Positions 1 to 64,000 of a stretch of 64,000 bases of DNA are shown here, in pieces. Source of the stretch: an uncultured Verrucomicrobiota bacterium (GTDB lineage Bacteria; Verrucomicrobiota; Verrucomicrobiia; Chthoniobacterales; JACTMZ01). A model generated the notes under the pieces. The model saw only the letters and a list, made by a program, of their open reading frames with translations. It ran no database searches and was not told the origin of the DNA. The position numbers were made by a program, and so were the translations under genes. The stretch is from assembly GCA_903953565.1 (NCBI GenBank), contig CAJBKE010000004.1, positions 62,001 through 126,000 of the forward strand, in the 5' to 3' direction. Numbering within the stretch: position 1 is the stretch's first letter; every line of letters starts with the position of its first letter.

Positions 1-439
1 CATGACCGAGATCGGTGAGAATGCCGATGGAAAGGGACTTGCATCGGATGGTGAAACCCACCGGGTCGACGGCATCGTGCGGGACGGAAAAAGCGGTCAC
101 CTCGAAGGACTCCAGCGTAAATGTGCTGCCGGTGGCAAAGAGCCGCCAATCCGCGGCCAGATTGCGCTGGTCATGTCCGCGCACCTCATCCGCGGTCAGA
201 CGCGTGGCGTAGACCGGACAACGCAGGGTTTGGAGCAAAACAGGCAGTCCGCCCGCGTGGTCGCCATGTTCGTGGGTCAGCAGAACGGCAGAGATCTGCT
301 CCGGATCCAGACCCGCGGCGGCCAGTCGTTTCATTGTTTTTCGGGCGCTAAGACCCGCATCAATCAAGATGGCCGTGTCACCCGAGCGGAGCACGGCGGT
401 GTTGCCGCTGCTGCCACTGCCAAGGACGATGAGTTCCAC
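1..439 (-). CDS. MBL-fold metallo-hydrolase (WalJ/YycJ-like), partial
   Basis: N-terminal 146 codons of a metallo-beta-lactamase-fold hydrolase; the C-terminus lies beyond the left edge. The visible part opens with a typical first strand (VELIVLGSGSSGN), then IDAG, and carries the metal-binding motif HEHGDH (HxHxDH) and a later DLGH. This arrangement is that of the YycJ/WalJ group of presumed single-strand-specific DNA 5'-exonucleases. I chose the GTG at 439 because translation from it begins exactly at the conserved first strand. It is divergent from thyA across a 77-base spacer that must hold both promoters. The fold is secure; the exact substrate is not. Confidence 0.82.
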   Translation of the reverse strand, partial: MELIVLGSGSSGNTAVLRSGDTAILIDAGLSARKTMKRLAAAGLDPEQISAVLLTHEHGDHAGGLPVLLQTLRCPVYATRLTADEVRGHDQRNLAADWRLFATGSTFTLESFEVTAFSVPHDAVDPVGFTIRCKSLSIGILTDLGH

Positions 440-516
440 GGCGCGAGGCTAGTGCCTCGGGATCGGGGCGACAAATCCGCTTTTTCAATCGTAGCCACTA
501 AGCTAAAAGATCACCC

Positions 517-1311
517 GTGCTTGAGTACCATCGCTTGCTCAAACTGGTTCTGGAGGAGGGGCGTCCGCGCACGGACCGCACGGGGACTGGCACGATCGGC
601 TTGTTCGGCGCTCAGGCGCGCTTCGACTTGCGGGAAAGTTTTCCACTCGTGACGACCAAAAAGGTCCATGTCAAATCGATCATCCACGAGTTGCTCTGGT
701 TTCTTCGCGGGGAGACAAACATTCGCTATCTGAAGGACAATGGCGTCAGTATTTGGGACGAATGGGCGGATGAATATGGCGATCTTGGCCGGGTTTACGG
801 GGCGCAATGGCGGAGTTGGCGCGGCGCGGATGGCCGCACGGTCGACCAGATCGCGGAAGCGGTAGCCATGATCCGGACCAAGCCGGACAGCCGTCGGATC
901 ATTGTCTCCGCTTGGAATCCCGCGGAAATCGGTGAAATGGCGCTGCCACCCTGCCACGTGCTGTTCCAATTCCATGTGCAGGATGGCGGGTTGAGCTGCC
1001 AGCTGTATCAGCGCAGCGCCGACCTCTTTCTCGGCGTGCCTTTCAACATCGCCTCGTACGCCCTGCTCACCATGATGGTTGCGCAAGTTTGCGACTTGGA
1101 GCCTTTGGAATTTGTTCACACCTTCGGTGATCTGCATCTTTACTCCAACCATCTCGACCAGGCACGCGAGCAACTGTCACGCGAGCACCGCCCGCTCCCG
1201 CGGATGAGACTTAATGCGGAGCGACGCAATCTGACTGACTTCGTTTTCGAGGACTTCACGCTTGAGGGTTACGACCCGCATCCGGCCATCAAGGCCCCCG
1301 TCGCCGTATGA
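517..1311 (+). CDS. thyA: Thymidylate synthase
   Basis: 264-residue thymidylate synthase, converting dUMP to dTMP with methylene-tetrahydrofolate as methyl donor and reductant. Visible signatures are the N-terminal [11 protein letters not shown] loop, the VTTKK and HELLWFLRG segments, the catalytic cysteine in [10 protein letters not shown], the [13 protein letters not shown] phosphate and nucleotide site, and the YDPHP motif near the C-terminus. Length equals the E. coli enzyme (264 aa). The start is a GTG at 517. The stop overlaps the ATG of folA by four bases (ATGA), so the two are translationally coupled. That makes sense because ThyA produces the dihydrofolate that DHFR must recycle. Confidence 0.97.
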
Positions 1312-1805
1312 TCGCCGTGGCAGCCATGGCGGCCAACCGTGTTATCGGGGCCGAGGGAAAAATTCCGTGGCACCTTCCGGAGGATTTGCGGTGGTTCAAG
1401 GAGTTGACCATGGGCGGGACTTTGCTCATGGGGCGCGTCACGTATGACTCGATCGGGCGCCCGTTGCCGGGACGCCAGACGGTCGTGATGAGCCGGAAGG
1501 ATGGGCTGTGCATTCCGGGAGTGACCTGCATTCGTGATCTGAGCGGTCTGCGTGGCGCTCCGGTGCAAGGAGAAGTGTTTGTTGTGGGCGGGGCGGAGAT
1601 CTACCGCGCCGCTCTCCCTTATTGCCGCGACCTTTACCTCACCGAGGTGCGGCATGACGTCGCGGGCGATCGTAAAATGCCGATGTTCGAAGACATTTTC
1701 CGGTTTTCTGCTTTGCTGCGCGAGACGCCCGAAATGCGCATCGTTCATTATGTGAACGACGAGGTCCGCGAATTGCCGCGGACTCGCTTGGAATCGCCGC
1801 CTTGA
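1308..1805 (+). CDS. folA: Dihydrofolate reductase
   Basis: 165-residue dihydrofolate reductase, regenerating tetrahydrofolate with NADPH. It shows the opening [13 protein letters not shown], the substrate-site segment [13 protein letters not shown] with the acidic E/D position of the family, the NADPH-binding [21 protein letters not shown], and VVGGAEIY. Size is normal for chromosomal DHFR. It overlaps thyA by ATGA. Its TGA stop directly abuts the stop codon of the convergent mlaD-like gene (shared TGATCA at 1803-1808), leaving no intergenic terminator space. Confidence 0.96.
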
Positions 1806-2594
1806 TCAGCGCTGCTTCTGCGAGTCCTTGTACCAAAGGACTCCGTGGCGACGCAGGTTGGCGATGAGAGCTTTGATATCGTTGGCAGTCTGGCGGTCGT
1901 TGAGCAGCATGGGCAGGGGCCCGGACCCGGTTCTGGCCGAAAGCATCAGTTTGCGGGCATCAGCCGCCGCCGCCTGAAGGTCCTTGGTTGTCTGGTTGAT
2001 GTTGGCAAATCCTTCGCTTCCTTTTTTCAAATTCGCCAACGTCTGGCGGAGATCCTGCATCGACTCCTCGCTCAGCGCGGTTTTGTCCAGACGGTCCAAG
2101 GCAGTATTGATCGTGGTGACCGCCTTGCGCACGTCGGCCATCAGCACGCTGCTCTCGCGCGTGAGGTCTTCGATGCCGGTTTCGCGTTGTCCTTTGACGA
2201 TCGATCCGGGCTCCAAGCGCTTCTGCAGGTCGGCCTCGGGCGACACCAGCACATCGACGAAGCGGTTCCCGAGCAGTCCGGAACTGCCAATGATGAATTT
2301 CGATTCCGCCGGGAGACCGACTTCCTCCCGGATGTTCAATTCGACTGCCACGCCCTGCATGGCGGGGAGGACAGTGGGATCCTTGGCCACATAGCCGATG
2401 CGTGCTCCGCCGAGAAGAACATCGGCGCCGGCCAGAAGTCCGCTGGCATTGGGGAAGTCGACTTGCAGACCGTAGAATTTTTGCAGGCCTTGGCCGAGGC
2501 GGCCGAAATAGACAACGAGAAACGCGACAACGGCCAGCCCGAAGAGGACGAAAAGGCCGACTTTGGTTTCGATGCGGGAGTCGCGGTTGTACAT
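1806..2594 (-). CDS. mlaD: MlaD-family (MCE domain) lipid transport protein, long form
   Basis: 262-residue membrane-anchored MCE-domain protein, the substrate-binding part of a Mla-type phospholipid ABC transporter. After a short basic N-terminus there is one membrane segment (about residues 12-31). A single MCE domain follows (about 38-125; note FPNASGLLAGADVLLGGARIG). The remaining 130 residues are predicted helical and coiled-coil, and are absent from the short MlaD encoded at 39792. This points to an elongated periplasmic tunnel or needle form. It is the last gene of a minus-strand mlaE-mlaF-mlaD operon, 3 bases after mlaF. No mlaC or mlaA accompanies it. Confidence 0.9.
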   Translation of the reverse strand: MYNRDSRIETKVGLFVLFGLAVVAFLVVYFGRLGQGLQKFYGLQVDFPNASGLLAGADVLLGGARIGYVAKDPTVLPAMQGVAVELNIREEVGLPAESKFIIGSSGLLGNRFVDVLVSPEADLQKRLEPGSIVKGQRETGIEDLTRESSVLMADVRKAVTTINTALDRLDKTALSEESMQDLRQTLANLKKGSEGFANINQTTKDLQAAAADARKLMLSARTGSGPLPMLLNDRQTANDIKALIANLRRHGVLWYKDSQKQR

Positions 2595-2597
2595 GGC

Positions 2598-3362
2598 TCA
2601 GGGTTGCTCGTGTGAACGGCCCTCTACGAAATCACGAATCACGGGATCCGTCGAGGCGCGCAATTGGTCGCAGGTGCCGTAGAAGTAGCAACGGCCCTCG
2701 TGCAGCAGGGCCACGTGGTCCGCGATGGCGAAAGTGCTTTTCATGTCGTGAGTCACCACGATCGAGGTGACCCCGAGCTTGCGCTGCAGGCGGCGAATGA
2801 GAACGTCGATGCTATCTGCCACGATGGGATCGAGTCCCGCGGTCGGCTCGTCGTAGAGCATGCATCGCGGTTGGTTGATCAGTGCACGGGCCAAAGCCAC
2901 GCGTTTGCGCATGCCACCGCTCAGATTGACCGGCATTTTGGCCTGGTGCCCGTGCAAATCGACCATCTGAAGGGCCTCGGCCACCTTGCTTGTCACGATA
3001 GCCTCGTTGGTCTCGCCTCGTTCGCGCAGGGGAAAAGCCACATTGTCCGCCACGCTCATGGAGTCGAAGAGTGCCCCGTTTTGGAAGAGCATGCCCATTC
3101 CGCGCCGGACATCGGCCAGCTCCCGCTCCCTGAGTCCCGAGATGCTCCGGTTGTCCACTTTGACCGTGCCGGAGACCGGTTGCATCAAGCCGATAAGATG
3201 GCGCAGAAAAACGCTTTTCCCGCCGCCGCTGCGCCCGAGCAGGACGAGAGTTTCGCCCTCGTAGACTTTGAGGCTGAAGCCGCGAAGGATTTCCTGTCCT
3301 CCGATCGTCTGGACGAGATTCTCGACGGCGATGATCTCGCGGGGATGCGCGTGCTCGGTCAT
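2598..3362 (-). CDS. mlaF: MlaF-type ABC transporter ATP-binding protein
   Basis: 254-residue ABC ATPase powering the neighbouring MlaE permease. Walker A is GRSGGGKS, the Q-loop region MLFQNGALFDSMSV, the signature LSGGMRKRVALARAL, Walker B MLYDEPTAGLDP and the switch histidine VVTHDM. The MLFQNGALFDS stretch is characteristic of MlaF/Ttg2A-type ATPases. A longer open frame extends upstream, but the ATG at 3362 fits best: it gives a family-length protein and overlaps the mlaE stop by four bases (ATGA). Inner-membrane lipid traffic is inferred from the family. Confidence 0.94.
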   Translation of the reverse strand: MTEHAHPREIIAVENLVQTIGGQEILRGFSLKVYEGETLVLLGRSGGGKSVFLRHLIGLMQPVSGTVKVDNRSISGLRERELADVRRGMGMLFQNGALFDSMSVADNVAFPLRERGETNEAIVTSKVAEALQMVDLHGHQAKMPVNLSGGMRKRVALARALINQPRCMLYDEPTAGLDPIVADSIDVLIRRLQRKLGVTSIVVTHDMKSTFAIADHVALLHEGRCYFYGTCDQLRASTDPVIRDFVEGRSHEQP

Positions 3363-4147
3363 TTGCCGGCGGGGAAGAAAATGTTCAGGGTCATGGTGAG
3401 GAAGAAATTCACCACGAGGATACAAAGGGAGCCGTTGACAACCGCTTCGGTCGTGGCGCGGCCAACACCGACCGCACCTTCCCGCGCAACCAGTCCCTGG
3501 TGGCAACTGACGAAGACAATGACGACACCGAAGACCATGCCTTTGATCAGCCCCATCGCCACATCCCGTCCACCGGTGAAGTGGAGCATATTGTGGAGGT
3601 AATAAGCCTCGGAAACGCCGAGCACCTGGGTGGTCAGCAGGTATGCGGCTAGGATCCCCACACCGATGCATTCAGCCACCAGCAGGGGCATGGAGACGAG
3701 CATGGCTAGGAAGCGCGGGATGACGAGGTAGTCGACGGGATGCACGGCCAAGGCGCGGAGGGCGTCGAGCTGCTCGGTAACTTTCATGGTTCCGATCTCG
3801 GCCGACATGGCCGCGCCGACACGCCCGGCCACCATGAGCCCGCAGAGAACGGGACCGAGTTCACGGAACATCGAGACGCTGACCACCGGCCCGACGGCTG
3901 TGTCCATCTGCAGGCGGTGGAATTGGAAATAAGTCTGGGTGGCGAAGACCGCTCCGGTGAATGCCCCGGTGATGAGGACGACCAGCTGCGAGCGGAAGCC
4001 AACTTCATAGATTTGCTGGACAACGAGGCGTGGGCGGACCTGGCCGTGAAAAATCCCACGGATCGTCTCCGCCGCCAGCAACGCGAGGTCGCCTAGGTAA
4101 CGGGCAAGGGAGAAAATCAACTCTCCGACGTAGCGGGCAGGCGCCAT
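3359..4147 (-). CDS. mlaE: MlaE-type ABC transporter permease
   Basis: 262-residue integral membrane permease of the MlaE/YrbE family. It has the family segment [29 protein letters not shown], the [28 protein letters not shown] hallmark and about five to six membrane spans. It is first in an operon with mlaF (ATGA overlap) and mlaD. Family knowledge says this complex moves phospholipids between the inner membrane and the periplasm. Direction and substrate cannot be read from the sequence. Confidence 0.94.
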
Positions 4148-4158
4148 GGACGCGAAAG

Positions 4159-4422
4159 TTACGGATGGATGGGCTGGGTCGCCGACGGCGAGCTGGCCAC
4201 TTTGTGGGTTTGCCCGACGAACAAAGCCTGGAGATCGAGTTTGTTGAAAATGCTGCGGACTTCCTCGAGCGAGAGGGCGGGATCGTCAGACTCGAGATAA
4301 ATCATGTCGTGCAGCGTATCGACTTTGTAGCGCAGACCCGGCAGGGCCCCCAATTCCAAGTCGAGGCCCATCAGCTTATCCGGGGCCCGGACCCCGGCCG
4401 CGTAGACTTGCAGTTCCACCAT
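4159..4422 (-). CDS. Small protein of unknown function (87 aa)
   Basis: Open frame of 87 residues from ATG 4422; a longer version starting at 4512 would run nearly into the carB start. I do not recognise it. Composition is that of a real small soluble protein: a beta-alpha-beta-like start ([16 protein letters not shown]), then [22 protein letters not shown] and a helix ([21 protein letters not shown]), which resembles a ferredoxin-like or HMA-like fold. A GGAGG lies directly against the ATG, unusually close; the GTG at the next codon would leave 3 bases. It is upstream of mlaE on the same strand (11-base gap), so it may be the first gene of that transporter operon. Confidence 0.55.
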
Positions 4423-4530
4423 CCTCCGAGTGTCGGAAGGGTTGCGCGCCGCGGCAAGAAGCAAGTGTTGGGGCAAGCGGCGGATTGCACCGGGCACACT
4501 CTGCGGATACACATGGAGGTTACTACCACC

Positions 4531-7500
4531 ATGCCTAAGGACGAATCGCTACGCAAAATCCTCATTATCGGGTCCGGCCCCATTATCATCGGCCAAGGTT
4601 GCGAATTCGATTATTCGGGCGTGCAAGCCTGCAAAGCTCTCAAGGAGGAGGGCTACGAGGTGATTTTGGTGAATTCGAATCCGGCCACCATCATGACCGA
4701 TCCGGAATTCGCCGACCGGACCTATGTTGAACCCATCACACCGGCGGTTATCGAGAAAATCATCGCCCGGGAAAAGCCGGATGCCGTTCTGCCGACGCTC
4801 GGAGGCCAGACAGCGCTCAATGCGGCGATGGAGTTGCATCGCAGCGGCGCTCTCGAGCGGTTGGGCACCAAACTGATCGGGGCCAAAGCGGATGCCATCG
4901 AGCGCGGGGAAGACCGTCTGATCTTCAAGGAGACGATGATCAAGATCGGCCTCGATGTTGCCCAGTCGGGAGTGGCTCATGACATGGAAGAAGCACGCCG
5001 CGTCGCGGCGGAAATCGGGCGCTATCCCATCATTATTCGCCCGGCTTACACGCTCGGCGGCAGCGGGGGCGGTATCGCCTACAACCGCGAGGAATTCGAG
5101 GAAATCGTGGCCCGCGGTCTGGACCTTTCACCGGTGCGGGAAGTGCTCGTCGAAGAGTCCTTGCTCGGCTGGAAAGAGTTCGAGGTCGAGGTGATGCGCG
5201 ACCACGCCGACAACTGCGTTGTCATTTGCTCCATCGAGAATTTCGACCCAATGGGAGTGCATACCGGGGATTCTATCACCGTCGCGCCGATCCAGACCCT
5301 GACCGACAAGGAATACCAGGCCATGCGTGATGCCTCGTTTGCGGTCATCCGTGCCATTGGCGTCGAAACCGGAGGTTCGAACATCCAGTTCGCGGTCTGT
5401 CCGAAAACCGGACGCATGGTGGTTATCGAAATGAACCCGCGCGTCTCGCGCTCGTCCGCCCTGGCTTCCAAGGCCACCGGATTCCCCATCGCCAAAATCG
5501 CCGCGAAACTGGCTGTCGGCTACACGCTCGACGAGTTGCGCAACGATATCACTAGGGAAACGCCGGCCAGCTTTGAGCCCACCATCGATTATTGCGTGGT
5601 CAAGGTTCCTCGTTTCACTTTTGAAAAATTCCCGCTCGCCGACCCGGTGCTGACCACCCAAATGAAGAGCGTGGGCGAGGCTATGGCTATCGGGCGCACC
5701 TTCAAAGAAGCGATGCAGAAAGCGCTGCGGTCCCTCGAAACGGGCCGCTCCGGATTCGGGGCCGACGGTAAGGATGCCCCGCCGCTCAAACCTGATGGCA
5801 CGCTCGACGAGGAAGCGTTGGAGAATAAAATCCGCATCCCCACAGCCGAACGCATCTTCAGTCTGCGCCACGCTTTGCTGGCCGGTTGGTCCGTGGAAAG
5901 AATCGCCGTCATCACCGGGATCGACCCGTGGTTTCTGCACGGGTTGGCCAAGATCGTCTCCGAGGAGGCCGGATGCCCGAAGAATCTGGCGTCTGTGTCT
6001 TGGCGCCGGATGAAGCGTCACGGCTTCTCGGATCGTCAGATCGCATATCTGACCGACTCGAGCGAAGAGGAGGCGCGCCAAGCCCGCAAAGCTGCAGGCG
6101 TCGAGCCGACCTACCGCTTGGTCGACACCTGTGCTGCGGAGTTCGAGGCCTACACTCCGTATTTTTATTCGACCTACGGTGACGAGGACGAGACGCGTCC
6201 CAACAACAAGAAGCGCGTCATGATCCTCGGCGGTGGTCCCAATCGCATCGGTCAGGGGATTGAGTTCGACTACTGCTGCGTGCATGCCGCATTCGCCTTC
6301 CGCGACATGGGATGGGAAACGGTGATGGTTAATTCCAATCCGGAGACCGTATCCACCGATTACGACACCAGCGACAAACTCTACTTCGAGCCGCTCACTC
6401 TGGAAGACGTGCTCAATATCTACGAGCGGGAAAAGTGCGATGCGGCCATCGTGCAGTTCGGTGGGCAGACCCCGCTCAATCTCGCGGCCTCTCTCGAAGC
6501 CCACGGCGTGAATATCATCGGAACATCTCCCGCGAGCATCGAGATGGCGGAGGACCGGAAACATTTCGCGGCCATGCTCGACCGGCTCGGTCTCAACGCA
6601 ACGCAGGGCGGCACGGCGACAAATGAACCAGAGGCTCTTGCCGTGGCCGAGAGGGTCGGATACCCCGTGTTGGTCCGTCCTTCTTTTGTGCTCGGCGGTC
6701 GCGCTATGGAGATCGTCTACACACCGGAGGATTTGCGGCGCTACATCCGCACCGCCGTGAAAGCGAGTCCCGACCGGCCGGTGCTGGTCGACCGGTTTCT
6801 CGAAGATGCAACCGAGGTCGATGTCGACTGCCTGAGCGACGGCACGGACACCGTCATCGGTGGTGTCATGGAGCACATCGAAGAAGCCGGGGTGCATAGC
6901 GGCGACAGCGCGTGCGTTATTCCCAGCTTCTCGTTGTCAGCCGAGGTCCTTGCTGAACTGAAGTCCGCGGCCAAGGCTATGGCGCGGGAGCTCCATGTGC
7001 GCGGACTAATGAACGTGCAGTTCGCGGTGAAGGATGGAAAAATCTACGTGCTCGAGGTCAATCCGCGTGCTTCCCGCACCATTCCTTATGTGAGCAAGGC
7101 TATAGGCATGCCGCTGGCCAAGTTGGCCGCCAAGGTCATGGCCGGGCACAGCCTGAAAGAACTCGGAGTGAAAGACGACGTGGTTCCTGAGCACTACGCA
7201 GTGAAGGAAGCGGTCTTTCCCTTCATCAAGTTTCCCGGGATCGACATCAGCTTGGGCCCTGAAATGCGCTCAACCGGGGAGGTCATGGGACTCGATCCGG
7301 ATCTCGGCATCGCCTACGCCAAAGCGCAGATGTCCGCCCAGCCCGCCTTGCCGGAGTCGGGGAATGTCTTCATCAGCGTGAAGGACGCCGACAAGCAACA
7401 CGTTTTGCCCATCGCGCGGGAATTCGCCGAGGCCGGATTCAAGATCCATGCGACCCGCGGCACTCTTGGTGTCCTCCAAGCTGCGGGAGTTCCGGCCGAA

Positions 7501-7770
7501 CTGATTTACAAACTCAGTGAGGGACGTCCAAACGTCCTCGATCTGATCAAGAACGGGGAGATGCAGTTCATCATCAATACGCCGCACGGTAAAATTCCCC
7601 GCCAGGACGAAGTGGCCATCCGCAGCGCGGCGGTGGCCAATCGTATTCCCATCATGACCACCTTGCGCGCCGCACGTATGAGCATACGGGCCATCAAGTC
7701 CATCAAGTCGGGCGGATACGGGGTGAGATGTTTGCAGGAATACGTGGCAGCGGGCCACCAGGCGACCTGA
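4531..7770 (+). CDS. carB: Carbamoyl-phosphate synthase large subunit
   Basis: 1079-residue large subunit making carbamoyl phosphate for pyrimidines and arginine. Two homologous synthetase halves are visible. The first begins [21 protein letters not shown] and the second [21 protein letters not shown], each followed by an ATP-grasp domain ([22 protein letters not shown]) and a metal-binding site ([30 protein letters not shown]). A C-terminal MGS-like allosteric domain carries NTPHGK. I chose ATG 4531, preceded by GGAGG with a 10-11 base spacer; an open frame continues upstream without homology. carA is not in the window. A REP-like hairpin separates it from convergent rnc. Confidence 0.97.
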
Positions 7771-7775
7771 TGTTG

Positions 7776-7800
7776 ATAGGGCGGTCTATGACCGCCGGTG
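7776..7800. repeat. REP-like palindrome between carB and rnc
   Basis: Perfect 7-base stem (GGCGGTC at 7780-7786, GACCGCC at 7790-7796) with a 3-base loop, preceded by ATAG so that the unit opens like the GTAGGGC elements elsewhere in the window. It lies in the 44-base spacer between two convergent genes. It could act as a bidirectional transcript end, though no T-tract follows it on either strand. Confidence 0.55.
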
Positions 7801-7814
7801 CCTTGTTCGCCGGT

Positions 7815-8549
7815 CTACGCTTCTTCCCAGCAGCGCGCTTGCAGGGCATCGACCGCCGCGTTGATTTCCGCCTGCTTCTTGCTCTGACCCACGCCGCGGC
7901 CGAGGTCCCGGCCTTCCCAGACCACACGGCAGACAAACTCTTTCAGGTGATCGGGGCCGGTCTCCGAGATGACTTCGTAAGCCGGGCTTTGCGTTGAAAT
8001 CGCTTGGAGCATTTCCTGCAACTCGCCCTTCGGATTGTGTTCGGCTGGTTCGCGGACAAGCGAGCCAAGGTCGTCCCCGGCCACGCGGAGAACAAAGCGC
8101 CGCACAGTTTCCAGATCGCTATCCAAATAGATCGCTCCAACCAAAGCCTCGAAGGCGTCGGCCAAGGTGGACGAGCGTTCCCGACCGCGGCTGGATTCCT
8201 CCCCGCGGCCGAGCATGAGGTAATTGCCCAAGCCCATGGTGACCGCGTGCTTTTTGAGGCCCTCACGCGAAACGAGGCGGGACCGCAGCTTGGTCAGTTG
8301 GCCTTCGCTGAACGTCGGAAAAAGACGGTAAAGATGGTGCGTAATAACGAGTTGGAGGACGGCGTCGCCGAGAAATTCAAGGCGCTGATTGTCGAAGTGA
8401 AACGTTTTGCGCTCGAACGATAGACTCGGATGCGTGAGCGCTTCGGCCAAGAGGAGGGAGTTGCGGAACTTGTATCCGATATAGCGTTCGAGCGGATTCA
8501 TGTGGGCCGCCAAATCGGTCGCGTTGAGTTCAGGTGCTTCGGCTTTCAT
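7815..8549 (-). CDS. rnc: Ribonuclease III
   Basis: 244-residue double-strand-specific endoribonuclease for rRNA precursor and mRNA processing. The catalytic N-terminal domain has the signature NQRLEFLGDAVLQL (acidic residues in place) and the second acidic pair in ADAFEALVGAIYLD. A C-terminal double-stranded RNA-binding domain follows (about residues 170-240: PKGELQEMLQA ... GVGQSKKQAEINAA). Length is typical. It lies downstream of rho on the same strand, but a 153-base repeat-bearing spacer separates them, so a separate promoter is likely. Confidence 0.96.
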   Translation of the reverse strand: MKAEAPELNATDLAAHMNPLERYIGYKFRNSLLLAEALTHPSLSFERKTFHFDNQRLEFLGDAVLQLVITHHLYRLFPTFSEGQLTKLRSRLVSREGLKKHAVTMGLGNYLMLGRGEESSRGRERSSTLADAFEALVGAIYLDSDLETVRRFVLRVAGDDLGSLVREPAEHNPKGELQEMLQAISTQSPAYEVISETGPDHLKEFVCRVVWEGRDLGRGVGQSKKQAEINAAVDALQARCWEEA

Positions 8550-8560
8550 CGGGAAGGTAT

Positions 8561-8682
8561 TTGACCGCGGATTACACCTATCTCACGGAGGGCTTTCGGA
8601 AAGACAAGGACAGAGGACCGGTCGATGTGGCTGCTCTTCTGTGCCCAGCTTATCAGTGCCACTCGTGTCATCCGTGGTTAAA
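8561..8682. repeat. Inverted pair of a dispersed 'ACCxCGGATxACAC' repeat
   Basis: Two copies of one motif face each other in the spacer between rho and rnc. On the + strand 8561-8590 reads TTGACCGCGGATTACAC and continues to CTCACGGA. On the - strand 8682-8650 reads TTTAACCACGGATGACAC and continues to CACTGATAA. The pair makes an imperfect long inverted repeat. Tracts of this ACCACGGATTACACGGAT type are familiar to me from intergenic regions of several Gram-negative phyla; their function is unknown. Confidence 0.5.
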
Positions 8683-8702
8683 GTCCTTCGCATGAGCAAG
8701 CT

Positions 8703-10037
8703 TCAGCGCAACCCGCGCAGCAGGAGCTCCGCATTGGTCTTGGTGCGGTTGAGATTGCGTACCAGTGTTTCCATTGCTTCGACCGCGGGAAGTTCGTTCA
8801 GCTGCTTACGGATCACGATGACCCGCTCGAGTTCGTCGGGATGGTAAAGGTTCTCCTCACGACGCGTTGCGGATTTGGTGACGTGGATGGCCGGGAACAC
8901 CCGCTGGTCGGCGATCGTCCGGTCGAGATGGATCTCCATATTGCCGGTGCCCTTGAATTCCTCGAAAATCAGGTCATCCATGCGACTTTGCGTTTCAACC
9001 AAAGCAGTGGCCACGATCGTGAGGCTGCCTCCTTCCTCGGTATTGCGCGCCGCGCCGAAGAAACGCTTGGGTTGCATGAGCGCTTTGGCGTCAACGCCGC
9101 CCGACATGATGCGTCCCTTGCCGGGCTGCAGGTTGTTGTAGCCGCGGGCCAGACGGGTGATGCTGTCGAGCAGGATGACCACATCCTTGCCGAGTTCGAC
9201 CAGACGCTTGGCGCGCTCGCTGACAAATTCGGCCAGCTGCGTATGCCGCTGGGGTGATTCGTCGAAGGTGGAGCTGTAGATGTCCGCATCGATCGAACGG
9301 CGCAGGTCGGTCACCTCCTCGGGACGCTCATCAACGAGGAGAAGCATAAGCTGGACGTCCGGGGAGGTTGACCTGATGGCTTGTGCGATGTGCTTCATCA
9401 GGATCGTTTTCCCCGTGCGCGGGGGCGCGACAATCAGGGCCCTCTGGCCCTTGCCCAACGGGGCAATGAGGTCGACCGCCCGGGTGCTGAGGGTGGGTTC
9501 CTTGAGCGCCTCGAGCATGATGCGTTCCTGGGGAAAAAGGGGCGTCAGCTTGTCGAATGGAGCAGGGGGCTGCCATTCCGCGACGGGAATTCCCTCGACG
9601 GCGGATATTTCTTGAAGTCCGCAGTAACGGTCACGTTCGGACGGGGCACGCAGTGTTCCAGTGACCTGCAGGCCGGTTTGCAGGCCGAAATCCCGGACTA
9701 GCCCGATCGAAACAAAAAGGTCGTCCGGTCCGTGGGCCATGTTGTAGCAGGACCAACGGAGCATGGCGTGATCGCCGACGTCCTCGACCAGTCCTGTCGC
9801 TGTAATGGTCGCGCCAGCGCAAAGGAAGAAGCGGCAGAGATCGAAGACAAGGTGGCGGCGTGTTGCATCCGGCCGCAGGCGGAGAGAATAACGCTCGATG
9901 AGCGACAACAATGCGGCGTGATGCAGGCTCTGCAAGGCGGAGAGTTCCAGGTGGGCCCCGGCTACCGCGGCGGCATCTTCCGGAAAAGCGCCCAGAGCGT
10001 CTGGTTCTGTTGTTGTCAGCTGCATCGAGCTATTCAT
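8703..10037 (-). CDS. rho: Transcription termination factor Rho, divergent RNA-binding domain
   Basis: 444-residue hexameric RNA/DNA helicase that ends transcription. Rho_N helices occupy about residues 25-75, a cold-shock-like RNA-binding domain about 80-145, and a RecA-type ATPase follows with Walker A APPRTGKT (204-211), [11 protein letters not shown], Walker [14 protein letters not shown], the Q-loop GGVDAKAL and [12 protein letters not shown]. The ATPase core is fully conserved. The RNA-binding domain is not: where other Rhos have DGFGFLR this one has DHAMLRW (residues 89-95). ATG 10037 overlaps the coaE stop by 8 bases; ATG 10025 is an alternative, and an upstream frame to 10103 lacks homology. 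Likely co-transcribed with coaE. Confidence 0.93.
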
Positions 10038-10617
10038 TCCGCGTTGGAAAAAGTGCATCAAGGAGCAGCACGCATTGCCGCTCCAATTCGGCCGGCGACC
10101 CATCGTTCCAGATCACATGATCGGCCAAGGCAACTTTTTGCCCGATCGGCCACTGGCTGGCAAGCATGGCGTCGATCATCTCCCGATCAAGCCCGCGATC
10201 GGCCAGACGTTGCTGTTGAACTTGGGGTGACGCAGCGACAACGATGGTGGTGTCAAAAGCCGTAGCAGCGCCTGTTTCAAAGAGTAGGGGAATATCGGCA
10301 AGCAGGCTGGTGCCATTTGCGCGGCAGTCCTTGGCGAGGCTCTGCCATCTTGACTGGACAACCGGGTGCAGAATGGACTCCAAACGGCGTCTGGCCTCCG
10401 GATTGCGGAAGACGATCTGTCGTAGTGCGGCCCGGTCGATCGGAGCCTCGGGGAGTGAGAACTCCAAGCGGATGGCCGAGATGACCTCATCGTTCGTGGC
10501 GAGTAATTCATGCACGCATGCGTCGGCGTCGAAAGCCGTCAGGGTCGCACGCCCAAGGAGAAGACGGGCGAGGGTTGATTTGCCGGTGGCGATGCCACCC
10601 GTGAGGCCGAGCAACAT
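10030..10617 (-). CDS. coaE: Dephospho-CoA kinase
   Basis: 195-residue P-loop kinase for the last step of coenzyme A synthesis. The N-terminal Walker A is LLGLTGGIATGKST, followed by FDADACVHELL (substrate aspartate), HPVVQSRW, the segment LLADIPLLFETG, and the lid-side helix QQRLADRGLDREMI. Length matches the family (about 200 aa). It sits 54 bases after the secretin genes on the same strand and overlaps rho, so it may be the tail of the pilus-like operon's transcript or the start of a coaE-rho unit. The hairpin at 10641-10656 lies in the gap. Confidence 0.95.
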   Translation of the reverse strand: MLLGLTGGIATGKSTLARLLLGRATLTAFDADACVHELLATNDEVISAIRLEFSLPEAPIDRAALRQIVFRNPEARRRLESILHPVVQSRWQSLAKDCRANGTSLLADIPLLFETGAATAFDTTIVVAASPQVQQQRLADRGLDREMIDAMLASQWPIGQKVALADHVIWNDGSPAELERQCVLLLDALFPTRNE

Positions 10618-10640
10618 GGGTAAAAGTCGGGAGAGGAGAG

Positions 10641-10656
10641 GCGGAAGGTTTTCCGC
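10641..10656. other. Short hairpin between the secretin operon and coaE
   Basis: Perfect 6-base stem GCGGAA / TTCCGC with loop GGTT. It has no adjacent T-run, so it is not a convincing intrinsic terminator. It may mark a weak transcript boundary between the secretin genes and coaE-rho. Confidence 0.3.
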
Positions 10657-10671
10657 TGGTTCGGCGCCGCC

Positions 10672-13302
10672 CTATTTCTGACGGAAGCCCTTGGCGTTGA
10701 TGCTGGGCTTGCGCAGGTCCTCGGGCAGTCCGAGCGGTTCGACGATTTCTTCTTGGTCCGTATCGTCTTCGGGACGCAGGGGTTGTCCTGCCGCATCCAT
10801 CAATCGTGCCGTAACAAAAACAATGAGGTTTTGTTTGATCTTCTGGTCGACCTCGGAACGGAAGAGGGTGCCAGCGTAGGGGATATCGCCAAGAACCGGG
10901 ACCTTGTCGTTCACCTTCTGCACGTCTTCCCTGATCAAACCGCCGAGAGCCACGGTCTGCCCATCCCAGATGCTCACATCCGTGGTGACTTTGCGGACGC
11001 TGAAGATGGGTTGGTTGATGACGTTCTCGGTGAGGACGGTTGGGGTGAAGAACTGATTTGCGCTGAGGATACTCAAAGGGTCGAGAGCGAGACTGGCGGC
11101 GCCCCCGACCAGGTTCCGCTGAGGCGCGAGGATTGGGCTCCCGTAGTTGACGAAGCCATCAAAGTCGACGACCTCGGGGCTCAGTTTGAGATCGATGGTA
11201 TAGCCGTCAGGTCCAACCACGGGTTCGACGACAAGGTTCACGCCGAGTTGGCGGGTGGTAAAATTCTCGGGGAAACTTGGCGTGACCACCGGGTCCTGTT
11301 CTTGAACAACGCCACCGACCGATGTGGATCCGCTACCCGTGTTTTGCGGCACTTGGGGAGGTGCGTAGTTCTCGGGATAGGGAAACTCGCGGCTGATGCT
11401 GATCGTGGCCTTTTCTCCGCTCTTTGTGGTGACCTTCGGGGCCGCCATGAGGTCGACGCCCTTTTTCTGGTTCAAAGCGCGGATGACCATCTGGAACTGC
11501 GGGTTGGTGAACACGCCTGAGATCGAGAAGAAACCGGGAGCTGGACCTGTTCCTCCGGTTACACCTGAATTACGGGCAAGGAGCGCGTTGAGGCTGTTGA
11601 CCGAGACCGCTGCGTCGGGTCCGGTTCCGCTTCCACTGCGGAGACCGCTGGTGATGGAGTCGCCACCAACGACACCACCTGTGCCTGGGTTTACGAAAGG
11701 CCACTGGCCTGCCTGCCCTTGCGGAATAATCGTTCCGCCGCTGCTGGCCAGGCCGGAGTCTCCGATGGAGAAAGGCCCGAGGGCCCAATCGAAGCCGAGT
11801 TCCTTGAGGTTGTTCTGCGAGATCTCGACAAACTTGGCCTCGATCTCGACCTGCGTGGGCTGTGCACCCATGGCTGCGTCGACCAGAGATTCGATCAGAT
11901 CGAGGTTTTCCATCGTGTTGCGCACGACCAAGCGGCTGGTTCCGGCGTTGAAATTCGCGCTCGTGCCCGGGGGGAAATCAATACCCTGCGACTCAAGAAA
12001 TTCCTTGGCGCCCTGCCGCGCACCGAGGCGCGCGCCCCCTGTGCCGACCTGCCGACCTGCCACTGCGTCAGCTTCCGTGTCGCCTCCGGCGACGCCTGTG
12101 ATGAAGCCGGGGGGCACCTTGAATTCGCGTTGCTCGAGCACGTCGGTAGGCTCGGAGAGAGGAACCAAGGACACGGCGAAAGGTTCCACCTTGACCTTCA
12201 AGCCGGCCAGAGTGGCAACGTAACGGAGAGCTTCGTAAAGAGGAACATTACTCAGGTTGAGAGTGATCCGGTTGTCGCCCGAGTAGAGGGGTGCGGCCGG
12301 CGCTTCGCCCTCCACTTCCAGCGCGGCGGAAGGCTGCGGTGCCGAGGCAGGCAACTTGACCACGATGTTGATGCCGCGGCGTTCCGGATCAGTTTCAGAG
12401 GTGTCCAAATCGCGGCTGCGCTGCTGCAGAAAACCGACTGCTTGGCGAACGGTGGCGTCGCGAAAGTCGACGCGCGGAATGATGATGCGGTTGAGGCGTC
12501 CGACCATGAGTTCGGTGCCGCGTCGTTCCTCGTCAAGTGCGGTGGAATCCGTGGTACGCGCCTCCACGAAACGACGCCTCGGACGCTCCCATGCCTTGTC
12601 CACCTGCCAGAGCATACGCGAACGCGTTTCGTTGTAAGCGCTGTCGTAGTAGCGCTGCTTTCCGACTTCGACCTGCTCCATGCCCCGGAAAGCGGCGGCA
12701 TTGTATTTGTCGACACTCAGAACTTGCTCGTAACGCTTTTGGGCGAGGTCGTAACGGCCGGAATCGAAATAGCCATTGGCTTCTTGGAGCAGCTTGTCCA
12801 CTTGCACACGGTCTTCGGCAAACTCCGGGGTAATGGTTTTGTTGAAGTAGTCGGGTTGCTCGAGTCGCGACAAAAAGACGGCAGCCGGCTGGTAGTTTGG
12901 GTTGTATTGCGGTTCAAGAACCTCGCGGGCCACGGCCTCCGCCTTCGCGTATTGTCCTTCGCTCACCAAAAACTCCGCGTAGCGGACGGCAGTGGAGGAG
13001 TAGCGGGAAAGCGCGCGGGCACGCAGAGAGCGCGTGGTCGGGCCGTCAGGCGTGAAGTCCACGGCTTGCTTGTAAGAGAGATAGGCCTGCTCAACGTTTC
13101 CTGCTTTGAGTGCGGCATCACCTCGGCGGAGAGCATCCTCGGCCAAGGCCAGTTCTTGCTGGCGGCGGGCAATTTCCCGGTCCGCATCGTTATCGATAGT
13201 GTAAAGCGGGGATTCTCCGCCGGAACCGGCATGGGCCGGTGAAGTACTCATGGCCGCAACGCCGACCGATACCAATCCAATGGCGAAAAGAAGCTTGCTC
13301 AT
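10672..13302 (-). CDS. Secretin (PilQ/GspD family), paralog B of an Amuc_1098-like pair
   Basis: 876-residue outer-membrane secretin. A signal peptide (about 1-25, ending SPAHA) precedes a TPR-like helical region (about 45-250, with QYNPNYQPAAVFLSRLEQPDYFNKT). An STN/N-domain stretch and the C-terminal secretin domain follow (FVEISQNNLKELGFDW, GFFSISGVFTNPQFQMVIRALNQKKGVDLMAAPKVTTKSG, DGQTVALGGLIREDVQKVNDKVPVLGDIPYAGTLFRS). The TPR plus secretin layout matches Akkermansia Amuc_1098. It overlaps the upstream paralog by ATGA and is the last operon gene before coaE. Compared with its twin it is longer, with a Gly/Ser-rich insert near residues 520-580 and an extra acidic-basic tail. Confidence 0.93.
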   Translation of the reverse strand: MSKLLFAIGLVSVGVAAMSTSPAHAGSGGESPLYTIDNDADREIARRQQELALAEDALRRGDAALKAGNVEQAYLSYKQAVDFTPDGPTTRSLRARALSRYSSTAVRYAEFLVSEGQYAKAEAVAREVLEPQYNPNYQPAAVFLSRLEQPDYFNKTITPEFAEDRVQVDKLLQEANGYFDSGRYDLAQKRYEQVLSVDKYNAAAFRGMEQVEVGKQRYYDSAYNETRSRMLWQVDKAWERPRRRFVEARTTDSTALDEERRGTELMVGRLNRIIIPRVDFRDATVRQAVGFLQQRSRDLDTSETDPERRGINIVVKLPASAPQPSAALEVEGEAPAAPLYSGDNRITLNLSNVPLYEALRYVATLAGLKVKVEPFAVSLVPLSEPTDVLEQREFKVPPGFITGVAGGDTEADAVAGRQVGTGGARLGARQGAKEFLESQGIDFPPGTSANFNAGTSRLVVRNTMENLDLIESLVDAAMGAQPTQVEIEAKFVEISQNNLKELGFDWALGPFSIGDSGLASSGGTIIPQGQAGQWPFVNPGTGGVVGGDSITSGLRSGSGTGPDAAVSVNSLNALLARNSGVTGGTGPAPGFFSISGVFTNPQFQMVIRALNQKKGVDLMAAPKVTTKSGEKATISISREFPYPENYAPPQVPQNTGSGSTSVGGVVQEQDPVVTPSFPENFTTRQLGVNLVVEPVVGPDGYTIDLKLSPEVVDFDGFVNYGSPILAPQRNLVGGAASLALDPLSILSANQFFTPTVLTENVINQPIFSVRKVTTDVSIWDGQTVALGGLIREDVQKVNDKVPVLGDIPYAGTLFRSEVDQKIKQNLIVFVTARLMDAAGQPLRPEDDTDQEEIVEPLGLPEDLRKPSINAKGFRQK

Positions 13303-15755
13303 TTTCCGGGCAGCGGCGGTTCAAGGGCCGCGGAGGCGGTATCAAGGGGCAGGTCGTCGACCAGTTCCACATCTCCCTCATCCATGACTTCCGCGACCAG
13401 CGGTTGGCCGGCGGGATCCATCAGGGTGGCGGTGACAAAGATAACCAGATTGCGTTTGATGTGCTGGTCTGACTGCGAACGGAAAAGCGCGCCGGCCACG
13501 GGCAGGTCGCCGAGCAAAGGTGTCTTATCATTGACCTTTTGCACGTCTTCCCGCATCAGGCCGCCGAGAACGACCGTCTGTCCGTCATAAATGTGCACGG
13601 AGGTGTCCACCTTGCGCTCGCTGAAGACCGGGTAGTTAATGACATTTTCCGTCACCACAATGCCGCGGTTGAGAATGGGCGAACCGTAGTTGATGAAACC
13701 CTCAAACTCCGTAACCTCGGGCACCAAGCGAAGGTCGATCGTGTAGTTGTCCGACCCCACTGTGGGAGACACCTCTAGTCGGACGCCGACGGGCTTCATT
13801 TTGAAGCTTTCCGGGGTGGCCGGGGTGATGGGTTGGGTGCCACTGCCGGTGGTTTGCGGGATTTGCGGTGGCGCGTAAACATCCGGATAGCGGAATTCTC
13901 TAACCACTTCCACCGTGGCGGTGGAACCGCTTTTTGTCGTCACCTTCGGCGCGGAGAGGACGTCGATGCCTTTCTTTTGATTGAGCGCACGAAGGACCAC
14001 CTGGAACTGCGGGTTGGTAAAGACGCCGGCCAAAGCGAGGACGCCGGCAGCGGGCCCGAGCGGGCTGCCGAAGAGAAGCCCGTCGAGGGCGTTGCCGGTG
14101 ACCGCAGTCTGGCCGCTGCGATTGCCGGCTGTGACGGGATTAACGCCGACCGGGACATCGGTGCCGGGATAAACAAAGGGATAGTTCGCTGTGCCTGCCG
14201 GGCCTACCGCGGTTGAGTTGAATTGATTGCCGGAGGTGCCGCCGCTGCCGAAGACGCCCGTCGTGCCAAAACCGAACTGTCCGAGGAGCCAATCAAACCC
14301 GAGTTCTTTCAGGTTGTTCTGGGAAATTTCGACGAACTTGGACTCGATCTCGACTTGGGGCGTGATTTCACCGGAGGAGCTTTCGACCAGCGCGTCCACC
14401 AGATCGAGATTCTCCTGGGTATTGCGGACAATCAGACGGCTGCTGCTCGCGATGAAGTTGGCGCTGGCGCCCGTGGGAAATTGGACTCCCTGTGACTCGA
14501 GATAAATTTTCGCACCGCTCTGGGCAGCAACGCCGGGTGTTTCGCTGCCGCCTCCGGACGGCGTGCTTGTGATGAATCCGGGCGGAACGCGGTATTCCTT
14601 GGTGATGAGTGTGTCCGTCGGTTCGCTCAAGGGAACGATGAGGACAGCGTAAGATTCGACCTTGAATTTGAGGTTGGCCAAGTTGGTGATGTAGGTCAGA
14701 GCTTCGCGCAGCGGCAGGTTGGCGAGATCAAGGGTCACCGTCTGCGAGGCAGCCGCTTGGTCGAGCTTCAAGACAATATTCACGCCACGCTCACCGGTCT
14801 CGACGGCTTCGGTATCAAGGGCCTCGGAGCGTTGGCGGAGGAACTCGATGGCTTCGCGCACTGTGGCGTCGGTGAAATTGATGCGAGGGATAACAATCTC
14901 GTCGAGCTTGCGGCTGATCGACTGCGTGCCTCGCGAGGTGAGGACGGGCTGCTCGATGACGGCGGCTGGCCCGAGGTCGACGCGGCGAACCGGTGTTTCC
15001 CATGCCTTGTCGACTTGCGTGATCATGGCGGCGCGGGTGTCGTTGTAGGCCGCATCGGCCACGCGCATTTTGCCCATGTTGACTTGCTCCATGCCACGGC
15101 GTGCGGCCACGTTATAGCGGTCGAGGCGCAACGCAGCCTCGTATTTGGCCGTGGCCTCGTCGAAGCGTCCGGAATCGTAAAGTCCTTGGCCTTCGTTCAG
15201 CAGGGTCTTCACTTCCTCCACCTTGGCCACGAATCCGGGCGTTACGGTCTTGTTGAAATAGTCCGGAGACTCGAGGCGGGCGAGGAGGCGTTGGGCGGGC
15301 TTGTAGTTCGGATTGTATTGCGGCTGAAGGATGACACTGACGGTTTCTTCGGCATCTTCCCAACGTCCTTCCTCGATGCGGGCCTCGGCCAAGCCCATCA
15401 CGGCTTTGGAAAAACCGTCTATCGCGCTCGCTCTGAGTTCGCGAACATTGGGCGCATCCGGCAGGGCATCGACGGCTGCTTTGTATTGGGTGTAAGCCGT
15501 CTCGTAGTCGCGCTCCATGAGGGCAACTGAGCCGCGTTGCATGGCCTGGGGAGCATAGTCTTCGGCCAACTGCATGCGCTTGGCGATTTCGAGTTCGGCT
15601 TGGGCCTCGACCCCGCCGAAAGAGGCTTGGCCGCTGCCGGGGCCAGCCCATAGCGGGCTAGCCAGGCAGCATAGCAGCGATGCCGCGAGAGCAGAGCAGT
15701 AGGATCTCTGGTCGCGGAGCGTGCTAGGGCTCGGTTGGGGGCTGCGGCGTGGCAT
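13299..15755 (-). CDS. Secretin (PilQ/GspD family), paralog A of an Amuc_1098-like pair
   Basis: 818-residue secretin with the same design as its downstream twin: signal peptide (about 1-37, cleavage near PLWAG), TPR-like repeats (note QYNPNYKPAQRLLARLESPDYFNKT), N-domains, and a secretin core with FVEISQNNLKELGFDW, VFTNPQFQVVLRALNQKKGIDVLSAPKVTTKSG and DGQTVVLGGLMREDVQKVNDK. Many segments are identical or nearly so between the two, indicating tandem duplication. ATG 15755 is inside the end of the upstream gene (32-base overlap) and is the only start that keeps the signal peptide. Secretins form the outer-membrane exit ring of type IV pili and type II secretion; here it would pair with the PilM-N and PilO-like proteins upstream. 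Confidence 0.93.
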   Translation of the reverse strand: MPRRSPQPSPSTLRDQRSYCSALAASLLCCLASPLWAGPGSGQASFGGVEAQAELEIAKRMQLAEDYAPQAMQRGSVALMERDYETAYTQYKAAVDALPDAPNVRELRASAIDGFSKAVMGLAEARIEEGRWEDAEETVSVILQPQYNPNYKPAQRLLARLESPDYFNKTVTPGFVAKVEEVKTLLNEGQGLYDSGRFDEATAKYEAALRLDRYNVAARRGMEQVNMGKMRVADAAYNDTRAAMITQVDKAWETPVRRVDLGPAAVIEQPVLTSRGTQSISRKLDEIVIPRINFTDATVREAIEFLRQRSEALDTEAVETGERGVNIVLKLDQAAASQTVTLDLANLPLREALTYITNLANLKFKVESYAVLIVPLSEPTDTLITKEYRVPPGFITSTPSGGGSETPGVAAQSGAKIYLESQGVQFPTGASANFIASSSRLIVRNTQENLDLVDALVESSSGEITPQVEIESKFVEISQNNLKELGFDWLLGQFGFGTTGVFGSGGTSGNQFNSTAVGPAGTANYPFVYPGTDVPVGVNPVTAGNRSGQTAVTGNALDGLLFGSPLGPAAGVLALAGVFTNPQFQVVLRALNQKKGIDVLSAPKVTTKSGSTATVEVVREFRYPDVYAPPQIPQTTGSGTQPITPATPESFKMKPVGVRLEVSPTVGSDNYTIDLRLVPEVTEFEGFINYGSPILNRGIVVTENVINYPVFSERKVDTSVHIYDGQTVVLGGLMREDVQKVNDKTPLLGDLPVAGALFRSQSDQHIKRNLVIFVTATLMDPAGQPLVAEVMDEGDVELVDDLPLDTASAALEPPLPGK

Positions 15756-16761
15756 TGATCTCGAGGCGCGGAATACTTAACCGTTCGCCAGAGGCGAGAT
15801 CCTGTATGGTGGCAGCTTCTTCAGATACGTCAACCAGCTTGTAACCCTGTCCAGGATCCAGTTCAAACTGCTGACCGGTGCGCAGGGCGACCTCTTTTCC
15901 TCCGCTTCGCGTATCCACCAAGGTGGCCAAGGAATACGGCGAGTCTTTGACCTCGCCCTGGGTTAGCTCGATTTTCAGGTTGTCCGCGGTATTCAACAGC
16001 GTGATGACCGGGACCTCCTCCTCGGAGTTGGTCTTGGGATTCAGGCGGTTGATCATGCGGGCCTCGACGAATTGGAGGGGGGTGGCCGTTTCGGTTTTGC
16101 GGCCATCGGGGCCGGTCTCGGACAGCGTGATCATCTCGCCCTTCTCGTAGAAGCGTGATTCGCCGGTGAGAGCACTTGGATCCTCTGCGCTGACCGTGTT
16201 GATTTGCACGCTTTTCAGATCGCCCTGCGGGAGAGATTCAAACTTGGTCCGGAGCTTGTCGATCTTCGTCGCCGACAAACGAAGTTTGGTCCACACCGGC
16301 GGCTTGGATGCATCGCTGACCGGACTGGCTCCCGCGCGGAATTCCTCGATGTTGGTAAACCCGTCGGTATCGGGATCTTTCCCTGCCAACTCCGGGTCGG
16401 TGTAATCCAAGCCATGCTTGAGGATCCACGCGTTATCGATGCCCGGATAGAGTTGCGCGTCGCTCTCGAAAATATCCACCAACTGTCCGTCGCGCAGGAG
16501 GTAGACACGGCTGACGAAGAGCGACCGGTCATACTCTTCCCACAGGCTCTTTGCAGGCGCGGCGAGTTTGCCTGCTTCATTTTGCAGGCGTCCCAGCACT
16601 TCGTTTGCGGCAAATTCCGCGCCCCGATCCCTGGGGGCAGGAGGTTGGTATTCAGATTGCAACGCGGAGAAGCTGCTCACTGCGTAGAAGGCAGCCGCGA
16701 CCAAAAGCAGCCCCGAGAGCAACAGGAGCAATCGCCCGTAGTTTGCTTTGACGTAATCCAT
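15724..16761 (-). CDS. Amuc_1099-like membrane-anchored protein
   Basis: 345-residue protein with one N-terminal membrane helix (about 9-29) and a large periplasmic region. I recognise no catalytic family. It contains a calcium-site-like stretch DPDTDGFTNIEEF (about 130-142), as found in thrombospondin type 3-like repeats. Two similar periplasmic modules seem to follow (TKLRLSATKIDKLRTKF; FVEARMINRLNPKTNSEEEVPVITLL), ending in a Pro-rich tail. Position and topology match Amuc_1099 of Akkermansia, between the Amuc_1100-like protein and the secretin. A PilP-like role bridging inner membrane and secretin is plausible but inferred from position only. Confidence 0.72.
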   Translation of the reverse strand: MDYVKANYGRLLLLLSGLLLVAAAFYAVSSFSALQSEYQPPAPRDRGAEFAANEVLGRLQNEAGKLAAPAKSLWEEYDRSLFVSRVYLLRDGQLVDIFESDAQLYPGIDNAWILKHGLDYTDPELAGKDPDTDGFTNIEEFRAGASPVSDASKPPVWTKLRLSATKIDKLRTKFESLPQGDLKSVQINTVSAEDPSALTGESRFYEKGEMITLSETGPDGRKTETATPLQFVEARMINRLNPKTNSEEEVPVITLLNTADNLKIELTQGEVKDSPYSLATLVDTRSGGKEVALRTGQQFELDPGQGYKLVDVSEEAATIQDLASGERLSIPRLEINATPQPPTEP

Positions 16762-16773
16762 GGCGCGTTGCTG

Positions 16774-17661
16774 CTATTCTTTGTCTGCGGCCGGGGTGAC
16801 CGAGACCGAGGCCAGACGAAGTTTTACGTTGAGGGTTTCTTTGCCGAACGCCACCGGAATCTGGCCGGATCCTTCGGTCGTGGCTGCCGTTTCCGCGGTC
16901 TCTTGGGTGGCACCTGCGGATTCCTTGGCCGGTGGCGAGGGGCTTGAGTTGGTCACGCTCACCAGACGAACCAAGACAACGGGCTGGGCGGTGATGATGG
17001 CCGAGAGCGCACCGCGAAAGGCCGACTGCTCGGCGACGAATTCCACGTCGAAAGGGGCCAACTCGACAGCCGCGAGTTGCGCTTTGGTTGGTGTATCCTG
17101 CTCCCCGGCGGTTTCGGGTCCTTCGGCGCGCAGTGGCGCGCGCTCGATGCCGACAAGTTGACGAATCCCGGATTTGAGGAGCAACCCGGTTACATTGGCG
17201 ATTGTCTCAAGTTGCTGCCCGAGAACCGGCGCTGCCGCTTCGGGAGGCGGTTGGGCCTTGTAAGCCGAGAAACCAAGATAGAAATCCTCTGGCAGACTAA
17301 CGCCGGCACTGGTGGCCGCCTTCTCCGCAGTCGCCGCCGCAGCGCTCAGCTTGTCTTGGAAATCACGGGGCGCAAGAGTCGGGTCGAGAGGTATGCTTTG
17401 ACGAGCGACCTCGGCAGCGAGGTCACCCAGAATTTTGGCGGCCGATTCGGCCTCTTCCTCGGCTGCTTTGAGATTCGCCTCGTTCGGGAAAGGCTTGGCC
17501 GACTGGAGACTGGCCAGCGAACTGTTGTTCGAGGCAAAGGCATCCGTCTGCTCGATGAAGGCTGTGTGTTGCGTGTAGGCGAAGTAAAGGCCAGCGAGCG
17601 TGAGGATGGCCGTGGAGGCAACCAGGGCGCCGACGAAAGGATTGTCTTTGAACCAGTTCAT
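16774..17661 (-). CDS. Amuc_1100-like (PilO-like) pilus-associated membrane protein
   Basis: 295-residue protein: membrane helix at about 9-29, a coiled coil (about 35-110), then two alpha-beta modules (about 110-185 and 200-285) split by a low-complexity linker rich in Pro, Ala, Thr and Glu. The domain order, length and several local patterns agree with Akkermansia Amuc_1100 as I remember it: FQDKL in the coiled coil, a LGFSAYKAQ-like strand, LGQQLETIANVTGLLLKSGI, and a final KETLNVKLRL strand. This is also the layout of PilO/GspM assembly proteins. ATG 17661 touches the PilM-N stop (TGATG); a GTG one codon upstream is an alternative. Amuc_1100 is known as a TLR2-signalling protein, a property that need not apply here. 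Confidence 0.78.
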   Translation of the reverse strand: MNWFKDNPFVGALVASTAILTLAGLYFAYTQHTAFIEQTDAFASNNSSLASLQSAKPFPNEANLKAAEEEAESAAKILGDLAAEVARQSIPLDPTLAPRDFQDKLSAAAATAEKAATSAGVSLPEDFYLGFSAYKAQPPPEAAAPVLGQQLETIANVTGLLLKSGIRQLVGIERAPLRAEGPETAGEQDTPTKAQLAAVELAPFDVEFVAEQSAFRGALSAIITAQPVVLVRLVSVTNSSPSPPAKESAGATQETAETAATTEGSGQIPVAFGKETLNVKLRLASVSVTPAADKE

Positions 17662-19406
17662 CACAGGGGGATGGGGGTTTTCAGGGGCACGATGAGCCGG
17701 TATTCATAGGCCCACTCGTCGCCGCTCTGCGCGGCGCGGAGATCGACGACGGCCTCTTTGTTCTCATCCGTGATGCTGAAGAGCGGCGACTCGGAGAGCT
17801 TCTTCACGAATTCATCGACCACGGCGGGGCCGGCCTCGTTCTCCAAGTAAAGTCCTTCGACCCTGAGTGCGGTGACCGCTGGTTTTTGTTCTTTGCCGCT
17901 TTCGCCGCTGGCGTTGTCTTGTTCGTTCCCGCCCGGTTTGTCCGTGCCGCCTTCGGCAAAACCCGCAACGTCGGGATGAGGAGAGAGTTTGGTGATCCAG
18001 AGAAATTTTTCGGGCTGGCTTTGGTTGAGCGCGTTGATGATCTCCGCCCAACCTGTGCGGAGGATAGGCAAGGCCACTAGGTCCGCCCCATCCTCCAGCA
18101 ATTGGTCACGCTGCTTGGTGAATCCGGCCATGCGATCAGCAGTCTGCTGCAGGGGGGCAATAGACGATTGGACCTGCTCGTTGAGTCGCGCAAGCGTGCT
18201 TGTCGCGCTCTGGTAGTAGAGGCCCAGCAACGCGACCGAGGCCACCAACCCGGCTGCCGCTGCTACGAGGAAGGGCCGGTGCTTGGTTGCCTCCTCCGAT
18301 CGAAGAAGCGAGGCGGCTTGGAGGCTGACGCCGAGGGGGCACTCGGTGCCGAGTTCGCGCAACGCCACGCCCACGCACTCTCCGAGACGATGGGCCACAC
18401 CGGCCACGGAAGATTGATCGACGCCCGCTCCGACCGAAATGCGGCGAAGTGGATTGAAGAACTCGATGGGCAAGGAAAGTTTCTCGTTGAAGAACTCGAG
18501 GGTGTAAGGCATCGACGCACCGCCGCCGGCGAGAAAGACCCGCATCGGCGCGGCACCTTTCTGGGTCGTCCGGTAGAACGTGACGGAACGCGTAATCTCG
18601 TTGTGGATACGCGTCATGACCGTGCGGGCAATTTTCCCCATTTCGGCGACGTCCTCGTTCTTGGCGCCGGAATAGTTGCCGGGAGGAGGGATCAGGCCCT
18701 CGACGCGCTTGAATTCCTCGACGTCGCCGAAGCTGCGCGGCTCGAACTTTTTGTGCAGGGCGGCCGTGATGGAATTGCCGCCGACGGGCAGGGTGCGGAT
18801 GAAGACGTCCTGTCCTTCGACAAAAATCAGGTTGGTGGCTCGCGCGCCGATGTCGATGAGCAGCGAACAACCTTGGACGTCGGGATAGTTGTAGCGGAAT
18901 GCGTTGTAGAGCGCCGTCGGGGAGGTCTCGACGATCTGGGGCGTCAACTTCGATGCAGCGAGGACCTCGACGGTGGACTCGAGTGCGTCGGTTTTGGTGG
19001 CGACGAGAAGGGCATTGATCTTGTCATCACCCTTGTCCGGCAGCACCTGATAGGTCCACGCCACTTCCTCGATGGGATAGGGGACATTTTGCTGTGCTTC
19101 GAAAAAAAGAACCTGATCGATCTTGTCGGGCTCGACCTTGGGAATCTGGACAAAACGGGTGAAGACGCCCTGCGAGGGGATGGCGCATCCGCAGGCACCA
19201 CCTTTCCAAGCCAACTGCGTTTTCATTTCTCCGAGCACCACCTTGAGTTGTCCGAACCGCGAACCGTCCGCCGCGGGGTCGGGGATCAGGTCCGATTGGG
19301 CAAAGCCCGTGAGCGTGATCCCACCGCCGACCGAAGGCTGGAAGACCGCCATGGTGACGGTCTGCATGCCGAGGTTGATGGCGGCGGCGCGGTCGGGCTT
19401 CTTCAT
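17661..19406 (-). CDS. PilM-PilN fusion protein (Amuc_1101-like)
   Basis: 581-residue protein. Residues 1-365 form an actin-like PilM domain with LIDIGARATN (about 183-192), PVGGNSIT and the FLAGGGASMP nucleotide-site motif (291-300), plus QVLFFEAQQNVPYP, typical of PilM/GspL. A single membrane helix follows at about 379-398. The remainder is a PilN-like region with a coiled coil and the segment ILRTGWAEIINALNQSQPEKFLWITKL. Separate PilM and PilN genes in classical pilus operons are thus one chain here. ATG 19406 was chosen because homology begins there; the frame stays open to 19502. It would form the inner-membrane platform with the Amuc_1100-like protein. Confidence 0.88.
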   Translation of the reverse strand: MKKPDRAAAINLGMQTVTMAVFQPSVGGGITLTGFAQSDLIPDPAADGSRFGQLKVVLGEMKTQLAWKGGACGCAIPSQGVFTRFVQIPKVEPDKIDQVLFFEAQQNVPYPIEEVAWTYQVLPDKGDDKINALLVATKTDALESTVEVLAASKLTPQIVETSPTALYNAFRYNYPDVQGCSLLIDIGARATNLIFVEGQDVFIRTLPVGGNSITAALHKKFEPRSFGDVEEFKRVEGLIPPPGNYSGAKNEDVAEMGKIARTVMTRIHNEITRSVTFYRTTQKGAAPMRVFLAGGGASMPYTLEFFNEKLSLPIEFFNPLRRISVGAGVDQSSVAGVAHRLGECVGVALRELGTECPLGVSLQAASLLRSEEATKHRPFLVAAAAGLVASVALLGLYYQSATSTLARLNEQVQSSIAPLQQTADRMAGFTKQRDQLLEDGADLVALPILRTGWAEIINALNQSQPEKFLWITKLSPHPDVAGFAEGGTDKPGGNEQDNASGESGKEQKPAVTALRVEGLYLENEAGPAVVDEFVKKLSESPLFSITDENKEAVVDLRAAQSGDEWAYEYRLIVPLKTPIPL

Positions 19407-19443
19407 CAAACGAGCGGGGAGGGATTCTCTACACCTCGCGGCA

Positions 19444-20064
19444 TCACATGCCGGCCGGGCGGGTCTTGATCGCCTCGTAATAGTCCCAAACCAAAGGAGC
19501 AAACGGTGTTTCGTTTTTGTTCAGAACATAGCCGCTGACCTGCTGGAGTGGGCTCCACCATTGGCCGCGCCCTTTCCAGCTGCCCTCGGCAACCAACTGT
19601 CCCTGCTTCGTGATGGTGATGCCGACATCCTTGATGGCAGAGGAGGCACTGGTCGGCAGTTTGCCTTCGAAAAAACGCTCCAAAGTCCGCGGGCTGATAT
19701 ACATGACGGAATTCAGCGCCTTCGCATTGGGGATAGCGACGTGAGTCACCGAACCCGTGAGCAGGGTCCCGTCCTTGTTCTCGCGGTTCGGGTTGTTCAG
19801 AAGGATGAAGTAATTGATGGTGACCTCATCGAGGAACTTCGCGTTCTTGTCCTTGGGTTGCCAATCGAAAGTGACCTCGACTTCGAGGAAGTCCTTGTTC
19901 TTGGTGATCCGCTTGTTTTTGGGGCCGAAGTTCACATTGTATTCCGGCGTGGTCACCAGATCGGGCGTGATCTTGACGATGGCAAATTCACCGCCGGTGG
20001 TTTGCGCGATGGCGGCCGCGCCAAAGGAGAGCGTGCAGAGGGCGAGTAGGAGGGATCTTTTCAT
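19444..20064 (-). CDS. Amuc_1102-like secreted protein
   Basis: 206-residue secreted protein with a clear signal peptide (MKRSLLLALCTLSFGAAAIAQ). The mature part is beta-rich (VEVTFDWQPKDKNAKFLDEVTINYFILLNN; DVGITITKQGQLVAEGSWKG), consistent with the immunoglobulin-like fold reported for Amuc_1102. It is the first gene of the pilus-like operon, 38 bases ahead of the PilM-N start. The spacer upstream (20065-20125) should hold the operon promoter. Function is unknown. Confidence 0.75.
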   Translation of the reverse strand: MKRSLLLALCTLSFGAAAIAQTTGGEFAIVKITPDLVTTPEYNVNFGPKNKRITKNKDFLEVEVTFDWQPKDKNAKFLDEVTINYFILLNNPNRENKDGTLLTGSVTHVAIPNAKALNSVMYISPRTLERFFEGKLPTSASSAIKDVGITITKQGQLVAEGSWKGRGQWWSPLQQVSGYVLNKNETPFAPLVWDYYEAIKTRPAGM

Positions 20065-20097
20065 GGGTGTGTTGAGTTGATTTCGAAGCTAGCTGCT

Positions 20098-20131
20098 CGT
20101 TGAAGCGGAATCGAGAAATTCCGCTTCAACG
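20098..20131. other. Perfect 14-base-pair hairpin between sugar transferase and pilus operon
   Basis: CGTTGAAGCGGAAT (20098-20111), six-base loop, ATTCCGCTTCAACG (20118-20131), with no mismatch. It overlaps the last six bases of the minus-strand sugar transferase gene, so it would form at the 3' end of that mRNA. There is no T-tract, so it may be a processing or stability stem, or may shield the downstream pilus operon from read-through. Confidence 0.6.
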
Positions 20132-21517
20132 GGCCCCTTTGCCGAAAAGGACGACCGGCACGGTGCGGAGGAGGATGCTCAAGTCGAGTCCGAGCGACCA
20201 GTTGTCGATGTATTGCACGTCGAGTCTCACCCACTCGTTGAAATCCTTGACGATGTTCCTTCCGCTGATCTGCCACAGGCAAGTCAACCCCGGCTTCATG
20301 CTCAGCCGCCGGCGGTGCGCGGTCAGTTCGAAGTTGTCGACCTCGTAGATCGGCAGGGGGCGGGGCCCGACCAGACTCATCTGGCCGAGGAGCACATTGA
20401 AGAGTTGCGGGAATTCATCCAAACTCGTACGCCGCAGCCAGGCGCCGAAAGCCGTGATCCGCGGATCCTTGTCGATCTTGAACACCGGGCCGCTCATCTG
20501 GTTGAACGCGGTCAGCGCGTCGCGCTCCATTTCCGCTCCGGTGCGCATGGAACGGAATTTGTACATGGTGAAGGGCCTTCCATGCCGCCCGGCGCGGCGC
20601 TGTGGGAAGATGACCGGACCGGGTGACGTCAACTTGATGCCGATGGCGATGAGCAGAAAGAAGGGCGCCAAGAAAATGAGCGCAACGAGGGCGATGGTGC
20701 GGTCCATCAAGTTTTTCACCAACATGGCCCAGGACAATTCCGGGGTGACGCGGAAGACAAGCATCGGCGTGGGGCCGAGCGAGTCATAGGTCGGACGCGC
20801 GATGGACGCCCGGAAAAAGTCCGCCGCCACCCACGCCTCGACGCCCTCAGTCTCGCACGCGGCGATCGCCTCCTGCATGCGCTCGGCGTGATGACTGTCG
20901 AAGGCAAGGACGACGCGGCCGATGCTGTGCCGGTGCATCGCATCGACCAGTGCCCCGACGTCGTGCTTCTCGAGATCGATCCGCTCGACAATATCGATTT
21001 CCAGGCGCTGCACCGGAGTGAGGGTCGCGACGATTTCCTCCATGCGTGCGGCATTCCCGGCAATGATGATCCCCTCGCCATGGGCCCCGCGCCGCAGGCG
21101 GCGTAGATAGAAGTCACGGTAGATGGCTTCCCGGACAATCAATCCGAGCGGCGCGAGCACGATGAACAAAAGAAAAGCGGAGCGACTCGGGATGCTCAGC
21201 TTCATGAAAACCACGCAGGCCCCGAGGATGAGCCCGAGCCACACTCCGGCGTAGGCAATCTGACCGAGCGACCGGCGCACGGATTTCTCCAAGGGATATT
21301 GGTAAAAACCCTGCATCTCGAGCAGGAGCGGACCGAAGAGCGCGACGACGAGAAACATCCAGAGAAAACCCTCGAGCGGCGGAATCTCGGGCAGCACGTC
21401 GAAGTCGATGATCTGGTAACGGCGCAGCGCGTAGCCCAGATAAAGGGCCAGCGCAAGGATCACACCGTCCGCGATCTGGTTGAGTTGCAGTGAAAGCTCC
21501 TGTTTGCGGGAAATCAT
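20126..21517 (-). CDS. Polyprenyl-phosphate sugar phosphotransferase (exopolysaccharide initiation)
   Basis: 463-residue membrane enzyme of the polyisoprenyl-phosphate hexose-1-phosphate transferase type. Four to five N-terminal membrane segments (to about residue 135) and a Rossmann-like central region come before a further membrane helix (about 280). The C-terminal bacterial sugar transferase domain has KFRSMRTGAE, DPRITAFGAWLRRTSLDEFPQLFNVL, MSLVGPRPLP and KPGLTCLWQISGRN. It transfers the first sugar phosphate onto undecaprenyl phosphate for exopolysaccharide or capsule synthesis. The sugar cannot be told. No other polysaccharide genes are adjacent, although rfbD occurs at 53 kb. Confidence 0.92.
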   Translation of the reverse strand: MISRKQELSLQLNQIADGVILALALYLGYALRRYQIIDFDVLPEIPPLEGFLWMFLVVALFGPLLLEMQGFYQYPLEKSVRRSLGQIAYAGVWLGLILGACVVFMKLSIPSRSAFLLFIVLAPLGLIVREAIYRDFYLRRLRRGAHGEGIIIAGNAARMEEIVATLTPVQRLEIDIVERIDLEKHDVGALVDAMHRHSIGRVVLAFDSHHAERMQEAIAACETEGVEAWVAADFFRASIARPTYDSLGPTPMLVFRVTPELSWAMLVKNLMDRTIALVALIFLAPFFLLIAIGIKLTSPGPVIFPQRRAGRHGRPFTMYKFRSMRTGAEMERDALTAFNQMSGPVFKIDKDPRITAFGAWLRRTSLDEFPQLFNVLLGQMSLVGPRPLPIYEVDNFELTAHRRRLSMKPGLTCLWQISGRNIVKDFNEWVRLDVQYIDNWSLGLDLSILLRTVPVVLFGKGAR

Positions 21518-21591
21518 GCGATCGACCGCCGCCCTAGCCAGTTCGGAATGGCCGAAGGGCGACGAAACTGCAATATAGGCAGATAACCCGC

Positions 21592-22281
21592 GTGAGTTCT
21601 AAAAAAAACACATCCCGCGCGGCCACCTTGGTCGTGGCTACCGCTCATACGGAACAAGGCTTGCGTCAGGCTCGTCGGCTGGGATCCGGGGCGGTCGGTT
21701 TTGCCGAGCTGCGCTTGGACGCCTTTGCCAAGAGCCCCGGCCTCGTGAAGCGGACGCTTCCGGGTATTACGACGCCCATTTTGATCACGGCCCGCCATCC
21801 TGCGGAAGGGGGCCTCGGGCGGTTGGGCATCGCTTTCCGTCGCGATCTGCTGGCGGAATTTTTGTTGCATGCTGATGCCGTCGACGTCGAGTTGCGCTCC
21901 GTCACTTCAATGCACGGTGTGTTGCAAGAGGCGAACCGTCGCGGTGTTCTCCGGGTGGTGTCATTCCATGACTTCCGTGGCACACCAAGCCTGCCACGTC
22001 TCCGCGAGATTGTGCGGCGGGGAGTCAGGGCCGGCGCCGACATCGTGAAAGTAGCGGCGCATCTCCGCACTCCGAATGATTTGGCCGCCCTGCTCATCTT
22101 GCAGGGCACGACGAAAGTTCCGCTGGCCACCATGGGCATGGGTCCCTTGGGCAAAGTGTCCCGACTGGTGCTGGCGGCCGCAGGTTCGCGTTTGAATTAC
22201 GGGTATCTCGACAAGCCGCAAGTGGGCGGCCAGTGGCCTGCGCTCGAATTGGTCCGTCGCCTCGAGGAGGCCCTGCCATGA
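21592..22281 (+). CDS. aroD: 3-dehydroquinate dehydratase, type I
   Basis: 229-residue class I dehydroquinase of the shikimate pathway. Visible residues are the active-site acidic strand VDVELRS, the catalytic histidine in SFHDF and the Schiff-base lysine in ADIVKVA. The protein is slightly shorter than E. coli AroD (252 aa) at the N-terminus. The start is a GTG at 21592. It overlaps trpD by ATGA, coupling a shikimate step to tryptophan synthesis. Confidence 0.93.
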   Translation: MSSKKNTSRAATLVVATAHTEQGLRQARRLGSGAVGFAELRLDAFAKSPGLVKRTLPGITTPILITARHPAEGGLGRLGIAFRRDLLAEFLLHADAVDVELRSVTSMHGVLQEANRRGVLRVVSFHDFRGTPSLPRLREIVRRGVRAGADIVKVAAHLRTPNDLAALLILQGTTKVPLATMGMGPLGKVSRLVLAAAGSRLNYGYLDKPQVGGQWPALELVRRLEEALP

Positions 22282-23315
22282 CCGATTGGAGCAAAGTTGC
22301 CTTGGCCGGTGAGTTGGTGCCCGACGAAATTCGTGAAGTCACGAGGTGGCTGCTCGATGAGAGCGTCGCAGCCGAGGACAAGGCGGATTTCCTCGGCGCA
22401 CTCCATCGTCGCGGAGAGACACCAGCCGAAGTTGTGACGCTGGCCGACACCATTCTTGGCCGTGCCGTTCCCTTCGATGTGCCAGCGGACCTGCGCCCGG
22501 TGATCGACGTGTGCGGAACGGGGGGCGACAAGCTCGGGCTCTTCAATGTCTCGACCGCGGTCATGTTTGTCGCGGCCGGCGCGGGTGCCCGGTTGGTCAA
22601 ACACGGCAACCGCGGGATCACCTCGAAAAGCGGCGGAGCCGACGTTCTCGAGGCCCTCGGCGTTCCGGTCGATCTTTCCGTCCCGCTTCTGCAGGACATG
22701 CTCGGTGAAGCTGGCGCCGTCTTCTTGTTCGCGCCGTGTTTCCATCCGGCGTTCAAAGCGGTCGCCCCGGCTCGGAAACTTCTGGCCGAACGCGGACAGC
22801 CCTCCGTTTTCAATATGCTCGGGCCGTTGCTCAATCCCTCGCGCCCCGAAGGTCAACTGGTCGGGGTTTTCAACGAATCACTCGTCTCACTCTATGCCGA
22901 CGTCCTGCCGGGGCTCGGCCGCAGTCGCGCGTGGGTGGTTCACGGACGGGCAGGGGAGAGCGGGGTGATGGACGAAATTTCCACTCTCGGGCCAACACTC
23001 ATCGCCAAAGTTTCGCCCGACGGCACGGTGTTGCGTGAAACCGTGCACCCCACCGACCTCGGTGTAGCTACGGCAAATGTCGACGCGCTTCGCGGCGCGG
23101 ATGCGACGGCCAATGCACGGCTCCTGCTTGATATTCTTGGCGGTGAGCAGCGCGGCGCGGCGCGGGATATTGTTCTGGTCAATGCTGCTGCGGCTCTTGT
23201 CGTCGCGGGACTCACCGAGGACTGGTCGGAGGCGATGGCCCGCGCCGCGGAGTCGATCGACAGCGGGGCGGCGTCCACCGTCTTGCAGCGCATGCGCCGC
23301 ATAGCCGCAGCTTAA
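22278..23315 (+). CDS. trpD: Anthranilate phosphoribosyltransferase
   Basis: 345-residue enzyme joining anthranilate to PRPP, the second step of tryptophan synthesis. It shows the PRPP-binding CGTGGD loop, FNVST, KHGNRGITSKSGGADVLEALG and FNMLGPLLNPSRP, with the second metal site in GVMDEIS. ATG 22278 sits in an ATGA overlap with aroD and has GAGGAGG upstream; a longer frame to 22233 is not supported. Other trp genes are not adjacent (trpA is at 55 kb), so the pathway is dispersed. Confidence 0.96.
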   Translation: MTDWSKVALAGELVPDEIREVTRWLLDESVAAEDKADFLGALHRRGETPAEVVTLADTILGRAVPFDVPADLRPVIDVCGTGGDKLGLFNVSTAVMFVAAGAGARLVKHGNRGITSKSGGADVLEALGVPVDLSVPLLQDMLGEAGAVFLFAPCFHPAFKAVAPARKLLAERGQPSVFNMLGPLLNPSRPEGQLVGVFNESLVSLYADVLPGLGRSRAWVVHGRAGESGVMDEISTLGPTLIAKVSPDGTVLRETVHPTDLGVATANVDALRGADATANARLLLDILGGEQRGAARDIVLVNAAAALVVAGLTEDWSEAMARAAESIDSGAASTVLQRMRRIAAA

Positions 23316-23344
23316 GACGACAGGGCAGAGTTTCCGAAGCGGCT

Positions 23345-25288
23345 CTAATCGTCTGCGGGCGAGGACGCATTCATGATCTTGACCCAGATAGGAAGAGCGA
23401 GAGTCGCACCGTAGCCCCGGTCCACAATGCGCTTGGGCTGATCAAAACCGACCCAAACGCCGCAAGTGGTCTGCGCATCCCAGCCGATGAACCATGCATC
23501 TTTGTAGTCGTTGGTTGTTCCAGTTTTTCCCGCGGCCTCGCCGCGGTATCCGAAGGCCGCCGCCACTTGCCCTGTGCCCCGGGTCATCGCCTCGCGCAGA
23601 ATGTTGGCGGTCAAGCGCGCCACATTGGCTGGCAGCATGCGCCGCATCGATCCTCGGTAACGGTAAAGCACGCGTCCCTGCGGATCCTCAACACGGTCGA
23701 GAAGATGGGGTGTCGGAGCAATGCCGTCATTGGCCAGCGCGGCGTAGGCGGCAGTGAGAGCGCGCAGCGTGCCACTGAACGATCCGAGAAAAATGGACGG
23801 GTATTTCGGGACATCGGCTCCAAGTTCCGCTGCGAGGATGTTTTCGCGGACACGCTCGATGCCCGCGATAGCGCCGACGCGCACGCTCATCGTGTTGCGC
23901 GAAAGAATCAGACCGTCCTTGGCCGGCAGCATCCCGCGGTAGGTGTCATCGCTGTTGGACGGGTTGTAGTTGCCGTAGGCTTTGGGCAGCTCACCCGGAC
24001 TGAGGCGGTTGTCGCTGATTGCGGTCTGGGGGTCGAGGCCGGCAGCAAAAGCCGTGGCGTAGACAAACGGTTTCACCGAAGAACCGATCTGACGTTCGGC
24101 AAAATAGGCGCGGTTGAATTTGCTCGAAGTGTAATCGCGACCGCCCACCAAGACGCGAATACCACCGCTGTGATTGTCGAGAGCCATGGCGGAGGCTTGG
24201 AGGTAAGGCGTGCCGCCACGGCTTTGCGGATCGACAAATTCGGTGTCGGCTTTCTTTTGGTGCGGATAACCTGGGCGCGCTTCCACCTCGGCGAGTTGCT
24301 CGTCGACCGCGGCGACTGCGGCACGCTGCATGTTGCCGTCGAGTGTGGTGTGGATCTTGAGCCCGGCGCCGTCGAGCACGTCCTGCGGAAGAACCCTTTC
24401 CAGTTCGCGCCAGAGCAATTCCATGGCCCAATCTTCCTGCGGAGGCGCCGGTTTTTTCGCGGCAAGCATCACCGGCTCGGACTGCGCAGCGAGGCGCTCG
24501 CCGGAAGAGATGTAGCCTTGGTCCTCCATCTGCTGTAGGACGATGTTGCGCTGTTGCAGAGCGCCGTCGGGGTCGCGAAAGGGCGAGAGGCGATTAGGGC
24601 TGCGGATGAGGCCGGCGAGCAGTGCCGACTCGGACAAGGTGAGGTCCGCCGCCGGCTTGCCGAAATAGTTTTGCGCCGCCGTTTCGATGCCGAACAGGCC
24701 GGAGCCGAAATAGATACGGTTCATGTAGTGCGTGAGGATTTCGTCCTTGGAGAGGACCGCTTCCATGCGCAGGGCCAGCGCGGCCTCGAGAATTTTGCGG
24801 TGCATGTTTTGCCCGCCAAGCGGGAAACTGTTGCGGGCCAATTGCTGGGTCAGCGTGCTGCCGCCTTGGCGGACGCCGCCTGCGGCCAAGTTGGTAATGG
24901 CCGCACGGCCGATGCCGACAGGATCCACACCGAAGTGCTCGAGAAAGCGCCCGTCTTCGCGGGCGATCACGGCGCGAACAAACCACGGGCTCACTTTGTC
25001 CAATGGCACCGTGCGGCGGTTCTCGCCAGACAAGCGCGTGTAAACCTGGCCGTTGCGATCGATGACCAGGGAACTTTCCGGAATACGTCCAACCTCGCGC
25101 AGGTCGAAGGTCCATGCCCAAGCGAGGTAAAATGCCCCGACCAATCCCCACAGCAGAAGACAAGCGACGATGAGCCGCCCGAGGCGCCGCGTGCGTTGAC
25201 GGTGCTTCCTTCGCTTCCGCGCGCGCGGCCGCAGCAGGCTGATGCGGTGGGCGCCGGGATGGCGGGCGGATGATTTATCCCTCGGCAT
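23345..25288 (-). CDS. Class A penicillin-binding protein (PBP1A type)
   Basis: 647-residue bifunctional peptidoglycan synthase. A basic cytoplasmic tail is followed by one membrane helix (about 38-60). The GT51 glycosyltransferase domain has EDGRFLEHFGVD and GGSTLTQQLARN, with KILEAALALRME and IYFGSGLFGIETAA. The transpeptidase domain has the SxxK motif SSVK, the SxN motif in SRNTMS and KTGT in GKTGTTNDYKD. All catalytic residues are present. It is somewhat shorter than E. coli PBP1A and lacks its large OB insert. It is monocistronic and convergent with trpD, with a 29-base spacer. Confidence 0.95.
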   Translation of the reverse strand: MPRDKSSARHPGAHRISLLRPRARKRRKHRQRTRRLGRLIVACLLLWGLVGAFYLAWAWTFDLREVGRIPESSLVIDRNGQVYTRLSGENRRTVPLDKVSPWFVRAVIAREDGRFLEHFGVDPVGIGRAAITNLAAGGVRQGGSTLTQQLARNSFPLGGQNMHRKILEAALALRMEAVLSKDEILTHYMNRIYFGSGLFGIETAAQNYFGKPAADLTLSESALLAGLIRSPNRLSPFRDPDGALQQRNIVLQQMEDQGYISSGERLAAQSEPVMLAAKKPAPPQEDWAMELLWRELERVLPQDVLDGAGLKIHTTLDGNMQRAAVAAVDEQLAEVEARPGYPHQKKADTEFVDPQSRGGTPYLQASAMALDNHSGGIRVLVGGRDYTSSKFNRAYFAERQIGSSVKPFVYATAFAAGLDPQTAISDNRLSPGELPKAYGNYNPSNSDDTYRGMLPAKDGLILSRNTMSVRVGAIAGIERVRENILAAELGADVPKYPSIFLGSFSGTLRALTAAYAALANDGIAPTPHLLDRVEDPQGRVLYRYRGSMRRMLPANVARLTANILREAMTRGTGQVAAAFGYRGEAAGKTGTTNDYKDAWFIGWDAQTTCGVWVGFDQPKRIVDRGYGATLALPIWVKIMNASSPADD

Positions 25289-25377
25289 GCTGGGGAGGAC
25301 TCTATCACTGAAGCACGCGGCGTCCCCGCAAAAATACGCTTTTCTCCGGAGCGCGCCCCATCCAGCGTGGAGCCGCT

Positions 25378-25920
25378 ATGACTGACGCAAATCAATCCAA
25401 ATCACCCGGCTGGACTTTGTTCCAGGGAATCCTCCTCATCGTCCTCGGCGCGCTGGCAATTGCCTTCCCGCTGTTCGGCACCATCGTGGTCGAGCAGCTC
25501 TTCGCCGCTCTCCTCCTCATTGCCGGCGGCTATGCCTTGGCCGCGGCCCTCGGTCGCAAAGACTCAGGCGCTGCATCGCGTCTGGTTTCAGGCATCTGGG
25601 CGGTCCTGACCCTCGTCACGGGCCTGCTCCTCATGTTCCAAATCGGCGCTGGCATCCTCACGCTCACCATCCTGCTCGCGGCTTACTTCGCTGCGCAGGG
25701 CATCGTGACGTTGATTGCCGCGTTCAAATTCAGCGGCACCGGCACGATGTGGCTCATGATTCTGAGCAGCATCGTCTCCTTGGTGCTGGCTTGGATGATC
25801 TTCAGCGGATTCCCCGGATCGGCCACCTGGTTGCTCGGCCTGCTTTTTGGAATCAACCTGATCTTCACCGGTTTCTACTTCCTGTCGATGTCGTCGACAC
25901 TCCGCGCACCCATGGCGTAG
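25378..25920 (+). CDS. HdeD-like membrane protein
   Basis: 180-residue protein made almost wholly of six membrane helices in three repeated pairs, matching the HdeD/DUF308 family, whose E. coli member is linked to acid resistance at high cell density. Function here is not determined. It is a single gene followed by a strong intrinsic terminator. Confidence 0.85.
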   Translation: MTDANQSKSPGWTLFQGILLIVLGALAIAFPLFGTIVVEQLFAALLLIAGGYALAAALGRKDSGAASRLVSGIWAVLTLVTGLLLMFQIGAGILTLTILLAAYFAAQGIVTLIAAFKFSGTGTMWLMILSSIVSLVLAWMIFSGFPGSATWLLGLLFGINLIFTGFYFLSMSSTLRAPMA

Positions 25921-25942
25921 ACCCACCGAATCACCAACGCAG

Positions 25943-25970
25943 AACCCGCGGAGCAATCCGCGGGTTTTTT
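25943..25970 (+). terminator. Intrinsic terminator of the hdeD-like gene
   Basis: Perfect 9-base stem (AACCCGCGG at 25943-25951, CCGCGGGTT at 25958-25966) with a six-base loop, followed by a T-tract. It lies 22 bases after the stop. On the other strand there is no T-run, so it serves the + strand gene. Confidence 0.92.
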
Positions 25971-27792
25971 ATTTGAGCGGCCAGACCCAAGGGATGATGA
26001 CAACGGCGCCCACGAGATAAAGCAGGTTCAAAGGGAGGCCAATGCGGAAGAAATCACCGAAGCGGTAGCCGCCGGCGGAATAGACGAAAGTGTTGGTCTG
26101 ATAGCCGATCGGGGTGGCGAATCCCGCGCTCGAACCGAGGATAATGGCGACGGCAAAGGGGCGCGGATCCAAGCCTAGTTGCAAGGCGATGCCGATCGCG
26201 ATGGGCATCATGAGGACGACCGTCGCGTTATTCGACAAGACTTCGGTGATCACAACGGTAAGGATATAAATGACCGCGAGCATGGCGATCGGCTTCCAGG
26301 CCTCGCTGAACCACCCCGCGGAGATGCCAACGAGGTTCTGGGCAATGTAGTTTGCCGCGCCCGTGGTTTCCATCGCGACGCCCAAGGCAATCGTCGTGTA
26401 GATGAGGAACATGAGCGGCCAGTCGACCGATGCATAGGCCTCGCGCGGCTTGATCGCGCCGGTCACCATGAGCAAGACGCAGCCGGCGATCGCGGCAATT
26501 TCAATAGGCAGAAGCTCGAATGCCGACACCGCAATAACGGCGGCCAGCGTGGCAAAGACCAAAGGCGCGCTCGCTTTCTGCGCGGACGTCGGCACACGCG
26601 TCCGGTCGAGCAGCAGCAAGTCGCTGCTGCGACGCAGTTGGTTGATGCTGGCCTCGCTCCCCATGAGAAGCAGCGTGTCACCGGCTTGCAAGGGCACGGA
26701 CTCGAATCCACGGCTCAGATTCAGTCCGCGGCGGTGAACAGCGAGCACGACCAAGCCAAAGCGTTGGCGGAAGTTGATGTCGCGGATGCTGCGTCCGCTG
26801 ATTTCCGATAGCGGGCCGACGATCGCTTCGGCGAGGTGCGTCTCGTGAGCCGCGAGAAACTGGCCGGCTTTCCCACTCTCCGCTTTCAGGTTGACGCCCT
26901 GCATTCCCAGGATGGCAGCCACACTTTTCGGTGCGCCGGCAATAATCAACTGATCTCCCGCCTCGAGACGCAAGCTGTCGAGAGGTTCGAAGACGGGCTC
27001 GCCGCGTCGGAGCACCTCAATAATGCGCATTCCGGCGCGTGGACCGAACCCGGCATCGAGCAGGGTTTTGCCCACAACCGGCGAATTGTCGTGCACGATG
27101 GCTTCAACGGCGTATTCGGAGATGCCTTCCTCTCCGCCGAGGTCCTCAGCGAGAGTCTTGCGCGCAGGAAGAAGCTTCGGCGCGGCCCAGACCGTGTAGA
27201 GCGTTCCGATGATGGCCAGGGGCAGTCCCACCGCCCCGATTTCGAACATGCCCAGCGGCTTTTGCCCCGCGTCGGCGAGGAGCCCGCTACCGAGAATGTT
27301 CGTACTCGTGCCGACCAATGTGCAGCAACCGCCGAACACTGCCGCGTAGGAAAGGGGAATCAGGAAAATCGAGGCCGGAACGCCCGCGCGTTTTGCCAAA
27401 TGGATGGCCACGGGAAGCCCGACGACAACGACGGGGGTGTTGTTGATGAATGCCGAAAGCACACCGGCGCCGAGCATCATGATGAGCAAAAGCCCGCGCG
27501 GGCCGATGTTGCCGACACGCTCGAGTGCGACCAGTGCACGGCTTATCGCACCGGTTCTCTCCAGCGCGTAAGTGAGTACGAACATCGCAGCGACGGTGAG
27601 CGGAGCTGCGTTGGCGAAGACCTTGAGCAACTGGCCGGTTTCCGGAAAACTGCTGACGCCGGGCAGGCGCGAGATCAGGAGCAAAATCGCGAAAACAACC
27701 AGACCGGTCAGGTCCAAAGGCCACCGCTCGCGCACGAATTGCACGAGGGCAAATGCGACAAGCGCAAAGACAACAGCGATTTCCCAAGTCAT
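25969..27792 (-). CDS. SLC13/DASS-type permease with two RCK_C (TrkA-C) domains
   Basis: 607-residue transporter. Two membrane halves carry the paired helical-hairpin motifs of the divalent anion/sodium symporter superfamily (FINNTPVVVVGLP and TLVGTSTN in the first half; LSNNATVVLMMP and GYQTNTFVY in the second). Between them lie two TrkA-C domains (about residues 205-285 and 300-385). Proteins of this design are annotated as sulfate, thiosulfate or dicarboxylate transporters; the substrate is not readable. I chose ATG 27792 because the upstream extension to 27894 would overlap the divergent gene and has no transporter-like sequence. Confidence 0.88.
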   Translation of the reverse strand: MTWEIAVVFALVAFALVQFVRERWPLDLTGLVVFAILLLISRLPGVSSFPETGQLLKVFANAAPLTVAAMFVLTYALERTGAISRALVALERVGNIGPRGLLLIMMLGAGVLSAFINNTPVVVVGLPVAIHLAKRAGVPASIFLIPLSYAAVFGGCCTLVGTSTNILGSGLLADAGQKPLGMFEIGAVGLPLAIIGTLYTVWAAPKLLPARKTLAEDLGGEEGISEYAVEAIVHDNSPVVGKTLLDAGFGPRAGMRIIEVLRRGEPVFEPLDSLRLEAGDQLIIAGAPKSVAAILGMQGVNLKAESGKAGQFLAAHETHLAEAIVGPLSEISGRSIRDINFRQRFGLVVLAVHRRGLNLSRGFESVPLQAGDTLLLMGSEASINQLRRSSDLLLLDRTRVPTSAQKASAPLVFATLAAVIAVSAFELLPIEIAAIAGCVLLMVTGAIKPREAYASVDWPLMFLIYTTIALGVAMETTGAANYIAQNLVGISAGWFSEAWKPIAMLAVIYILTVVITEVLSNNATVVLMMPIAIGIALQLGLDPRPFAVAIILGSSAGFATPIGYQTNTFVYSAGGYRFGDFFRIGLPLNLLYLVGAVVIIPWVWPLK

Positions 27793-27892
27793 GACCGCGG
27801 CAAAAATGCCCGCCTGCTCATTTTCTGGCCAGCCCGAAATGCCTGTGCGTTTGCCCTTGCCCGCGGGATCCTCATGACTGAGGTTGCGCTGC

Positions 27893-28972
27893 ATGAAGTG
27901 GTCATTTCATCTGGCGCGGATCGTCGGCATCGACGTCCGTGTCCACGTCACCTTCGTCCTGCTCCTCGCTTGGTTCGGATACGTCTACTACGCCGATGGC
28001 GGGCAAGCCGCGATGTTTGCCGGCCTTTTCTTCATCATCCTGCTCTTCGTTTGTGTCTTGCTTCACGAGTTCGGCCATGCGCTGGCGGCCCGCGCTTACG
28101 GGATCAATACGCCGGATATCACACTCCTGCCCATCGGAGGTGTGGCGCGTCTCGAGAGGATGCCGGACAAACCTTGGCAGGAATTGGTGGTGGCGCTGGC
28201 GGGGCCTGCGGTGAATGTTGTCATCGCCTTTGCACTTTACGTGGTGATCGGACGTGTCTTCCACCTTGGCGAGTTGGAGCAAATCGCCGAAGGCGGGGGC
28301 AATCTGCTGACGCGCCTGCTGGCGATCAATGTTATCCTGGTCGTGTTCAACCTGCTGCCCGCATTTCCCATGGATGGCGGCCGGGTCTTGCGTGCGGCCT
28401 TGGCCATGCGGATGAAACATGCGCGAGCCACCCAGATTGCGGCGACGGTCGGACAGTTCGTTGCCGTGATCTTCGGGTTGGCCGGCCTGTTTGGTGGTAA
28501 TCCCTTTCTGCTCTTCATCGCCGTCTTTGTTTTCCTCGGGGCACGGAGCGAAGCCTCCTATGCCGTGTTCAAGGAAGCCGCGGATGAGACTCGCGTCGGC
28601 AGCATCATGCATCCAATGGGGCCGGTTTTGTTTCCGGGAATGAGCGCATCGGAAGCGGCGCAGTTGGCGATCGGAGGCAACATGGGGATTCTTCCGGTCG
28701 TGGAGCGCTCCCTGCGTTTGCTCGGCGTCGTCCCGACGGAGTCCCTGGCCAGCGCCCTGCGCTGGGATCCACAGGCGAAGATCGACACCCTGCTGCGCCA
28801 TGATTTTGTCAGCGTCAGTGCGGAGTCCACCTTGTCCCAAGTCTTCGCGCGGCTGCGCAGCGCGCCGCAGCAGGTGTTTCCCGTCACCAACGCTTCGGGC
28901 GAATTGGTCGGGTTGCTCGCGCGTGAGGATGTGGCTACTGCTCTCGGCGTGGCGTCGCAAGGCAGTGATTGA
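27893..28972 (+). CDS. Site-2 protease family (M50) membrane peptidase with C-terminal CBS domains
   Basis: 359-residue intramembrane zinc metalloprotease-like protein. The zinc motif HEFGH lies in the third membrane helix (about 59-63), and the third ligand in LLPAFPMDGGRVLRA. About six membrane helices are followed by two CBS-like modules (about 235-355), as in the Rip3-type group. Substrate is unknown; such proteases usually release anti-sigma or regulatory proteins. ATG 27893 has GAGG nine bases upstream; the TTG at 27884 is less likely. Confidence 0.9.
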   Translation: MKWSFHLARIVGIDVRVHVTFVLLLAWFGYVYYADGGQAAMFAGLFFIILLFVCVLLHEFGHALAARAYGINTPDITLLPIGGVARLERMPDKPWQELVVALAGPAVNVVIAFALYVVIGRVFHLGELEQIAEGGGNLLTRLLAINVILVVFNLLPAFPMDGGRVLRAALAMRMKHARATQIAATVGQFVAVIFGLAGLFGGNPFLLFIAVFVFLGARSEASYAVFKEAADETRVGSIMHPMGPVLFPGMSASEAAQLAIGGNMGILPVVERSLRLLGVVPTESLASALRWDPQAKIDTLLRHDFVSVSAESTLSQVFARLRSAPQQVFPVTNASGELVGLLAREDVATALGVASQGSD

Positions 28973-29011
28973 ATTTGCCCAGCGGCAAACATAGGTTCTA
29001 GTCTAATTATC

Positions 29012-29049
29012 GAGCCCCCAGAACCGCGCAAAGCCGCGGCCGGGGGCTC
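29012..29049 (+). other. Stable hairpin directly upstream of the CoA-transferase start
   Basis: Outer 8-base stem GAGCCCCC (29012-29019) with GGGGGCTC (29042-29049), enclosing an inner CCGCG/CGCGG pairing. It ends seven bases before the ATG at 29057, where a ribosome-binding site would be. It may end the upstream transcript without a T-run, or may control translation. Confidence 0.5.
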
Positions 29050-29056
29050 TGACATT

Positions 29057-30553
29057 ATGATATCCGGTTTTCCCGCTCTGAGCGCCGCCGAAGCCGCGGC
29101 CCTGATCGACCATGACGATGTGGTCGGATTCGGCGGGTTCACCCCCGCAGGTTCGCCCAAGGCAGTATCGCGGGAAATCGCGGCCCGCGCCATCCGCGAG
29201 CACGAGGCCGGGCGCCCGTTTTCCATCGGGGTCATCACCGGGGCCAGCACGGGTCCTTCGCTCGACGGCGTGCTGGCGGCCAGTGATGCGGTCAAATTCC
29301 GCACGCCTTACCAGAGCGATCCGGAACTGCGCAAACGCATCAACACCGGCAAAACACAATTTTTCGACATGCATCTCTCGCAGTTGCCGCAAGCCGTGCG
29401 CTACGGCTTTCTCGGGGAGATGGATTGGGCCGTGGTCGAGGTCTGCGATATCCGGCCGAACGGCGAGGTGACCTTGACCAGCAGCGTGGGTGCCGCGCCG
29501 ACCTTTTTGCACAAGGCAAAGCGTGTTATTTTCGAGCTCAATCACCGCCATCCCGCGGCGTTGCGCGGGTTCCACGATATCTACGAGCCGGAGGACCCGC
29601 CGACCCGGTCGCACATTCCCATCTACCATCCGGCCGACCGCATCGGCACGGAGACGATCATGGTCGACCCGGCCAAGATAGCCGGTGTGGTGGAGACGGA
29701 CCTTGATGACGAAGTCAGCGCTTTCGACCAACCAAACGAGGTTACGCGCCAGATCGGCGAGAATGTCGCCGCTTTTCTCGCCGCCGAGCTTCACGCGGGC
29801 CGCATCCCCGCCGACTTCCTTCCCATCCAGAGCGGCGTCGGCAACATCGCCAATGCCGTCCTTTCCGCCATGGGCAGCCATCCCGGGATTCCCGCGTTCA
29901 CCATGTATACGGAGGTCATCCAAGACTCCGTCATCCATTTGATGAGGGAAGGCCGCATCAAGTTTGCCAGCGGTTCCTCGCTCACCATCAGTAGCGACGT
30001 GATGCGCGACCTCTACCGGGATCTCGAACAATTCCGCGGCAAGCTGCTGCTGCGTCCGCAGGAGATCTCGAACAACCCCGAGGTCGTTCGCCGCCTCGGC
30101 ATCATTTCCATCAATACCGCGCTGGAACTCGACCTTTACGGTAACGTCAACAGCACGCATGTCATGGGCCGCCAAATGATGAACGGCATCGGCGGGTCGG
30201 GGGACTTCACACGTAACGCCTACATCTCCATCTTCACCTGCCCGTCATCGGTCAAGGGCGGAAAAATCAGCCCGATCGTTCCCATGGTTTCGCACCTCGA
30301 CCACAGCGAGCACAGCGTGCAAATCGTCGTTACCGAGCACGGCGTGGCTGACCTTCGTGGCAAGTCGCCGCACGAGCGCGCCGGCCTGATCATCGACCGG
30401 TGCGCCCACCCCGAATATCGCGAGCTGTTGCGCCGCTATCTTGCGCTGGGCGGAACAGCCCACACCCCGCAGAGCTTCGACAGCGCCTACGCATTCCATC
30501 GGGCTTTTCTCGCCGAGGGCGACATGCGCAAGGCGGTCATCACCGCGCCCTGA
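29057..30553 (+). CDS. Acetyl-CoA hydrolase/transferase family (succinyl-CoA:acetate CoA-transferase type)
   Basis: 498-residue class I CoA-transferase of the Cat1/AarC group. Diagnostic segments are GFGGFTPAGSPKAV near the N-terminus, GVGNIANAVL, the catalytic glutamate in MYTEVIQDSV, and the C-terminal EHGVADLRGKSP. Length agrees with succinyl-CoA:acetate CoA-transferases (about 500 aa). The family moves CoA between succinyl-CoA or propionyl-CoA and acetate. It is immediately followed by citrate synthase, as in the AarC/AarA partnership of Acetobacter, suggesting a role in acetate activation and in the succinyl-CoA step of the TCA cycle. Confidence 0.92.
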   Translation: MISGFPALSAAEAAALIDHDDVVGFGGFTPAGSPKAVSREIAARAIREHEAGRPFSIGVITGASTGPSLDGVLAASDAVKFRTPYQSDPELRKRINTGKTQFFDMHLSQLPQAVRYGFLGEMDWAVVEVCDIRPNGEVTLTSSVGAAPTFLHKAKRVIFELNHRHPAALRGFHDIYEPEDPPTRSHIPIYHPADRIGTETIMVDPAKIAGVVETDLDDEVSAFDQPNEVTRQIGENVAAFLAAELHAGRIPADFLPIQSGVGNIANAVLSAMGSHPGIPAFTMYTEVIQDSVIHLMREGRIKFASGSSLTISSDVMRDLYRDLEQFRGKLLLRPQEISNNPEVVRRLGIISINTALELDLYGNVNSTHVMGRQMMNGIGGSGDFTRNAYISIFTCPSSVKGGKISPIVPMVSHLDHSEHSVQIVVTEHGVADLRGKSPHERAGLIIDRCAHPEYRELLRRYLALGGTAHTPQSFDSAYAFHRAFLAEGDMRKAVITAP

Positions 30554-30637
30554 CAAGGCCCGCTCCGGCCGAAAATCTTGCCCCAGCGAGGCCTTTTGAT
30601 TGCCTCGTCCAGAAGGGGAGGGTATGATCCCGCGTTT

Positions 30638-31954
30638 TTGAGCACCGCAACCGCCAGCACCAACAAAGCAAAGCTCTCCCTGCCGGGGCGGCCGGAGGTC
30701 GAGTTGCCCGTCATGGTCGGCACCGAGGGCGAGCACGCCATCGACGTGCGGGCCCTGCGTGACCAGAGCGGCTACATCACCTACGACGACGGTTTCGCCA
30801 ATACCGGTTCCTGTAGCAGCAACATCACGTTCATCGATGGCGAGAAGGGGATCCTTCGCCATCGTGGGTATCGCATCGAGGACCTGGCCAATGATTCGAT
30901 CTTCCTCGAGACCGCCTACCTGATCATTTACGGCGAGTTACCCTCGTCGAAAGACCTTTCCAAATTCCGCGGACGCATCGCTTCGAGCGCCTCCGTGCAC
31001 GAGAGCATGCGCCATTTCTTCGAGGGGTTCCCGGACTCGTCGCATCCTATGGCCATTCTCTCGGCCATGCTCAATTCGCTCGGCTGTTACTACCCCGAGA
31101 TGACCTCGCACAAGAAGCAGCTCGACGAGAATCATTTCGATTGGGCGGCCGCCTTGCTCATTTCCAAAGTTCGCACGCTGGCTGCGATGTCCTACCGCAC
31201 CAAGCGCGGCTTGCCATTCGTTTACCCGCGATGGGACCTGCGCTACGCCGCGAATTTTTTGCACATGATGTTCTCCGAGCCTTACCGGGACTACAACCCG
31301 AAGCCGGAAGTGACCGACGCGCTGGATCTTATTTTGCTACTCCACGCCGACCACGAGCAGAACTGCAGCACGTCCACCGTGCGCATGGTAGCTTCCAGCG
31401 GGGCGAATCTTTTTGCCAGCGTCTCCGCCGGTGTCAGCGCCCTTTGGGGCCCCCTCCATGGCGGTGCCAATGCCGCGGTTATCGAGATGCTCGAGGAGAT
31501 CAGCGCTTCCGGTGATGACGGACACAAGGCGATCGAGGCGGCGAAGAAGGGTGAGCGCCGCCTCATGGGCTTTGGTCACCGCGTTTACAAGAACTACGAT
31601 CCGCGCGCCCGCATTCTCGGCGAGGCGGCCAAGAGGGTTCTCATCTCCATGGGGATCCAGGATCCGCTCCTCGAGATTGCCCAGCATCTCGAACAGGCGG
31701 CTTTGAGCGACGACTACTTCATTTCGCGCAAGTTGTATCCGAACGTCGATTTCTACAGCGGCATCATCCTGCGGGCCATCGGCATCCCGGTGGACATGTT
31801 CCCCGTGATGTTCGCCATCGGCCGCATGCCGGGATGGATCGCCAACTGGCGTGAAGTGGCCAGTAACCCGAAGATGAAAATCCACCGTCCCCGCCAAGTT
31901 TACACGGGACGGACGGAACGCGACTACGTCCCGATCGAGAAGCGCGGCGAGTAA
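30638..31954 (+). CDS. gltA: Citrate synthase
   Basis: 438-residue type II citrate synthase condensing oxaloacetate and acetyl-CoA. It contains [23 protein letters not shown], the histidines in [12 protein letters not shown] and [15 protein letters not shown], and the catalytic [14 protein letters not shown] region. I favour the TTG at 30638, where family-like sequence (AKLSLPG) begins; AGGGGAGGG lies 15 bases upstream, further than ideal. TTG codons at 30578 and 30596 are in frame but give unrelated N-termini. It begins 84 bases after the CoA-transferase. Confidence 0.95.
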
Positions 31955-31960
31955 GCGCTT

Positions 31961-32001
31961 GGTGGAGGGACAAAGATCGCGCCAGGACGGCGCGATCCAC
32001 C
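31961..32001. repeat. Palindromic repeat after gltA (copy 1 of a shared 25-mer)
   Basis: Perfect inverted repeat GATCGCGCC / GGCGCGATC (31975-31983, 31989-31997), flanked by GGTGGA on the left and TCCACC on the right. The segment 31977-32001 recurs at 50601-50625 with two differences. It lies between convergent gltA and the secreted phosphohydrolase gene. Confidence 0.7.
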
Positions 32002-32269
32002 GGGGACAGTTCAGAATTTTCTGGGGGTGCGGCACCTCCGCTCCGTCTAGATCTTTGCCTTGTGCGGGATACGTTCTTGGGTAGGGCGGAGCCTCCGGAC
32101 CCGCCGTGCGGTGACGATCCCGCCGCGCCGAGGACGTCGCGCCCTACCGGCGACTAGCCAGTCGCAGCACACACTCGCCAGCGCGCGTGTGTGGGGCAAC
32201 GTGCGGTCGTGCCGCGAGTCGGACGACATGACTCGCCATATCAGACCGCCATGACATTTCGACAAAGCT
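32002..32269. repeat. Gene-free spacer built of inverted repeats, including a REP-like GTAGGGC...GCCCTAC unit
   Basis: No credible gene. At 32081-32147 the sequence opens with GTAGGGC and closes with GCGCCCTAC, a two-headed REP-like element. Further inverted repeats follow: CACACAC / GTGTGTG at 32168-32174 and 32187-32193, and CGAGTC / GACTCG at 32215-32220 and 32230-32235. The spacer separates two convergent genes and may work as a transcription barrier. Confidence 0.65.
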
Positions 32270-33823
32270 CTATTCCGCTTTTTCCTCGGCGGCTTTGTAG
32301 CTGATGACCCAAGAAGGGTCTTCAACGAGGAACTGCGGTTTTCCTTTGTGAAAGGAGAGCTGCCCGATGAGGTCCACAGTCGAGTCCTCGGGTAGCTTCC
32401 GCAGCGGTCGCAGGGCCTTCGAGTTGCGATTGGAACTCCAGAGGGCGTATTCCTCGCCGCCCACCTTGATGGTGAGGGGGCGGCGCGAGGAAATCGCTCC
32501 CTTCACGCGGAAGAACTCACCGGTGTGTTTATCGAACTCGGCGGCGATCTTCGTGTTGAAGACCGGCAACTCGGATGCTTTGAGGCGGTCGAATCCAACG
32601 GCCAGTGGCGTGTAGTCATTGGCCGGCGTGCCCGGATCGGACAACTCCAGACGTTTTGCTTTGTCGTTGTCGCTGACAATGCGGGCACGGAAGGTCACAG
32701 GATAGTGGTCACTGAAGCCGGAGCCTCCACCGAAGTTGCTCCAACGACGCGGAAGGTTGAGCTGTGTAACCGCATTGACGCCTTGCAGAGCAACTGGGGT
32801 GAACGAATTGTCGACGTATTGAACTCCGCTGTGATCGTAAAGTCCGGGCGTGATCATAGCCTGCATCAAAGTCCCCCAAGTCCCGTCATAGTGGTCCGAG
32901 CGTCGCTCATCCGCGGGGAGTTCGTACCAGAGGTTGTAGAGTGAGTAATTCGTGGCACTGGCCGTCGTCATTTCGTCGCCCTGTGATCCGAGAACGTCGT
33001 TGATCCCCGTCTTGCCCATTTGCGGGTAGGCCTGGCTCTGGTTGTATTGCGAATTGAAGTCACCGGTGACGATCACGTCGGCCGAAGGATCCGCAGCAAA
33101 AATCGCGTCGAGTCGTTCGCGGAGGGTCTTGGCGTTGAAGCGGCGGGTTTGCTCGGAATCAAGGGCGCTGGCTCCGGATTTCCAGTGGTTGACGAAAATG
33201 GTGAGGGGATGCCCTTCAACCTCGAGCTCCACCTCGAGCACATCGCGCGCGTCCGGGGTGGGATGGCTCTTCACCGCCTTGATCGGGAACTTGCTGAGCA
33301 AGCCGTTCTTGTGGCCCTTTTTGTGCACAGCGCGGTCCGTGGTGGCCATCGCCGCGAAGTCGGGTGCATCGGCGCCGATTGCGACCTGGTAGCCCGTCAT
33401 TCCTTGATCGCCGAGATACTTGAGGAGCAGAGCCTCAGATGGCAGGCCGCGGACCTCGTCATTCAGGTCCGAGGTCAGCATTTTTTCCACTGTGGTGTCT
33501 TTGTATTTCTCTAGGAACGCGGCGTAGTCCGTCACCTTGGAGTCGGGCGTGAAGTCCAACTCGAGCTCGTTGAGAGCAATGATATCCGGGCCGGCCCCGT
33601 CGTTGAAGGTCTGCAAAACTCGGGCGATGCCTTCCATCTTGCGGAGCATCTTCGCCGGAGAGTAGGCGTTCGCCTCCCCGGTTTCCGCGTAGTCATCGAA
33701 GATGGCGACCTTGTCGGCATCGAAGAGATTTTCCACGTTGTAGGTGACCACCGTGAATTCGCGCGCATGGGCGACCGAGACGAGGGCGGCTGTGAGCAGG
33801 GCCGCCCGAAGGGCTGAGTTCAT
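32270..33823 (-). CDS. Secreted endonuclease/exonuclease/phosphatase-family protein
   Basis: 517-residue exported protein of the DNase I-like phosphohydrolase superfamily. The signal peptide ends near SVAHA (residues 1-20). Active-site motifs are VTYNVENLFD, LNELE (metal-binding glutamate), FVNHWKSG (histidine), VTGDFN (Asp-Asn pair) and FSDHYPV (Asp-His). A further C-terminal domain of about 130 residues follows (FNTKIAAEFDKHTGEFFRVKG onward), resembling an OB or beta-sandwich module. It may be an extracellular nuclease or phosphodiesterase for nutrient recovery; the substrate is undetermined. ATG 33823 starts the signal peptide, so the longer frame is rejected. Confidence 0.88.
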   Translation of the reverse strand: MNSALRAALLTAALVSVAHAREFTVVTYNVENLFDADKVAIFDDYAETGEANAYSPAKMLRKMEGIARVLQTFNDGAGPDIIALNELELDFTPDSKVTDYAAFLEKYKDTTVEKMLTSDLNDEVRGLPSEALLLKYLGDQGMTGYQVAIGADAPDFAAMATTDRAVHKKGHKNGLLSKFPIKAVKSHPTPDARDVLEVELEVEGHPLTIFVNHWKSGASALDSEQTRRFNAKTLRERLDAIFAADPSADVIVTGDFNSQYNQSQAYPQMGKTGINDVLGSQGDEMTTASATNYSLYNLWYELPADERRSDHYDGTWGTLMQAMITPGLYDHSGVQYVDNSFTPVALQGVNAVTQLNLPRRWSNFGGGSGFSDHYPVTFRARIVSDNDKAKRLELSDPGTPANDYTPLAVGFDRLKASELPVFNTKIAAEFDKHTGEFFRVKGAISSRRPLTIKVGGEEYALWSSNRNSKALRPLRKLPEDSTVDLIGQLSFHKGKPQFLVEDPSWVISYKAAEEKAE

Positions 33824-33856
33824 CGCAGCCACGGTCGTCACTTTGCGGGCCCTTGC

Positions 33857-33894
33857 AAATAAAAATCCCGTCCCGCGCGGACGCGGGACGGGAT
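33857..33894 (-). terminator. Intrinsic terminator of ppdK
   Basis: Perfect 13-base stem (33865-33877 with 33882-33894) and four-base loop; on the minus strand it is followed by TTTTTATTTG. It lies about 25 bases beyond the ppdK stop codon and separates it from the phosphohydrolase gene. Confidence 0.93.
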
Positions 33895-33918
33895 GGCGGG
33901 AGGGAAATTCCCGTTTGA

Positions 33919-36678
33919 TCAACTGAGAGCGGCTTGAGCCGCCGCGAGGCGCGCGATGGGCACACGGAACGGTGAGCAGCTGACGTAATCGAGCCCGATC
34001 TCGTGGCAGAACTCCACGCTGTCCGGGTCGCCGCCATGCTCTCCGCAGATCCCGAGCTTAAGCTTCTTGCGCGTTTTGCGTCCGAGTTCGCAAGCGATTT
34101 GCATGAGCTTGCCGACGCCCTGCGTGTCGACGCTGGCGAACGGATTCTTCTTCACGATCTCCATTTCCTGGTAGACCGGCAGGAAGCTGCCGGAGTCGTC
34201 CCGGCTCATGGCCAGTGTGGTCTGCGTGAGGTCGTTGGTGCCGAAGCTGAAGAACTCAGCATCCTCTGCGATTTCGTCCGCGACGAGCGCGGCGCGCGGG
34301 ACCTCGATCATCGTCCCCACGAGGTAGTCGAACTTGACCTTCTTTTCCTTCGCGACCTCGGCGGCCACACGGTGGACGAGTTCGGTCTGAAGTTTGAGTT
34401 CCTTGGTGAAACCGGCCAACGGGATCATGACTTCGGGGCGGACCTTGATGCCTTTTTTCTGCACCTCGGCTGCGGCCTCGAAGATGGCGCGAACCTGCAT
34501 CTCGGAGATCTCCGGATAGCTGATGCCGAGGCGGCACCCACGGTGTCCGAGCATCGGGTTGAACTCGTGGAGGTCGTGCACGCGTTTGGCGATTTTGTCG
34601 GCGCTAATGCCGAGCTTGTTGGCCAGAGCGTTCTGCTGCGCGTGGTCGTGCGGCAGGAACTCGTGGAGCGGCGGGTCGAGCAGGCGGATGGTCGCGGGCA
34701 GGCCCTTGAGCGCTTTGAAGATGCCGATGAAATCTTCGCGTTGGTAAGGCAGGAGCTTGGCCAGAGCGGCTTGGCGGTCTTCCTTTTTCTCCGCGAGGAT
34801 CATTTCGCGGATGGCGTCGATGCGGTCGCCCTCGAAGAACATGTGCTCCGTGCGGCACAGGCCGATGCCGATGGCGCCGAAAGCGACAGCGTTGGCCGTC
34901 TGCTCGGGCGTGTCGGCATTCGTGCGGACCCCGAGGCGGGTTGCCTTGGAGCACCAGCTCATGAGCTGCTCGAAGCCCTTGTAAACCTCGCTCTTCGCAG
35001 GGCTCAGCGATTTCTCGACGAGGACTTGGACGATTTCCGAAGGGGCGGTCTTGATTTGTCCGTCATAGACCTCGCCCGCTGTGCCGTCGATCGAGAGGTA
35101 ATCTCCCTCGTGGTAGGTGTGGTTGCCGACCTTGAGCGTCTTGTCGTGGTAATCAATGTGGAGCGCACCGGCGCCGCAGACGCAGACCTTGCCCATCTGG
35201 CGGGCGACGAGGGCGGCGTGCGAGCTGACCCCGCCGCGCGCGGTGAGGATACCCTCGGCCGCGATCATACCGCGCAGGTCTTCGGGCGATGTCTCGACGC
35301 GGACGAGGAGGACTTTTTCACCTTTGTCGGCGGCTTCGACGCAACGTTCGGCATTGAAGTAGATTTTACCCGAGGCCGCGCCGGGACCGGCGGGGAGCCC
35401 TTTGGCAATGACCTTGGCCGCCTTGACCGCGTGGCGGTCGAAGATGGGCGCGAGGACCTGGTCGAGCTGCTCGGCCGGCACGCGGTGCACGGCGGTTTTC
35501 CAGTCGATGAGTTTTTCTTTCACCATGTCGCAGGCGATTTTCACCGCAGCGAGACCGGTGCGTTTGCCGTTGCGGGTCTGCAACATGAAAAGCTTGCCGT
35601 CTTCGACGGTGAACTCGAAGTCCTGCATGTCTTTGAAATGCTTCTCGAGGGTCTTCTGGACCTTGAGGAGCTGGCGGTAGGCCGGCGGGAAATGTTTTTC
35701 CATGCCGATGACCGCTTCCGGCGTGCGCACGCCAGCCACGACGTCCTCACCCTGCGCGTTGACGAGGAATTCGCCGTAGAGGACTTTGGCACCGCTGGCC
35801 GGGTCGCGCGTGAAGGCGACGCCGGAACCGCTGGTCTCACCCATGTTGCCGAAGACCATGCCCTGCACGTTGACCGCCGTGCCCCATTCGTGGGGGATGT
35901 TGTATTTGCGGCGGTAGACGTTGGCGCGCTCGTTGTTCCACGAGCCGAAGACCGCACCGACCGCGCCCATGAGCTGCTGGCGGGGATCATTGGGGAAAGT
36001 TTTCCCGGTGCGCTCTTTGACCAAGGCCTTGAAGCGTTTGACCATCTCCTTCAGCGCCTTGGCGTCGAGCGCGGTGTCGCCAATGTGCGGATCCTGAGGG
36101 AAAAGTTCGGCTTTGAGTTCTTCAATGACCGTCTCAAACGGCTCGTGCTCCTCGCCCGGACGCTTCTGCACACCCATGACGACGTCGCCATACATCTGGA
36201 TGAAACGGCGGTAGCAGTCGTAGGCGAAACGCTCGTTGTTGGTCAAACGCGCCAGACCCTCCACCGTGGCGTCGTTGAGGCCGAGATTGAGGATGGTGTC
36301 CATCATGCCCGGCATCGAGTCGCGGGCGCCGGAACGCACGGCGACGAGCAGCGGGTTCTCCACGCTGCCGAATTTTTTGCCCATGGATTTCTCCATTTTG
36401 GCCACGGCGGCGTCGATCTGTGCGTCGAGCTGCTTCGGGTAGGTGCGCTTGTGGTCGTAGTAGTAAGTGCAGACTTCGGTGCTGATGGTGAAGCCGCAGG
36501 GCACGGGAAGTCCGATGCGCGTCATTTCACCGAGGTTGGCGCCTTTGCCGCCGAGCAGCGCTTTCATCGTGCCGTCGCCGTCCGATTTTCCGTCACCGAA
36601 ATAGTAAACGTATTTGCCTTTGGTTCCTGCGGTCGTCTTTGTTTTTTTGCCGCCCTTTTTCTTCGAGGTTTTGCTCAT
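33919..36678 (-). CDS. ppdK: Pyruvate, phosphate dikinase
   Basis: 919-residue PPDK, reversibly converting PEP, AMP and PPi into pyruvate, ATP and phosphate. A Lys-rich leader (1-22) comes before the ATP-grasp domain ([27 protein letters not shown]). The phosphohistidine domain has [18 protein letters not shown], and the C-terminal TIM barrel ends with the active-site cysteine in CGEHGGDP. The catalytic His in SSHAA and the Cys are both present, so it should be active. The gene is monocistronic with its own terminator. Its company with a PPi-type phosphofructokinase at 50.7 kb suggests PPi-saving glycolysis. Confidence 0.97.
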
Positions 36679-36745
36679 GAGTGTGGGTAAAATTTAGTTG
36701 AGAAAGAACGGAGAGGATTATCCGGCGGGGCGGGCGGTGTCAATT

Positions 36746-38038
36746 TCAGCCGCAGATTTCGCGGATGCCGGCCCGCAACGCAGCCACTGAGCTCTCCAAC
36801 TCCGGCCCCGTGAAGCAGAGTGGAGGCATCAAAACCAAGGTGTCGCGGATCGGCCGAGTGAGGAGTCCGTGCCGCCTTGCCGCCATGCAGATTTTCGCGC
36901 CGGTTTGGTCCTGCCAAGGAAAGGGCGTGCCGTCGGGCCTCGCGATATCGATGCCGGCAATGAATCCGCACTGGCGGGTGCCGGAAACGTTCGGTTCGGT
37001 AGCGAGACCCAGCAGCAGCTCCGCAAGATGGGTGATCTTCGGCTGAAGCCGCTCCAGCGTCCGCTCTTCCTCGAAGACTTCCAGGTTGGCCAGCGCCGCG
37101 GCGCATCCCAGCGGATTGCCGCAATAACTGTGACCGTAAAAAAGCGTTTTCATCTCCGCGTAGTAGCCGAGAAAGGCCTGGAAAACTTTCTCCGTCGTCA
37201 GGGTCGCGGCCAGCGGCATTGTTCCGCCGCTCAGACCTTTGGCCAGGGCGATGAAGTCGGGAGCAACATCCTCATGTTCGCAGGCAAACATCTCTCCGGT
37301 GCGACCGAATCCCGTCATGACTTCGTCGAGCAGGAGAAGCACACCCTCGCGGTCGCACCAGGCCCGCAAATCGCGCAACAAGCCCGGCGGCCAGGTGCGC
37401 ATTCCGCCCGCACCTTGGATCAGGGGTTCGATGATCACGCCGGCCAATGACGCTTTGGTCGTGGCATCGAGACTCTCCAGCGAGGCAAGATCCGCCACAT
37501 GCGTCACCGGAAAACTCAGCGGAGCGAAACGATCTTGGAATGCCGCGATCCCGCCGAGGCTGGCCGCGCCGGCCGTGTCGCCGTGGTAGGCATGATCGAA
37601 TGCCGCGAAGCGGCAACGCTCCGAATGACCCGTCAGCTGATGGAATTGCACCGCCATCTTCAGCGCTACCTCGATGGCCGTGGATCCATCGTCGGAATAG
37701 AAAACGCGGGTCAAAGTTTCCGGAGGGAAGAGGGCGACCAGCCTTCCCGCCAACCGGATGGCCGGTTCGTTGGTCGTCCCGAGGAAAGAGCTGTGCGCGA
37801 GTTTTCCCGCTTGCGCACGGATGGCCGCGGTGATTTTCGGATGCGAGTGACCGTGGATGTTGGTCCAGATGGAACTGTTGCCGTCCAAGTATTCGCGACC
37901 TTCGCTGTCGATTAGCACGCTTCCGCGCCCTTCGGAGATGACGAGCGGATCGTATCCGGGGTCACACCAGTCGCGCATCTGGGTGAACGGGTGCCAGATA
38001 TGCTGCTTGTCGGCTGCTTGCAATTCGCTCGTGCGCAT
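36746..38038 (-). CDS. bioA: Adenosylmethionine-8-amino-7-oxononanoate aminotransferase
   Basis: 430-residue class III PLP aminotransferase of biotin synthesis, forming diaminopelargonate with S-adenosylmethionine as amino donor. BioA marks are HIWHPFTQM at the N-terminus, SDDGSTAIEVALKMAVQF, FDHAYHGDT, LLLDEVMTGFGRTG, the PLP lysine in IALAKGLSGG, and HSYCGNPLGCAAALA. ATG 38038 starts the homology; the longer frame to 38104 is not supported. No other bio gene is nearby. Confidence 0.95.
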   Translation of the reverse strand: MRTSELQAADKQHIWHPFTQMRDWCDPGYDPLVISEGRGSVLIDSEGREYLDGNSSIWTNIHGHSHPKITAAIRAQAGKLAHSSFLGTTNEPAIRLAGRLVALFPPETLTRVFYSDDGSTAIEVALKMAVQFHQLTGHSERCRFAAFDHAYHGDTAGAASLGGIAAFQDRFAPLSFPVTHVADLASLESLDATTKASLAGVIIEPLIQGAGGMRTWPPGLLRDLRAWCDREGVLLLLDEVMTGFGRTGEMFACEHEDVAPDFIALAKGLSGGTMPLAATLTTEKVFQAFLGYYAEMKTLFYGHSYCGNPLGCAAALANLEVFEEERTLERLQPKITHLAELLLGLATEPNVSGTRQCGFIAGIDIARPDGTPFPWQDQTGAKICMAARRHGLLTRPIRDTLVLMPPLCFTGPELESSVAALRAGIREICG

Positions 38039-38184
38039 GGCGCGTGAGCATAAACGGCGCCAACGGCATGGAAAGCGCTTCCCGCTGGTTCTAGACGTTG
38101 GCACGTTTTCGCGGAAGCACCTCAGAGCAAATCCGACGAATCGGACTTTCCATCATGGGGCTGCTTGTGCCATAGCCATGGATC

Positions 38185-38961
38185 GTGGTCGCAAGTCTTG
38201 GCAATTACACCATTGAGCGGGTGAGGGGATTGGGCGACTTCGCCCTCTTCATTGCCAGTTCGCTTGGTGCCGTTTTTGCCACGCGGCGACTGCCGGGGCG
38301 GGTTGCTCGCGCTATCTACGAGCAGGGCTTCCGATGTTTGCCGGTGATCCTCATTGTAGGCACCTTCACGGGGCTCGTCCTTGGTTTGCAGGGTTACTAT
38401 GTGCTCAACCGCTTCGGGTCCGAAGGACTGCTCGGTGCCCTGGTGTCGCTCAGCCTCGTGCGCGAAATGGCTCCCGTGCTCGCGGCTTTGATGCTGGTTG
38501 GACAGGCGGGTTCTGCCTTGGCCGCGGAGCTTGGTATCCAGCGGAACTCCGAACAGATCGCGGCACTCGACACGATGGGCGTGAGTAGTCGGGGATACCT
38601 GGTCACGCCACGGCTCATCGCCTCGATCTTTGTTTATCCGGCACAGACAGCGCTCTTCGTAGCCGTCGGGCTTTGGGGGGGCAGCTTGTCGGGCTCATTG
38701 CTCCTCGGGGTGGATCCCGGGCTCTACTGGGCGGCCGTCGATCGCGCAGTTGAGAGCGAAGACGTGCGCGAGTGTCTGATGAAAGCCGTCACGTTCGGCT
38801 TGCTCACCATTTCCATCTGCGCGTATTGCGGCTTCCATGCCCATCGCACGCGCCGCGCCACAGGTGCCCGGGCCGTCAGCGCGGCAACGACAAAGGCTGT
38901 CGTTGTCTCGAGTATCGCAGTGTTGACCGCGGACTACATCATCACCTCGTTGCTGGTCTGA
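38185..38961 (+). CDS. mlaE: MlaE permease of the complete Mla operon
   Basis: 258-residue inner-membrane permease. It has YEQGFRCLPVILIVGTFTGLVLGLQGYY, VREMAPVLAALMLVGQAGSALAAELG and several membrane spans, the standard MlaE design, and is clearly divergent from the MlaE at 3.4-4.1 kb. The start is a GTG at 38185; the nearby ATG at 38178 is out of frame. It is first of five tightly packed genes E-F-D-C-A, which act in returning phospholipids from the outer to the inner membrane in proteobacteria. Confidence 0.95.
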   Translation: MVASLGNYTIERVRGLGDFALFIASSLGAVFATRRLPGRVARAIYEQGFRCLPVILIVGTFTGLVLGLQGYYVLNRFGSEGLLGALVSLSLVREMAPVLAALMLVGQAGSALAAELGIQRNSEQIAALDTMGVSSRGYLVTPRLIASIFVYPAQTALFVAVGLWGGSLSGSLLLGVDPGLYWAAVDRAVESEDVRECLMKAVTFGLLTISICAYCGFHAHRTRRATGARAVSAATTKAVVVSSIAVLTADYIITSLLV

Positions 38962-38964
38962 CCC

Positions 38965-39795
38965 GTGAGTGCCGCCACTGCCAACCATGCTCCCGCCGTG
39001 AGCGATACGATCCTTGCCGTGGACGGATTGCGAAAAAGCTTCCAGGGCCGCGAGGTGCTCCGCGGCGTGGGCTTTGAAGTGCGCCGCGGGAGCGCGTTCA
39101 CCGTGCTCGGTCCGAGCGGCGCGGGAAAATCCGTCCTGCTGAAGTGTCTGGCCAACATCGAACAGCCCGACGGCGGACGTATTTCGTTCGAGGGCCGAAC
39201 CTTGGACTTTTCCGATCGACGTATGCGCGAATCTTTCCGCCGTCGGTGCAGCTTTCTTTTTCAAGGAAACGCGCTCTTCGATTCCCTCACTGCTCTGCAG
39301 AATGTCGCTCTCCCGCTCGAGCAGACCACGGATCTATCCCGTGCGGAGATCCGCCGGCGCGCCATGGAGGCGCTCGAACAGCTCGAACTCCACGAGTATG
39401 CCGATCATTACCCGGCAATGCTTTCGGGTGGCATGCAGAAACGACTCGCCTTGGCGCGGGCCATTGTCACCCGGCCGGAAATGGTCTTTTTCGATGAGCC
39501 GACCGCCGGCCTCGACCCGCTCCGCCGCAATGCCGTCTTCGTCATGATCGCCAAATACCAGGCGGTCTTCGGATTCACCGCGCTGGTCGTCACGCACGAT
39601 TTGGTCGAGGCTCTCGTGGCCAGCAGCACGGTTGCTTTGCTGCACCAAGGGGAAATTTGTTTTTGCGGGACGCCGGATGAATTTGCTTCCTCGCCCCATC
39701 CGGTGGTTGGATTGTTCCGCGATAGCCCGGATGCCTTGCGGTCCACCTTGGACGCTCTGCGCCGCGGCTTGAGCCCTTCCGAAAAACAAGAATGA
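38965..39795 (+). CDS. mlaF: MlaF ATP-binding protein of the complete Mla operon
   Basis: 276-residue ABC ATPase. Walker A GPSGAGKS, Q-loop FLFQGNALFDSL, signature LSGGMQKRLALARAI, Walker B MVFFDEPTAGLDP and switch VVTHDL are all intact. The start is a GTG four bases after the mlaE stop. The stop overlaps mlaD by ATGA. Confidence 0.95.
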   Translation: MSAATANHAPAVSDTILAVDGLRKSFQGREVLRGVGFEVRRGSAFTVLGPSGAGKSVLLKCLANIEQPDGGRISFEGRTLDFSDRRMRESFRRRCSFLFQGNALFDSLTALQNVALPLEQTTDLSRAEIRRRAMEALEQLELHEYADHYPAMLSGGMQKRLALARAIVTRPEMVFFDEPTAGLDPLRRNAVFVMIAKYQAVFGFTALVVTHDLVEALVASSTVALLHQGEICFCGTPDEFASSPHPVVGLFRDSPDALRSTLDALRRGLSPSEKQE

Positions 39796-40292
39796 GCAGA
39801 GACAAAAAGTTGGAGTTCGGCGTGGGCCTTTTCGTGCTCCTCGGTCTGGCCGGGTTGGCCTACTTGACGATCAAGCTCGGCGCAGGCGCGCTGCTGGGCC
39901 GCGATACCTATCCGGTCGAAGCGCGTTTCGCCAACACCGGAGGGCTGAACAACGGCGCAACGGTCATGCTGGCGGGGGTCAACGTTGGCCGCGTCGAGGG
40001 AATCAGGCTCGAGCCGGCCGATTTCAGCGCCATCGTGGAAATGCAGATCCGCACGGCGGTCCAGCTGCCGGCGGACACGATGGCCTCGATCAAAACGTCC
40101 GGTCTGATCGGTGATAAATACGTTGCGTTGTCGCCCGGGGCGGATGAAGAATTATTGGAGCCTTCTGCCCGTATCACCATGACCGAGTCTGCCCTCGAAT
40201 TGGAATCCCTCATCAGCAAAATGGCCTTCGGTAGCGTCAAGGAAGGAAAGGGTGATGAGCCACCCGAAAACTCTGAGGAACAAGCGCCATGA
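39792..40292 (+). CDS. mlaD: MlaD MCE-domain protein, short form
   Basis: 166-residue membrane-anchored protein: one helix (about 9-29) and one MCE domain (about 38-125, with FANTGGLNNGATVMLAGVNVG and SGLIGDKYVALSPG), plus an acidic tail. This is the size of E. coli MlaD, about 100 residues shorter than the paralog at 1.8-2.6 kb. It overlaps mlaF and mlaC by ATGA at both ends. Confidence 0.95.
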   Translation: MSRDKKLEFGVGLFVLLGLAGLAYLTIKLGAGALLGRDTYPVEARFANTGGLNNGATVMLAGVNVGRVEGIRLEPADFSAIVEMQIRTAVQLPADTMASIKTSGLIGDKYVALSPGADEELLEPSARITMTESALELESLISKMAFGSVKEGKGDEPPENSEEQAP

Positions 40293-40867
40293 AGTTTCTC
40301 ATCTCTGTCTCCCTGCTTTTGCTTCTCACGCTGAAGCCTGTGGTTGGCGCTGCGACCGCCGATGCCGAGGGCGCACTTCGCACCGCGGTCGATCAAGTGC
40401 TTGCCGTGACCGAAAAATCCAAAGGCGGCCGCGGCATGGCAGAACAACTCCAGCCCATCTTGGTCCGCCACGTTTGTTTCGAATCGATGACCCGCCGCGC
40501 CGTGGGTCCGGGTTGGAAACAGTTCACCCCGCAGCAAAAGGCCGAAGCGACGGCGCTCTTCACCAAGCTCATCATCCGCAGCTACAGCGATAAGTTCACC
40601 CCCGGACAACGCCCCGAGATCAAATACCTCAAGGCATCCTCACCCGGCGCCGGCAAGGTCGAGATTCCGACCAGCACCTTATACAAGGGCAGTCGCTACA
40701 CGATTACTTACCGCCTCGAGGACCGCGGCAAATGGCTCGTTACGGATATTCTGGCGGAAGGCGTCAGCTTCGTCGCCAACTACCGTGCGCAATTCGACGA
40801 ACTGGTCAAGAAGGGCGGAGCCGGCGCAGTCCTTGACTCGCTCAAGCAGTCTGTCAGCCGCACCTGA
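40289..40867 (+). CDS. mlaC: MlaC periplasmic phospholipid-binding protein
   Basis: 192-residue exported protein; the signal peptide ends near VVGAA (about residue 21). The mature part follows the MlaC/Ttg2D pattern: WKQFTPQQKAEATALFTKLIIRSYSDKF, a mid beta region and VTDILAEGVSFVANYRAQFDELVKKGG at the end. In the family it ferries phospholipid between MlaA at the outer membrane and MlaD at the inner membrane. The stop shares a base with the mlaA start (TGATG). Confidence 0.95.
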   Translation: MKFLISVSLLLLLTLKPVVGAATADAEGALRTAVDQVLAVTEKSKGGRGMAEQLQPILVRHVCFESMTRRAVGPGWKQFTPQQKAEATALFTKLIIRSYSDKFTPGQRPEIKYLKASSPGAGKVEIPTSTLYKGSRYTITYRLEDRGKWLVTDILAEGVSFVANYRAQFDELVKKGGAGAVLDSLKQSVSRT

Positions 40868-41673
40868 TGAAGTCGCAGTTGCCGTTCGTCGCGGGCTTGC
40901 TGGCGCTGGTTTTGGCCGGATGCGCCGCGCGAGAAACAGACGCAACGTCCGCGCCGCTGGCTCCATCTGGAAAGTCTACCGTGGCAGCCAAGGACTCCAT
41001 TGTCTCCGCATCCGACACATCCTCGGACGATGACTGGGGCGATACGGCGGAGGTCAAAGTCCACGATCCCATCGAGCCGGTGAACCGGGGCGTGTTCTGG
41101 GCCAATCACCAGCTCTACACCTACATCGCCAAGCCTTTCTCCACGGCTTACAAATTCGTCCTCCCCGACATCGTACGCAAAGGCATCCGCAACGCGTACG
41201 AGAACGTCCGCTTCCCGGTGCGCTTTGTGAACCACACCCTTCAGGGACGCCTCGACCGCACCGCTCAGGAAACCGGCCGGTTCGTTGTGAATTCCACTGT
41301 CGGGGTGGGCGGGCTGATGAAGCCGGCTGACAAAGTGCCGGCTCTCGCCGAGGTGCCAAAAGCTGATACCGGGCAGACGTTCGCCAAATGGGGGGTTCCG
41401 CACGGACCTTATCTCGTGTTTCCCGTTCTCGGGCCAACCAGCACACGGGATTTGGTCGGAACTGCCGGCGACACCGCGCTGAACCCCATCGCTTGGCTCG
41501 GTTTCATCTTCGGTGGCGCTGCCTGGACCACGGCGGTTTCAGCTCCGTCCGGAGCGCATGGCGTGCCCGACCGCATGGACACCTACGATATGGCGACCAA
41601 GGATGCACTCGATCCCTACATCTCCGCCCGGACCGGCTACATCCAATACCGCAACGCCCAAACAAAAAAGTAG
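40867..41673 (+). CDS. mlaA: MlaA (VacJ) outer-membrane lipoprotein
   Basis: 268-residue lipoprotein with lipobox LAGC (Cys 19). A Ser/Asp-rich linker is followed by the VacJ domain: DPIEPVNRGVFWANHQLYTY, FVNHTLQGRLDRTAQETGRFVVNSTVG and the glycine-rich KWGVPHGPYLVFPVLGP. It removes phospholipids from the outer leaflet in the family. It is the last gene of the operon and is followed by a REP-like element. Confidence 0.96.
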   Translation: MKSQLPFVAGLLALVLAGCAARETDATSAPLAPSGKSTVAAKDSIVSASDTSSDDDWGDTAEVKVHDPIEPVNRGVFWANHQLYTYIAKPFSTAYKFVLPDIVRKGIRNAYENVRFPVRFVNHTLQGRLDRTAQETGRFVVNSTVGVGGLMKPADKVPALAEVPKADTGQTFAKWGVPHGPYLVFPVLGPTSTRDLVGTAGDTALNPIAWLGFIFGGAAWTTAVSAPSGAHGVPDRMDTYDMATKDALDPYISARTGYIQYRNAQTKK

Positions 41674-41687
41674 CCCGCCTTTCTCGG

Positions 41688-41715
41688 GTAGGGCGCGGCG
41701 TCCCCGGCGCGCCGC
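41688..41715 (+). repeat. REP-like element, 26-base unit after mlaA
   Basis: Begins GTAGGGCGCGGCGTCCCCG and ends CGCGCC at 41713. The 26-base unit recurs at 62925-62950 in opposite orientation with one difference. It lies 14 bases after the mlaA stop, between convergent genes. Confidence 0.8.
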
Positions 41716-41750
41716 CAACCTTTTCCTAGGAAGCCCAGGGCACAGCAGCG

Positions 41751-42008
41751 TCAGCTACCCGCCAAATCTGCCAGCATTTTGTCAGCGAGCAGCACATCCT
41801 CGTGCGAGGCGCGCCTGCGTTGGTATTTGCGCCAAAGAATATCCCTTAACTCTTCAAGATCAGAACGCTCCGGGGTTTCGTAATAAGTCCACTCCGCCTC
41901 GTGCTTCAGCTTCGATTGCAGCTTCCAGCGGCCCTGATTCTTGACCGCACGGACTTCGCGCTTCTCGCCATCCTCCGTGCGGTGGGTCCAAACATGCAGG
42001 TTGCGCAT
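41751..42008 (-). CDS. Small protein of unknown function (85 aa)
   Basis: 85-residue frame starting MRNLHVWTHRTEDGEKREVRA, with a highly charged second half (SDLEELRDILWRKYQRRRASHEDVLLADKMLADL). I recognise no family. The first half looks like a three-stranded sheet, the rest two helices, so a compact basic-acidic protein is likely. ATG 42008 is preferred over a TTG at 42044. There is no clear ribosome-binding site. It is divergent from the riboswitch-controlled genes. Confidence 0.6.
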   Translation of the reverse strand: MRNLHVWTHRTEDGEKREVRAVKNQGRWKLQSKLKHEAEWTYYETPERSDLEELRDILWRKYQRRRASHEDVLLADKMLADLAGS

Positions 42009-42050
42009 GAGAGTGATTGAGGAGAGAGCGGTGATTTTTGGCAAGGAGGA

Positions 42051-42079
42051 TTGACGGCGTCAGCCAAGAACCATATCAA
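42051..42079 (+). promoter_or_regulatory. Candidate sigma-70-type promoter of the cobalamin-riboswitch transcript
   Basis: TTGACG at 42051-42056 and TATCAA at 42074-42079 with a 17-base spacer, placing the start near 42086, just ahead of the structured leader. It is based on consensus match only. Confidence 0.5.
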
Positions 42080-42105
42080 GAAATCACGTTCTTTTGCATG
42101 ACAAG

Positions 42106-42125
42106 CATCCGGATTCGTCCGGATG
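42106..42125 (+). other. UUCG-capped hairpin at the head of the riboswitch leader
   Basis: Perfect 8-base stem CATCCGGA / TCCGGATG closed by a TTCG tetraloop. It would be near the 5' end of the leader RNA, immediately before the aptamer, and could protect the transcript or be a peripheral aptamer helix. Confidence 0.6.
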
Positions 42126-42126
42126 A

Positions 42127-42245
42127 GACCGATTGGCAGACCAAGGGAAGGCCGTGAGAACCGGCCACAGTTGCGCTGCGGTATCCGGTAACAATCCTTC
42201 ATCCCGCGTCAGCGGGAGCAAAGTCAGTCCGATTCCTATCGGGCG
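42127..42245 (+). ncRNA. Cobalamin (B12) riboswitch aptamer
   Basis: Conserved aptamer blocks appear in order. P2 hairpin TTGG-CAGA-CCAA (42133-42144) is followed by GGGAA. P3 is GGCC (42150-42153) with GGCC (42163-42166) enclosing GTGAGAACC, equivalent to GTGCGAATC in the E. coli btuB leader. Then comes CAGTTGCGCTGCGGTA, which mirrors CTGACGCGCAGCGGTA there. A short peripheral stem CCCGC/GCGGG (42203-42215) and the 3' block AAAGTCAG follow; CCGAT (42129-42133) can pair with ATCGG (42238-42242) as P1, competing with a local CCGAT at 42229-42233. The peripheral region is compact. The downstream gene at 42458 begins about 210 bases later, and I cannot identify the expression platform. Confidence 0.82.
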
Positions 42246-42457
42246 AAGGCGAGGGGAGAGGCGAATGCGCGGGCATTCATAGACCGGGAGTCCGAATATC
42301 TTCCTGCCCATCCTCGACGCGCACGCAGCCGGGTGGCCGCGGGCGAAAAAACTTCATCGCAAGAAATGAAGCGTGCGAGAGTGGTCTTTGCTGATCGTTC
42401 CACCGCGGAACGCCTCATCAGAGTCTCTCTTGCCACCAACAACAAGAAAGACAACTG

Positions 42458-43306
42458 ATGAAAAAATGGATCGCAGCCGCTCTCGCGCTGCCTTTGTCGT
42501 GTCTGCAAGCGCAGACGCAAATCAACAGCTTCGATAACATCCAGTATTGGGTCGGATCGGGGCAAAACCATGCCGCCCTCGTCCTGCAATGGAATGACGG
42601 ACCCGATCCCGTCTCGGTTGCCTGGGGCTACCGCTGGGATGGCGAGGCCACGGGAATCGAAATGCTTCGTGCCATCGCCGGAAGCACGCGGATAATTGAT
42701 CCGGCGGGAGATCCTGTCAGCTCAGTCTCAGGCGCGGACGACCGATTGAGCCTTGGTCTGGTGGAATACAGCTTCGGATTGTCCGTTCTTTCTCTCGAAT
42801 ACGCGCCCAGCCAAGGAGGGCTGCGGACACAGAGCGACTGGTTCAACGGATACTGGGAGTATCTCATCCGTGGCGGGCGGTTCGAATACTACGACTGGGC
42901 GACAAGCGGCACCGCGCTTTACGATGTCGCGGGATCAAGAATCTACGCATCCAACGCTTGGACCTCTTCTCCGATCGGCGCCGGTGATCGGCCTTTGATC
43001 GATGGTGCATGGGATGCGTACAGTTTCGCGGCGGGATTCACTACCCGGACTGTAGGAGATCCCGTCGCGGCAGCCCTGCCGGTGCCTTTGACGTCTTACG
43101 TTATGGAACAAGGCAAACCGAGCATTTCGGCTCGCACCAAGACCGGCTTCTTTTACCAACTGGAATACAGCGAGGAGACCGCGGGCCGGTGGACCCCCAT
43201 GGGAGAAAGCGAGCCCGGGACCGGCGGGGAGATCATTTTTCGAGATGAGAGCTCCGATCTACCTTCCAAGCGTTTCTACCGCATTTCCGTGCGACAAACG
43301 CCGTGA
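42458..43306 (+). CDS. Uncharacterised secreted protein under cobalamin riboswitch
   Basis: 282-residue exported protein; the signal peptide is residues 1-18 (ends CLQAQ). The main domain (about 20-195) has VGSGQNHAALVLQWNDG, VAWGYRWDGEATGIEMLRAIAG and an aromatic-rich stretch FNGYWEYLIRGGRFEYYDW, then WDAYSFAAGF. I have seen this pattern in secreted proteins of Bacteroidetes and Planctomycetes but know no function for it. The C-terminal 60 residues (YQLEYSEETAGRWTPMG ... FYRISV) form a beta-sandwich tail common at the ends of verrucomicrobial secreted proteins. The cobalamin aptamer in its leader suggests a role in corrinoid capture or use. It overlaps the pseudopilin gene by GTGA. Confidence 0.82.
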   Translation: MKKWIAAALALPLSCLQAQTQINSFDNIQYWVGSGQNHAALVLQWNDGPDPVSVAWGYRWDGEATGIEMLRAIAGSTRIIDPAGDPVSSVSGADDRLSLGLVEYSFGLSVLSLEYAPSQGGLRTQSDWFNGYWEYLIRGGRFEYYDWATSGTALYDVAGSRIYASNAWTSSPIGAGDRPLIDGAWDAYSFAAGFTTRTVGDPVAAALPVPLTSYVMEQGKPSISARTKTGFFYQLEYSEETAGRWTPMGESEPGTGGEIIFRDESSDLPSKRFYRISVRQTP

Positions 43307-44067
43307 AAAAGGAACCCGCTTTCACGCTTGTCGAGCTCGTCGTCGTTGCCGCAACGACGGTCATCCTTTGCGCTGTGGCCGCTCCGGCGGTCTGGGGCGC
43401 TTATAAAACATCCTCACTGGCCGTGTCCGCCAACAATATCCGACAACTCGCCGCTGGAGGGGCCGCGTATCTCGGGGACAACAACTACCGATTCTGGCCC
43501 TATCGCCGGGACGGCGAAGTGGATGGGACCAAGGGTGCTATCTGGTGGTTCGGATTCGAGCCCGGCAAGAGCCTGGGCAAACCCGAAGGGCAACGCACCA
43601 TCGACATGGACCACGGTCCGCTCGGCCCCTACGTCCCGCGCAACATTGCCCCGGATCCGAGCTTTGGTTTCGCCGGCACGCCCTTCAAACCGAAATACAA
43701 GCACGGCTACATCGGCATCGGCTACAATGTGATGCTGTCCGGGGAGAACGGATGGACCCCGCGCGGTGGTCTGCCATTGCGCTACTGGGACCTCCAACAG
43801 CCGGACAAGACCGTGGTCTTTGCCACAGCCGCCCAAGTGAACACCTTCCAAAAACCGGCCAGCGCGCGGAACCCCATGATCGAGGAGTTTTACGGCTTCG
43901 ACGACGATCGAGGCAAAATTCCCTCCGTGCACTTCCGCCACAACGGGCACGCCATGGTGGCTTATGCCACCGGCTCCGCCGGGCTGATCAAGATGAACGA
44001 AGCCAGCATGGACCGCCGCGCGCCTGAAGCCAATGTTGGGCGCCTTTCCCCTGAGGTGCTCCGCTGA
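43303..44067 (+). CDS. Type II/IV pseudopilin (prepilin-type N-terminal methylation site)
   Basis: 254-residue pseudopilin. The N-terminus KKEPA/FTLVELVVVAATTVILC is a prepilin peptidase site with the conserved Glu at +5, but Ala instead of Gly at -1. One membrane helix continues into an amphipathic helix (AYKTSSLAVSANNIRQLAAGG). The C-terminal region has HFRHNGHAMVAYATG, reminiscent of the H-X9-DG box of planctomycete and verrucomicrobial pseudopilins. The start is a GTG overlapping the upstream stop. Co-transcription with a riboswitch-controlled secreted protein suggests both serve the same export or surface process. Confidence 0.88.
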   Translation: MKKEPAFTLVELVVVAATTVILCAVAAPAVWGAYKTSSLAVSANNIRQLAAGGAAYLGDNNYRFWPYRRDGEVDGTKGAIWWFGFEPGKSLGKPEGQRTIDMDHGPLGPYVPRNIAPDPSFGFAGTPFKPKYKHGYIGIGYNVMLSGENGWTPRGGLPLRYWDLQQPDKTVVFATAAQVNTFQKPASARNPMIEEFYGFDDDRGKIPSVHFRHNGHAMVAYATGSAGLIKMNEASMDRRAPEANVGRLSPEVLR

Positions 44068-44148
44068 CCGCGCGTCATAGCTGCCTTTGCGGTTGACTTG
44101 GCGCGCGCCGGGGAAACTATCTCCCTTCACCCACATCACCGGAAAACC

Positions 44149-45435
44149 ATGAGATTCGACACCCTTTGCCTGCACGGCGGACAGCAACCCGACCCGACGA
44201 CCCTTTCCCGCGCAGTTCCTGTCTACCGCACCAGCTCGTTCGTCTTCAAAAGCACTGAGCACGCGGCCAATCTCTTCGCCCTGCGGGAGTTGGGTAACAT
44301 CTACACGCGGTTGATGAACCCCACTACCGACGTCCTCGAAAAGCGCGTGGCCCTGCTCGAAGGCGCGCCCGAAATGGGAGGGCTTGGAGTCGCTTCCGGC
44401 ACCAGCGGCGTCTTTTATTCGATCATCAATCTGGCCTCGGCGGGTGACAATATCGTCAGCGCCCGCAACCTCTACGGCGGCACTTACACGCAATTCAACG
44501 ACATCCTGCCCGCACTCGGCATCACGGTGAAATTTGTCGACTCGAACGACCCGCAGAATTTTGCCAAAGCAATCGACGCCAAAACCCGAGCCATCTTTGT
44601 CGAGACTGTATCGAACCCGGCACTGGAAGTGGTCGATCTCGAGAAAGTCGCCAAGATCGCTCACGACCACGGCATGCCGCTGCTGGTCGACGCGACATTC
44701 TCCACGCCGTATCTGACGAAGCCTCTCGATTTCGGGGCGGATATTGTCATCCACTCTCTGACCAAATGGTTCGGCGGGCATGGCACCGGTATCGGTGGCG
44801 TGGTCGTGGACAGCGGGCGCTTCAACTGGGGCGCAGGCAAACATCCGCTCTATGACAATCCGGACAACAGCTACCACGGACTCCGCTGGGGCCATGACCT
44901 TCCGGTGCCGCTCGCCCCGCTCGCTTTCATCCTGCGCATGCGCACCGTGCCGCTGCGCAATCTAGGCGCTTGCATCGCACCGGACAACTCGTGGTTCTTC
45001 CTGCAGGGCATCGAAACGCTCCCGCTACGCATGGAGAAGCATTGCGCCAACGCGCTGGCCATCGCCGAGCATCTGAAAACGCACAAGGACGTCGAATGGG
45101 TCCGTTTCCCGGGCCTGAAGGACGATCCCTACTACGATCTCAACAAAAAGTATCTCCACGGCAAAGGAGGCTCCATGGTCGTCTTTGGCATCAAGGGTGG
45201 CGCGGATGCCGGCAAAAAGTTCATCGAATCTCTGAAGATCTTCTCGCACCTCGCCAATGTGGGTGATGCCAAAAGCCTGGCTATCCACCCGGCCACTACC
45301 ACCCACTCGCAACTTAACGAGGACCAGCAACGCGGGGCGGGCATCACGCCGGAGCTCATCCGTCTCTCCATCGGCATCGAGGACCCGGCCGACCTGATCG
45401 AGGACATCGACCAGGCTCTGGCCGCGGCGAAATAG
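44149..45435 (+). CDS. metY: O-acetylhomoserine sulfhydrylase
   Basis: 428-residue PLP enzyme of the Cys/Met metabolism family, making homocysteine from O-acetylhomoserine and sulfide. It opens RFDTLCLHGGQQPDPTT and has PVYRTSSFVFKS, GVASGTSGVFYSI, VDATFSTPYL, and the PLP lysine in HSLTKWFGGHG. The roughly 430-residue length (versus about 390 for cystathionine gamma-synthase) and the metX neighbour support MetY. ATG 44149 was chosen; the frame opens at 44098. A possible promoter (TTGACT at 44093) lies upstream, so it need not depend on the riboswitch transcript. Confidence 0.93.
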   Translation: MRFDTLCLHGGQQPDPTTLSRAVPVYRTSSFVFKSTEHAANLFALRELGNIYTRLMNPTTDVLEKRVALLEGAPEMGGLGVASGTSGVFYSIINLASAGDNIVSARNLYGGTYTQFNDILPALGITVKFVDSNDPQNFAKAIDAKTRAIFVETVSNPALEVVDLEKVAKIAHDHGMPLLVDATFSTPYLTKPLDFGADIVIHSLTKWFGGHGTGIGGVVVDSGRFNWGAGKHPLYDNPDNSYHGLRWGHDLPVPLAPLAFILRMRTVPLRNLGACIAPDNSWFFLQGIETLPLRMEKHCANALAIAEHLKTHKDVEWVRFPGLKDDPYYDLNKKYLHGKGGSMVVFGIKGGADAGKKFIESLKIFSHLANVGDAKSLAIHPATTTHSQLNEDQQRGAGITPELIRLSIGIEDPADLIEDIDQALAAAK

Positions 45436-45445
45436 GCCCCATCAC

Positions 45446-46600
45446 ATGAGCAAAGGCGTCGGAGAGGTTAAAACGAAGTTTTTGACCTTCGGCAGCGCGG
45501 ACGAGCCCTTCGTCACCGCGGGCGGCGACTCATTGCCCGGCGTGACCATCGCGTACGAGACCTATGGCGAACTTAACGCCGACCGCAGCAATGCCATTCT
45601 CCTCTTCCATGCTCTGAGCGGAAGCCAGCACGCCGCGGGAACAAACAAATCTGTGCCCGGCTTGGATGGACGATGGACCGAAGAGTTACACGTCGGCTGG
45701 TGGGATGGTTTTATCGGTCCCGGTCGCGCCCTCGATACGAACAAGTATTTCGTCCTCTGCGCCAACTATCTCGGCGGATGCTACGGATCAAGCGGTCCGT
45801 GCTCGATCGATCCGTCCACGCAAAAGCCCTACGGTGGAAAATTTCCGCGAGTCACGGTCCATGACATCGTTCGCTCGCAATTGCCCGTCCTTGCCGACTT
45901 CGGAATCGAAAAACTACACGCCGTGGTTGGGACTTCGCTCGGCGGAATGATGGCCCTCGACTTCGCTGTGCATTGGCCCGAGCGCGTCTCGAACATCATC
46001 ACCATCGGAACCGGCCTCCGCTCGCACGGATTGCAACAAATGCACAACCTTGAGCAGATCATCGCGATCACCCGCGACCCGGATTTCCGGGGAGGGGATT
46101 ACTACGGCACACCGGGTCCGGTCCACGGTCTGGCCCTCGCGCGCATGATCAGCCATAAGACATTTCTGTACGCCGACGTCATCGAGGAGCGTGCCCGCGT
46201 CGACATTGTTCAGCCGGAGACCAATCTCCCGTGGTATGAAATCTCCAGCGTGCTCGAGAGCTACATGCTCTACCAGGGACAGAAATTCGTGAAGCGCTTC
46301 GACGCCAATTCCTACCTGCGCATCATCGACGCCTGGCAGCAGTTCGACCTCTACGAGGACGCCGAAAAATCCGGATGGCATCCGCTCTTCGCGCGCTGCA
46401 AAGACCAGCATTATCTCGTCTTCACCATTGACAGCGATTGCTGCTTCTATCCCGACTACCAGACGGAGATCTGCGCCGAGCTGAAAAAGGCCGGCGTCCC
46501 GCACCTCCGCCTTACCGTGCATTCGGAGAAAGGCCACGACAGCTTCCTCCTCGAGCCGAAGCTCTACACCCCGCACTTGGCCTACGCGCTGAGCCATTAG
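45446..46600 (+). CDS. metX: Homoserine O-acetyltransferase
   Basis: 384-residue alpha/beta-hydrolase-fold acyltransferase activating homoserine with acetyl-CoA. The nucleophile elbow is GTSLGGMMAL, the oxyanion-side region is LFHALSGSQHAAG, and the Asp and His of the triad lie in IDSDCCFYP and KGHDSFLLEP. It is 10 bases downstream of metY, giving a direct-sulfhydrylation route to homocysteine. Confidence 0.95.
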   Translation: MSKGVGEVKTKFLTFGSADEPFVTAGGDSLPGVTIAYETYGELNADRSNAILLFHALSGSQHAAGTNKSVPGLDGRWTEELHVGWWDGFIGPGRALDTNKYFVLCANYLGGCYGSSGPCSIDPSTQKPYGGKFPRVTVHDIVRSQLPVLADFGIEKLHAVVGTSLGGMMALDFAVHWPERVSNIITIGTGLRSHGLQQMHNLEQIIAITRDPDFRGGDYYGTPGPVHGLALARMISHKTFLYADVIEERARVDIVQPETNLPWYEISSVLESYMLYQGQKFVKRFDANSYLRIIDAWQQFDLYEDAEKSGWHPLFARCKDQHYLVFTIDSDCCFYPDYQTEICAELKKAGVPHLRLTVHSEKGHDSFLLEPKLYTPHLAYALSH

Positions 46601-46609
46601 GGTGTCTCT

Positions 46610-46637
46610 GTAGCGTCGCCGTCCCCGGCGACGGCCG
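46610..46637. repeat. REP-like palindrome between metX and the MATE gene
   Basis: CGTCGCCG (46614-46621), loop TCCC, CGGCGACG (46626-46633): a perfect 8-base stem starting after TGTAG, resembling the GTAGGGC family in layout. It sits between convergent genes. Confidence 0.7.
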
Positions 46638-46670
46638 TTCACGAAAACGAGCAGTGGCGGGGAGCTGCCG

Positions 46671-48014
46671 CTAAACTTTTTGCGGATCCACCCGCGTCTT
46701 CCGCAAAAACCGCACCACCAGCAAAACCGCAGCAAACACCAATCCCCAAGCTAACCCGACCCACATACCTGCCGCACCCTGACCACGTCCGAAGGCCAGC
46801 CAACTTCCCAGCGGCAGCGCGATGAACCAGTAAGCGGCGACCGTGATCCACATCGGCGCGTTCATGTCGCGCAAGCCACGCAGCAACCCTGACGCCACCA
46901 CCTGCACGCCGTCTACCAGCTGGAAGATCCCGGCGATGACCAGCAACTGGGCGGCAATGGCGATGACCGCGGGATCACTGACAAAGCCACGCGCGATAAG
47001 GTGCCCCGCGGCCACGAGAATGACGGTGAAGGCGCTCATCACAACAAGTCCGATGAACAACGCCCCTGCACCGATCGGACGAAGCAAATCTTGGCGTCCA
47101 GCTCCGAGAGCCTGCGCGATCCGCACCGTAGAAGCCATCGCCACTCCCAAGGGGAACATGAATGTGGTGGAGGCACAGGTAATGGCGATTTGATGCGCGG
47201 CCAGCGGGACGGCACCGAGGCGCCCGATGAGCAAGGCGGCGACGGAAAACGCACCTACCTCGCTCAACAACTGCAGTCCGGTGGGAATACCCAACCGCAG
47301 CAGGGCGACCTGTTCACCCCACCATTCACGGTCCGGTTTCCACCGCTCGGACGGGGCGCTGCTCCCCATGAGCACAAAAGCCGTCATGGCGACAAAAGTC
47401 ACCACGCGGCTGATCAAAGTTGCCCAGCCAGCCCCAGCCAAGCCCAAAGCAGGCGCGCCGAGGTGGCCGAAAATCAAAATCCAGTTGAGCAACACATTGA
47501 GCAGCACCCCGCCAAACATGATCCAAAACGCGGGCCACGGACGCGATTGGCTCTCCAAATAATTCCGCGCAGTCGCAGTCAGCCACGCCGGGATGAGCGA
47601 CCAGGCCACGATGATGGTGTAGGCCTCGGCTTGTTCCACCACGCCCTCCGCTTGTCCCAAGTGATGAAAGAGGGGGTAAATGAGATGCATGCCGAGGGCG
47701 CACAAGAGGCCGCCAATAACCGACAGTCCGACGCCCGCGTAATAGGCCCGCGCCATGGCATGGGCCACGCCGGCACCGTGCGCGTGCGAGACGCGCACAG
47801 AAACTGCGGTCAGCACGCCGAACCCGGCAATTGCCACCACCATCAGCACATTGTTGCCGAAGGCGCAGGCAGCCAGCGCGAGCGTCCCGACATGTCCGAC
47901 CATGATGGTATCGGTCACGCCCATGAGCATCTGTCCGACCTGACCTGCAGTGATCGGCGCGGCCAGACGCAGGGTCGGGCGTAATTCACGGATCGCGGCG
48001 CGGTAGAAACTCAT
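46671..48014 (-). CDS. MATE-family multidrug/Na+-type efflux transporter
   Basis: 447-residue membrane protein with twelve predicted helices in two homologous halves. The first half starts LRLAAPITAGQVGQMLMGVTDTIMVGHVG and the second LLRLGIPTGLQLLSEVGAFSVAALLIGRLG. This is the NorM-type MATE pattern. The substrate is not predictable. ATG 48014 is preferred to the TTG one codon upstream. Confidence 0.93.
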   Translation of the reverse strand: MSFYRAAIRELRPTLRLAAPITAGQVGQMLMGVTDTIMVGHVGTLALAACAFGNNVLMVVAIAGFGVLTAVSVRVSHAHGAGVAHAMARAYYAGVGLSVIGGLLCALGMHLIYPLFHHLGQAEGVVEQAEAYTIIVAWSLIPAWLTATARNYLESQSRPWPAFWIMFGGVLLNVLLNWILIFGHLGAPALGLAGAGWATLISRVVTFVAMTAFVLMGSSAPSERWKPDREWWGEQVALLRLGIPTGLQLLSEVGAFSVAALLIGRLGAVPLAAHQIAITCASTTFMFPLGVAMASTVRIAQALGAGRQDLLRPIGAGALFIGLVVMSAFTVILVAAGHLIARGFVSDPAVIAIAAQLLVIAGIFQLVDGVQVVASGLLRGLRDMNAPMWITVAAYWFIALPLGSWLAFGRGQGAAGMWVGLAWGLVFAAVLLVVRFLRKTRVDPQKV

Positions 48015-48094
48015 CAAGGGTCGGATATCGTGCCCGAACGTTTTTCCGCCGTCGAGGTCTTGCCCCCGCGGCCCGCGGTTTGCATGATGCGCAC

Positions 48095-49162
48095 GTGGAC
48101 AAAGCCCCGCTCAAATTTCTCCAGAGACTAATCGACACGCCTTCGCCCTCGGGCTTCGAGGCCGGAGCCCAACGCGTCTGGGCCGACTATGTGAAACCGC
48201 ATTGCGATGAGTTCCGGAGTGATGCTTACGGCAATTGTTTCGCGCGTCTGGGGAAAGCGGACAAGAAGCCGCACATTGTCCTCGCCGGGCATATCGACGA
48301 ACTAGGTTTCATGGTCTCGCACATCAACGAGGACGGATTTCTCTTTGTCCAAGGCATTGGCGGGACGGACCCCGGTCTGTTCCGTGGACAGCGCGTGCGC
48401 GTGCATGGACGCAAAGGCAGCATCGCCGGCGTCACCGGGTCACTCGCCATTCATCTCCAAGCCCCCGATGACCGCAAGAAAGTTCCGGAAATGCACGAAA
48501 TGTATATCGACATCGGCGCCGGTTCGAAAGCCGAGGCCGAAAAGCACGTGCGGGTGGGAGACGCCATCACCTACGCGGACGGATTCGATCTTTTGGAAAA
48601 CCACCGCGTCGCGGCACGCGGGTGCGACAATCGCATTGGTGTCTGGTCTGCGGGCGAAGCCTTGCGGCAACTTGCCTCAAAACCGCCAGCGGTGTGCGTC
48701 ACCGCCGTTTCCACCATCCAGGAGGAAAACGGCTGCTACGGTGCGACCATGGCCGCTTACTCGTTGCAACCGGATGTAGCGCTGGTCGTCGACGTCACCC
48801 ACGGCACGGACATCCCGAATTGCTCGAAGCCAAAACACGGTGATGTTCGCCTCGGCAAGGGTCCGGTCATCTCCCACGGGAGCTCGAACCATCCGGTCGT
48901 TGTCGAGCGCATCCTCGCAGTCGCGCAAAAGGAAAAGATTCCCGTGCAATTCGAAGCCAACCCGCGCCGCACCGGCACCGATGCCGACGCGTTTTTCCTC
49001 CAGCGCGGCGGTATTCCAACCGCGTCCCTCGGACTGCCCAACCGCTACATGCATTCTCCGGTCGAGGTCATCGATCTTGACGATCTTGACGCCATGGCCC
49101 GGCTCCTCGCCGCTTTTTGCCGCTCGGTCAAACCGGGCGAATCCTTCCACGTCAAACTATGA
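48095..49162 (+). CDS. M42-family metallopeptidase
   Basis: 355-residue dinuclear zinc aminopeptidase-like enzyme of the glutamyl aminopeptidase/endoglucanase M family. Metal ligands are visible as LAGHIDELGFMV, RGCDNRIGVW, the catalytic EE pair in STIQEENGCYGA, VVDVTHGTD and the final His in RYMHSPVEVID. Starts possible are GTG 48095 (gives MDKAPLKFLQRLIDTPSPSGFE, family-like) and TTG 48080. It leads a three-gene run: the next gene begins 4 bases after its stop. Confidence 0.92.
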   Translation: MDKAPLKFLQRLIDTPSPSGFEAGAQRVWADYVKPHCDEFRSDAYGNCFARLGKADKKPHIVLAGHIDELGFMVSHINEDGFLFVQGIGGTDPGLFRGQRVRVHGRKGSIAGVTGSLAIHLQAPDDRKKVPEMHEMYIDIGAGSKAEAEKHVRVGDAITYADGFDLLENHRVAARGCDNRIGVWSAGEALRQLASKPPAVCVTAVSTIQEENGCYGATMAAYSLQPDVALVVDVTHGTDIPNCSKPKHGDVRLGKGPVISHGSSNHPVVVERILAVAQKEKIPVQFEANPRRTGTDADAFFLQRGGIPTASLGLPNRYMHSPVEVIDLDDLDAMARLLAAFCRSVKPGESFHVKL

Positions 49163-49166
49163 TCTT

Positions 49167-50138
49167 ATGAGCAATCCCGTCTCCGACTTCATTCGTCACC
49201 ACTACCGCCACTTCAACGCCGCCGCGCTCGTCGATGCGGCCGACGGTTACAGCAAGCTGGTCGACAACGGCGGCAAAATGCTCGTCTCGCTGGCCGGGGC
49301 CATGAGCACGGGGGACCTCGGACTCTCCCTCGCCGAAATGATCCGCCGCGACAAGGTCGGTATCATTTCCTGCACCGGAGCGAATCTCGAAGAGGATATC
49401 TTCAATCTCGTTGCCCACGATTACTACGAGCGCGTGCCGAACTATCGCGACCTCACCCCGGCCGACGAACAGGCCTTGCTCGACCGCCACATGAATCGCG
49501 TCACTGACACCTGCATTCCAGAGATGGAAGCGATGCGGCGCTTGGAAAAAGCCGTGCTTGAGGAGTGGATGTCTGCCGACGCTGCGGGCGAACGTTACTT
49601 CCCGCACGAGTTTATGTGGCGCACGATCAAGTCGGGCAAGCTCAAGCAGTATTACCAGATCGACCCGAAGGATTCGTGGGTCATTGCCGCGATGGAGAAA
49701 AACATCCCCATCATTGTGCCCGGATGGGAGGACTCGACCATGGGCAACATGTATGCCTCCCACGTCATCACCGGCGAAATCAAGAACGTCCACACCGTCC
49801 GCACCGGCATCGAATACATGATGACCTTGGCCGACTGGTATCAAAAGACATCGCCCACGCCGGTTGGCTTTTTCCAAATCGGCGGCGGCATCGCCGGCGA
49901 CTTCCCGATCTGCGTCGTGCCCATGCTTCACCAAGACCTGCAACTCGAGGACATTCCCGTCTGGGCCTACTTTTGCCAAATCAGCGATTCGACCACGAGT
50001 TACGGTTCCTATTCCGGCGCCGTGCCTAACGAGAAAATCACCTGGGGCAAACTCGAGGCGCACACGCCGAAATACATCATCGAGTCCGACGCCACGATCG
50101 TCGCTCCGCTAGTCTTTGCCCTCATCTTGGGCTGGTAA
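49167..50138 (+). CDS. Deoxyhypusine synthase-like protein
   Basis: 323-residue member of the deoxyhypusine synthase/homospermidine synthase-like family, which joins an aminobutyl group from spermidine to a lysine or amine using NAD. Visible are SLAGAMSTGDLG, ISCTGANLEEDIFN, IVPGWEDSTMGN, QIGGGIAGDFPI, and the lysine of ITWGKL at the position of the active-site lysine of eukaryotic enzymes. Bacteria lack eIF5A, so the true substrate is unknown. It is 4 bases after the peptidase stop and 2 bases before the DUF2237 gene. Confidence 0.9.
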   Translation: MSNPVSDFIRHHYRHFNAAALVDAADGYSKLVDNGGKMLVSLAGAMSTGDLGLSLAEMIRRDKVGIISCTGANLEEDIFNLVAHDYYERVPNYRDLTPADEQALLDRHMNRVTDTCIPEMEAMRRLEKAVLEEWMSADAAGERYFPHEFMWRTIKSGKLKQYYQIDPKDSWVIAAMEKNIPIIVPGWEDSTMGNMYASHVITGEIKNVHTVRTGIEYMMTLADWYQKTSPTPVGFFQIGGGIAGDFPICVVPMLHQDLQLEDIPVWAYFCQISDSTTSYGSYSGAVPNEKITWGKLEAHTPKYIIESDATIVAPLVFALILGW

Positions 50139-50140
50139 CC

Positions 50141-50536
50141 ATGTCTGTCCGCGATCTTATCCAAGGTGAGGGGAACGAGTCCTCGCGCAATGTCCTCGGC
50201 GCCCCGCTCCAGCCCTGCAGCTTCGATCCAAACACCGGCTTCTTCCGCGACGGCCACTGCCACACCTGCGCGCAGGACCACGGTTCGCATACGGTCTGCG
50301 CGGTCATGACTGCCGAGTTCCTCGCCTTCTCCAAATCCCGAGGCAACGACCTAAGCTCACCGATGCCGCAATTTGAATTCCCCGGACTGAAGGCCGGCGA
50401 CCACTGGTGCCTCTGCGCCGGCCGCTGGCTGGAAGCCTATGAAGCTGGGAAAGCCCCCAAGGTGAATCTGGAGGCGACCAACGAAGCGGCGTTGGCCCTT
50501 GTTCCCCTCCAAGCGCTTCAAGAACATTCACTCTAA
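50141..50536 (+). CDS. DUF2237 family protein
   Basis: 131-residue protein matching DUF2237 from end to end: NVLGAPLQPCSFDPNTGFFRDGHC, HTVCAVMTAEFLAFSKSRGNDLS, FPGLKAGDHWCLCAGRWLEA and the closing ALVPLQAL. Several conserved cysteines (CHTC, WCLC) suggest metal binding or redox chemistry, but no function is established. It ends the M42-DHS-like-DUF2237 run. Confidence 0.9.
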   Translation: MSVRDLIQGEGNESSRNVLGAPLQPCSFDPNTGFFRDGHCHTCAQDHGSHTVCAVMTAEFLAFSKSRGNDLSSPMPQFEFPGLKAGDHWCLCAGRWLEAYEAGKAPKVNLEATNEAALALVPLQALQEHSL

Positions 50537-50658
50537 ACCGCAAAGAGCACAGAGTAAGGTGGATCGCGATGTCCCCATCGCGATTGCACGGCTCCGATCA
50601 TCGCGCCGGGACGGCACGATCCACCAAGGACTTTATGAACTCTGTGAATCTTTACTCT
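50535..50658. repeat. Composite palindromic repeat between DUF2237 and phosphofructokinase genes
   Basis: Outer parts share CACAGAGT in inverted orientation (50548 region and 50640 region). Inside, GGTGGATCG (50558-50566) mirrors CGATCCACC (50617-50625), and ATCGCGAT occurs twice around GTCCCC (50563-50584). The segment 50601-50625 is the second copy of the 25-mer found at 31977-32001. It fills the whole spacer between convergent genes. Confidence 0.75.
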
Positions 50659-51880
50659 ACCGCACCTTCTTCACCCGCACGGCCTTGAACCGCCCGATGA
50701 CCGGCAGTTTGCCGACCAGCGGTTTGGCATAAGCGATGAAAGCGGACGTCACGTCGTTCGCATCCTTGTTGATGAACTTGTCCGGCATATGGCGGGTTTC
50801 TTTCGAAACCTTGCGCAACTCGACGAGCCCGTAAGCCGGCGCGTATTTCTTGCCCGGCTTGCGGTTGATCGTCACCGATCCGCTCTGTGCCTTGCCGGCC
50901 ACCGCATGGCGCACGGCCAACTTGCCGACCTCACGGGCTTCAGCGGAATCGACCGAGGAAGCGATGTCCGGAAAGGAGCGCTGCAGATACCCGAAGGTGT
51001 CAGCCCGGACACGCGAGATCTTGGTCTTGCTCTTGATGATCCCGGCGAGAAGGTCGCCGAGTGCACCGGAGCCGCTCAATTGCACATTGCCGTGCGAATC
51101 GACTTCCTTGCTCAGCTTGGCCGCGATGGCCGTGCCATTCTTATCGCAAATGCCCTCAGAGACCGCCACGACGCAACGGCCGAGCTTGTCGTAAACGCGC
51201 TCCACGTCCTTGGCAAACTTGCCTTCATCGAACGGACGTTCGGGCAGATACACGAGATGCGGACCATCGTCCGGATAGACCCGCGCAAGCGCGGCCGCTG
51301 CCGTGAGAAACCCGGCGTGGCGTCCCATGATGATGTTAACCTTCACTCCGGGCAGCGCACGGTTGTCCAGATTGTCGCCCATGAAGGCCTCGGCCACGAA
51401 GCGCGCGCCGCTGCCGAAGCCCGGCGTGTGGTCGTTCTCGCGCAGGTCGTTGTCGATCGTCTTGGGAATGTGGAAGCACTGGAGCGGATAATTGTTCGCT
51501 TTAGCTTCCTCGTTGATGATGTGCGTCGTCTCGGCTGTGTCGTTTCCGCCGATGTAGAAAAAGTATCGGACGTTATACTTCTGCAGCACTTTGAAGATGG
51601 CCAGGCAGTCGCCCTTAGTCGGCTTTTTGCGCACCGAGCCGAGTCCGGAGGACGGCGTCTTGGCCACCGCTTCGAGCGTGGTCGCACTTTCCTTGCGCAA
51701 GTCGATGAAGTTCTCCCCGAGAATTCCGGCGATGCCGTGCAGAGAGCCGTAAATGTTTTTGATCTGCTTGTGCTTTTTCGCCTCGAGGACGGCACCGATG
51801 AGACTTTGGTTGATCACCATGGTCGGCCCGCCGCTTTGGGCGATGACCATGTTACCGATAGGAGCTTTGCTTGTGGCCAT
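50657..51880 (-). CDS. pfp: 6-phosphofructokinase, probably pyrophosphate-dependent
   Basis: 407-residue phosphofructokinase. It has the opening AQSGGPTMVINQSL, and IGGNDTAETTHII in place of the ATP-type GGDGS loop. PKTIDNDL is present with Lys where ATP enzymes have Gly (PGTIDND); these two positions are the accepted markers of PPi-dependent enzymes. Further motifs are GRHAGFLTAAAALA and the extended C-terminus typical of the group. It phosphorylates fructose 6-phosphate reversibly. It is monocistronic. Confidence 0.9.
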   Translation of the reverse strand: MATSKAPIGNMVIAQSGGPTMVINQSLIGAVLEAKKHKQIKNIYGSLHGIAGILGENFIDLRKESATTLEAVAKTPSSGLGSVRKKPTKGDCLAIFKVLQKYNVRYFFYIGGNDTAETTHIINEEAKANNYPLQCFHIPKTIDNDLRENDHTPGFGSGARFVAEAFMGDNLDNRALPGVKVNIIMGRHAGFLTAAAALARVYPDDGPHLVYLPERPFDEGKFAKDVERVYDKLGRCVVAVSEGICDKNGTAIAAKLSKEVDSHGNVQLSGSGALGDLLAGIIKSKTKISRVRADTFGYLQRSFPDIASSVDSAEAREVGKLAVRHAVAGKAQSGSVTINRKPGKKYAPAYGLVELRKVSKETRHMPDKFINKDANDVTSAFIAYAKPLVGKLPVIGRFKAVRVKKVR

Positions 51881-51949
51881 AAATTGAGATGAAAAGCCTA
51901 GCTGCCGCCCGACACACCGTCGAGATTCCTCTGAGGTGATACGGGGCCA

Positions 51950-52600
51950 TCAAGGAGCCAAACGCTCGATAGCCCAAGCGGCGCCGCTTCGCGCATAACG
52001 AAACCGGTCGTGCAACCGGTTCTCCCGACCTTGCCAGAACTCGATCTCGGTGGGAATGACCCGAATCCCGCCCCAAAACGAGGGCAGGGGAATCTCCCCA
52101 TCGGCGAATTTGCGCTTCATTTCGTCCCACTTCATCTCGAGAAATTTGCGCGAGTTGATCACCGTGCTTTGCTGCGAGACCCACGCGCCGAGACGGCTGC
52201 CGTGCGGCCGTGAGGTAAAATAGGCCAGCGATTCGGCCGCGCTGATGCGCTCCGCGCGCCCGATGATCCCGACCTGCCGCTCAAGCGGATACCACGGAAA
52301 AAGCAGGCTGACATGGGCGTCCATCGCGATCTCGCGCGCCTTGCGGCTTTCGTAATTGGTAAAGAAAACGAACCCCCGCTCGTCATAGGCCTTAAGCAGC
52401 ACCGTGCGCGAACTCGGACGCTTCCCATCGGTAGTCGAAAGCACCATGGCGTTGGGCTCGACCAGTTCAGCGGCCGTAGCCTCGCTGAACCATTTGCGGA
52501 ATTGCCCGATGGGATCAGGATCAAGCTCTCCGCGGCGCAGACCGTCCCGGGTATAGTTGCGGCGCAGGGCGGCAACGTCAGGATGCGGATGCTCGGACAT
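51950..52600 (-). CDS. pdxH: Pyridoxamine/pyridoxine 5'-phosphate oxidase
   Basis: 216-residue FMN flavoprotein oxidising PNP or PMP to pyridoxal phosphate. Hallmarks are [30 protein letters not shown] (FMN site), VRIIGRAE-like strand [19 protein letters not shown], and the C-terminal signature [15 protein letters not shown]. Length is standard. It is divergent from the TetR gene, 84 bases apart. Confidence 0.96.
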
Positions 52601-52643
52601 GCCGGGAATCTAAAGTGTCAGGCCTTGGGGGCCAAGACAGGGA

Positions 52644-52672
52644 TTGACGGAATTGCGTTCGGGGTGAATCTT
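52644..52672 (+). promoter_or_regulatory. Candidate promoter of the TetR gene
   Basis: TTGACG at 52644-52649 and AATCTT at 52667-52672, spaced by 17 bases, 12 bases before the ATG. A small inverted repeat CTTGG/CCAAG (52624-52636) just upstream could be an operator. Consensus-based only. Confidence 0.35.
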
Positions 52673-52684
52673 TCAAACGTCCGT

Positions 52685-53329
52685 ATGCCCAAGAAAGCCG
52701 CCGAGAATACCCGCGAGCGCATCCTCAAAGCCGCCGAGCGGATCTACGCCGCAAGCGGATTCCACGGCATGTCTCTGCGGGACGTCACGCTGCTTGCCGA
52801 GGTCAATCTGGCCGCGGTCAATTACCACTTCGGATCGAAAGACAAACTCATCCACGCGCTGGCCGATCGCCGTCTCACGCCGATCAACTCCGAGCGTCTC
52901 GCGCTGCTGGCCAAACTGCGCGCCAAGCACGGCCGCGATCCCATTCCGGTCCGTGAGTTGGTCTGCGCCTTGATCGACCCGATGTTCAAGGCCTTGCGTC
53001 AGGGCAAGAACAACCGCGCCATCATGGTGCGCCTCGTGGCTCAAATGATGATCGACGATCCGCGGCGCTTTGCCCATATCCACAAAACCTTCTACAAGCC
53101 GGTTCTCGATCGCTACCACGACGAATTGCAGCGAACCGTTCCCCATCTCACCTCGGTTCAGGTCAATGCGCGCTTCTTCTGTGCCTTCGCCACCGTGCTC
53201 GGTGTGCGCCTCATGCACGAAAGTATGGAGTGGTTCCTCAAGATCCGCTCGGAAGACAAGCAGTTCGATGTCCTTGAAGAGGAAATGCACTCCTTCATGT
53301 ATGGTGCGTTCATGGCGGGTCAAGGCTGA
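52685..53329 (+). CDS. TetR-family transcriptional regulator
   Basis: 214-residue repressor-type protein. The N-terminal helix-turn-helix is in MSLRDVTLLAEVNLAAVNYHFGSKDKLIHAL (about 28-58), preceded by NTRERILKAAERIYAASGFHG. The C-terminal ligand domain resembles the CerR/YbiH-like group with a long helical core. Its targets are unknown; candidates are itself and divergent pdxH. ATG 52685 is chosen; the frame continues upstream without homology. Confidence 0.92.
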   Translation: MPKKAAENTRERILKAAERIYAASGFHGMSLRDVTLLAEVNLAAVNYHFGSKDKLIHALADRRLTPINSERLALLAKLRAKHGRDPIPVRELVCALIDPMFKALRQGKNNRAIMVRLVAQMMIDDPRRFAHIHKTFYKPVLDRYHDELQRTVPHLTSVQVNARFFCAFATVLGVRLMHESMEWFLKIRSEDKQFDVLEEEMHSFMYGAFMAGQG

Positions 53330-53361
53330 CCGATCGGTCTGAATCCGTTAAATCTCCCGGC

Positions 53362-54258
53362 ATGGACAAAAAGAAGCTCCTCCTTTTCGGCGCACGCGGA
53401 CGCCTTGGTGCCGCTTTGGCCCGTGCTTACGGTGAAGATTGGAATGTCGTCGCACTGGGACGCCAAGAAGGCGATTTGTCCACGCCGGAAACAGCGGCGT
53501 CGATGGTGCGCCGCGAAAAGCCCGCCATCGTCATCAACTCCGCCGCCATGACCAATGTGGACGTATGCGAAACCGAACGCGGTCTGGCGAGCACAGTGAA
53601 CGCCGACGCACCCGGAGCCCTGGCCCGCGCTTGCACGGATTGCGGTGCTCGCCTGATCCACATCAGCACCGACTACGTTTTCTCCGGGAACGCGAGCGAG
53701 CCCTATGAAGAACACGCGGCGCCGGATCCGATCTCGTGGTATGGTCAGACCAAACTCCAGGGAGAGGAGCAGGTGTTGTCGGCCGGAGATCAACACGGCG
53801 TGATCCGCGTCTCCTGGGTCTTCGGCCCCGATCGCGACAGCTTCGTCGATAAAGCTCTGCAGTCATCTTTGCGCGGCGAGCCGGTCAAAGCCGTGGCCGA
53901 CAAATGGTCCTCGCCGACTTACACGCTCGACGTGGCAGAGGCCTTGCGTGCGCTTTTCAGCGTCGAGGCACCCGGCGGTGTGTATCACCTTTGCAACCGC
54001 GGGGTGTGCACTTGGCGCGATTGGGCCGAGGAGGGGATCAAGGCCGCGGCCGCACTCGGACTCCCGGTCAAGACCTCTTCGGTCGAACCGCTCAAACTCG
54101 CCGACATCAAGGCGATGGTCGCACCAAGGCCCGTTTACAGTCCGATGACCTGCGAACGCATCGAGGGTCTGCTCGGGTACCCGCTGCGTTCGTGGCAGGA
54201 TGCCGTGCATTCTTATGTGCACTTGTTGGCCGACCAAGGGCGCCTAACAGTCGATTAA
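53362..54258 (+). CDS. rfbD: dTDP-4-dehydrorhamnose reductase family
   Basis: 298-residue short-chain reductase of the RmlD group, making dTDP-L-rhamnose. The Rossmann start is LLFGARGRLGAALA, followed by NSAAMTNVDVCE, ISTDYVFSG, the catalytic YxxxK in SWYGQTKLQGE and ADKWSSPTYTLDVA. No rfbA, rfbB or rfbC is adjacent. It may serve surface polysaccharide made with the sugar transferase at 20 kb. Confidence 0.9.
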   Translation: MDKKKLLLFGARGRLGAALARAYGEDWNVVALGRQEGDLSTPETAASMVRREKPAIVINSAAMTNVDVCETERGLASTVNADAPGALARACTDCGARLIHISTDYVFSGNASEPYEEHAAPDPISWYGQTKLQGEEQVLSAGDQHGVIRVSWVFGPDRDSFVDKALQSSLRGEPVKAVADKWSSPTYTLDVAEALRALFSVEAPGGVYHLCNRGVCTWRDWAEEGIKAAAALGLPVKTSSVEPLKLADIKAMVAPRPVYSPMTCERIEGLLGYPLRSWQDAVHSYVHLLADQGRLTVD

Positions 54259-54261
54259 TTC

Positions 54262-54297
54262 CCGGCACAGGAGCGCCGCGACTACAGAACATCGTAG
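54262..54297. repeat. REP-like element between rfbD and a membrane-protein gene
   Basis: Read on the minus strand it begins CTACGATGTTCTGTAGTCG and continues CGGCGCTCC; CTAC / GTAG pair across 54282-54297. It resembles the TGTAGCG form at 46610. It lies in the short spacer between convergent genes. It is a looser match than the others. Confidence 0.45.
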
Positions 54298-54303
54298 ACC
54301 ATG

Positions 54304-54738
54304 CTAAGACCGGGCAACGTCTACCGGCGACAAGGCACGTGCGTTCCACCACACAAAAATGATCCCGGGTATCAGCACGAGTATTAGTTCCGCAGTCCAG
54401 ACGCCGAGAAAGCCCACTGCCGAATCGGTCGCAAATCCCGGGCGGGTGAGGGCCCCGTGGGTAACGAGAAAATTGGCCCGGTAAGCCAACTGGGTCAGTC
54501 CGACCAGCACCGGCGCCACAGACCCGCAAAGCAGGAGTTCATCGGCCCGAGGAACTTTCGACCACGCAGCCAGACCGCCGATCAGCCAGATCGCGGCCAA
54601 GGCCGTGGACAAGATCAGGATCAAACTCGGCGCGGCTTGCAAGTTGGGCCAGAGAACGAACAAGGCAAAGAGAGCCGCGTAACCCATCTGCACCGCCGCA
54701 CGACGCCGCAAGGCTTGGGGGGTGTCAGTGGTCGCCAT
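54304..54738 (-). CDS. Small membrane protein of unknown function (144 aa)
   Basis: 144 residues with four likely membrane helices (about 18-36, 38-60, 70-88, 106-128) and a short basic N-terminus. I recognise no family. The composition (WPNLQAAPSLILILSTALAAIWLIGG; ELILVLIPGIIFVWW) is that of a genuine inner-membrane protein. An AT-rich palindrome lies 50 bases upstream. Confidence 0.65.
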   Translation of the reverse strand: MATTDTPQALRRRAAVQMGYAALFALFVLWPNLQAAPSLILILSTALAAIWLIGGLAAWSKVPRADELLLCGSVAPVLVGLTQLAYRANFLVTHGALTRPGFATDSAVGFLGVWTAELILVLIPGIIFVWWNARALSPVDVARS

Positions 54739-54787
54739 AACGCCCGGAGGTTAGGAACGAGGCTGAACGGACACTGATAGCAAGTAT

Positions 54788-54810
54788 ACATGACATATAT
54801 TGTGTCATGT
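54788..54810. promoter_or_regulatory. AT-rich palindrome, possible operator or transcript end
   Basis: ACATGACA (54788-54795) and TGTCATGT (54803-54810) separated by seven bases, a perfect dyad in an AT-rich patch. It lies between the SWIM fragment and the 144-residue membrane protein gene. The spacing suits a dimeric repressor site on one face of the helix; it could also fold as a hairpin. Confidence 0.45.
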
Positions 54811-55145
54811 TATCGGACTTCAGAGGCCGGAGCCGGTCCAGCGGCAGTTGGAGCCTTCTCGGCGACCTCTGGGCTGGCCATGACGACCAGGGCCACGGCA
54901 ACCGAATGCGCGCAGATGATTCCTTCACTCCAAGAATCGTAGCAACCGCACAGGTTTTCGATGTTCGCTCCAATCCGCAATCCTGCGCCATAGGTTCTCG
55001 ATCCGCTGCGGACCGCGCCCTTGATCAATGGCGGTTCGCAAGACACACGCGAAACCTTGCCCGAGTCGCGGATTTTCCGCGCGGCGTGAACGACCGGCCA
55101 TCCGGCGGCTGCGGCCAGCATTTTCTCGGACAATTCCAACTTCAT
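54810..55145 (-). CDS. SWIM zinc-finger fragment, N-terminus of a SWIM/SNF2 helicase-like protein
   Basis: 111 residues. The start MKLELSEKMLAAAAGWPVVHAA and the later CGCYDSWSEGIICAH (CxCx(n)CxH, the SWIM zinc motif) match the N-terminal region of large SWIM-domain SNF2-type helicases. The frame stops after a Pro/Ala-rich tail, so the roughly 900-residue helicase part is missing; no remnant of it is visible downstream. Either this is a free-standing SWIM protein or the remains of a truncated gene. The zinc ligands are intact and I see no frameshift, which favours a maintained small protein. It is divergent from trpA. Confidence 0.65.
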   Translation of the reverse strand: MKLELSEKMLAAAAGWPVVHAARKIRDSGKVSRVSCEPPLIKGAVRSGSRTYGAGLRIGANIENLCGCYDSWSEGIICAHSVAVALVVMASPEVAEKAPTAAGPAPASEVR

Positions 55146-55230
55146 CCCGATGACTCCTATCGGTGCCGATCGAGCCCGGCACGCGCAAAATCTTGGAACC
55201 GCGGTAGCTTGTCCCTACAAAGGACTTTTC

Positions 55231-56040
55231 ATGTCCAACCGGATCGACCAGAGATTTGCCCAATTGCGGGCCGCCAACCAAAGCGGCTTCGTGGCTTACA
55301 TCACCGCCGGTGATCCCAGTCTCGATGCTACTGAGCAGCTGGTTCCAGCCCTCGCCGCGGCTGGCGTTGATTTTGTCGAACTCGGCGTGCCTTTTTCTGA
55401 TCCGCTGGCCGACGGCGTGGTCAACCAACTTGGGGCCCAGCGCGCTCTCGCCGCCGGAGCAACCTTGGACAAGGTTCTTGCTTCGGTTCGACGCATTCGG
55501 GCCAAGACGGATGTTCCCATCATCCTCTATACCTACCTCAACCCGATCTACATCCACGGTTTCGAGAAATTCCACGAGGAAGCCGCCGCGGCCGGCGTGG
55601 ATGGCGTGCTCATTCTTGACCTTCCGCCGGACGAGATTGCGGCCAACCGCGAACTTGCGAATCTTCACTGCTTGAAGTCGATCCGACTGATTGCCCCGAC
55701 CACGCCGCCAGCCCGGATGGAGCTCATTGCACGCTCCGCCGAAGGCTTCATTTATTACGTCTCGCGCGAGGGCGTCACCGGTGAGCAGTCGAAATTGGCC
55801 GACTCAATCGCCGTGCAAGTGGCGGAAATTCGCAAACACACGGACCTACCCATCGCGGTGGGTTTTGGAATCTCGTCCCCGGAACAGGCCGCCGAGGTGG
55901 CGCGTCAGGCGGATGCCGTGGTGGTCGGCAGCGCGATCGTGCGGCGTATGGGAGAACATGGCGCTGCTGACGACTTCGTGGAGAAGATCGTCTCTTTTGT
56001 TGCGCCCCTCGCCACGGCCGCCCACGAGGCCCGGCAGTGA
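55231..56040 (+). CDS. trpA: Tryptophan synthase alpha chain
   Basis: 269-residue TIM-barrel subunit splitting indole-3-glycerol phosphate. Catalytic Glu and Asp lie in FVELGVPFSDPLADG. The phosphate site is in YYVSREGVTG and VGFGISSPEQA. ATG 55231 has AAGGA at good distance; the frame opens at 55150 without homology. trpB is not in the window. Confidence 0.96.
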   Translation: MSNRIDQRFAQLRAANQSGFVAYITAGDPSLDATEQLVPALAAAGVDFVELGVPFSDPLADGVVNQLGAQRALAAGATLDKVLASVRRIRAKTDVPIILYTYLNPIYIHGFEKFHEEAAAAGVDGVLILDLPPDEIAANRELANLHCLKSIRLIAPTTPPARMELIARSAEGFIYYVSREGVTGEQSKLADSIAVQVAEIRKHTDLPIAVGFGISSPEQAAEVARQADAVVVGSAIVRRMGEHGAADDFVEKIVSFVAPLATAAHEARQ

Positions 56041-56095
56041 ACGCGTTTGCTTGTCTTGGTCGCTTGAAACGTGTTGAAACACGCAGCTCCGCTCC

Positions 56096-56677
56096 ATGAT
56101 TTACGATTTCTCCCTGCGCACGGTCGGTCTTCTCGCCGGCTGCGGGCTCCTTGTTTCCCACGTTTTCGCTTTGGTCGCGGCGGAACAGGTCAAGCCGTGG
56201 CTGCAAACCTTTCCCCGCTCCCGCAGCATGGGGATTTTTCTTTGCACGCTCGCTGCCGCATGGGCTTTCTGGCTGGCGGCGACGATGGACCTTGGTGAAT
56301 TCACGCCCAACCGCACCCTCATTTGCGGCGTGGTCCTTGCTGGCGCGGTGATGGTTCCTCTCTTCGCGGACGAATTTTTGTCGGTCCGGGCACTGGGCAT
56401 TCTGGCTTTGCTTGCCGCCGAACCGCTCTTGGGCGCCGCGTTTCTTCGCCCCGAGCAGACGCGGCTCTTTCTTGTCGTCTTGGCCTACGCGTGGGCTGTG
56501 GCCGGTCTGGTCTTGGTTGGCGCGCCTTATTTTCTCCGCGATGCCATCAACTGGATTCTTGCCGGTCCGCGACGCTATCGCCTGGTCGCCTGGGCCGGTG
56601 TGGTCTACGGACTTCTCTCAATCGGCGCCTCGTTGCTTTTCTTCGGTGGAGATTCCCCCCACAATCCCCTGCCCTGA
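56096..56677 (+). CDS. Membrane protein of unknown function (193 aa)
   Basis: 193 residues with about six membrane helices (around 8-30, 44-65, 74-93, 98-118, 124-146, 164-186). I recognise no named family. Conserved-looking polar points are FPRSRSMG between helices 1 and 2 and GPRRYRLVAWAG before the last helix. Its stop shares a base with the next start (TGATG), so the two are coupled. Confidence 0.72.
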   Translation: MIYDFSLRTVGLLAGCGLLVSHVFALVAAEQVKPWLQTFPRSRSMGIFLCTLAAAWAFWLAATMDLGEFTPNRTLICGVVLAGAVMVPLFADEFLSVRALGILALLAAEPLLGAAFLRPEQTRLFLVVLAYAWAVAGLVLVGAPYFLRDAINWILAGPRRYRLVAWAGVVYGLLSIGASLLFFGGDSPHNPLP

Positions 56678-57033
56678 TGTTGCAGATTATTTTCAACGAC
56701 CTGAGCGCGGCCGAGATGGCTGCCTTGCCCAAGCTCTTGCAGCTCGAAATTCTCGGCGAATTCCAAGTGCTGCCCGACGATCTGGAAAACCTCGACCCGA
56801 AACTATTCGGCAAAGTTTCGCGCGACGGGCGCACGCTCTATCGATACCGCGCCGGCGACTACCGCATTTACTTCGAGCCGCACGACCACGGCCTCCTCAT
56901 CCGCCGCGTGCTGAGCAAAAATACCATCCGCGATTTCCTCTTCCGCACCAGCCTGCCCATGGCCGAGGACGATCAGCTCGCCGGTAATCACAAGTTCTGG
57001 GAGCTCATCGAGCAGGACGGAAAGTCTTCCTGA
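56677..57033 (+). CDS. RelE/ParE-like small protein
   Basis: 118 residues. The central segment GRTLYRYRAGDYRIYFEPHDHGLLIRRVL has the strand pattern and the RYRxGDYRI signature of RelE/ParE-type toxins, with a helical start and a C-terminal helix (HKFWELIEQ). No antitoxin gene is adjacent; its partner is a membrane protein, coupled by TGATG. It is therefore more likely a domesticated relative than an active toxin. ATG 56677 lies inside a longer open frame whose upstream part is not protein-like. Confidence 0.7.
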   Translation: MLQIIFNDLSAAEMAALPKLLQLEILGEFQVLPDDLENLDPKLFGKVSRDGRTLYRYRAGDYRIYFEPHDHGLLIRRVLSKNTIRDFLFRTSLPMAEDDQLAGNHKFWELIEQDGKSS

Positions 57034-57087
57034 ATCGGTTCCCGCTTGCCGGCTCCTCCCCCTCACCCAACACTCCTCATCTGCCCC

Positions 57088-58383
57088 ATGAATCAACAAA
57101 AACTGACCAATCCGTTTTACGCGCTCCTCAGTCTGCCGTCCACAGCGATGGGCTTTGCCCTCTGCGTGCAGATCTCCGCACTCAGTTGGATCCTAAGCAC
57201 GAAATACAACCTTTCCATCGAGCACGTCGGTCTCGTCTGGTTGGCCGGCCCGCTCGCCGGTCTTCTCGCCCAGCCGATTGTGGGCCTGATCAGCGACAAA
57301 GTATGGTTCTGGGGCGGACGTCGCCGTCCGTTCATCCTCATCGGCGGTGTCACCGCATCGCTCATGTTGCTCGCGCTCCCGTTTCTCAGCGAATTGAGCG
57401 AGTGGAGCGGAATCCAGATTCTTTGGACGGCCATCGTTGTCGCCCTCACCCTCGACCTCGCCATCAATGTCGGCTTCAACCCGACCCGCTCGATCATCGC
57501 CGACCTGACGCCCGAAGGCGAAGCCCGCACCAAGGGTTTCACCTGGATGCAAACCATCTCCGGCATGTTCGGCGTCCTCGCCTATGTCATCGGTGCGGTC
57601 TTCGGCAACTACGCCCTCATTTATTTCGGCGTTGTTCTTGTCCTCCTTTTCAATGTCGTCCCCGCCTTTTTCCTCAAGGAACCGCGCGAACTCGGAGCCG
57701 TCGCCGCGCATGATGCCCCGACCGAGCCGACCACAGGCCACGGCAAAACCAATCTTCCCCGTCTGCTCCATATCTACCTTGCCCACGCATTCACCTGGCT
57801 TGGCGTGCAAACCATGTTTGTCTTCATGTTCGCCTACGCCCAGCAGGCCCTTTTCCCCGGAGTGGCCGACCTTGATGACGGGCAAAAGACCTCGCTCGGA
57901 CAGGTCATCGCCATTTCCTTCCTCATCATGAACATCGTCGGCTTCGTTCTGCCCGTTGCCGTCCTGCAACCGCTGGCCAAAAAGATCGGCCTCGTGCGCA
58001 CCCACACCCTTTGCATTTTCATCATGGCGGCAGGCTACGCCGGCATCATCTTCTTCGGCCAAACCTCCACCGCGCTCTACGCGCTCATGGCTGTGGTTGG
58101 CATTGGTTGGGCTGCGGTGGTCAGCCTGCCCTTCGCCATCATGAGTGACAGCGTGGACAAAGCCCGCATGGGCACCTTCATGGGAATCTTCAATCTTTCG
58201 GTCGTCATTCCGCAGATCATAGTCAGCGTGCTCATCGGCAAAATGATCGGCGGCGCCGCGGATAAAAGTATTACCTTCATCGTCTGTGCCATCTCCTTGG
58301 CCATCTCCGCCGTCCTTTGGGCCCTGCTCAAAGAGGACAAGGCCGAGCCCGGCGAAATCGCCACGGGTGGAGCCGGCCATTGA
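57088..58383 (+). CDS. MFS transporter, SLC45/sucrose-symporter-like
   Basis: 431-residue transporter with twelve predicted helices. The loop between helices 2 and 3, SDKVWFWGGRRRPFILIGG, is the marker of the glycoside/sucrose proton symporter (SLC45/SUT) group. NPTRSIIADLTPEG and a long central loop also fit. Likely sugar uptake; the substrate is unknown. ATG 57088 begins the homology. Confidence 0.88.
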   Translation: MNQQKLTNPFYALLSLPSTAMGFALCVQISALSWILSTKYNLSIEHVGLVWLAGPLAGLLAQPIVGLISDKVWFWGGRRRPFILIGGVTASLMLLALPFLSELSEWSGIQILWTAIVVALTLDLAINVGFNPTRSIIADLTPEGEARTKGFTWMQTISGMFGVLAYVIGAVFGNYALIYFGVVLVLLFNVVPAFFLKEPRELGAVAAHDAPTEPTTGHGKTNLPRLLHIYLAHAFTWLGVQTMFVFMFAYAQQALFPGVADLDDGQKTSLGQVIAISFLIMNIVGFVLPVAVLQPLAKKIGLVRTHTLCIFIMAAGYAGIIFFGQTSTALYALMAVVGIGWAAVVSLPFAIMSDSVDKARMGTFMGIFNLSVVIPQIIVSVLIGKMIGGAADKSITFIVCAISLAISAVLWALLKEDKAEPGEIATGGAGH

Positions 58384-58451
58384 CCCTCGGTGACTTTCTG
58401 AATCCATTTGACCCGCGTGCCCGGCGCGGTTAATGCTTTCGTTTCAACCGA

Positions 58452-58525
58452 GCAGCCATAGCTCAATTGGATAGAGCATCTGACTACGGATCAGAAGGTT
58501 TGAGGTTCGAGTCCTCATGGCTGCA
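58452..58525 (+). tRNA. tRNA-Arg (ACG anticodon)
   Basis: 74-base cloverleaf: acceptor GCAGCCA (58452-58458) pairs with TGGCTGC (58518-58524), discriminator A. The D-arm is GCTCAATTGGATAGAGC, the anticodon stem TCTGA/TCAGA holds loop CTACGGA with anticodon ACG, and the T-arm GAGGTTCGAGTCCTC follows. CCA is not encoded. A short T-run follows at once. It reads CGN arginine codons after wobble A-to-I editing. Confidence 0.97.
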
Positions 58526-58542
58526 TTTTTTCCGCCAATCCG

Positions 58543-59637
58543 TTGACCACCGAACCCCGCCGCACTTTCCTTTACGATCAGCAAAAAGCCCTCGGCGCGC
58601 GCTGCATCAATTTCGGCGGGTGGGATATGCCGGTGCAGTTCACCTCGATCATCGACGAGCACCAGGCGGTTCGCACCACGTGCGGCGTCTTCGATATTTC
58701 GCACATGGGCGAGGTTTTTGTCTCGGGTCCGCGCGCCTTCGATTGGCTGCAGCACATATTGGCCAATGACCTCGCCAAATGTCCTGTCGGTGCCGGTCAA
58801 TACACCTTCCTGCTCAACGAACGCGGAGGCGTGATCGACGATCTCATTGTCTACCGCATGGCGGACGACAACTTCCTGCTCTTGGTCAATGCGGCCAAAA
58901 TCGACGAAGATGTTGCCTGGTTGTTGAAGCACGCAAGCGACGGGGTGACCGTCGACAATCGCAGCGACACCATGAGCGCACTCGCCGTGCAAGGACCGGA
59001 GGCTGCGCGCATTTTTCGCGAAGTGTTCCAGACGGAAATGCCCGCGAGGAATACCTTCATAGCCATGGAAAAATGCCGCGGCGCGGTCATTGCCGCGGGC
59101 ACGGGCTACACCGGGGAGAACGGCTTCGAGTTGTTTTTTGCCAACAGCCTGGCCGGTGACATTTGGGCGGCCATCCTCAAAGCTGGAGCCAAGCCCTGCG
59201 GACTGGGCGCCCGCGACACCCTGCGGTTGGAAATGTGCTATCCGCTGAACGGGTCGGACCTTTCGCCCGACCGCACACCTCTGGAAGCCGGGCTCGGCAT
59301 CTTTGTCGCGCTGGACAAGCCGGACTTCATCGGCCGCGCCGCCCTGCTCAGCCAGAAGGAATCCGGACTGCCTACCAAGCTGGTCGCCCTGCGCATGACC
59401 GAAAAATCTCCACCGCCCCGAGCCCACTATCCGGTCCTGTTCGATGGCCGGCCAGTCGGCGAAACGACCAGCGGCGTCCTCTCCCCGAGCCTCGGCGAAG
59501 GGATCGCCATGGCTTACTTGCCGCCCGCCCTGGCCAAGCCCGGCCAGGCCGTCCACATCGACATTCGTGGACGCCATTTTGCCGCCGTGGTTGAAAAGAA
59601 GCCCTTTTATCGTCCATCATCCGCCCGCCCGGCGTAA
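58543..59637 (+). CDS. gcvT: Glycine cleavage system aminomethyltransferase (T protein)
   Basis: 364-residue T protein, passing the aminomethyl carbon to tetrahydrofolate. It has INFGGWDMPVQF, CGVFDISHMGEV, the GAGQYTFLLNERGGVIDDLIVYR active-site region, and LRLEMCYPLNGSDLSPDRTPLEAGL. The TTG at 58543 is required to keep the conserved N-terminus. It lies only 17 bases after the tRNA, leaving no room for a separate promoter or glycine riboswitch. It starts the gcvT-gcvH-gcvP operon. Confidence 0.95.
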   Translation: MTTEPRRTFLYDQQKALGARCINFGGWDMPVQFTSIIDEHQAVRTTCGVFDISHMGEVFVSGPRAFDWLQHILANDLAKCPVGAGQYTFLLNERGGVIDDLIVYRMADDNFLLLVNAAKIDEDVAWLLKHASDGVTVDNRSDTMSALAVQGPEAARIFREVFQTEMPARNTFIAMEKCRGAVIAAGTGYTGENGFELFFANSLAGDIWAAILKAGAKPCGLGARDTLRLEMCYPLNGSDLSPDRTPLEAGLGIFVALDKPDFIGRAALLSQKESGLPTKLVALRMTEKSPPPRAHYPVLFDGRPVGETTSGVLSPSLGEGIAMAYLPPALAKPGQAVHIDIRGRHFAAVVEKKPFYRPSSARPA

Positions 59638-59655
59638 CCTCCGCGGCCCACCACC

Positions 59656-60033
59656 ATGAATGTTCCTGATGATTTGAAGTATGCCGAAAGCCACGAGTGG
59701 ATCCGCGTCGACGGAGACACGGGAATAGTCGGCATCACCGACCACGCGCAAAACGAACTGACCGACATTGTCTATGTTGATCCGCCGAAAGTCGGCGCAT
59801 CGGTCACTGCCGGACAACCCGCCGCCGTCGTCGAGTCCGTCAAAGCGGCCAGCGACATTTACGCGCCGGTCGACGGCGAAGTGATTGAAGTGAACGATGC
59901 CCTCGGCTCCGAGCCGGCGCTGGTCAACACCGCGCCCTACGAAAACGGCTGGCTCTTCAAAGTCCGCCTCGCCAATCCATCGCAACTCGACGCGCTCAAA
60001 TCCCCCGACGAATACCGCGCGCAAATCAGCTGA
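59656..60033 (+). CDS. gcvH: Glycine cleavage system H protein
   Basis: 125-residue lipoyl carrier. The lipoylated lysine is in [16 protein letters not shown]; the rest ([31 protein letters not shown] and [15 protein letters not shown]) is textbook. It is 18 bases after gcvT and 10 before gcvP. Confidence 0.97.
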
Positions 60034-60043
60034 GCCCAATCGC

Positions 60044-62869
60044 ATGAGCAAGGCCGCCGCCAAGCATTCCGCTTTTGTCCGCCGTCATGTCGGTCCTGAC
60101 GACGCAGAAATCTCACGCATGCTCGCGGCTATCGGCTCGCCGAGTCTCGACGCGCTGATCGACGCGACGATCCCCGAAACCATCCGCCGCCGAGAACCTC
60201 TCGATCTGCCCGCTCCGCTCGACGAGCACGGCGCCCTCGCCGAAATCCGCAGCCTCGCGTCGCAAAACAAAATCCAACCCAGCTACATCGGCATGGGTTA
60301 CAGCGGTTGCCATACCCCGCCGGTTATCCTGCGCAACATCCTCGAAAATCCCGGCTGGTATACCGCCTACACGCCCTATCAGGCGGAACTGGCCCAAGGA
60401 CGCCTCGAGGCCTTGCTCAATTTCCAGACGATGATCGCCGATCTGACTGGCATGGAAATCTCCAACGCCTCGCTACTCGACGAATCCACCGCGGCCGCCG
60501 AGGCCATGGCCATGGCGCACGGCATCAAGGGTAAGGGCGATAAATTCTTCGTTGCGGACAACGTCCACCCGCAGACCATCTCGCTTCTCCGCACCCGTGC
60601 GGAACCTCTCGGTATCGAGATCGTGACGGGCCCGTGGTCCGACGCTGCGCTCGACCAATCCTGCTTCGGCGCGCTGGTGCAATACCCCGCGACGGATGGA
60701 AAAATCGATGACTACGGTGACTTTGCCGCGCGTGTCCATGCCGTCGGTGGAACATTCGTCGTTGCGACCGATCTTCTCGCTCTCACCTTGATCAAGCCGC
60801 CCGGCGAATTCGGTGCGGACATCGTGGTCGGTAGCGCGCAGCGTTTCGGCGTGCCGCTCGGTTATGGCGGTCCTCACGCTGCGTTTCTCGCGACCAAGGA
60901 CGACCACAAACGCCGCTTGCCCGGACGTCTGATCGGGCTCTCGAAAGATGCGGCCGGCAATCCCGCCCTGCGCCTTTCCCTGCAAACCCGCGAGCAACAC
61001 ATCCGCCGCGACAAAGCCACTAGCAATATCTGCACCGCGCAGGTGCTTCTTGCCGTCATGGCTTCGATGTATGCCGTTTACCACGGACCCGAAGGACTCA
61101 AGGCCATCGCGCAAAGCGTTCATGACACCGTAGGCACGCTGGCCGACGCGTTCCGCAAGGCCGGGCACACGGTTCATCACGACACTTTCTTCGATACCCT
61201 GCGCGTCACCCCCAAAGGCCCGATTGCTGCAGAGAAAGGCGGCATTCTTTTCCGCCAGTATTCTGATGGATCCGTCGGCATCGCGATCGACGAAACCACT
61301 GACCTCGCGGCCCTCAACAAGATTCTCGGCGTCTTCGGAATCACGCCGCTGGCGGCAATCTCATCTTATACTTATCAGCCGGCCACTGCGCGCACATCTG
61401 CCTTCCTCACCCATCCGGTTTTCAACTCGCATCAGACCGAGACGCAAATGATGCGTTACCTCCGGCAGTTGGAAGGACGCGACCTTGCGCTCAACCACAG
61501 CATGATCCCGCTCGGTTCATGCACCATGAAGCTAAACGCAGCGGCCGAAATGATCCCGGTCACTTGGCCCGAGTTCGGCAACTTACATCCCTTCGCGCCG
61601 GTTGAGAACGCCGCCGGTTACGGCGAGTTGTTCCGGCAGTTGGAAGCGTGGCTCTCCGAAATCACCGGATTCGCGGCCGTCTCGCTCCAGCCCAATGCCG
61701 GATCCCAGGGCGAATACGCCGGACTCCTCGCTATTCGCGCTTATCACCTCTCCCGCGGTAACGCAGACCGCAACATCTGCCTCATCCCCTCATCGGCACA
61801 CGGCACCAACCCCGCCAGCGCGGTCATGGCCGGCATGACCGTTGTGCCGGTCGGCTGCGACGCGCAAGGCAATGTCGACGTGGCCGACCTCCGCAAAAAA
61901 GTCGACCAACACGGCCCCAAACTCGCCGCGCTCATGGTCACATATCCGTCCACGCACGGCGTCTTCGAGGAAAGTATCCGCGAGATCTGCGACATGGTGC
62001 ACACCGCTGGCGGGCAGGTCTACATGGACGGAGCCAACCTGAACGCGCAAGTCGGCCTCTGCCGTCCCGGGGACATCGGCGCGGACGTCTGCCATCTCAA
62101 TCTCCACAAAACCTTCTGCATCCCACACGGCGGCGGCGGTCCGGGTATGGGCCCGATCGGCGTGGCCGCGCACCTCGCTCCCTTCCTGCCCGGACACAGC
62201 ATCATCAAGACCGGCGGCACTCAGGCGATCGGCGAGGTCTCCCAAGCCCCTTGGGGCAGCGCGAGCATTTTGCCGATTTCTTGGATGTATATCCGCATGA
62301 TGGGCGCAGCGGGACTCGAGCATGCGACCAAAGTTGCCATTCTCAATGCCAACTACATGGCCCAGCGCCTCGAGCCGCATTTTCCCATTCTCTACAAAGG
62401 CAAAAACAGCCGTGTGGCCCACGAATGCATCCTCGACCTGCGTGAATGGAAGCAGCGTGCGGGCATCGAAGTGGAAGACGTGGCCAAGCGCCTCATGGAT
62501 TACGGTTTCCATGCCCCGACCATGAGTTGGCCAGTGCCGGGAACGCTCATGATCGAGCCGACCGAAAGCGAATCACTCGACGAGCTCGATCGCTTCTGCG
62601 ACGCGATGATTGCCATCCACGGCGAACTCGTCGCGGTGGAAGAAGGGCGGCTCGACAAGGAAGACAATCCGTTGAAAAACGCGCCGCACACCGCGGAATG
62701 CGTCATGGCCGACGACTGGCCGCACACCTACTCGAGAGAAGTGGCCGCCTTCCCACTGCCATGGTTGCGCACGAACAAATTCTGGCCGTCTGTCCGCCGC
62801 GTCGACAATGTCTACGGGGATCGCAACCTGTTCTGCACCTGCGCTCCGGTCGAAGAAGTGGCGGCATAG
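60044..62869 (+). CDS. gcvP: Glycine dehydrogenase (decarboxylating), full-length P protein
   Basis: 941-residue PLP enzyme in single-chain form (some bacteria split it in two). The N-terminal half has [35 protein letters not shown] and [22 protein letters not shown]. The C-terminal half carries the PLP lysine in [21 protein letters not shown] 60044 was chosen; the frame opens in gcvH. It releases CO2 from glycine and loads the aminomethyl group onto GcvH. Confidence 0.97.
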
Positions 62870-62924
62870 TCCGCCGGGGGAGCGGGGGCATCCGGACCCT
62901 CCGCGCAAGGCACTCACATCACGC

Positions 62925-62950
62925 GGCGCGTCGGGGACGCCGCGCCCTAC
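62925..62950 (-). repeat. REP-like element, 26-base unit after gcvP
   Basis: Reverse-orientation copy of the unit at 41688-41713, differing at a single base; on the + strand it ends CGCGCCCTAC. It lies between gcvP and the convergent last gene of the window. Confidence 0.8.
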
Positions 62951-62964
62951 CCCACAGGAAAGAT

Positions 62965-64000
62965 CTACCGCGTCTCCGGCGCTTGCAGTCCGACCAATCC
63001 GCCCGCATAGCCGGTCATTTCCAGGTAACCGCGCCCCTGCACCGCTTTTCCTTCACGCGTTCCGTTGGCTTGCACACTGCCCTCCCAATATGAAATCGGC
63101 CGTAGCACAAGCTCCTGACCGGCCATCACCGCAGAGACATCCAGATCCAAATTGAGCTTGGGAATGCGCAGTTTCCATTCGACGGGATAGTCTCCACCCG
63201 TTTCGTTGCTGGTCCAAATGCGTCCCGGAACCAGCTCGAAGTCATCATTCTTCACCCGTGTGGAGTTTCCCTCGGCGTCGATCCAAGTTCCATGTGAAAA
63301 CGAGTCCCGACCTCCCTCCTTCAACCTGATTTGGAAAAGCATCAACTCCGTGTTGTCCTCGAACTGCAGGCTGAGCCAGTCCCATCCGGTCTGCTTCTCC
63401 GTCAGCTGGTTCGTTGCCCATTCCTGGTCGAACCACGACCATCCCTTCACCGCAATTTCCTGCCCGTCGATCGTGACCGTTCCCGTGGCCGCAAGGCGGG
63501 CGTACGAATAGTAGTGCGATGCGCGCCCCACGCCCTCCGATTTCTGGCTCACTCCGTCCTCGCCATGAAACACCGGGTCTTTTGTTGCCGCCAAGTCGAG
63601 AGCCACGGCAAAGTCCGTGTCTCGCGCTTCGAGGCGGAATTGACCGGGGCCGGTCAACCGCAGAACCCAGTCATCAATCCAAGCAATGCGATCACCGTCG
63701 GTAAATCCCGCCTCACCGAAGGCGCCGCGCGACACCCTCTGGGCAAAACGGAACCTCCCGTTCGAAATATCCGTGACCGCGAAATGAGCCAGCTTGATGT
63801 CATCGACGGCGAACCGCGTGCTCGCATCCTCACCGCGTCGCACTCCCTGACGAAAAAAGGTCAGCTGGAATCCGAGTTCGCGGCCGTCCTCCCCCGTGAG
63901 GTTTCCCGTGAAATACCACCACTCTGTCTTGAACCCCGGATGCGCGTGGTGATCGCGGGGGAACTCGTATTTCCATCCCGGCAAAGCAACGTCCCAGTCC
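62965..64000 (-). CDS. CrtC/AttH-like lipocalin-domain protein (predicted secreted hydrolase), partial
   Basis: At least 344 residues; the N-terminus lies beyond the right edge because the frame stays open upstream of the TTG at 63984 (DWDVALPGWKYEF). Family motifs are PRDHHAHPGFKTEWWYFTGNL, GFQLTFFRQGV, KGWSWFDQEWATNQL, GWDWLSLQFEDNTELMLFQIR and SYWEGSVQ. The group includes carotenoid 1,2-hydratase and AttH and adopts two lipocalin-like barrels. In most genomes these proteins accompany lipoprotein-export-like ABC genes and their role is unknown. No carotenoid genes are visible. Confidence 0.85.
   Translation of the reverse strand, partial: DWDVALPGWKYEFPRDHHAHPGFKTEWWYFTGNLTGEDGRELGFQLTFFRQGVRRGEDASTRFAVDDIKLAHFAVTDISNGRFRFAQRVSRGAFGEAGFTDGDRIAWIDDWVLRLTGPGQFRLEARDTDFAVALDLAATKDPVFHGEDGVSQKSEGVGRASHYYSYARLAATGTVTIDGQEIAVKGWSWFDQEWATNQLTEKQTGWDWLSLQFEDNTELMLFQIRLKEGGRDSFSHGTWIDAEGNSTRVKNDDFELVPGRIWTSNETGGDYPVEWKLRIPKLNLDLDVSAVMAGQELVLRPISYWEGSVQANGTREGKAVQGRGYLEMTGYAGGLVGLQAPETR

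Follow-up and report, generated by a model that had tools for sequence, protein, structure and literature searches.

The window analysed here is a stretch of 64,000 nucleotides from contig C4 of a Chthoniobacterales MAG (2.86 Mb, 70 contigs, 95.7% complete). It carries a six-gene operon at positions 10672-20064 of the minus strand, in which genes of the Amuc_1102, Amuc_1101, Amuc_1100 and Amuc_1099 families are followed by two secretin genes of the Amuc_1098 family, which we call A and B. The features of the locus, in window coordinates and with the profiles that support them, are as follows:

21592-22281, plus strand: aroD (type I 3-dehydroquinase; PF01487), which also flanks the locus in Akkermansiaceae
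19444-20064, minus strand: Amuc_1102-family secreted protein, operon gene 1 (NF042424, 115.8 bits; cut-off 55)
17661-19406, minus strand: Amuc_1101-family PilM with a fused PilN-like C-terminal part (NF045709, 548.5 bits; PF11104)
16774-17664, minus strand: Amuc_1100-family protein, PilO-like by position (NF038287, 180.7 bits; cut-off 180)
15724-16761, minus strand: Amuc_1099-family protein, PilP-like by position only (NF042425, 129.5 bits; cut-off 50)
13299-15755, minus strand: secretin A, the first copy, with signal peptide, TPR part, N-domains, secretin domain and a derived C-terminal tail (NF042912, 829 bits; PF00263, 121 bits)
13299-13302, minus strand: 4-nt ATGA overlap of the A stop and the B start, read from the sequence and the same in many relatives
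10672-13302, minus strand: secretin B, the second copy, with signal peptide, TPR part, N-domains, secretin domain and an ancestral-type C-terminal tail (NF042912, 864 bits; PF00263, 110 bits)
10030-10617, minus strand: coaE, downstream flank in conserved synteny (TIGR00152)
8703-10103, minus strand: rho, downstream flank in conserved synteny (NF006886)

Between the front of the operon and aroD lies a sugar transferase gene, whose end is overlapped, just before the operon, by a perfect 13-bp inverted repeat at 20099-20130 (GTTGAAGCGGAAT, loop TTCTCG, without a T-run), possibly a terminator or regulatory hairpin. The open frame of the PilM gene begins at a TTG at 19502, and the most likely start is the ATG at 19406. 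Its product scores below the strict NF045709 cut-off of 650 bits, covers positions 1-606 of the 608 in that profile, and is best called a divergent relative of Amuc_1101; with the pilM profile TIGR01175 it scores 136.9, above that profile's own cut-off of 133.

Comparison of the family profiles with solved structures led from the Amuc_1102 family to the Amuc_1102 structure 7dsz (E 6e-59) and from the Amuc_1100 family to the Amuc_1100 structure 6lad (E 2e-74), and found no solved relative for the Amuc_1099 family. In the latter, a DPDTDGFTN-like motif is conserved, which weakly matches EF-hand calcium-binding proteins. The Amuc_1101 profile matched PilM (3jc8_Ma, 3e-64) over positions 1-351 and then PilN (3jc8_Na, 1.4e-8) over positions 356-487, which identifies Amuc_1101 as a PilM-PilN fusion, something that the family name does not convey. 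The same comparison found no profile link from Amuc_1100 or Amuc_1099 to PilO or PilP, and we infer from position only that these two proteins correspond to PilO and PilP, respectively.

Both secretins exceed the curated NF042912 cut-off of 750 bits and sit behind Amuc_1099-1102, as expected of the Amuc_1098 family. An initial sequence-only reading had credited both with a full secretin core and a signal peptide; the profile search bears out the former, finding in each copy TPR repeats and a complete PF00263 domain, and the signal peptides agree with our own reading of the sequence. A monomer model of secretin B built with an alignment reached a pLDDT of 75, and its best PDB match by E-value was Vibrio cholerae PilQ (6w6m), at low global TM-scores; 8odn was also among the matches. 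A model built without an alignment (pLDDT 42) was discarded. PilM, PilN and a PilQ-type secretin are thus encoded together, as in the type IVa pilus machine, and the succession of PilM-PilN fusion, Amuc_1100, Amuc_1099 and PilQ-type secretin gives the gene order of pilMNOPQ. The best explanation of the operon is that it encodes the alignment and outer-membrane part (PilM-PilN, PilO-like, PilP-like and PilQ) of a Verrucomicrobiota type IV pilus-like machine, with two secretins and only one PilM/N/O/P set.

The rest of such a machine is found on other contigs. Profiles for T2SSE, T2SSF and N-methyl prepilins gave no match on contig C4, in keeping with the earlier remark that no pilus ATPase, PilC or major pilin is encoded nearby, and the genome search proposed along with it recovered the PilB, PilC and PilT families together with 23 N-methyl prepilin matches, all of the latter outside C4. 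Two PilB-like ATPases lie in tandem on contig C70, PilC on C59 and two PilT-family ATPases on C26; both PilT-family proteins score above the curated cut-off, and PilB and PilC are assigned by homology at scores below the strict equivalog cut-offs. The genome also holds a T2SS-like module on C37 and another T4P-like module on C68. With the PilB/GspE-type ATPase pair (C70:3883-7273), the secretin is not the only pilus gene that this genome has in duplicate.

Secretins A and B show 50% identity across 857 aligned columns and have the block FVEISQNNLKELGFDW in common, which confirms the tandem duplication read from the sequence. To determine how widespread the pair is, we examined related loci and a set of genomes. 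Named relatives put the genome in Chthoniobacterales. About 40 of the 80 loci of named relatives are tandem, the single-copy ones including that of Chthoniobacter flavus Ellin428. Spartobacteria bacterium LR76 (QAYZ01), whose record bears no MAG label, has the tandem pair. Within the genome set searched, tandem pairs occur in families f1, f2, f7, f8, f10 and f13, and a single secretin occupies the same operon in families f3, f4, f6, f9, f11 and f12. The full operon is present in many families of Chthoniobacterales; the MUL2 locus was called less conserved in this order in a 2026 study (PMC13174399). Of the genomes searched from the six tandem families, 26 have both copies, always in the order A then B, and none has a complete locus with just one secretin. 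Those without the pair have contig-edge fragments, partial or no strong matches, or reduced genomes of 0.9 Mb. Two such reduced, single-contig genomes of family f8 (G017 and G027) lack both secretins, which their larger f8 relatives keep, and both secretins are retained in the small 1.7-2.3 Mb genomes of family f13.

The phylogenetic evidence points to one event behind all of these pairs. A tree of 106 secretins gathers all A copies in one clade (100) and all B copies in another (100), and a mixture-model tree of 47 sequences recovers A (99), B (100) and A plus B (96) with the single copies outside. This is also the outcome of the secretin comparison suggested earlier as a check: A and B form sister clades rather than distant ones, and both are strongly similar to the Amuc proteins. 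The tree of the single-copy gene Amuc_1101 agrees, placing the six tandem families in one clade with support 99. Taken together, the trees indicate that the secretin gene was duplicated once, on the stem of the six-family clade in Chthoniobacterales, and that both copies were kept. Later loss of one copy in the single-copy families was considered and rejected, since the secretin and Amuc_1101 trees both put these families outside the tandem clade. We also rejected a fused double secretin, apparent in open frames of 1618-1772 aa over both copies, because the DNA holds two genes in one frame with a stop codon between them, and stop readthrough as a conserved device, because A and B stand in different frames in many families. 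The clade that carries the pair is a branch of Akkermansia relatives from soils and lakes. Our literature search, from which subscription journals were mostly absent, found no mention of a tandem Amuc_1098-family secretin and no paper on secretin heteromers or paired PilQ. What appears new here is that the duplication is clade-wide in Chthoniobacterales rather than a local oddity, though an earlier description may exist.

Additional secretins of this family have arisen elsewhere as well. In family f19 of the same class (G131), the same operon closes with a tandem of two Amuc_1098-family secretins, as here; the f19 copies group together, apart from A and B, so that they stem from a separate duplication. 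The sequence-only reading had described the six-gene order as that of the Akkermansia locus except for the second secretin. The Amuc_1098-1102 families and their order stand, but the exception is incompletely put, because a second Amuc_1098-family secretin is encoded away from the operon in Akkermansiaceae: at L121:7147-9669 in an Akkermansia-type genome (G166) and at loci L119, L123, L125 and L127. Its neighbour at L119 and L121 is a related gene whose product, of about 520-550 aa, seems to cross the membrane once. The unlinked second secretins of Akkermansiaceae and a neighbouring family fall elsewhere in the trees and represent separate events. Equating the Akkermansia orphan secretin with Amuc_1666 proved wrong, as that tag denotes a beta-galactosidase. 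In family f18, the operon and unlinked secretins (L128/L129 in G119, L132/L133 in G269) are mutually closest within each genome, in two genera, which suggests either that the duplication is recent or that gene conversion has acted across loci lying far apart.

How have the two copies been maintained? In nearly all tandem loci, B starts between -8 and +32 nt from the end of A, often with the ATGA overlap, and wider spacing is confined to f8 loci and a single locus whose frame is broken. This tight arrangement suggests translational coupling, and A and B are presumably made in near-equal amounts. Values of dN/dS between 0.04 and 0.20 for both copies show purifying selection. We found no sign of gene conversion between A and B, as the trees of the TPR part and of the secretin domain keep them apart; the N-domain tree is weaker, with only two fast-evolving f13 loci mixing A and B. 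The differences between the copies are found at the C-terminus and in the core. The C-terminus of single-copy secretins from Chthoniobacterales is an acidic run closed by a lysine. The terminal lysine is present in 34 of 37 single copies and 38 of 42 B copies and in 5 of 36 A copies, and an EE in the C-terminal tail in 35 of 37, 38 of 42 and 12 of 36, respectively. Two-thirds of the A copies (24/36) have a new tail motif that is absent from all B and single copies. Conversely, at sites conserved in the single copies, B departs at seven that A keeps and A departs at one, and each copy keeps 148 invariant positions. Residues that set the copies apart include A556/S570, L573/F592 and P781/A837, numbered as in A/B. 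By this comparison, divergence is reciprocal: A has mostly lost the ancestral acidic, lysine-ending tail, and B has changed seven core sites. Each copy has thus given up an ancestral feature, as mutual dependence would predict.

What, then, do the two secretins build? Rings of two paralogues fixed by reciprocal loss are established for some other ring complexes. On the reading that we favour, and hold with about even confidence, A and B assemble into one mixed ring. The PilQ gene was duplicated in tandem once in one Chthoniobacterales clade and both copies were kept. A and B, both exported secretins with their own TPR part, would be produced at almost the same level, their genes overlapping or lying close together, and would co-assemble on the single PilM/N/O/P set. 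PilB, PilC and PilT from other contigs would power the pilus, and the machine presumably has a pilus or particle-attachment function. A mixed ring is the simplest reading of one PilM/N/O/P set, joint production, the lack of half-loss and the reciprocal loss of features. The more far-reaching proposal, a natural outer-membrane ring obligately composed of two paralogous secretins that became locked together when, after a single duplication, each lost ancestral features that the other kept, is one that we advance with somewhat less assurance. Mutual dependence is suggested by evolutionary evidence, namely a single origin, a fixed order, the absence of half-loss and reciprocal divergence. A pairwise alternation of A and B is sterically conceivable, given that 6ve2, among the structure matches to the secretin B model, is a 14-subunit PilQ ring with a seven-fold partner. 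To our knowledge, the solved secretin rings, such as those matching the secretin B model, contain one kind of secretin subunit. Against the mixed ring, single-copy relatives manage with one secretin, and the 148 invariant positions kept by each copy mean that A or B may be able to make a ring without the other.

That both copies are retained in a fixed order is also consistent with two separate rings, each built from one secretin only, that use PilM/N, Amuc_1100 and Amuc_1099 in common and act under different conditions or for different filaments; one might, for instance, extrude a pilus and the other serve uptake or secretion. A and B both keep all core features, the genome has two tandem PilB genes, several T4P or T2SS modules and its 23 prepilins, and a second, unlinked family member is kept in Akkermansiaceae, where the related adjoining gene in the two loci compared makes it a precedent for a separate ring. 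We regard two rings as less likely than a mixed ring in view of the single set of inner partners, the tight spacing with fixed order, the fact that one copy never occurs alone, and the keeping of both copies in the small f13 genomes. Division of labour could also take the form of one copy making the pore and the other acting as an accessory (assembly factor, cap or periplasmic ring), to which the changes of B at otherwise invariant sites and of A in its tail would lend themselves; the complete secretin domain and signature region in both, with no truncation, make this quite improbable. Least probable of all, with only a faint chance, is that the second copy provides dosage or backup without any division of labour. 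PilQ (Amuc_1098) is located in the outer membrane of Akkermansia and is the most abundant protein there (PMC4960237), so that a higher dosage could pay, but A and B are only half identical, form separate clades with diagnostic sites and tails, and have stayed under purifying selection over family-level time with no gene conversion. A further question is whether the machine captures glycans or particles, MUL2-like, instead of working as a retractile pilus of the classical type; both ring models would allow this, and its likelihood concerns the purpose of the machine and lies outside the sum of those given to the ring models. The same four genes make up the Akkermansia MUL2 locus, which has been linked to attachment and the use of mucin (PMC13174399, PMC12418764), and yet the two PilT-family proteins above the curated cut-off, PilC and the PilB-like ATPases are as for a retractile pilus, so that we consider such a capture machine possible and keep it as a tentative option. 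As for the mixed ring, these clade-wide, always-paired and reciprocally diverged secretins offer a testable natural case of a homomeric membrane ring becoming a two-component one.

Compared with the Amuc_1098-1102 locus of Akkermansia muciniphila (MUL2 plus PilQ), the operon has the same five families, gene order and coaE, rho and aroD flanks; these flanks, a dehydroquinate dehydratase among them, have been reported beside the Akkermansiaceae MUL2 locus (PMC13174399). A and B are each 38% identical to the operon secretin of an Akkermansia-type genome, whose 907 residues equal the length reported for Amuc_1098 (PMC4960237). The Akkermansia operon has one secretin, whereas here there are two, and the other Akkermansia member of the family lies apart from its operon and arose separately. 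Seen in this way, the MUL2/pilus locus of Akkermansia is the form that pilMNOPQ takes in Verrucomicrobiota, its PilM fused to PilN and its secretin to a TPR part, and the Chthoniobacterales loci provide an environmental comparison group for it. With pilMNOPQ of type IVa pili, the operon shares the succession of PilM, PilN and a PilQ-type secretin; it differs in that PilM and PilN are fused, Amuc_1100 and Amuc_1099 stand in the PilO and PilP slots as candidates by position, the secretin has a TPR part, and the secretin is doubled. RcpA-TadD and other secretins have a separate TPR-containing pilotin. Both those systems and A/B link a secretin to a TPR protein, but in A and B the TPR part, which probably acts as an integral pilotin, belongs to the secretin polypeptide itself, an architecture previously noted in Amuc_1098 (PMC4960237).

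Follow-up and report, generated by a model that had tools for sequence, protein, structure and literature searches.

A candidate PilO of the Amuc_1100 family encoded near paired secretins in a Chthoniobacterales bacterium

INTRODUCTION

Amuc_1100 of Akkermansia muciniphila is usually labeled an outer membrane protein (PMC5332112; PMC13420330). Immunofluorescence places it at the Akkermansia cell surface (PMC5332112), and according to a review it is located on pili (PMC10688800). Another review likens its crystal structure to proteins of type IV pili and type II secretion (PMC13119276), and the likeness itself was therefore already known. The surrounding gene cluster is reported across Akkermansia, with A. 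glycaniphila given as lacking Amuc_1100 in the available text of that study (PMC6828834), and secretin homologues are reported in other Verrucomicrobia (PMC4960237). In the available part of a related study, the genes amuc_1099-1102 constitute a locus named MUL2, which is linked to attachment and is conserved in Verrucomicrobiales and less so in Chthoniobacterales; amuc_1099 and amuc_1100 are termed uncharacterized (PMC13174399).

Through MUL2, the occurrence of the cluster beyond Akkermansia is thus partly known, as far as the available text of that study goes, and its novelty is modest. In the open-licence literature searched, neither the naming of Amuc_1100 as PilO nor paired secretins in Chthoniobacterales was found. 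Judged against that literature, what appears to be new here is the reading of Amuc_1100 as the PilO of the phylum, together with the counts of PilO and PilT that accompany it, and the paired secretins. We describe below a locus of this kind from an uncultured member of the Chthoniobacterales.

RESULTS

The window, by which we mean the whole 64,000-nucleotide stretch of DNA that was analyzed, carries on its minus strand, at positions 16774 to 17661, a gene for a PilO-like protein of 295 residues, with an ATG at 17661 and a stop codon ending at 16774. A preliminary description of this DNA had called the product an Amuc_1100-type protein, and the assignment holds. Against the NCBIfam model NF038287 (Amuc_1100_fam) the protein scored 180.7 bits (E = 4.6e-53), just above the cut-off of 180, whereas the same gene scored 177.9 bits, slightly below that cut-off, in a genome-wide search with the model. 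Membership in the Amuc_1100 family is borderline by score and clear by fold. A phmmer search of PDB sequences with the window protein returned three Amuc_1100 entries only (E = 2e-7 to 1e-6), and a profile of seven sequences matched the Amuc_1100 entries at about 1e-21. The protein has a short N terminus, one membrane helix that its sequence places at about residues 9 to 28, long helices, and an alpha-beta-beta/alpha-beta-beta core. It has family, fold, and position in a five-gene order in common with Amuc_1100 of A. muciniphila (PDB 6kny, 6lad, and 6laf; NF038287). It differs in coming from a Chthoniobacterales relative rather than from a gut Akkermansia, in having an extra second secretin in its cluster, and in sequence, being about 22% identical to the Amuc_1100 of locus L017, whose product shows no difference from the PDB construct over 279 residues. 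In the genus to which that locus belongs (g11), some genomes match the Amuc_1100 profile at E values of about 1e-21 to 1e-33, far weaker than the 3e-52 of the window protein, and in one genome (G301) the profile match is absent.

The gene is one of six that follow each other on the minus strand, closely spaced or with no gap at all, and its start overlaps the stop codon of the PilM-like gene as TGATG. NCBIfam Amuc families match all six genes, five of which reach the curated cut-off, and the order Amuc_1102-1101-1100-1099-1098 is complete. Genes and order are the same as in the MUL2 locus (amuc_1099-1102) of Akkermansiaceae, as given in the available text (PMC13174399). A promoter scan gave no signal above chance. 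The sole tRNA gene found in the window, a tRNA-Arg (ACG), lies at 58452 to 58525 on the plus strand.

The first cluster gene (19444 to 20064, minus strand) encodes a small Amuc_1102-family protein of 206 residues with an N-terminal hydrophobic leader (NF042424, 115.8 bits; cut-off, 55), which matched Amuc_1102 of PDB entry 7dsz at E = 3.2e-9. The second (17661 to 19406, minus strand) encodes an Amuc_1101-family protein, for which we took the ATG at 19406 within a longer TTG frame reaching 19502. This protein scored 548.6 bits against its own model, for which the cut-off is 650, and passed the TIGR01175 pilM model (137.1 bits; cut-off, 133). A profile of seven Amuc_1101 proteins matched PilM (3jc8_Ma) at positions 10 to 364 (E = 8e-50) and Myxococcus xanthus PilN (3jc8_Na) at positions 381 to 492 (E = 1.8e-6). 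By profile match, the Amuc_1101 protein is a PilM-PilN fusion, so that PilM and PilN form one protein in this cluster, unlike in type IVa pilus machines. The usual order of these genes is pilMNOPQ; with Amuc_1101 taken as the fusion, the order of the cluster therefore reads as PilM/N, O, (P?), Q. The PilM-N and secretin context pointed out in the preliminary description was likewise recovered, with a PilM-like protein that includes a PilN part and two secretins nearby.

The gene in the PilP position (15724 to 16761, minus strand) encodes an Amuc_1099-family protein of 345 residues (NF042425, 129.5 bits; cut-off, 50) with an N-terminal membrane helix and a beta-rich C-terminal half. Profile searches of Amuc_1099 against PilP or GspC gave no match. 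No structure resembled its model (mean pLDDT, 68.7) convincingly in fold searches, and PilP and GspC were absent among the matches listed; it is the gene order that suggests a PilP role. Across the family, a D-x-D-x-D-x-F motif followed by E is invariant (12 of 12 rows). This loop, in an envelope protein in the PilP position, is reminiscent of calcium-binding loops of the TSP3 or EF-hand type, and Pfam TSP3_bac was weakly matched by two of the 12 members (best E = 0.0095).

The spread of the family was examined in a sample of 387 genomes of the phylum, with the Amuc_1100 family called at E ≤ 1e-5 and PilT at E ≤ 1e-60. The Amuc_1100 family (NF038287) was present in 275 genomes (36 above the cut-off), PilT in 373, and Pfam PilO in 4. 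NF038287 also matched the genome of Bacillus subtilis, one of 14 used as controls, and the weakest matches are therefore insecure. Genomes with PilT had an Amuc_1100 match in 271 of 373 cases, versus 4 of 14 without PilT (Fisher P = 0.001, which is indicative only, as the genomes are related). Within the order of the source organism, its own genome counted, 7 of 11 genomes matched the family, all at E = 3.7e-30 or better. A scan of named genomes recovered six relatives (identity, 34 to 55%) from Chthoniobacterales, Chthoniobacter, or Verrucomicrobia metagenome-assembled genomes; some of the six carry lake-like isolate names. Gene order was also widely kept: among the 30 best-scoring loci of the phylum search, Amuc_1101 preceded and Amuc_1099 followed the gene in all 30. 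In 14 wider DNA stretches, some of them round the same genes, Amuc_1101 adjoined in 14 and Amuc_1102 in 12, and where the stretches reached far enough Amuc_1098 was present in 12 of 12 and Amuc_1099 in 11 of 12. Amuc_1100 is not special to Akkermansia. The emphasis of the preliminary description on a protein outside Akkermansia is true of the window protein, but such an occurrence is not unusual, and a wider spread has been published, as the available text indicates (PMC13174399). Its proposal that a structural, PilO-like job is the ancestral role is favored by the breadth of the family (275/387), set against only 4/387 genomes for Pfam PilO.

An AlphaFold2 model of the window protein, built from seven sequences, had a moderate mean pLDDT of 64.5. 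Most core blocks reached the 80s or low 90s, and residues 1 to 44 fell below 50, so that the membrane helix is placed from the sequence and not from the model. The modeled secondary structure consists of long N-terminal helices, then helix-strand-strand and again helix-strand-strand. Structure superposition on Amuc_1100 and PilO, as suggested in the preliminary description, showed likeness to both, with Amuc_1100 first and PilO next. The top Foldseek rows were ten chains from three Amuc_1100 entries (E = 5.7e-12, or about 6e-12, to 3e-11), followed by PilO of M. xanthus (2.4e-3) and of Pseudomonas aeruginosa (1.2e-2). VIA-align gave Z = 22.6 against Amuc_1100 6kny_A (rmsd 2.1, 169 residues), Z = 9.3 against PilO 2rjz (rmsd 5.2, 126 residues), and Z = 8.7 against 3jc8 chain Oa, which we take to be PilO (rmsd 2.7, 97 residues); the PilO values are only slightly higher than those of unrelated histidine kinases (Z = 7.6 and lower).

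Sequence comparisons drew on a wide alignment, A4, of 28 sequences, which left out ten loci nearly identical to L013 (L015, L017 to L023, L025, and L026) as well as L033 (a near-copy of L032), L065 (the same gene as L031), L066, L067, L068, L069, and L072. Pfam PilO (PF04350) did not match the window protein and was matched by 1 of the 28 family members (E = 0.026). Searched against PDB sequences, profiles A1 and A4 found only Amuc_1100 at a convincing E value, and no PilO. Compared with the PilO of type IVa pilus machines (P. aeruginosa 2rjz and M. xanthus 3jc8), the window protein is alike in core fold, N-terminal membrane helix, and placement between PilN and the secretin; it differs in lacking both a significant sequence match and a Pfam PilO match. 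Two features by which a PilO may be recognized were found, namely, a membrane helix and coiled helices followed by a ferredoxin-like core, in a moderate-confidence model, and a gene beside PilM/PilN and near a secretin. The window protein is most likely a PilO by way of working, rather than one that would be filed as a PF04350 member. Alongside the family, fold, gene order, PilM-PilN fusion, and motor genes observed, we consider it highly probable that this protein is the PilO of the phylum, the inner-membrane-anchored alignment protein of a type IV pilus machine.

Where the protein resides was addressed through conservation in 26 of 37 aligned sequences, kept after removal of those at least 80% identical to one retained. 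Of the regions compared, conservation was highest in the eight residues ahead of the membrane helix, at 3.16 bits per column; the helix had 2.5 bits per column, and other regions 1.52 to 2.78. Trp occupies position 3 in 22 of the 22 rows having a residue there, and Asn occupies position 7 in 23 of 26. The conserved short end, presumably cytoplasmic, is more in keeping with an anchor that is retained than with a signal that is removed, which favors a membrane-anchored protein over a cleaved outer membrane protein. A retained anchor would run counter to the usual outer membrane label of Amuc_1100. It would also run counter to a reading that we consider unlikely, in which the protein sits in the outer membrane or on the pilus surface, has adhesion or signaling to a host or surface as its main job, and merely relies on the pilus genes for export. 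Although immunofluorescence and fraction data on the Akkermansia protein (PMC5332112), its reported place on pili (PMC10688800), and the link of the cluster, as MUL2, to attachment in the available text (PMC13174399) all point toward such a surface protein, the fold is PilO-like, the gene occupies the place of pilO, flanked by PilM/N and the secretin side, in all of the 30 best-scoring loci, and so well conserved an N terminus before the helix is unexpected for a signal peptide that is removed.

The source genome (2.86 Mb in 70 contigs, 95.7% complete) encodes one PilM, seven T2SSE-type ATPase matches, and three T2SSF-type genes (six domain matches); Pfam PilO had no match in it at E ≤ 1. Contig C26 (locus L061) carries two tandem genes for PilT-family ATPases that score above the cut-off, and a pilin-like gene lies about 2.4 kb from them. 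Two tandem PilB/GspE-type ATPases on contig C70 (L060) and a lone PilC/GspF-type gene on contig C59 (L062) scored below the cut-offs of their models. Likely pilus motors are scattered over these three contigs, and the cluster presumably works with the motor genes there. Contigs C68 and C37 have further secretins, with T2SSE-type ATPases nearby. The folds of GspM and PilO are related, and GspE/GspF-type genes are present in the genome; the cluster might supply a type II secretion system with its inner membrane platform and its pore, the protein being a GspM, as a match of NCBIfam T2SS_GspM_XpsM to 1 of 28 family members (E = 0.0077) would also allow. We regard this as improbable, however, given a partner that is PilM-PilN by profile, a cluster without GspE or GspF, other secretins that do have such ATPases nearby (C68 and C37), and fold searches that rank PilO first after Amuc_1100. 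Slightly less probable still is a protein with some other envelope job that shares with PilO only a common ferredoxin-like arrangement: the PilO Z scores do lie close to those of the unrelated rows and a PilO sequence match is absent, but PilO is the top family after Amuc_1100 in fold searches and the neighbors are PilM-PilN and secretins.

The cluster ends in two Amuc_1098-family secretins. The first (13299 to 15755, minus strand; 818 residues; NF042912, 829.3 bits) has a frame that overlaps the preceding gene, and its true start may lie downstream; the second (10672 to 13302, minus strand) has 876 residues and scored 863.7 bits (cut-off for both, 750). They are 50% identical to each other. 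Tandem pairs were found in the window and at six other loci, and two loci from family f2 of the same order had a single secretin. When 20 secretins were placed in a tree, first copies (seven) grouped apart from second copies (also seven), with support of 98/99 for each group and matching branching inside the two, indicating that the duplication predates these lineages and that both copies were kept. This ancient, retained duplication of the secretin in Chthoniobacterales and the conserved N terminus of the Amuc_1100-family protein are the less expected of the findings. In contrast to the lower conservation in Chthoniobacterales stated in the available text of the MUL2 study (PMC13174399), most loci of the order seen here are complete, and most have two tandem secretins.

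DISCUSSION

As the PilO of a type IV pilus machine, the window protein would be anchored in the inner membrane by a single N-terminal helix, with a short, conserved stretch left in the cytoplasm; its ferredoxin-like core, in the periplasm, may pair with the PilN portion of the upstream-encoded PilM-PilN fusion. With Amuc_1099 in the putative PilP place, it would form an alignment complex linking the cytoplasmic PilM ring and the PilB-, PilT-, and PilC-type motors, encoded elsewhere, to the outer membrane pore made by the secretin. Any host signaling by Amuc_1100 in Akkermansia would be a secondary use of a machine part, perhaps the later use that the preliminary description had supposed. Counting against the PilO reading are the lack of a PilO match by sequence, the four genomes without PilT that retain an Amuc_1100 match, the lack of a PilP match for Amuc_1099, and the published surface or pilus location of Amuc_1100.

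A bolder extension, on which we are nearly evenly divided but lean slightly against, is that Amuc_1100 is the PilO of most Verrucomicrobiota type IV pilus machines, and hence an inner membrane part rather than an outer membrane protein, and that in Chthoniobacterales a single PilMN-O-P platform serves two anciently duplicated secretins, either mixed in one pore or alternating for two kinds of pilus. The paired secretins pose a second question, which could be addressed by gene removal.

These findings suggest that Amuc_1100, a protein famous in gut health, is an ordinary part of the pilus machine in many bacteria of the phylum. Amuc_1100 is widely studied as a probiotic effector, and if it is the PilO of the phylum, claims of its surface exposure need re-testing. 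The environmental Verrucomicrobiota counterparts, with the same fold and no mammalian host, would then be natural controls for distinguishing Toll-like receptor activity particular to Akkermansia from activity that is general.
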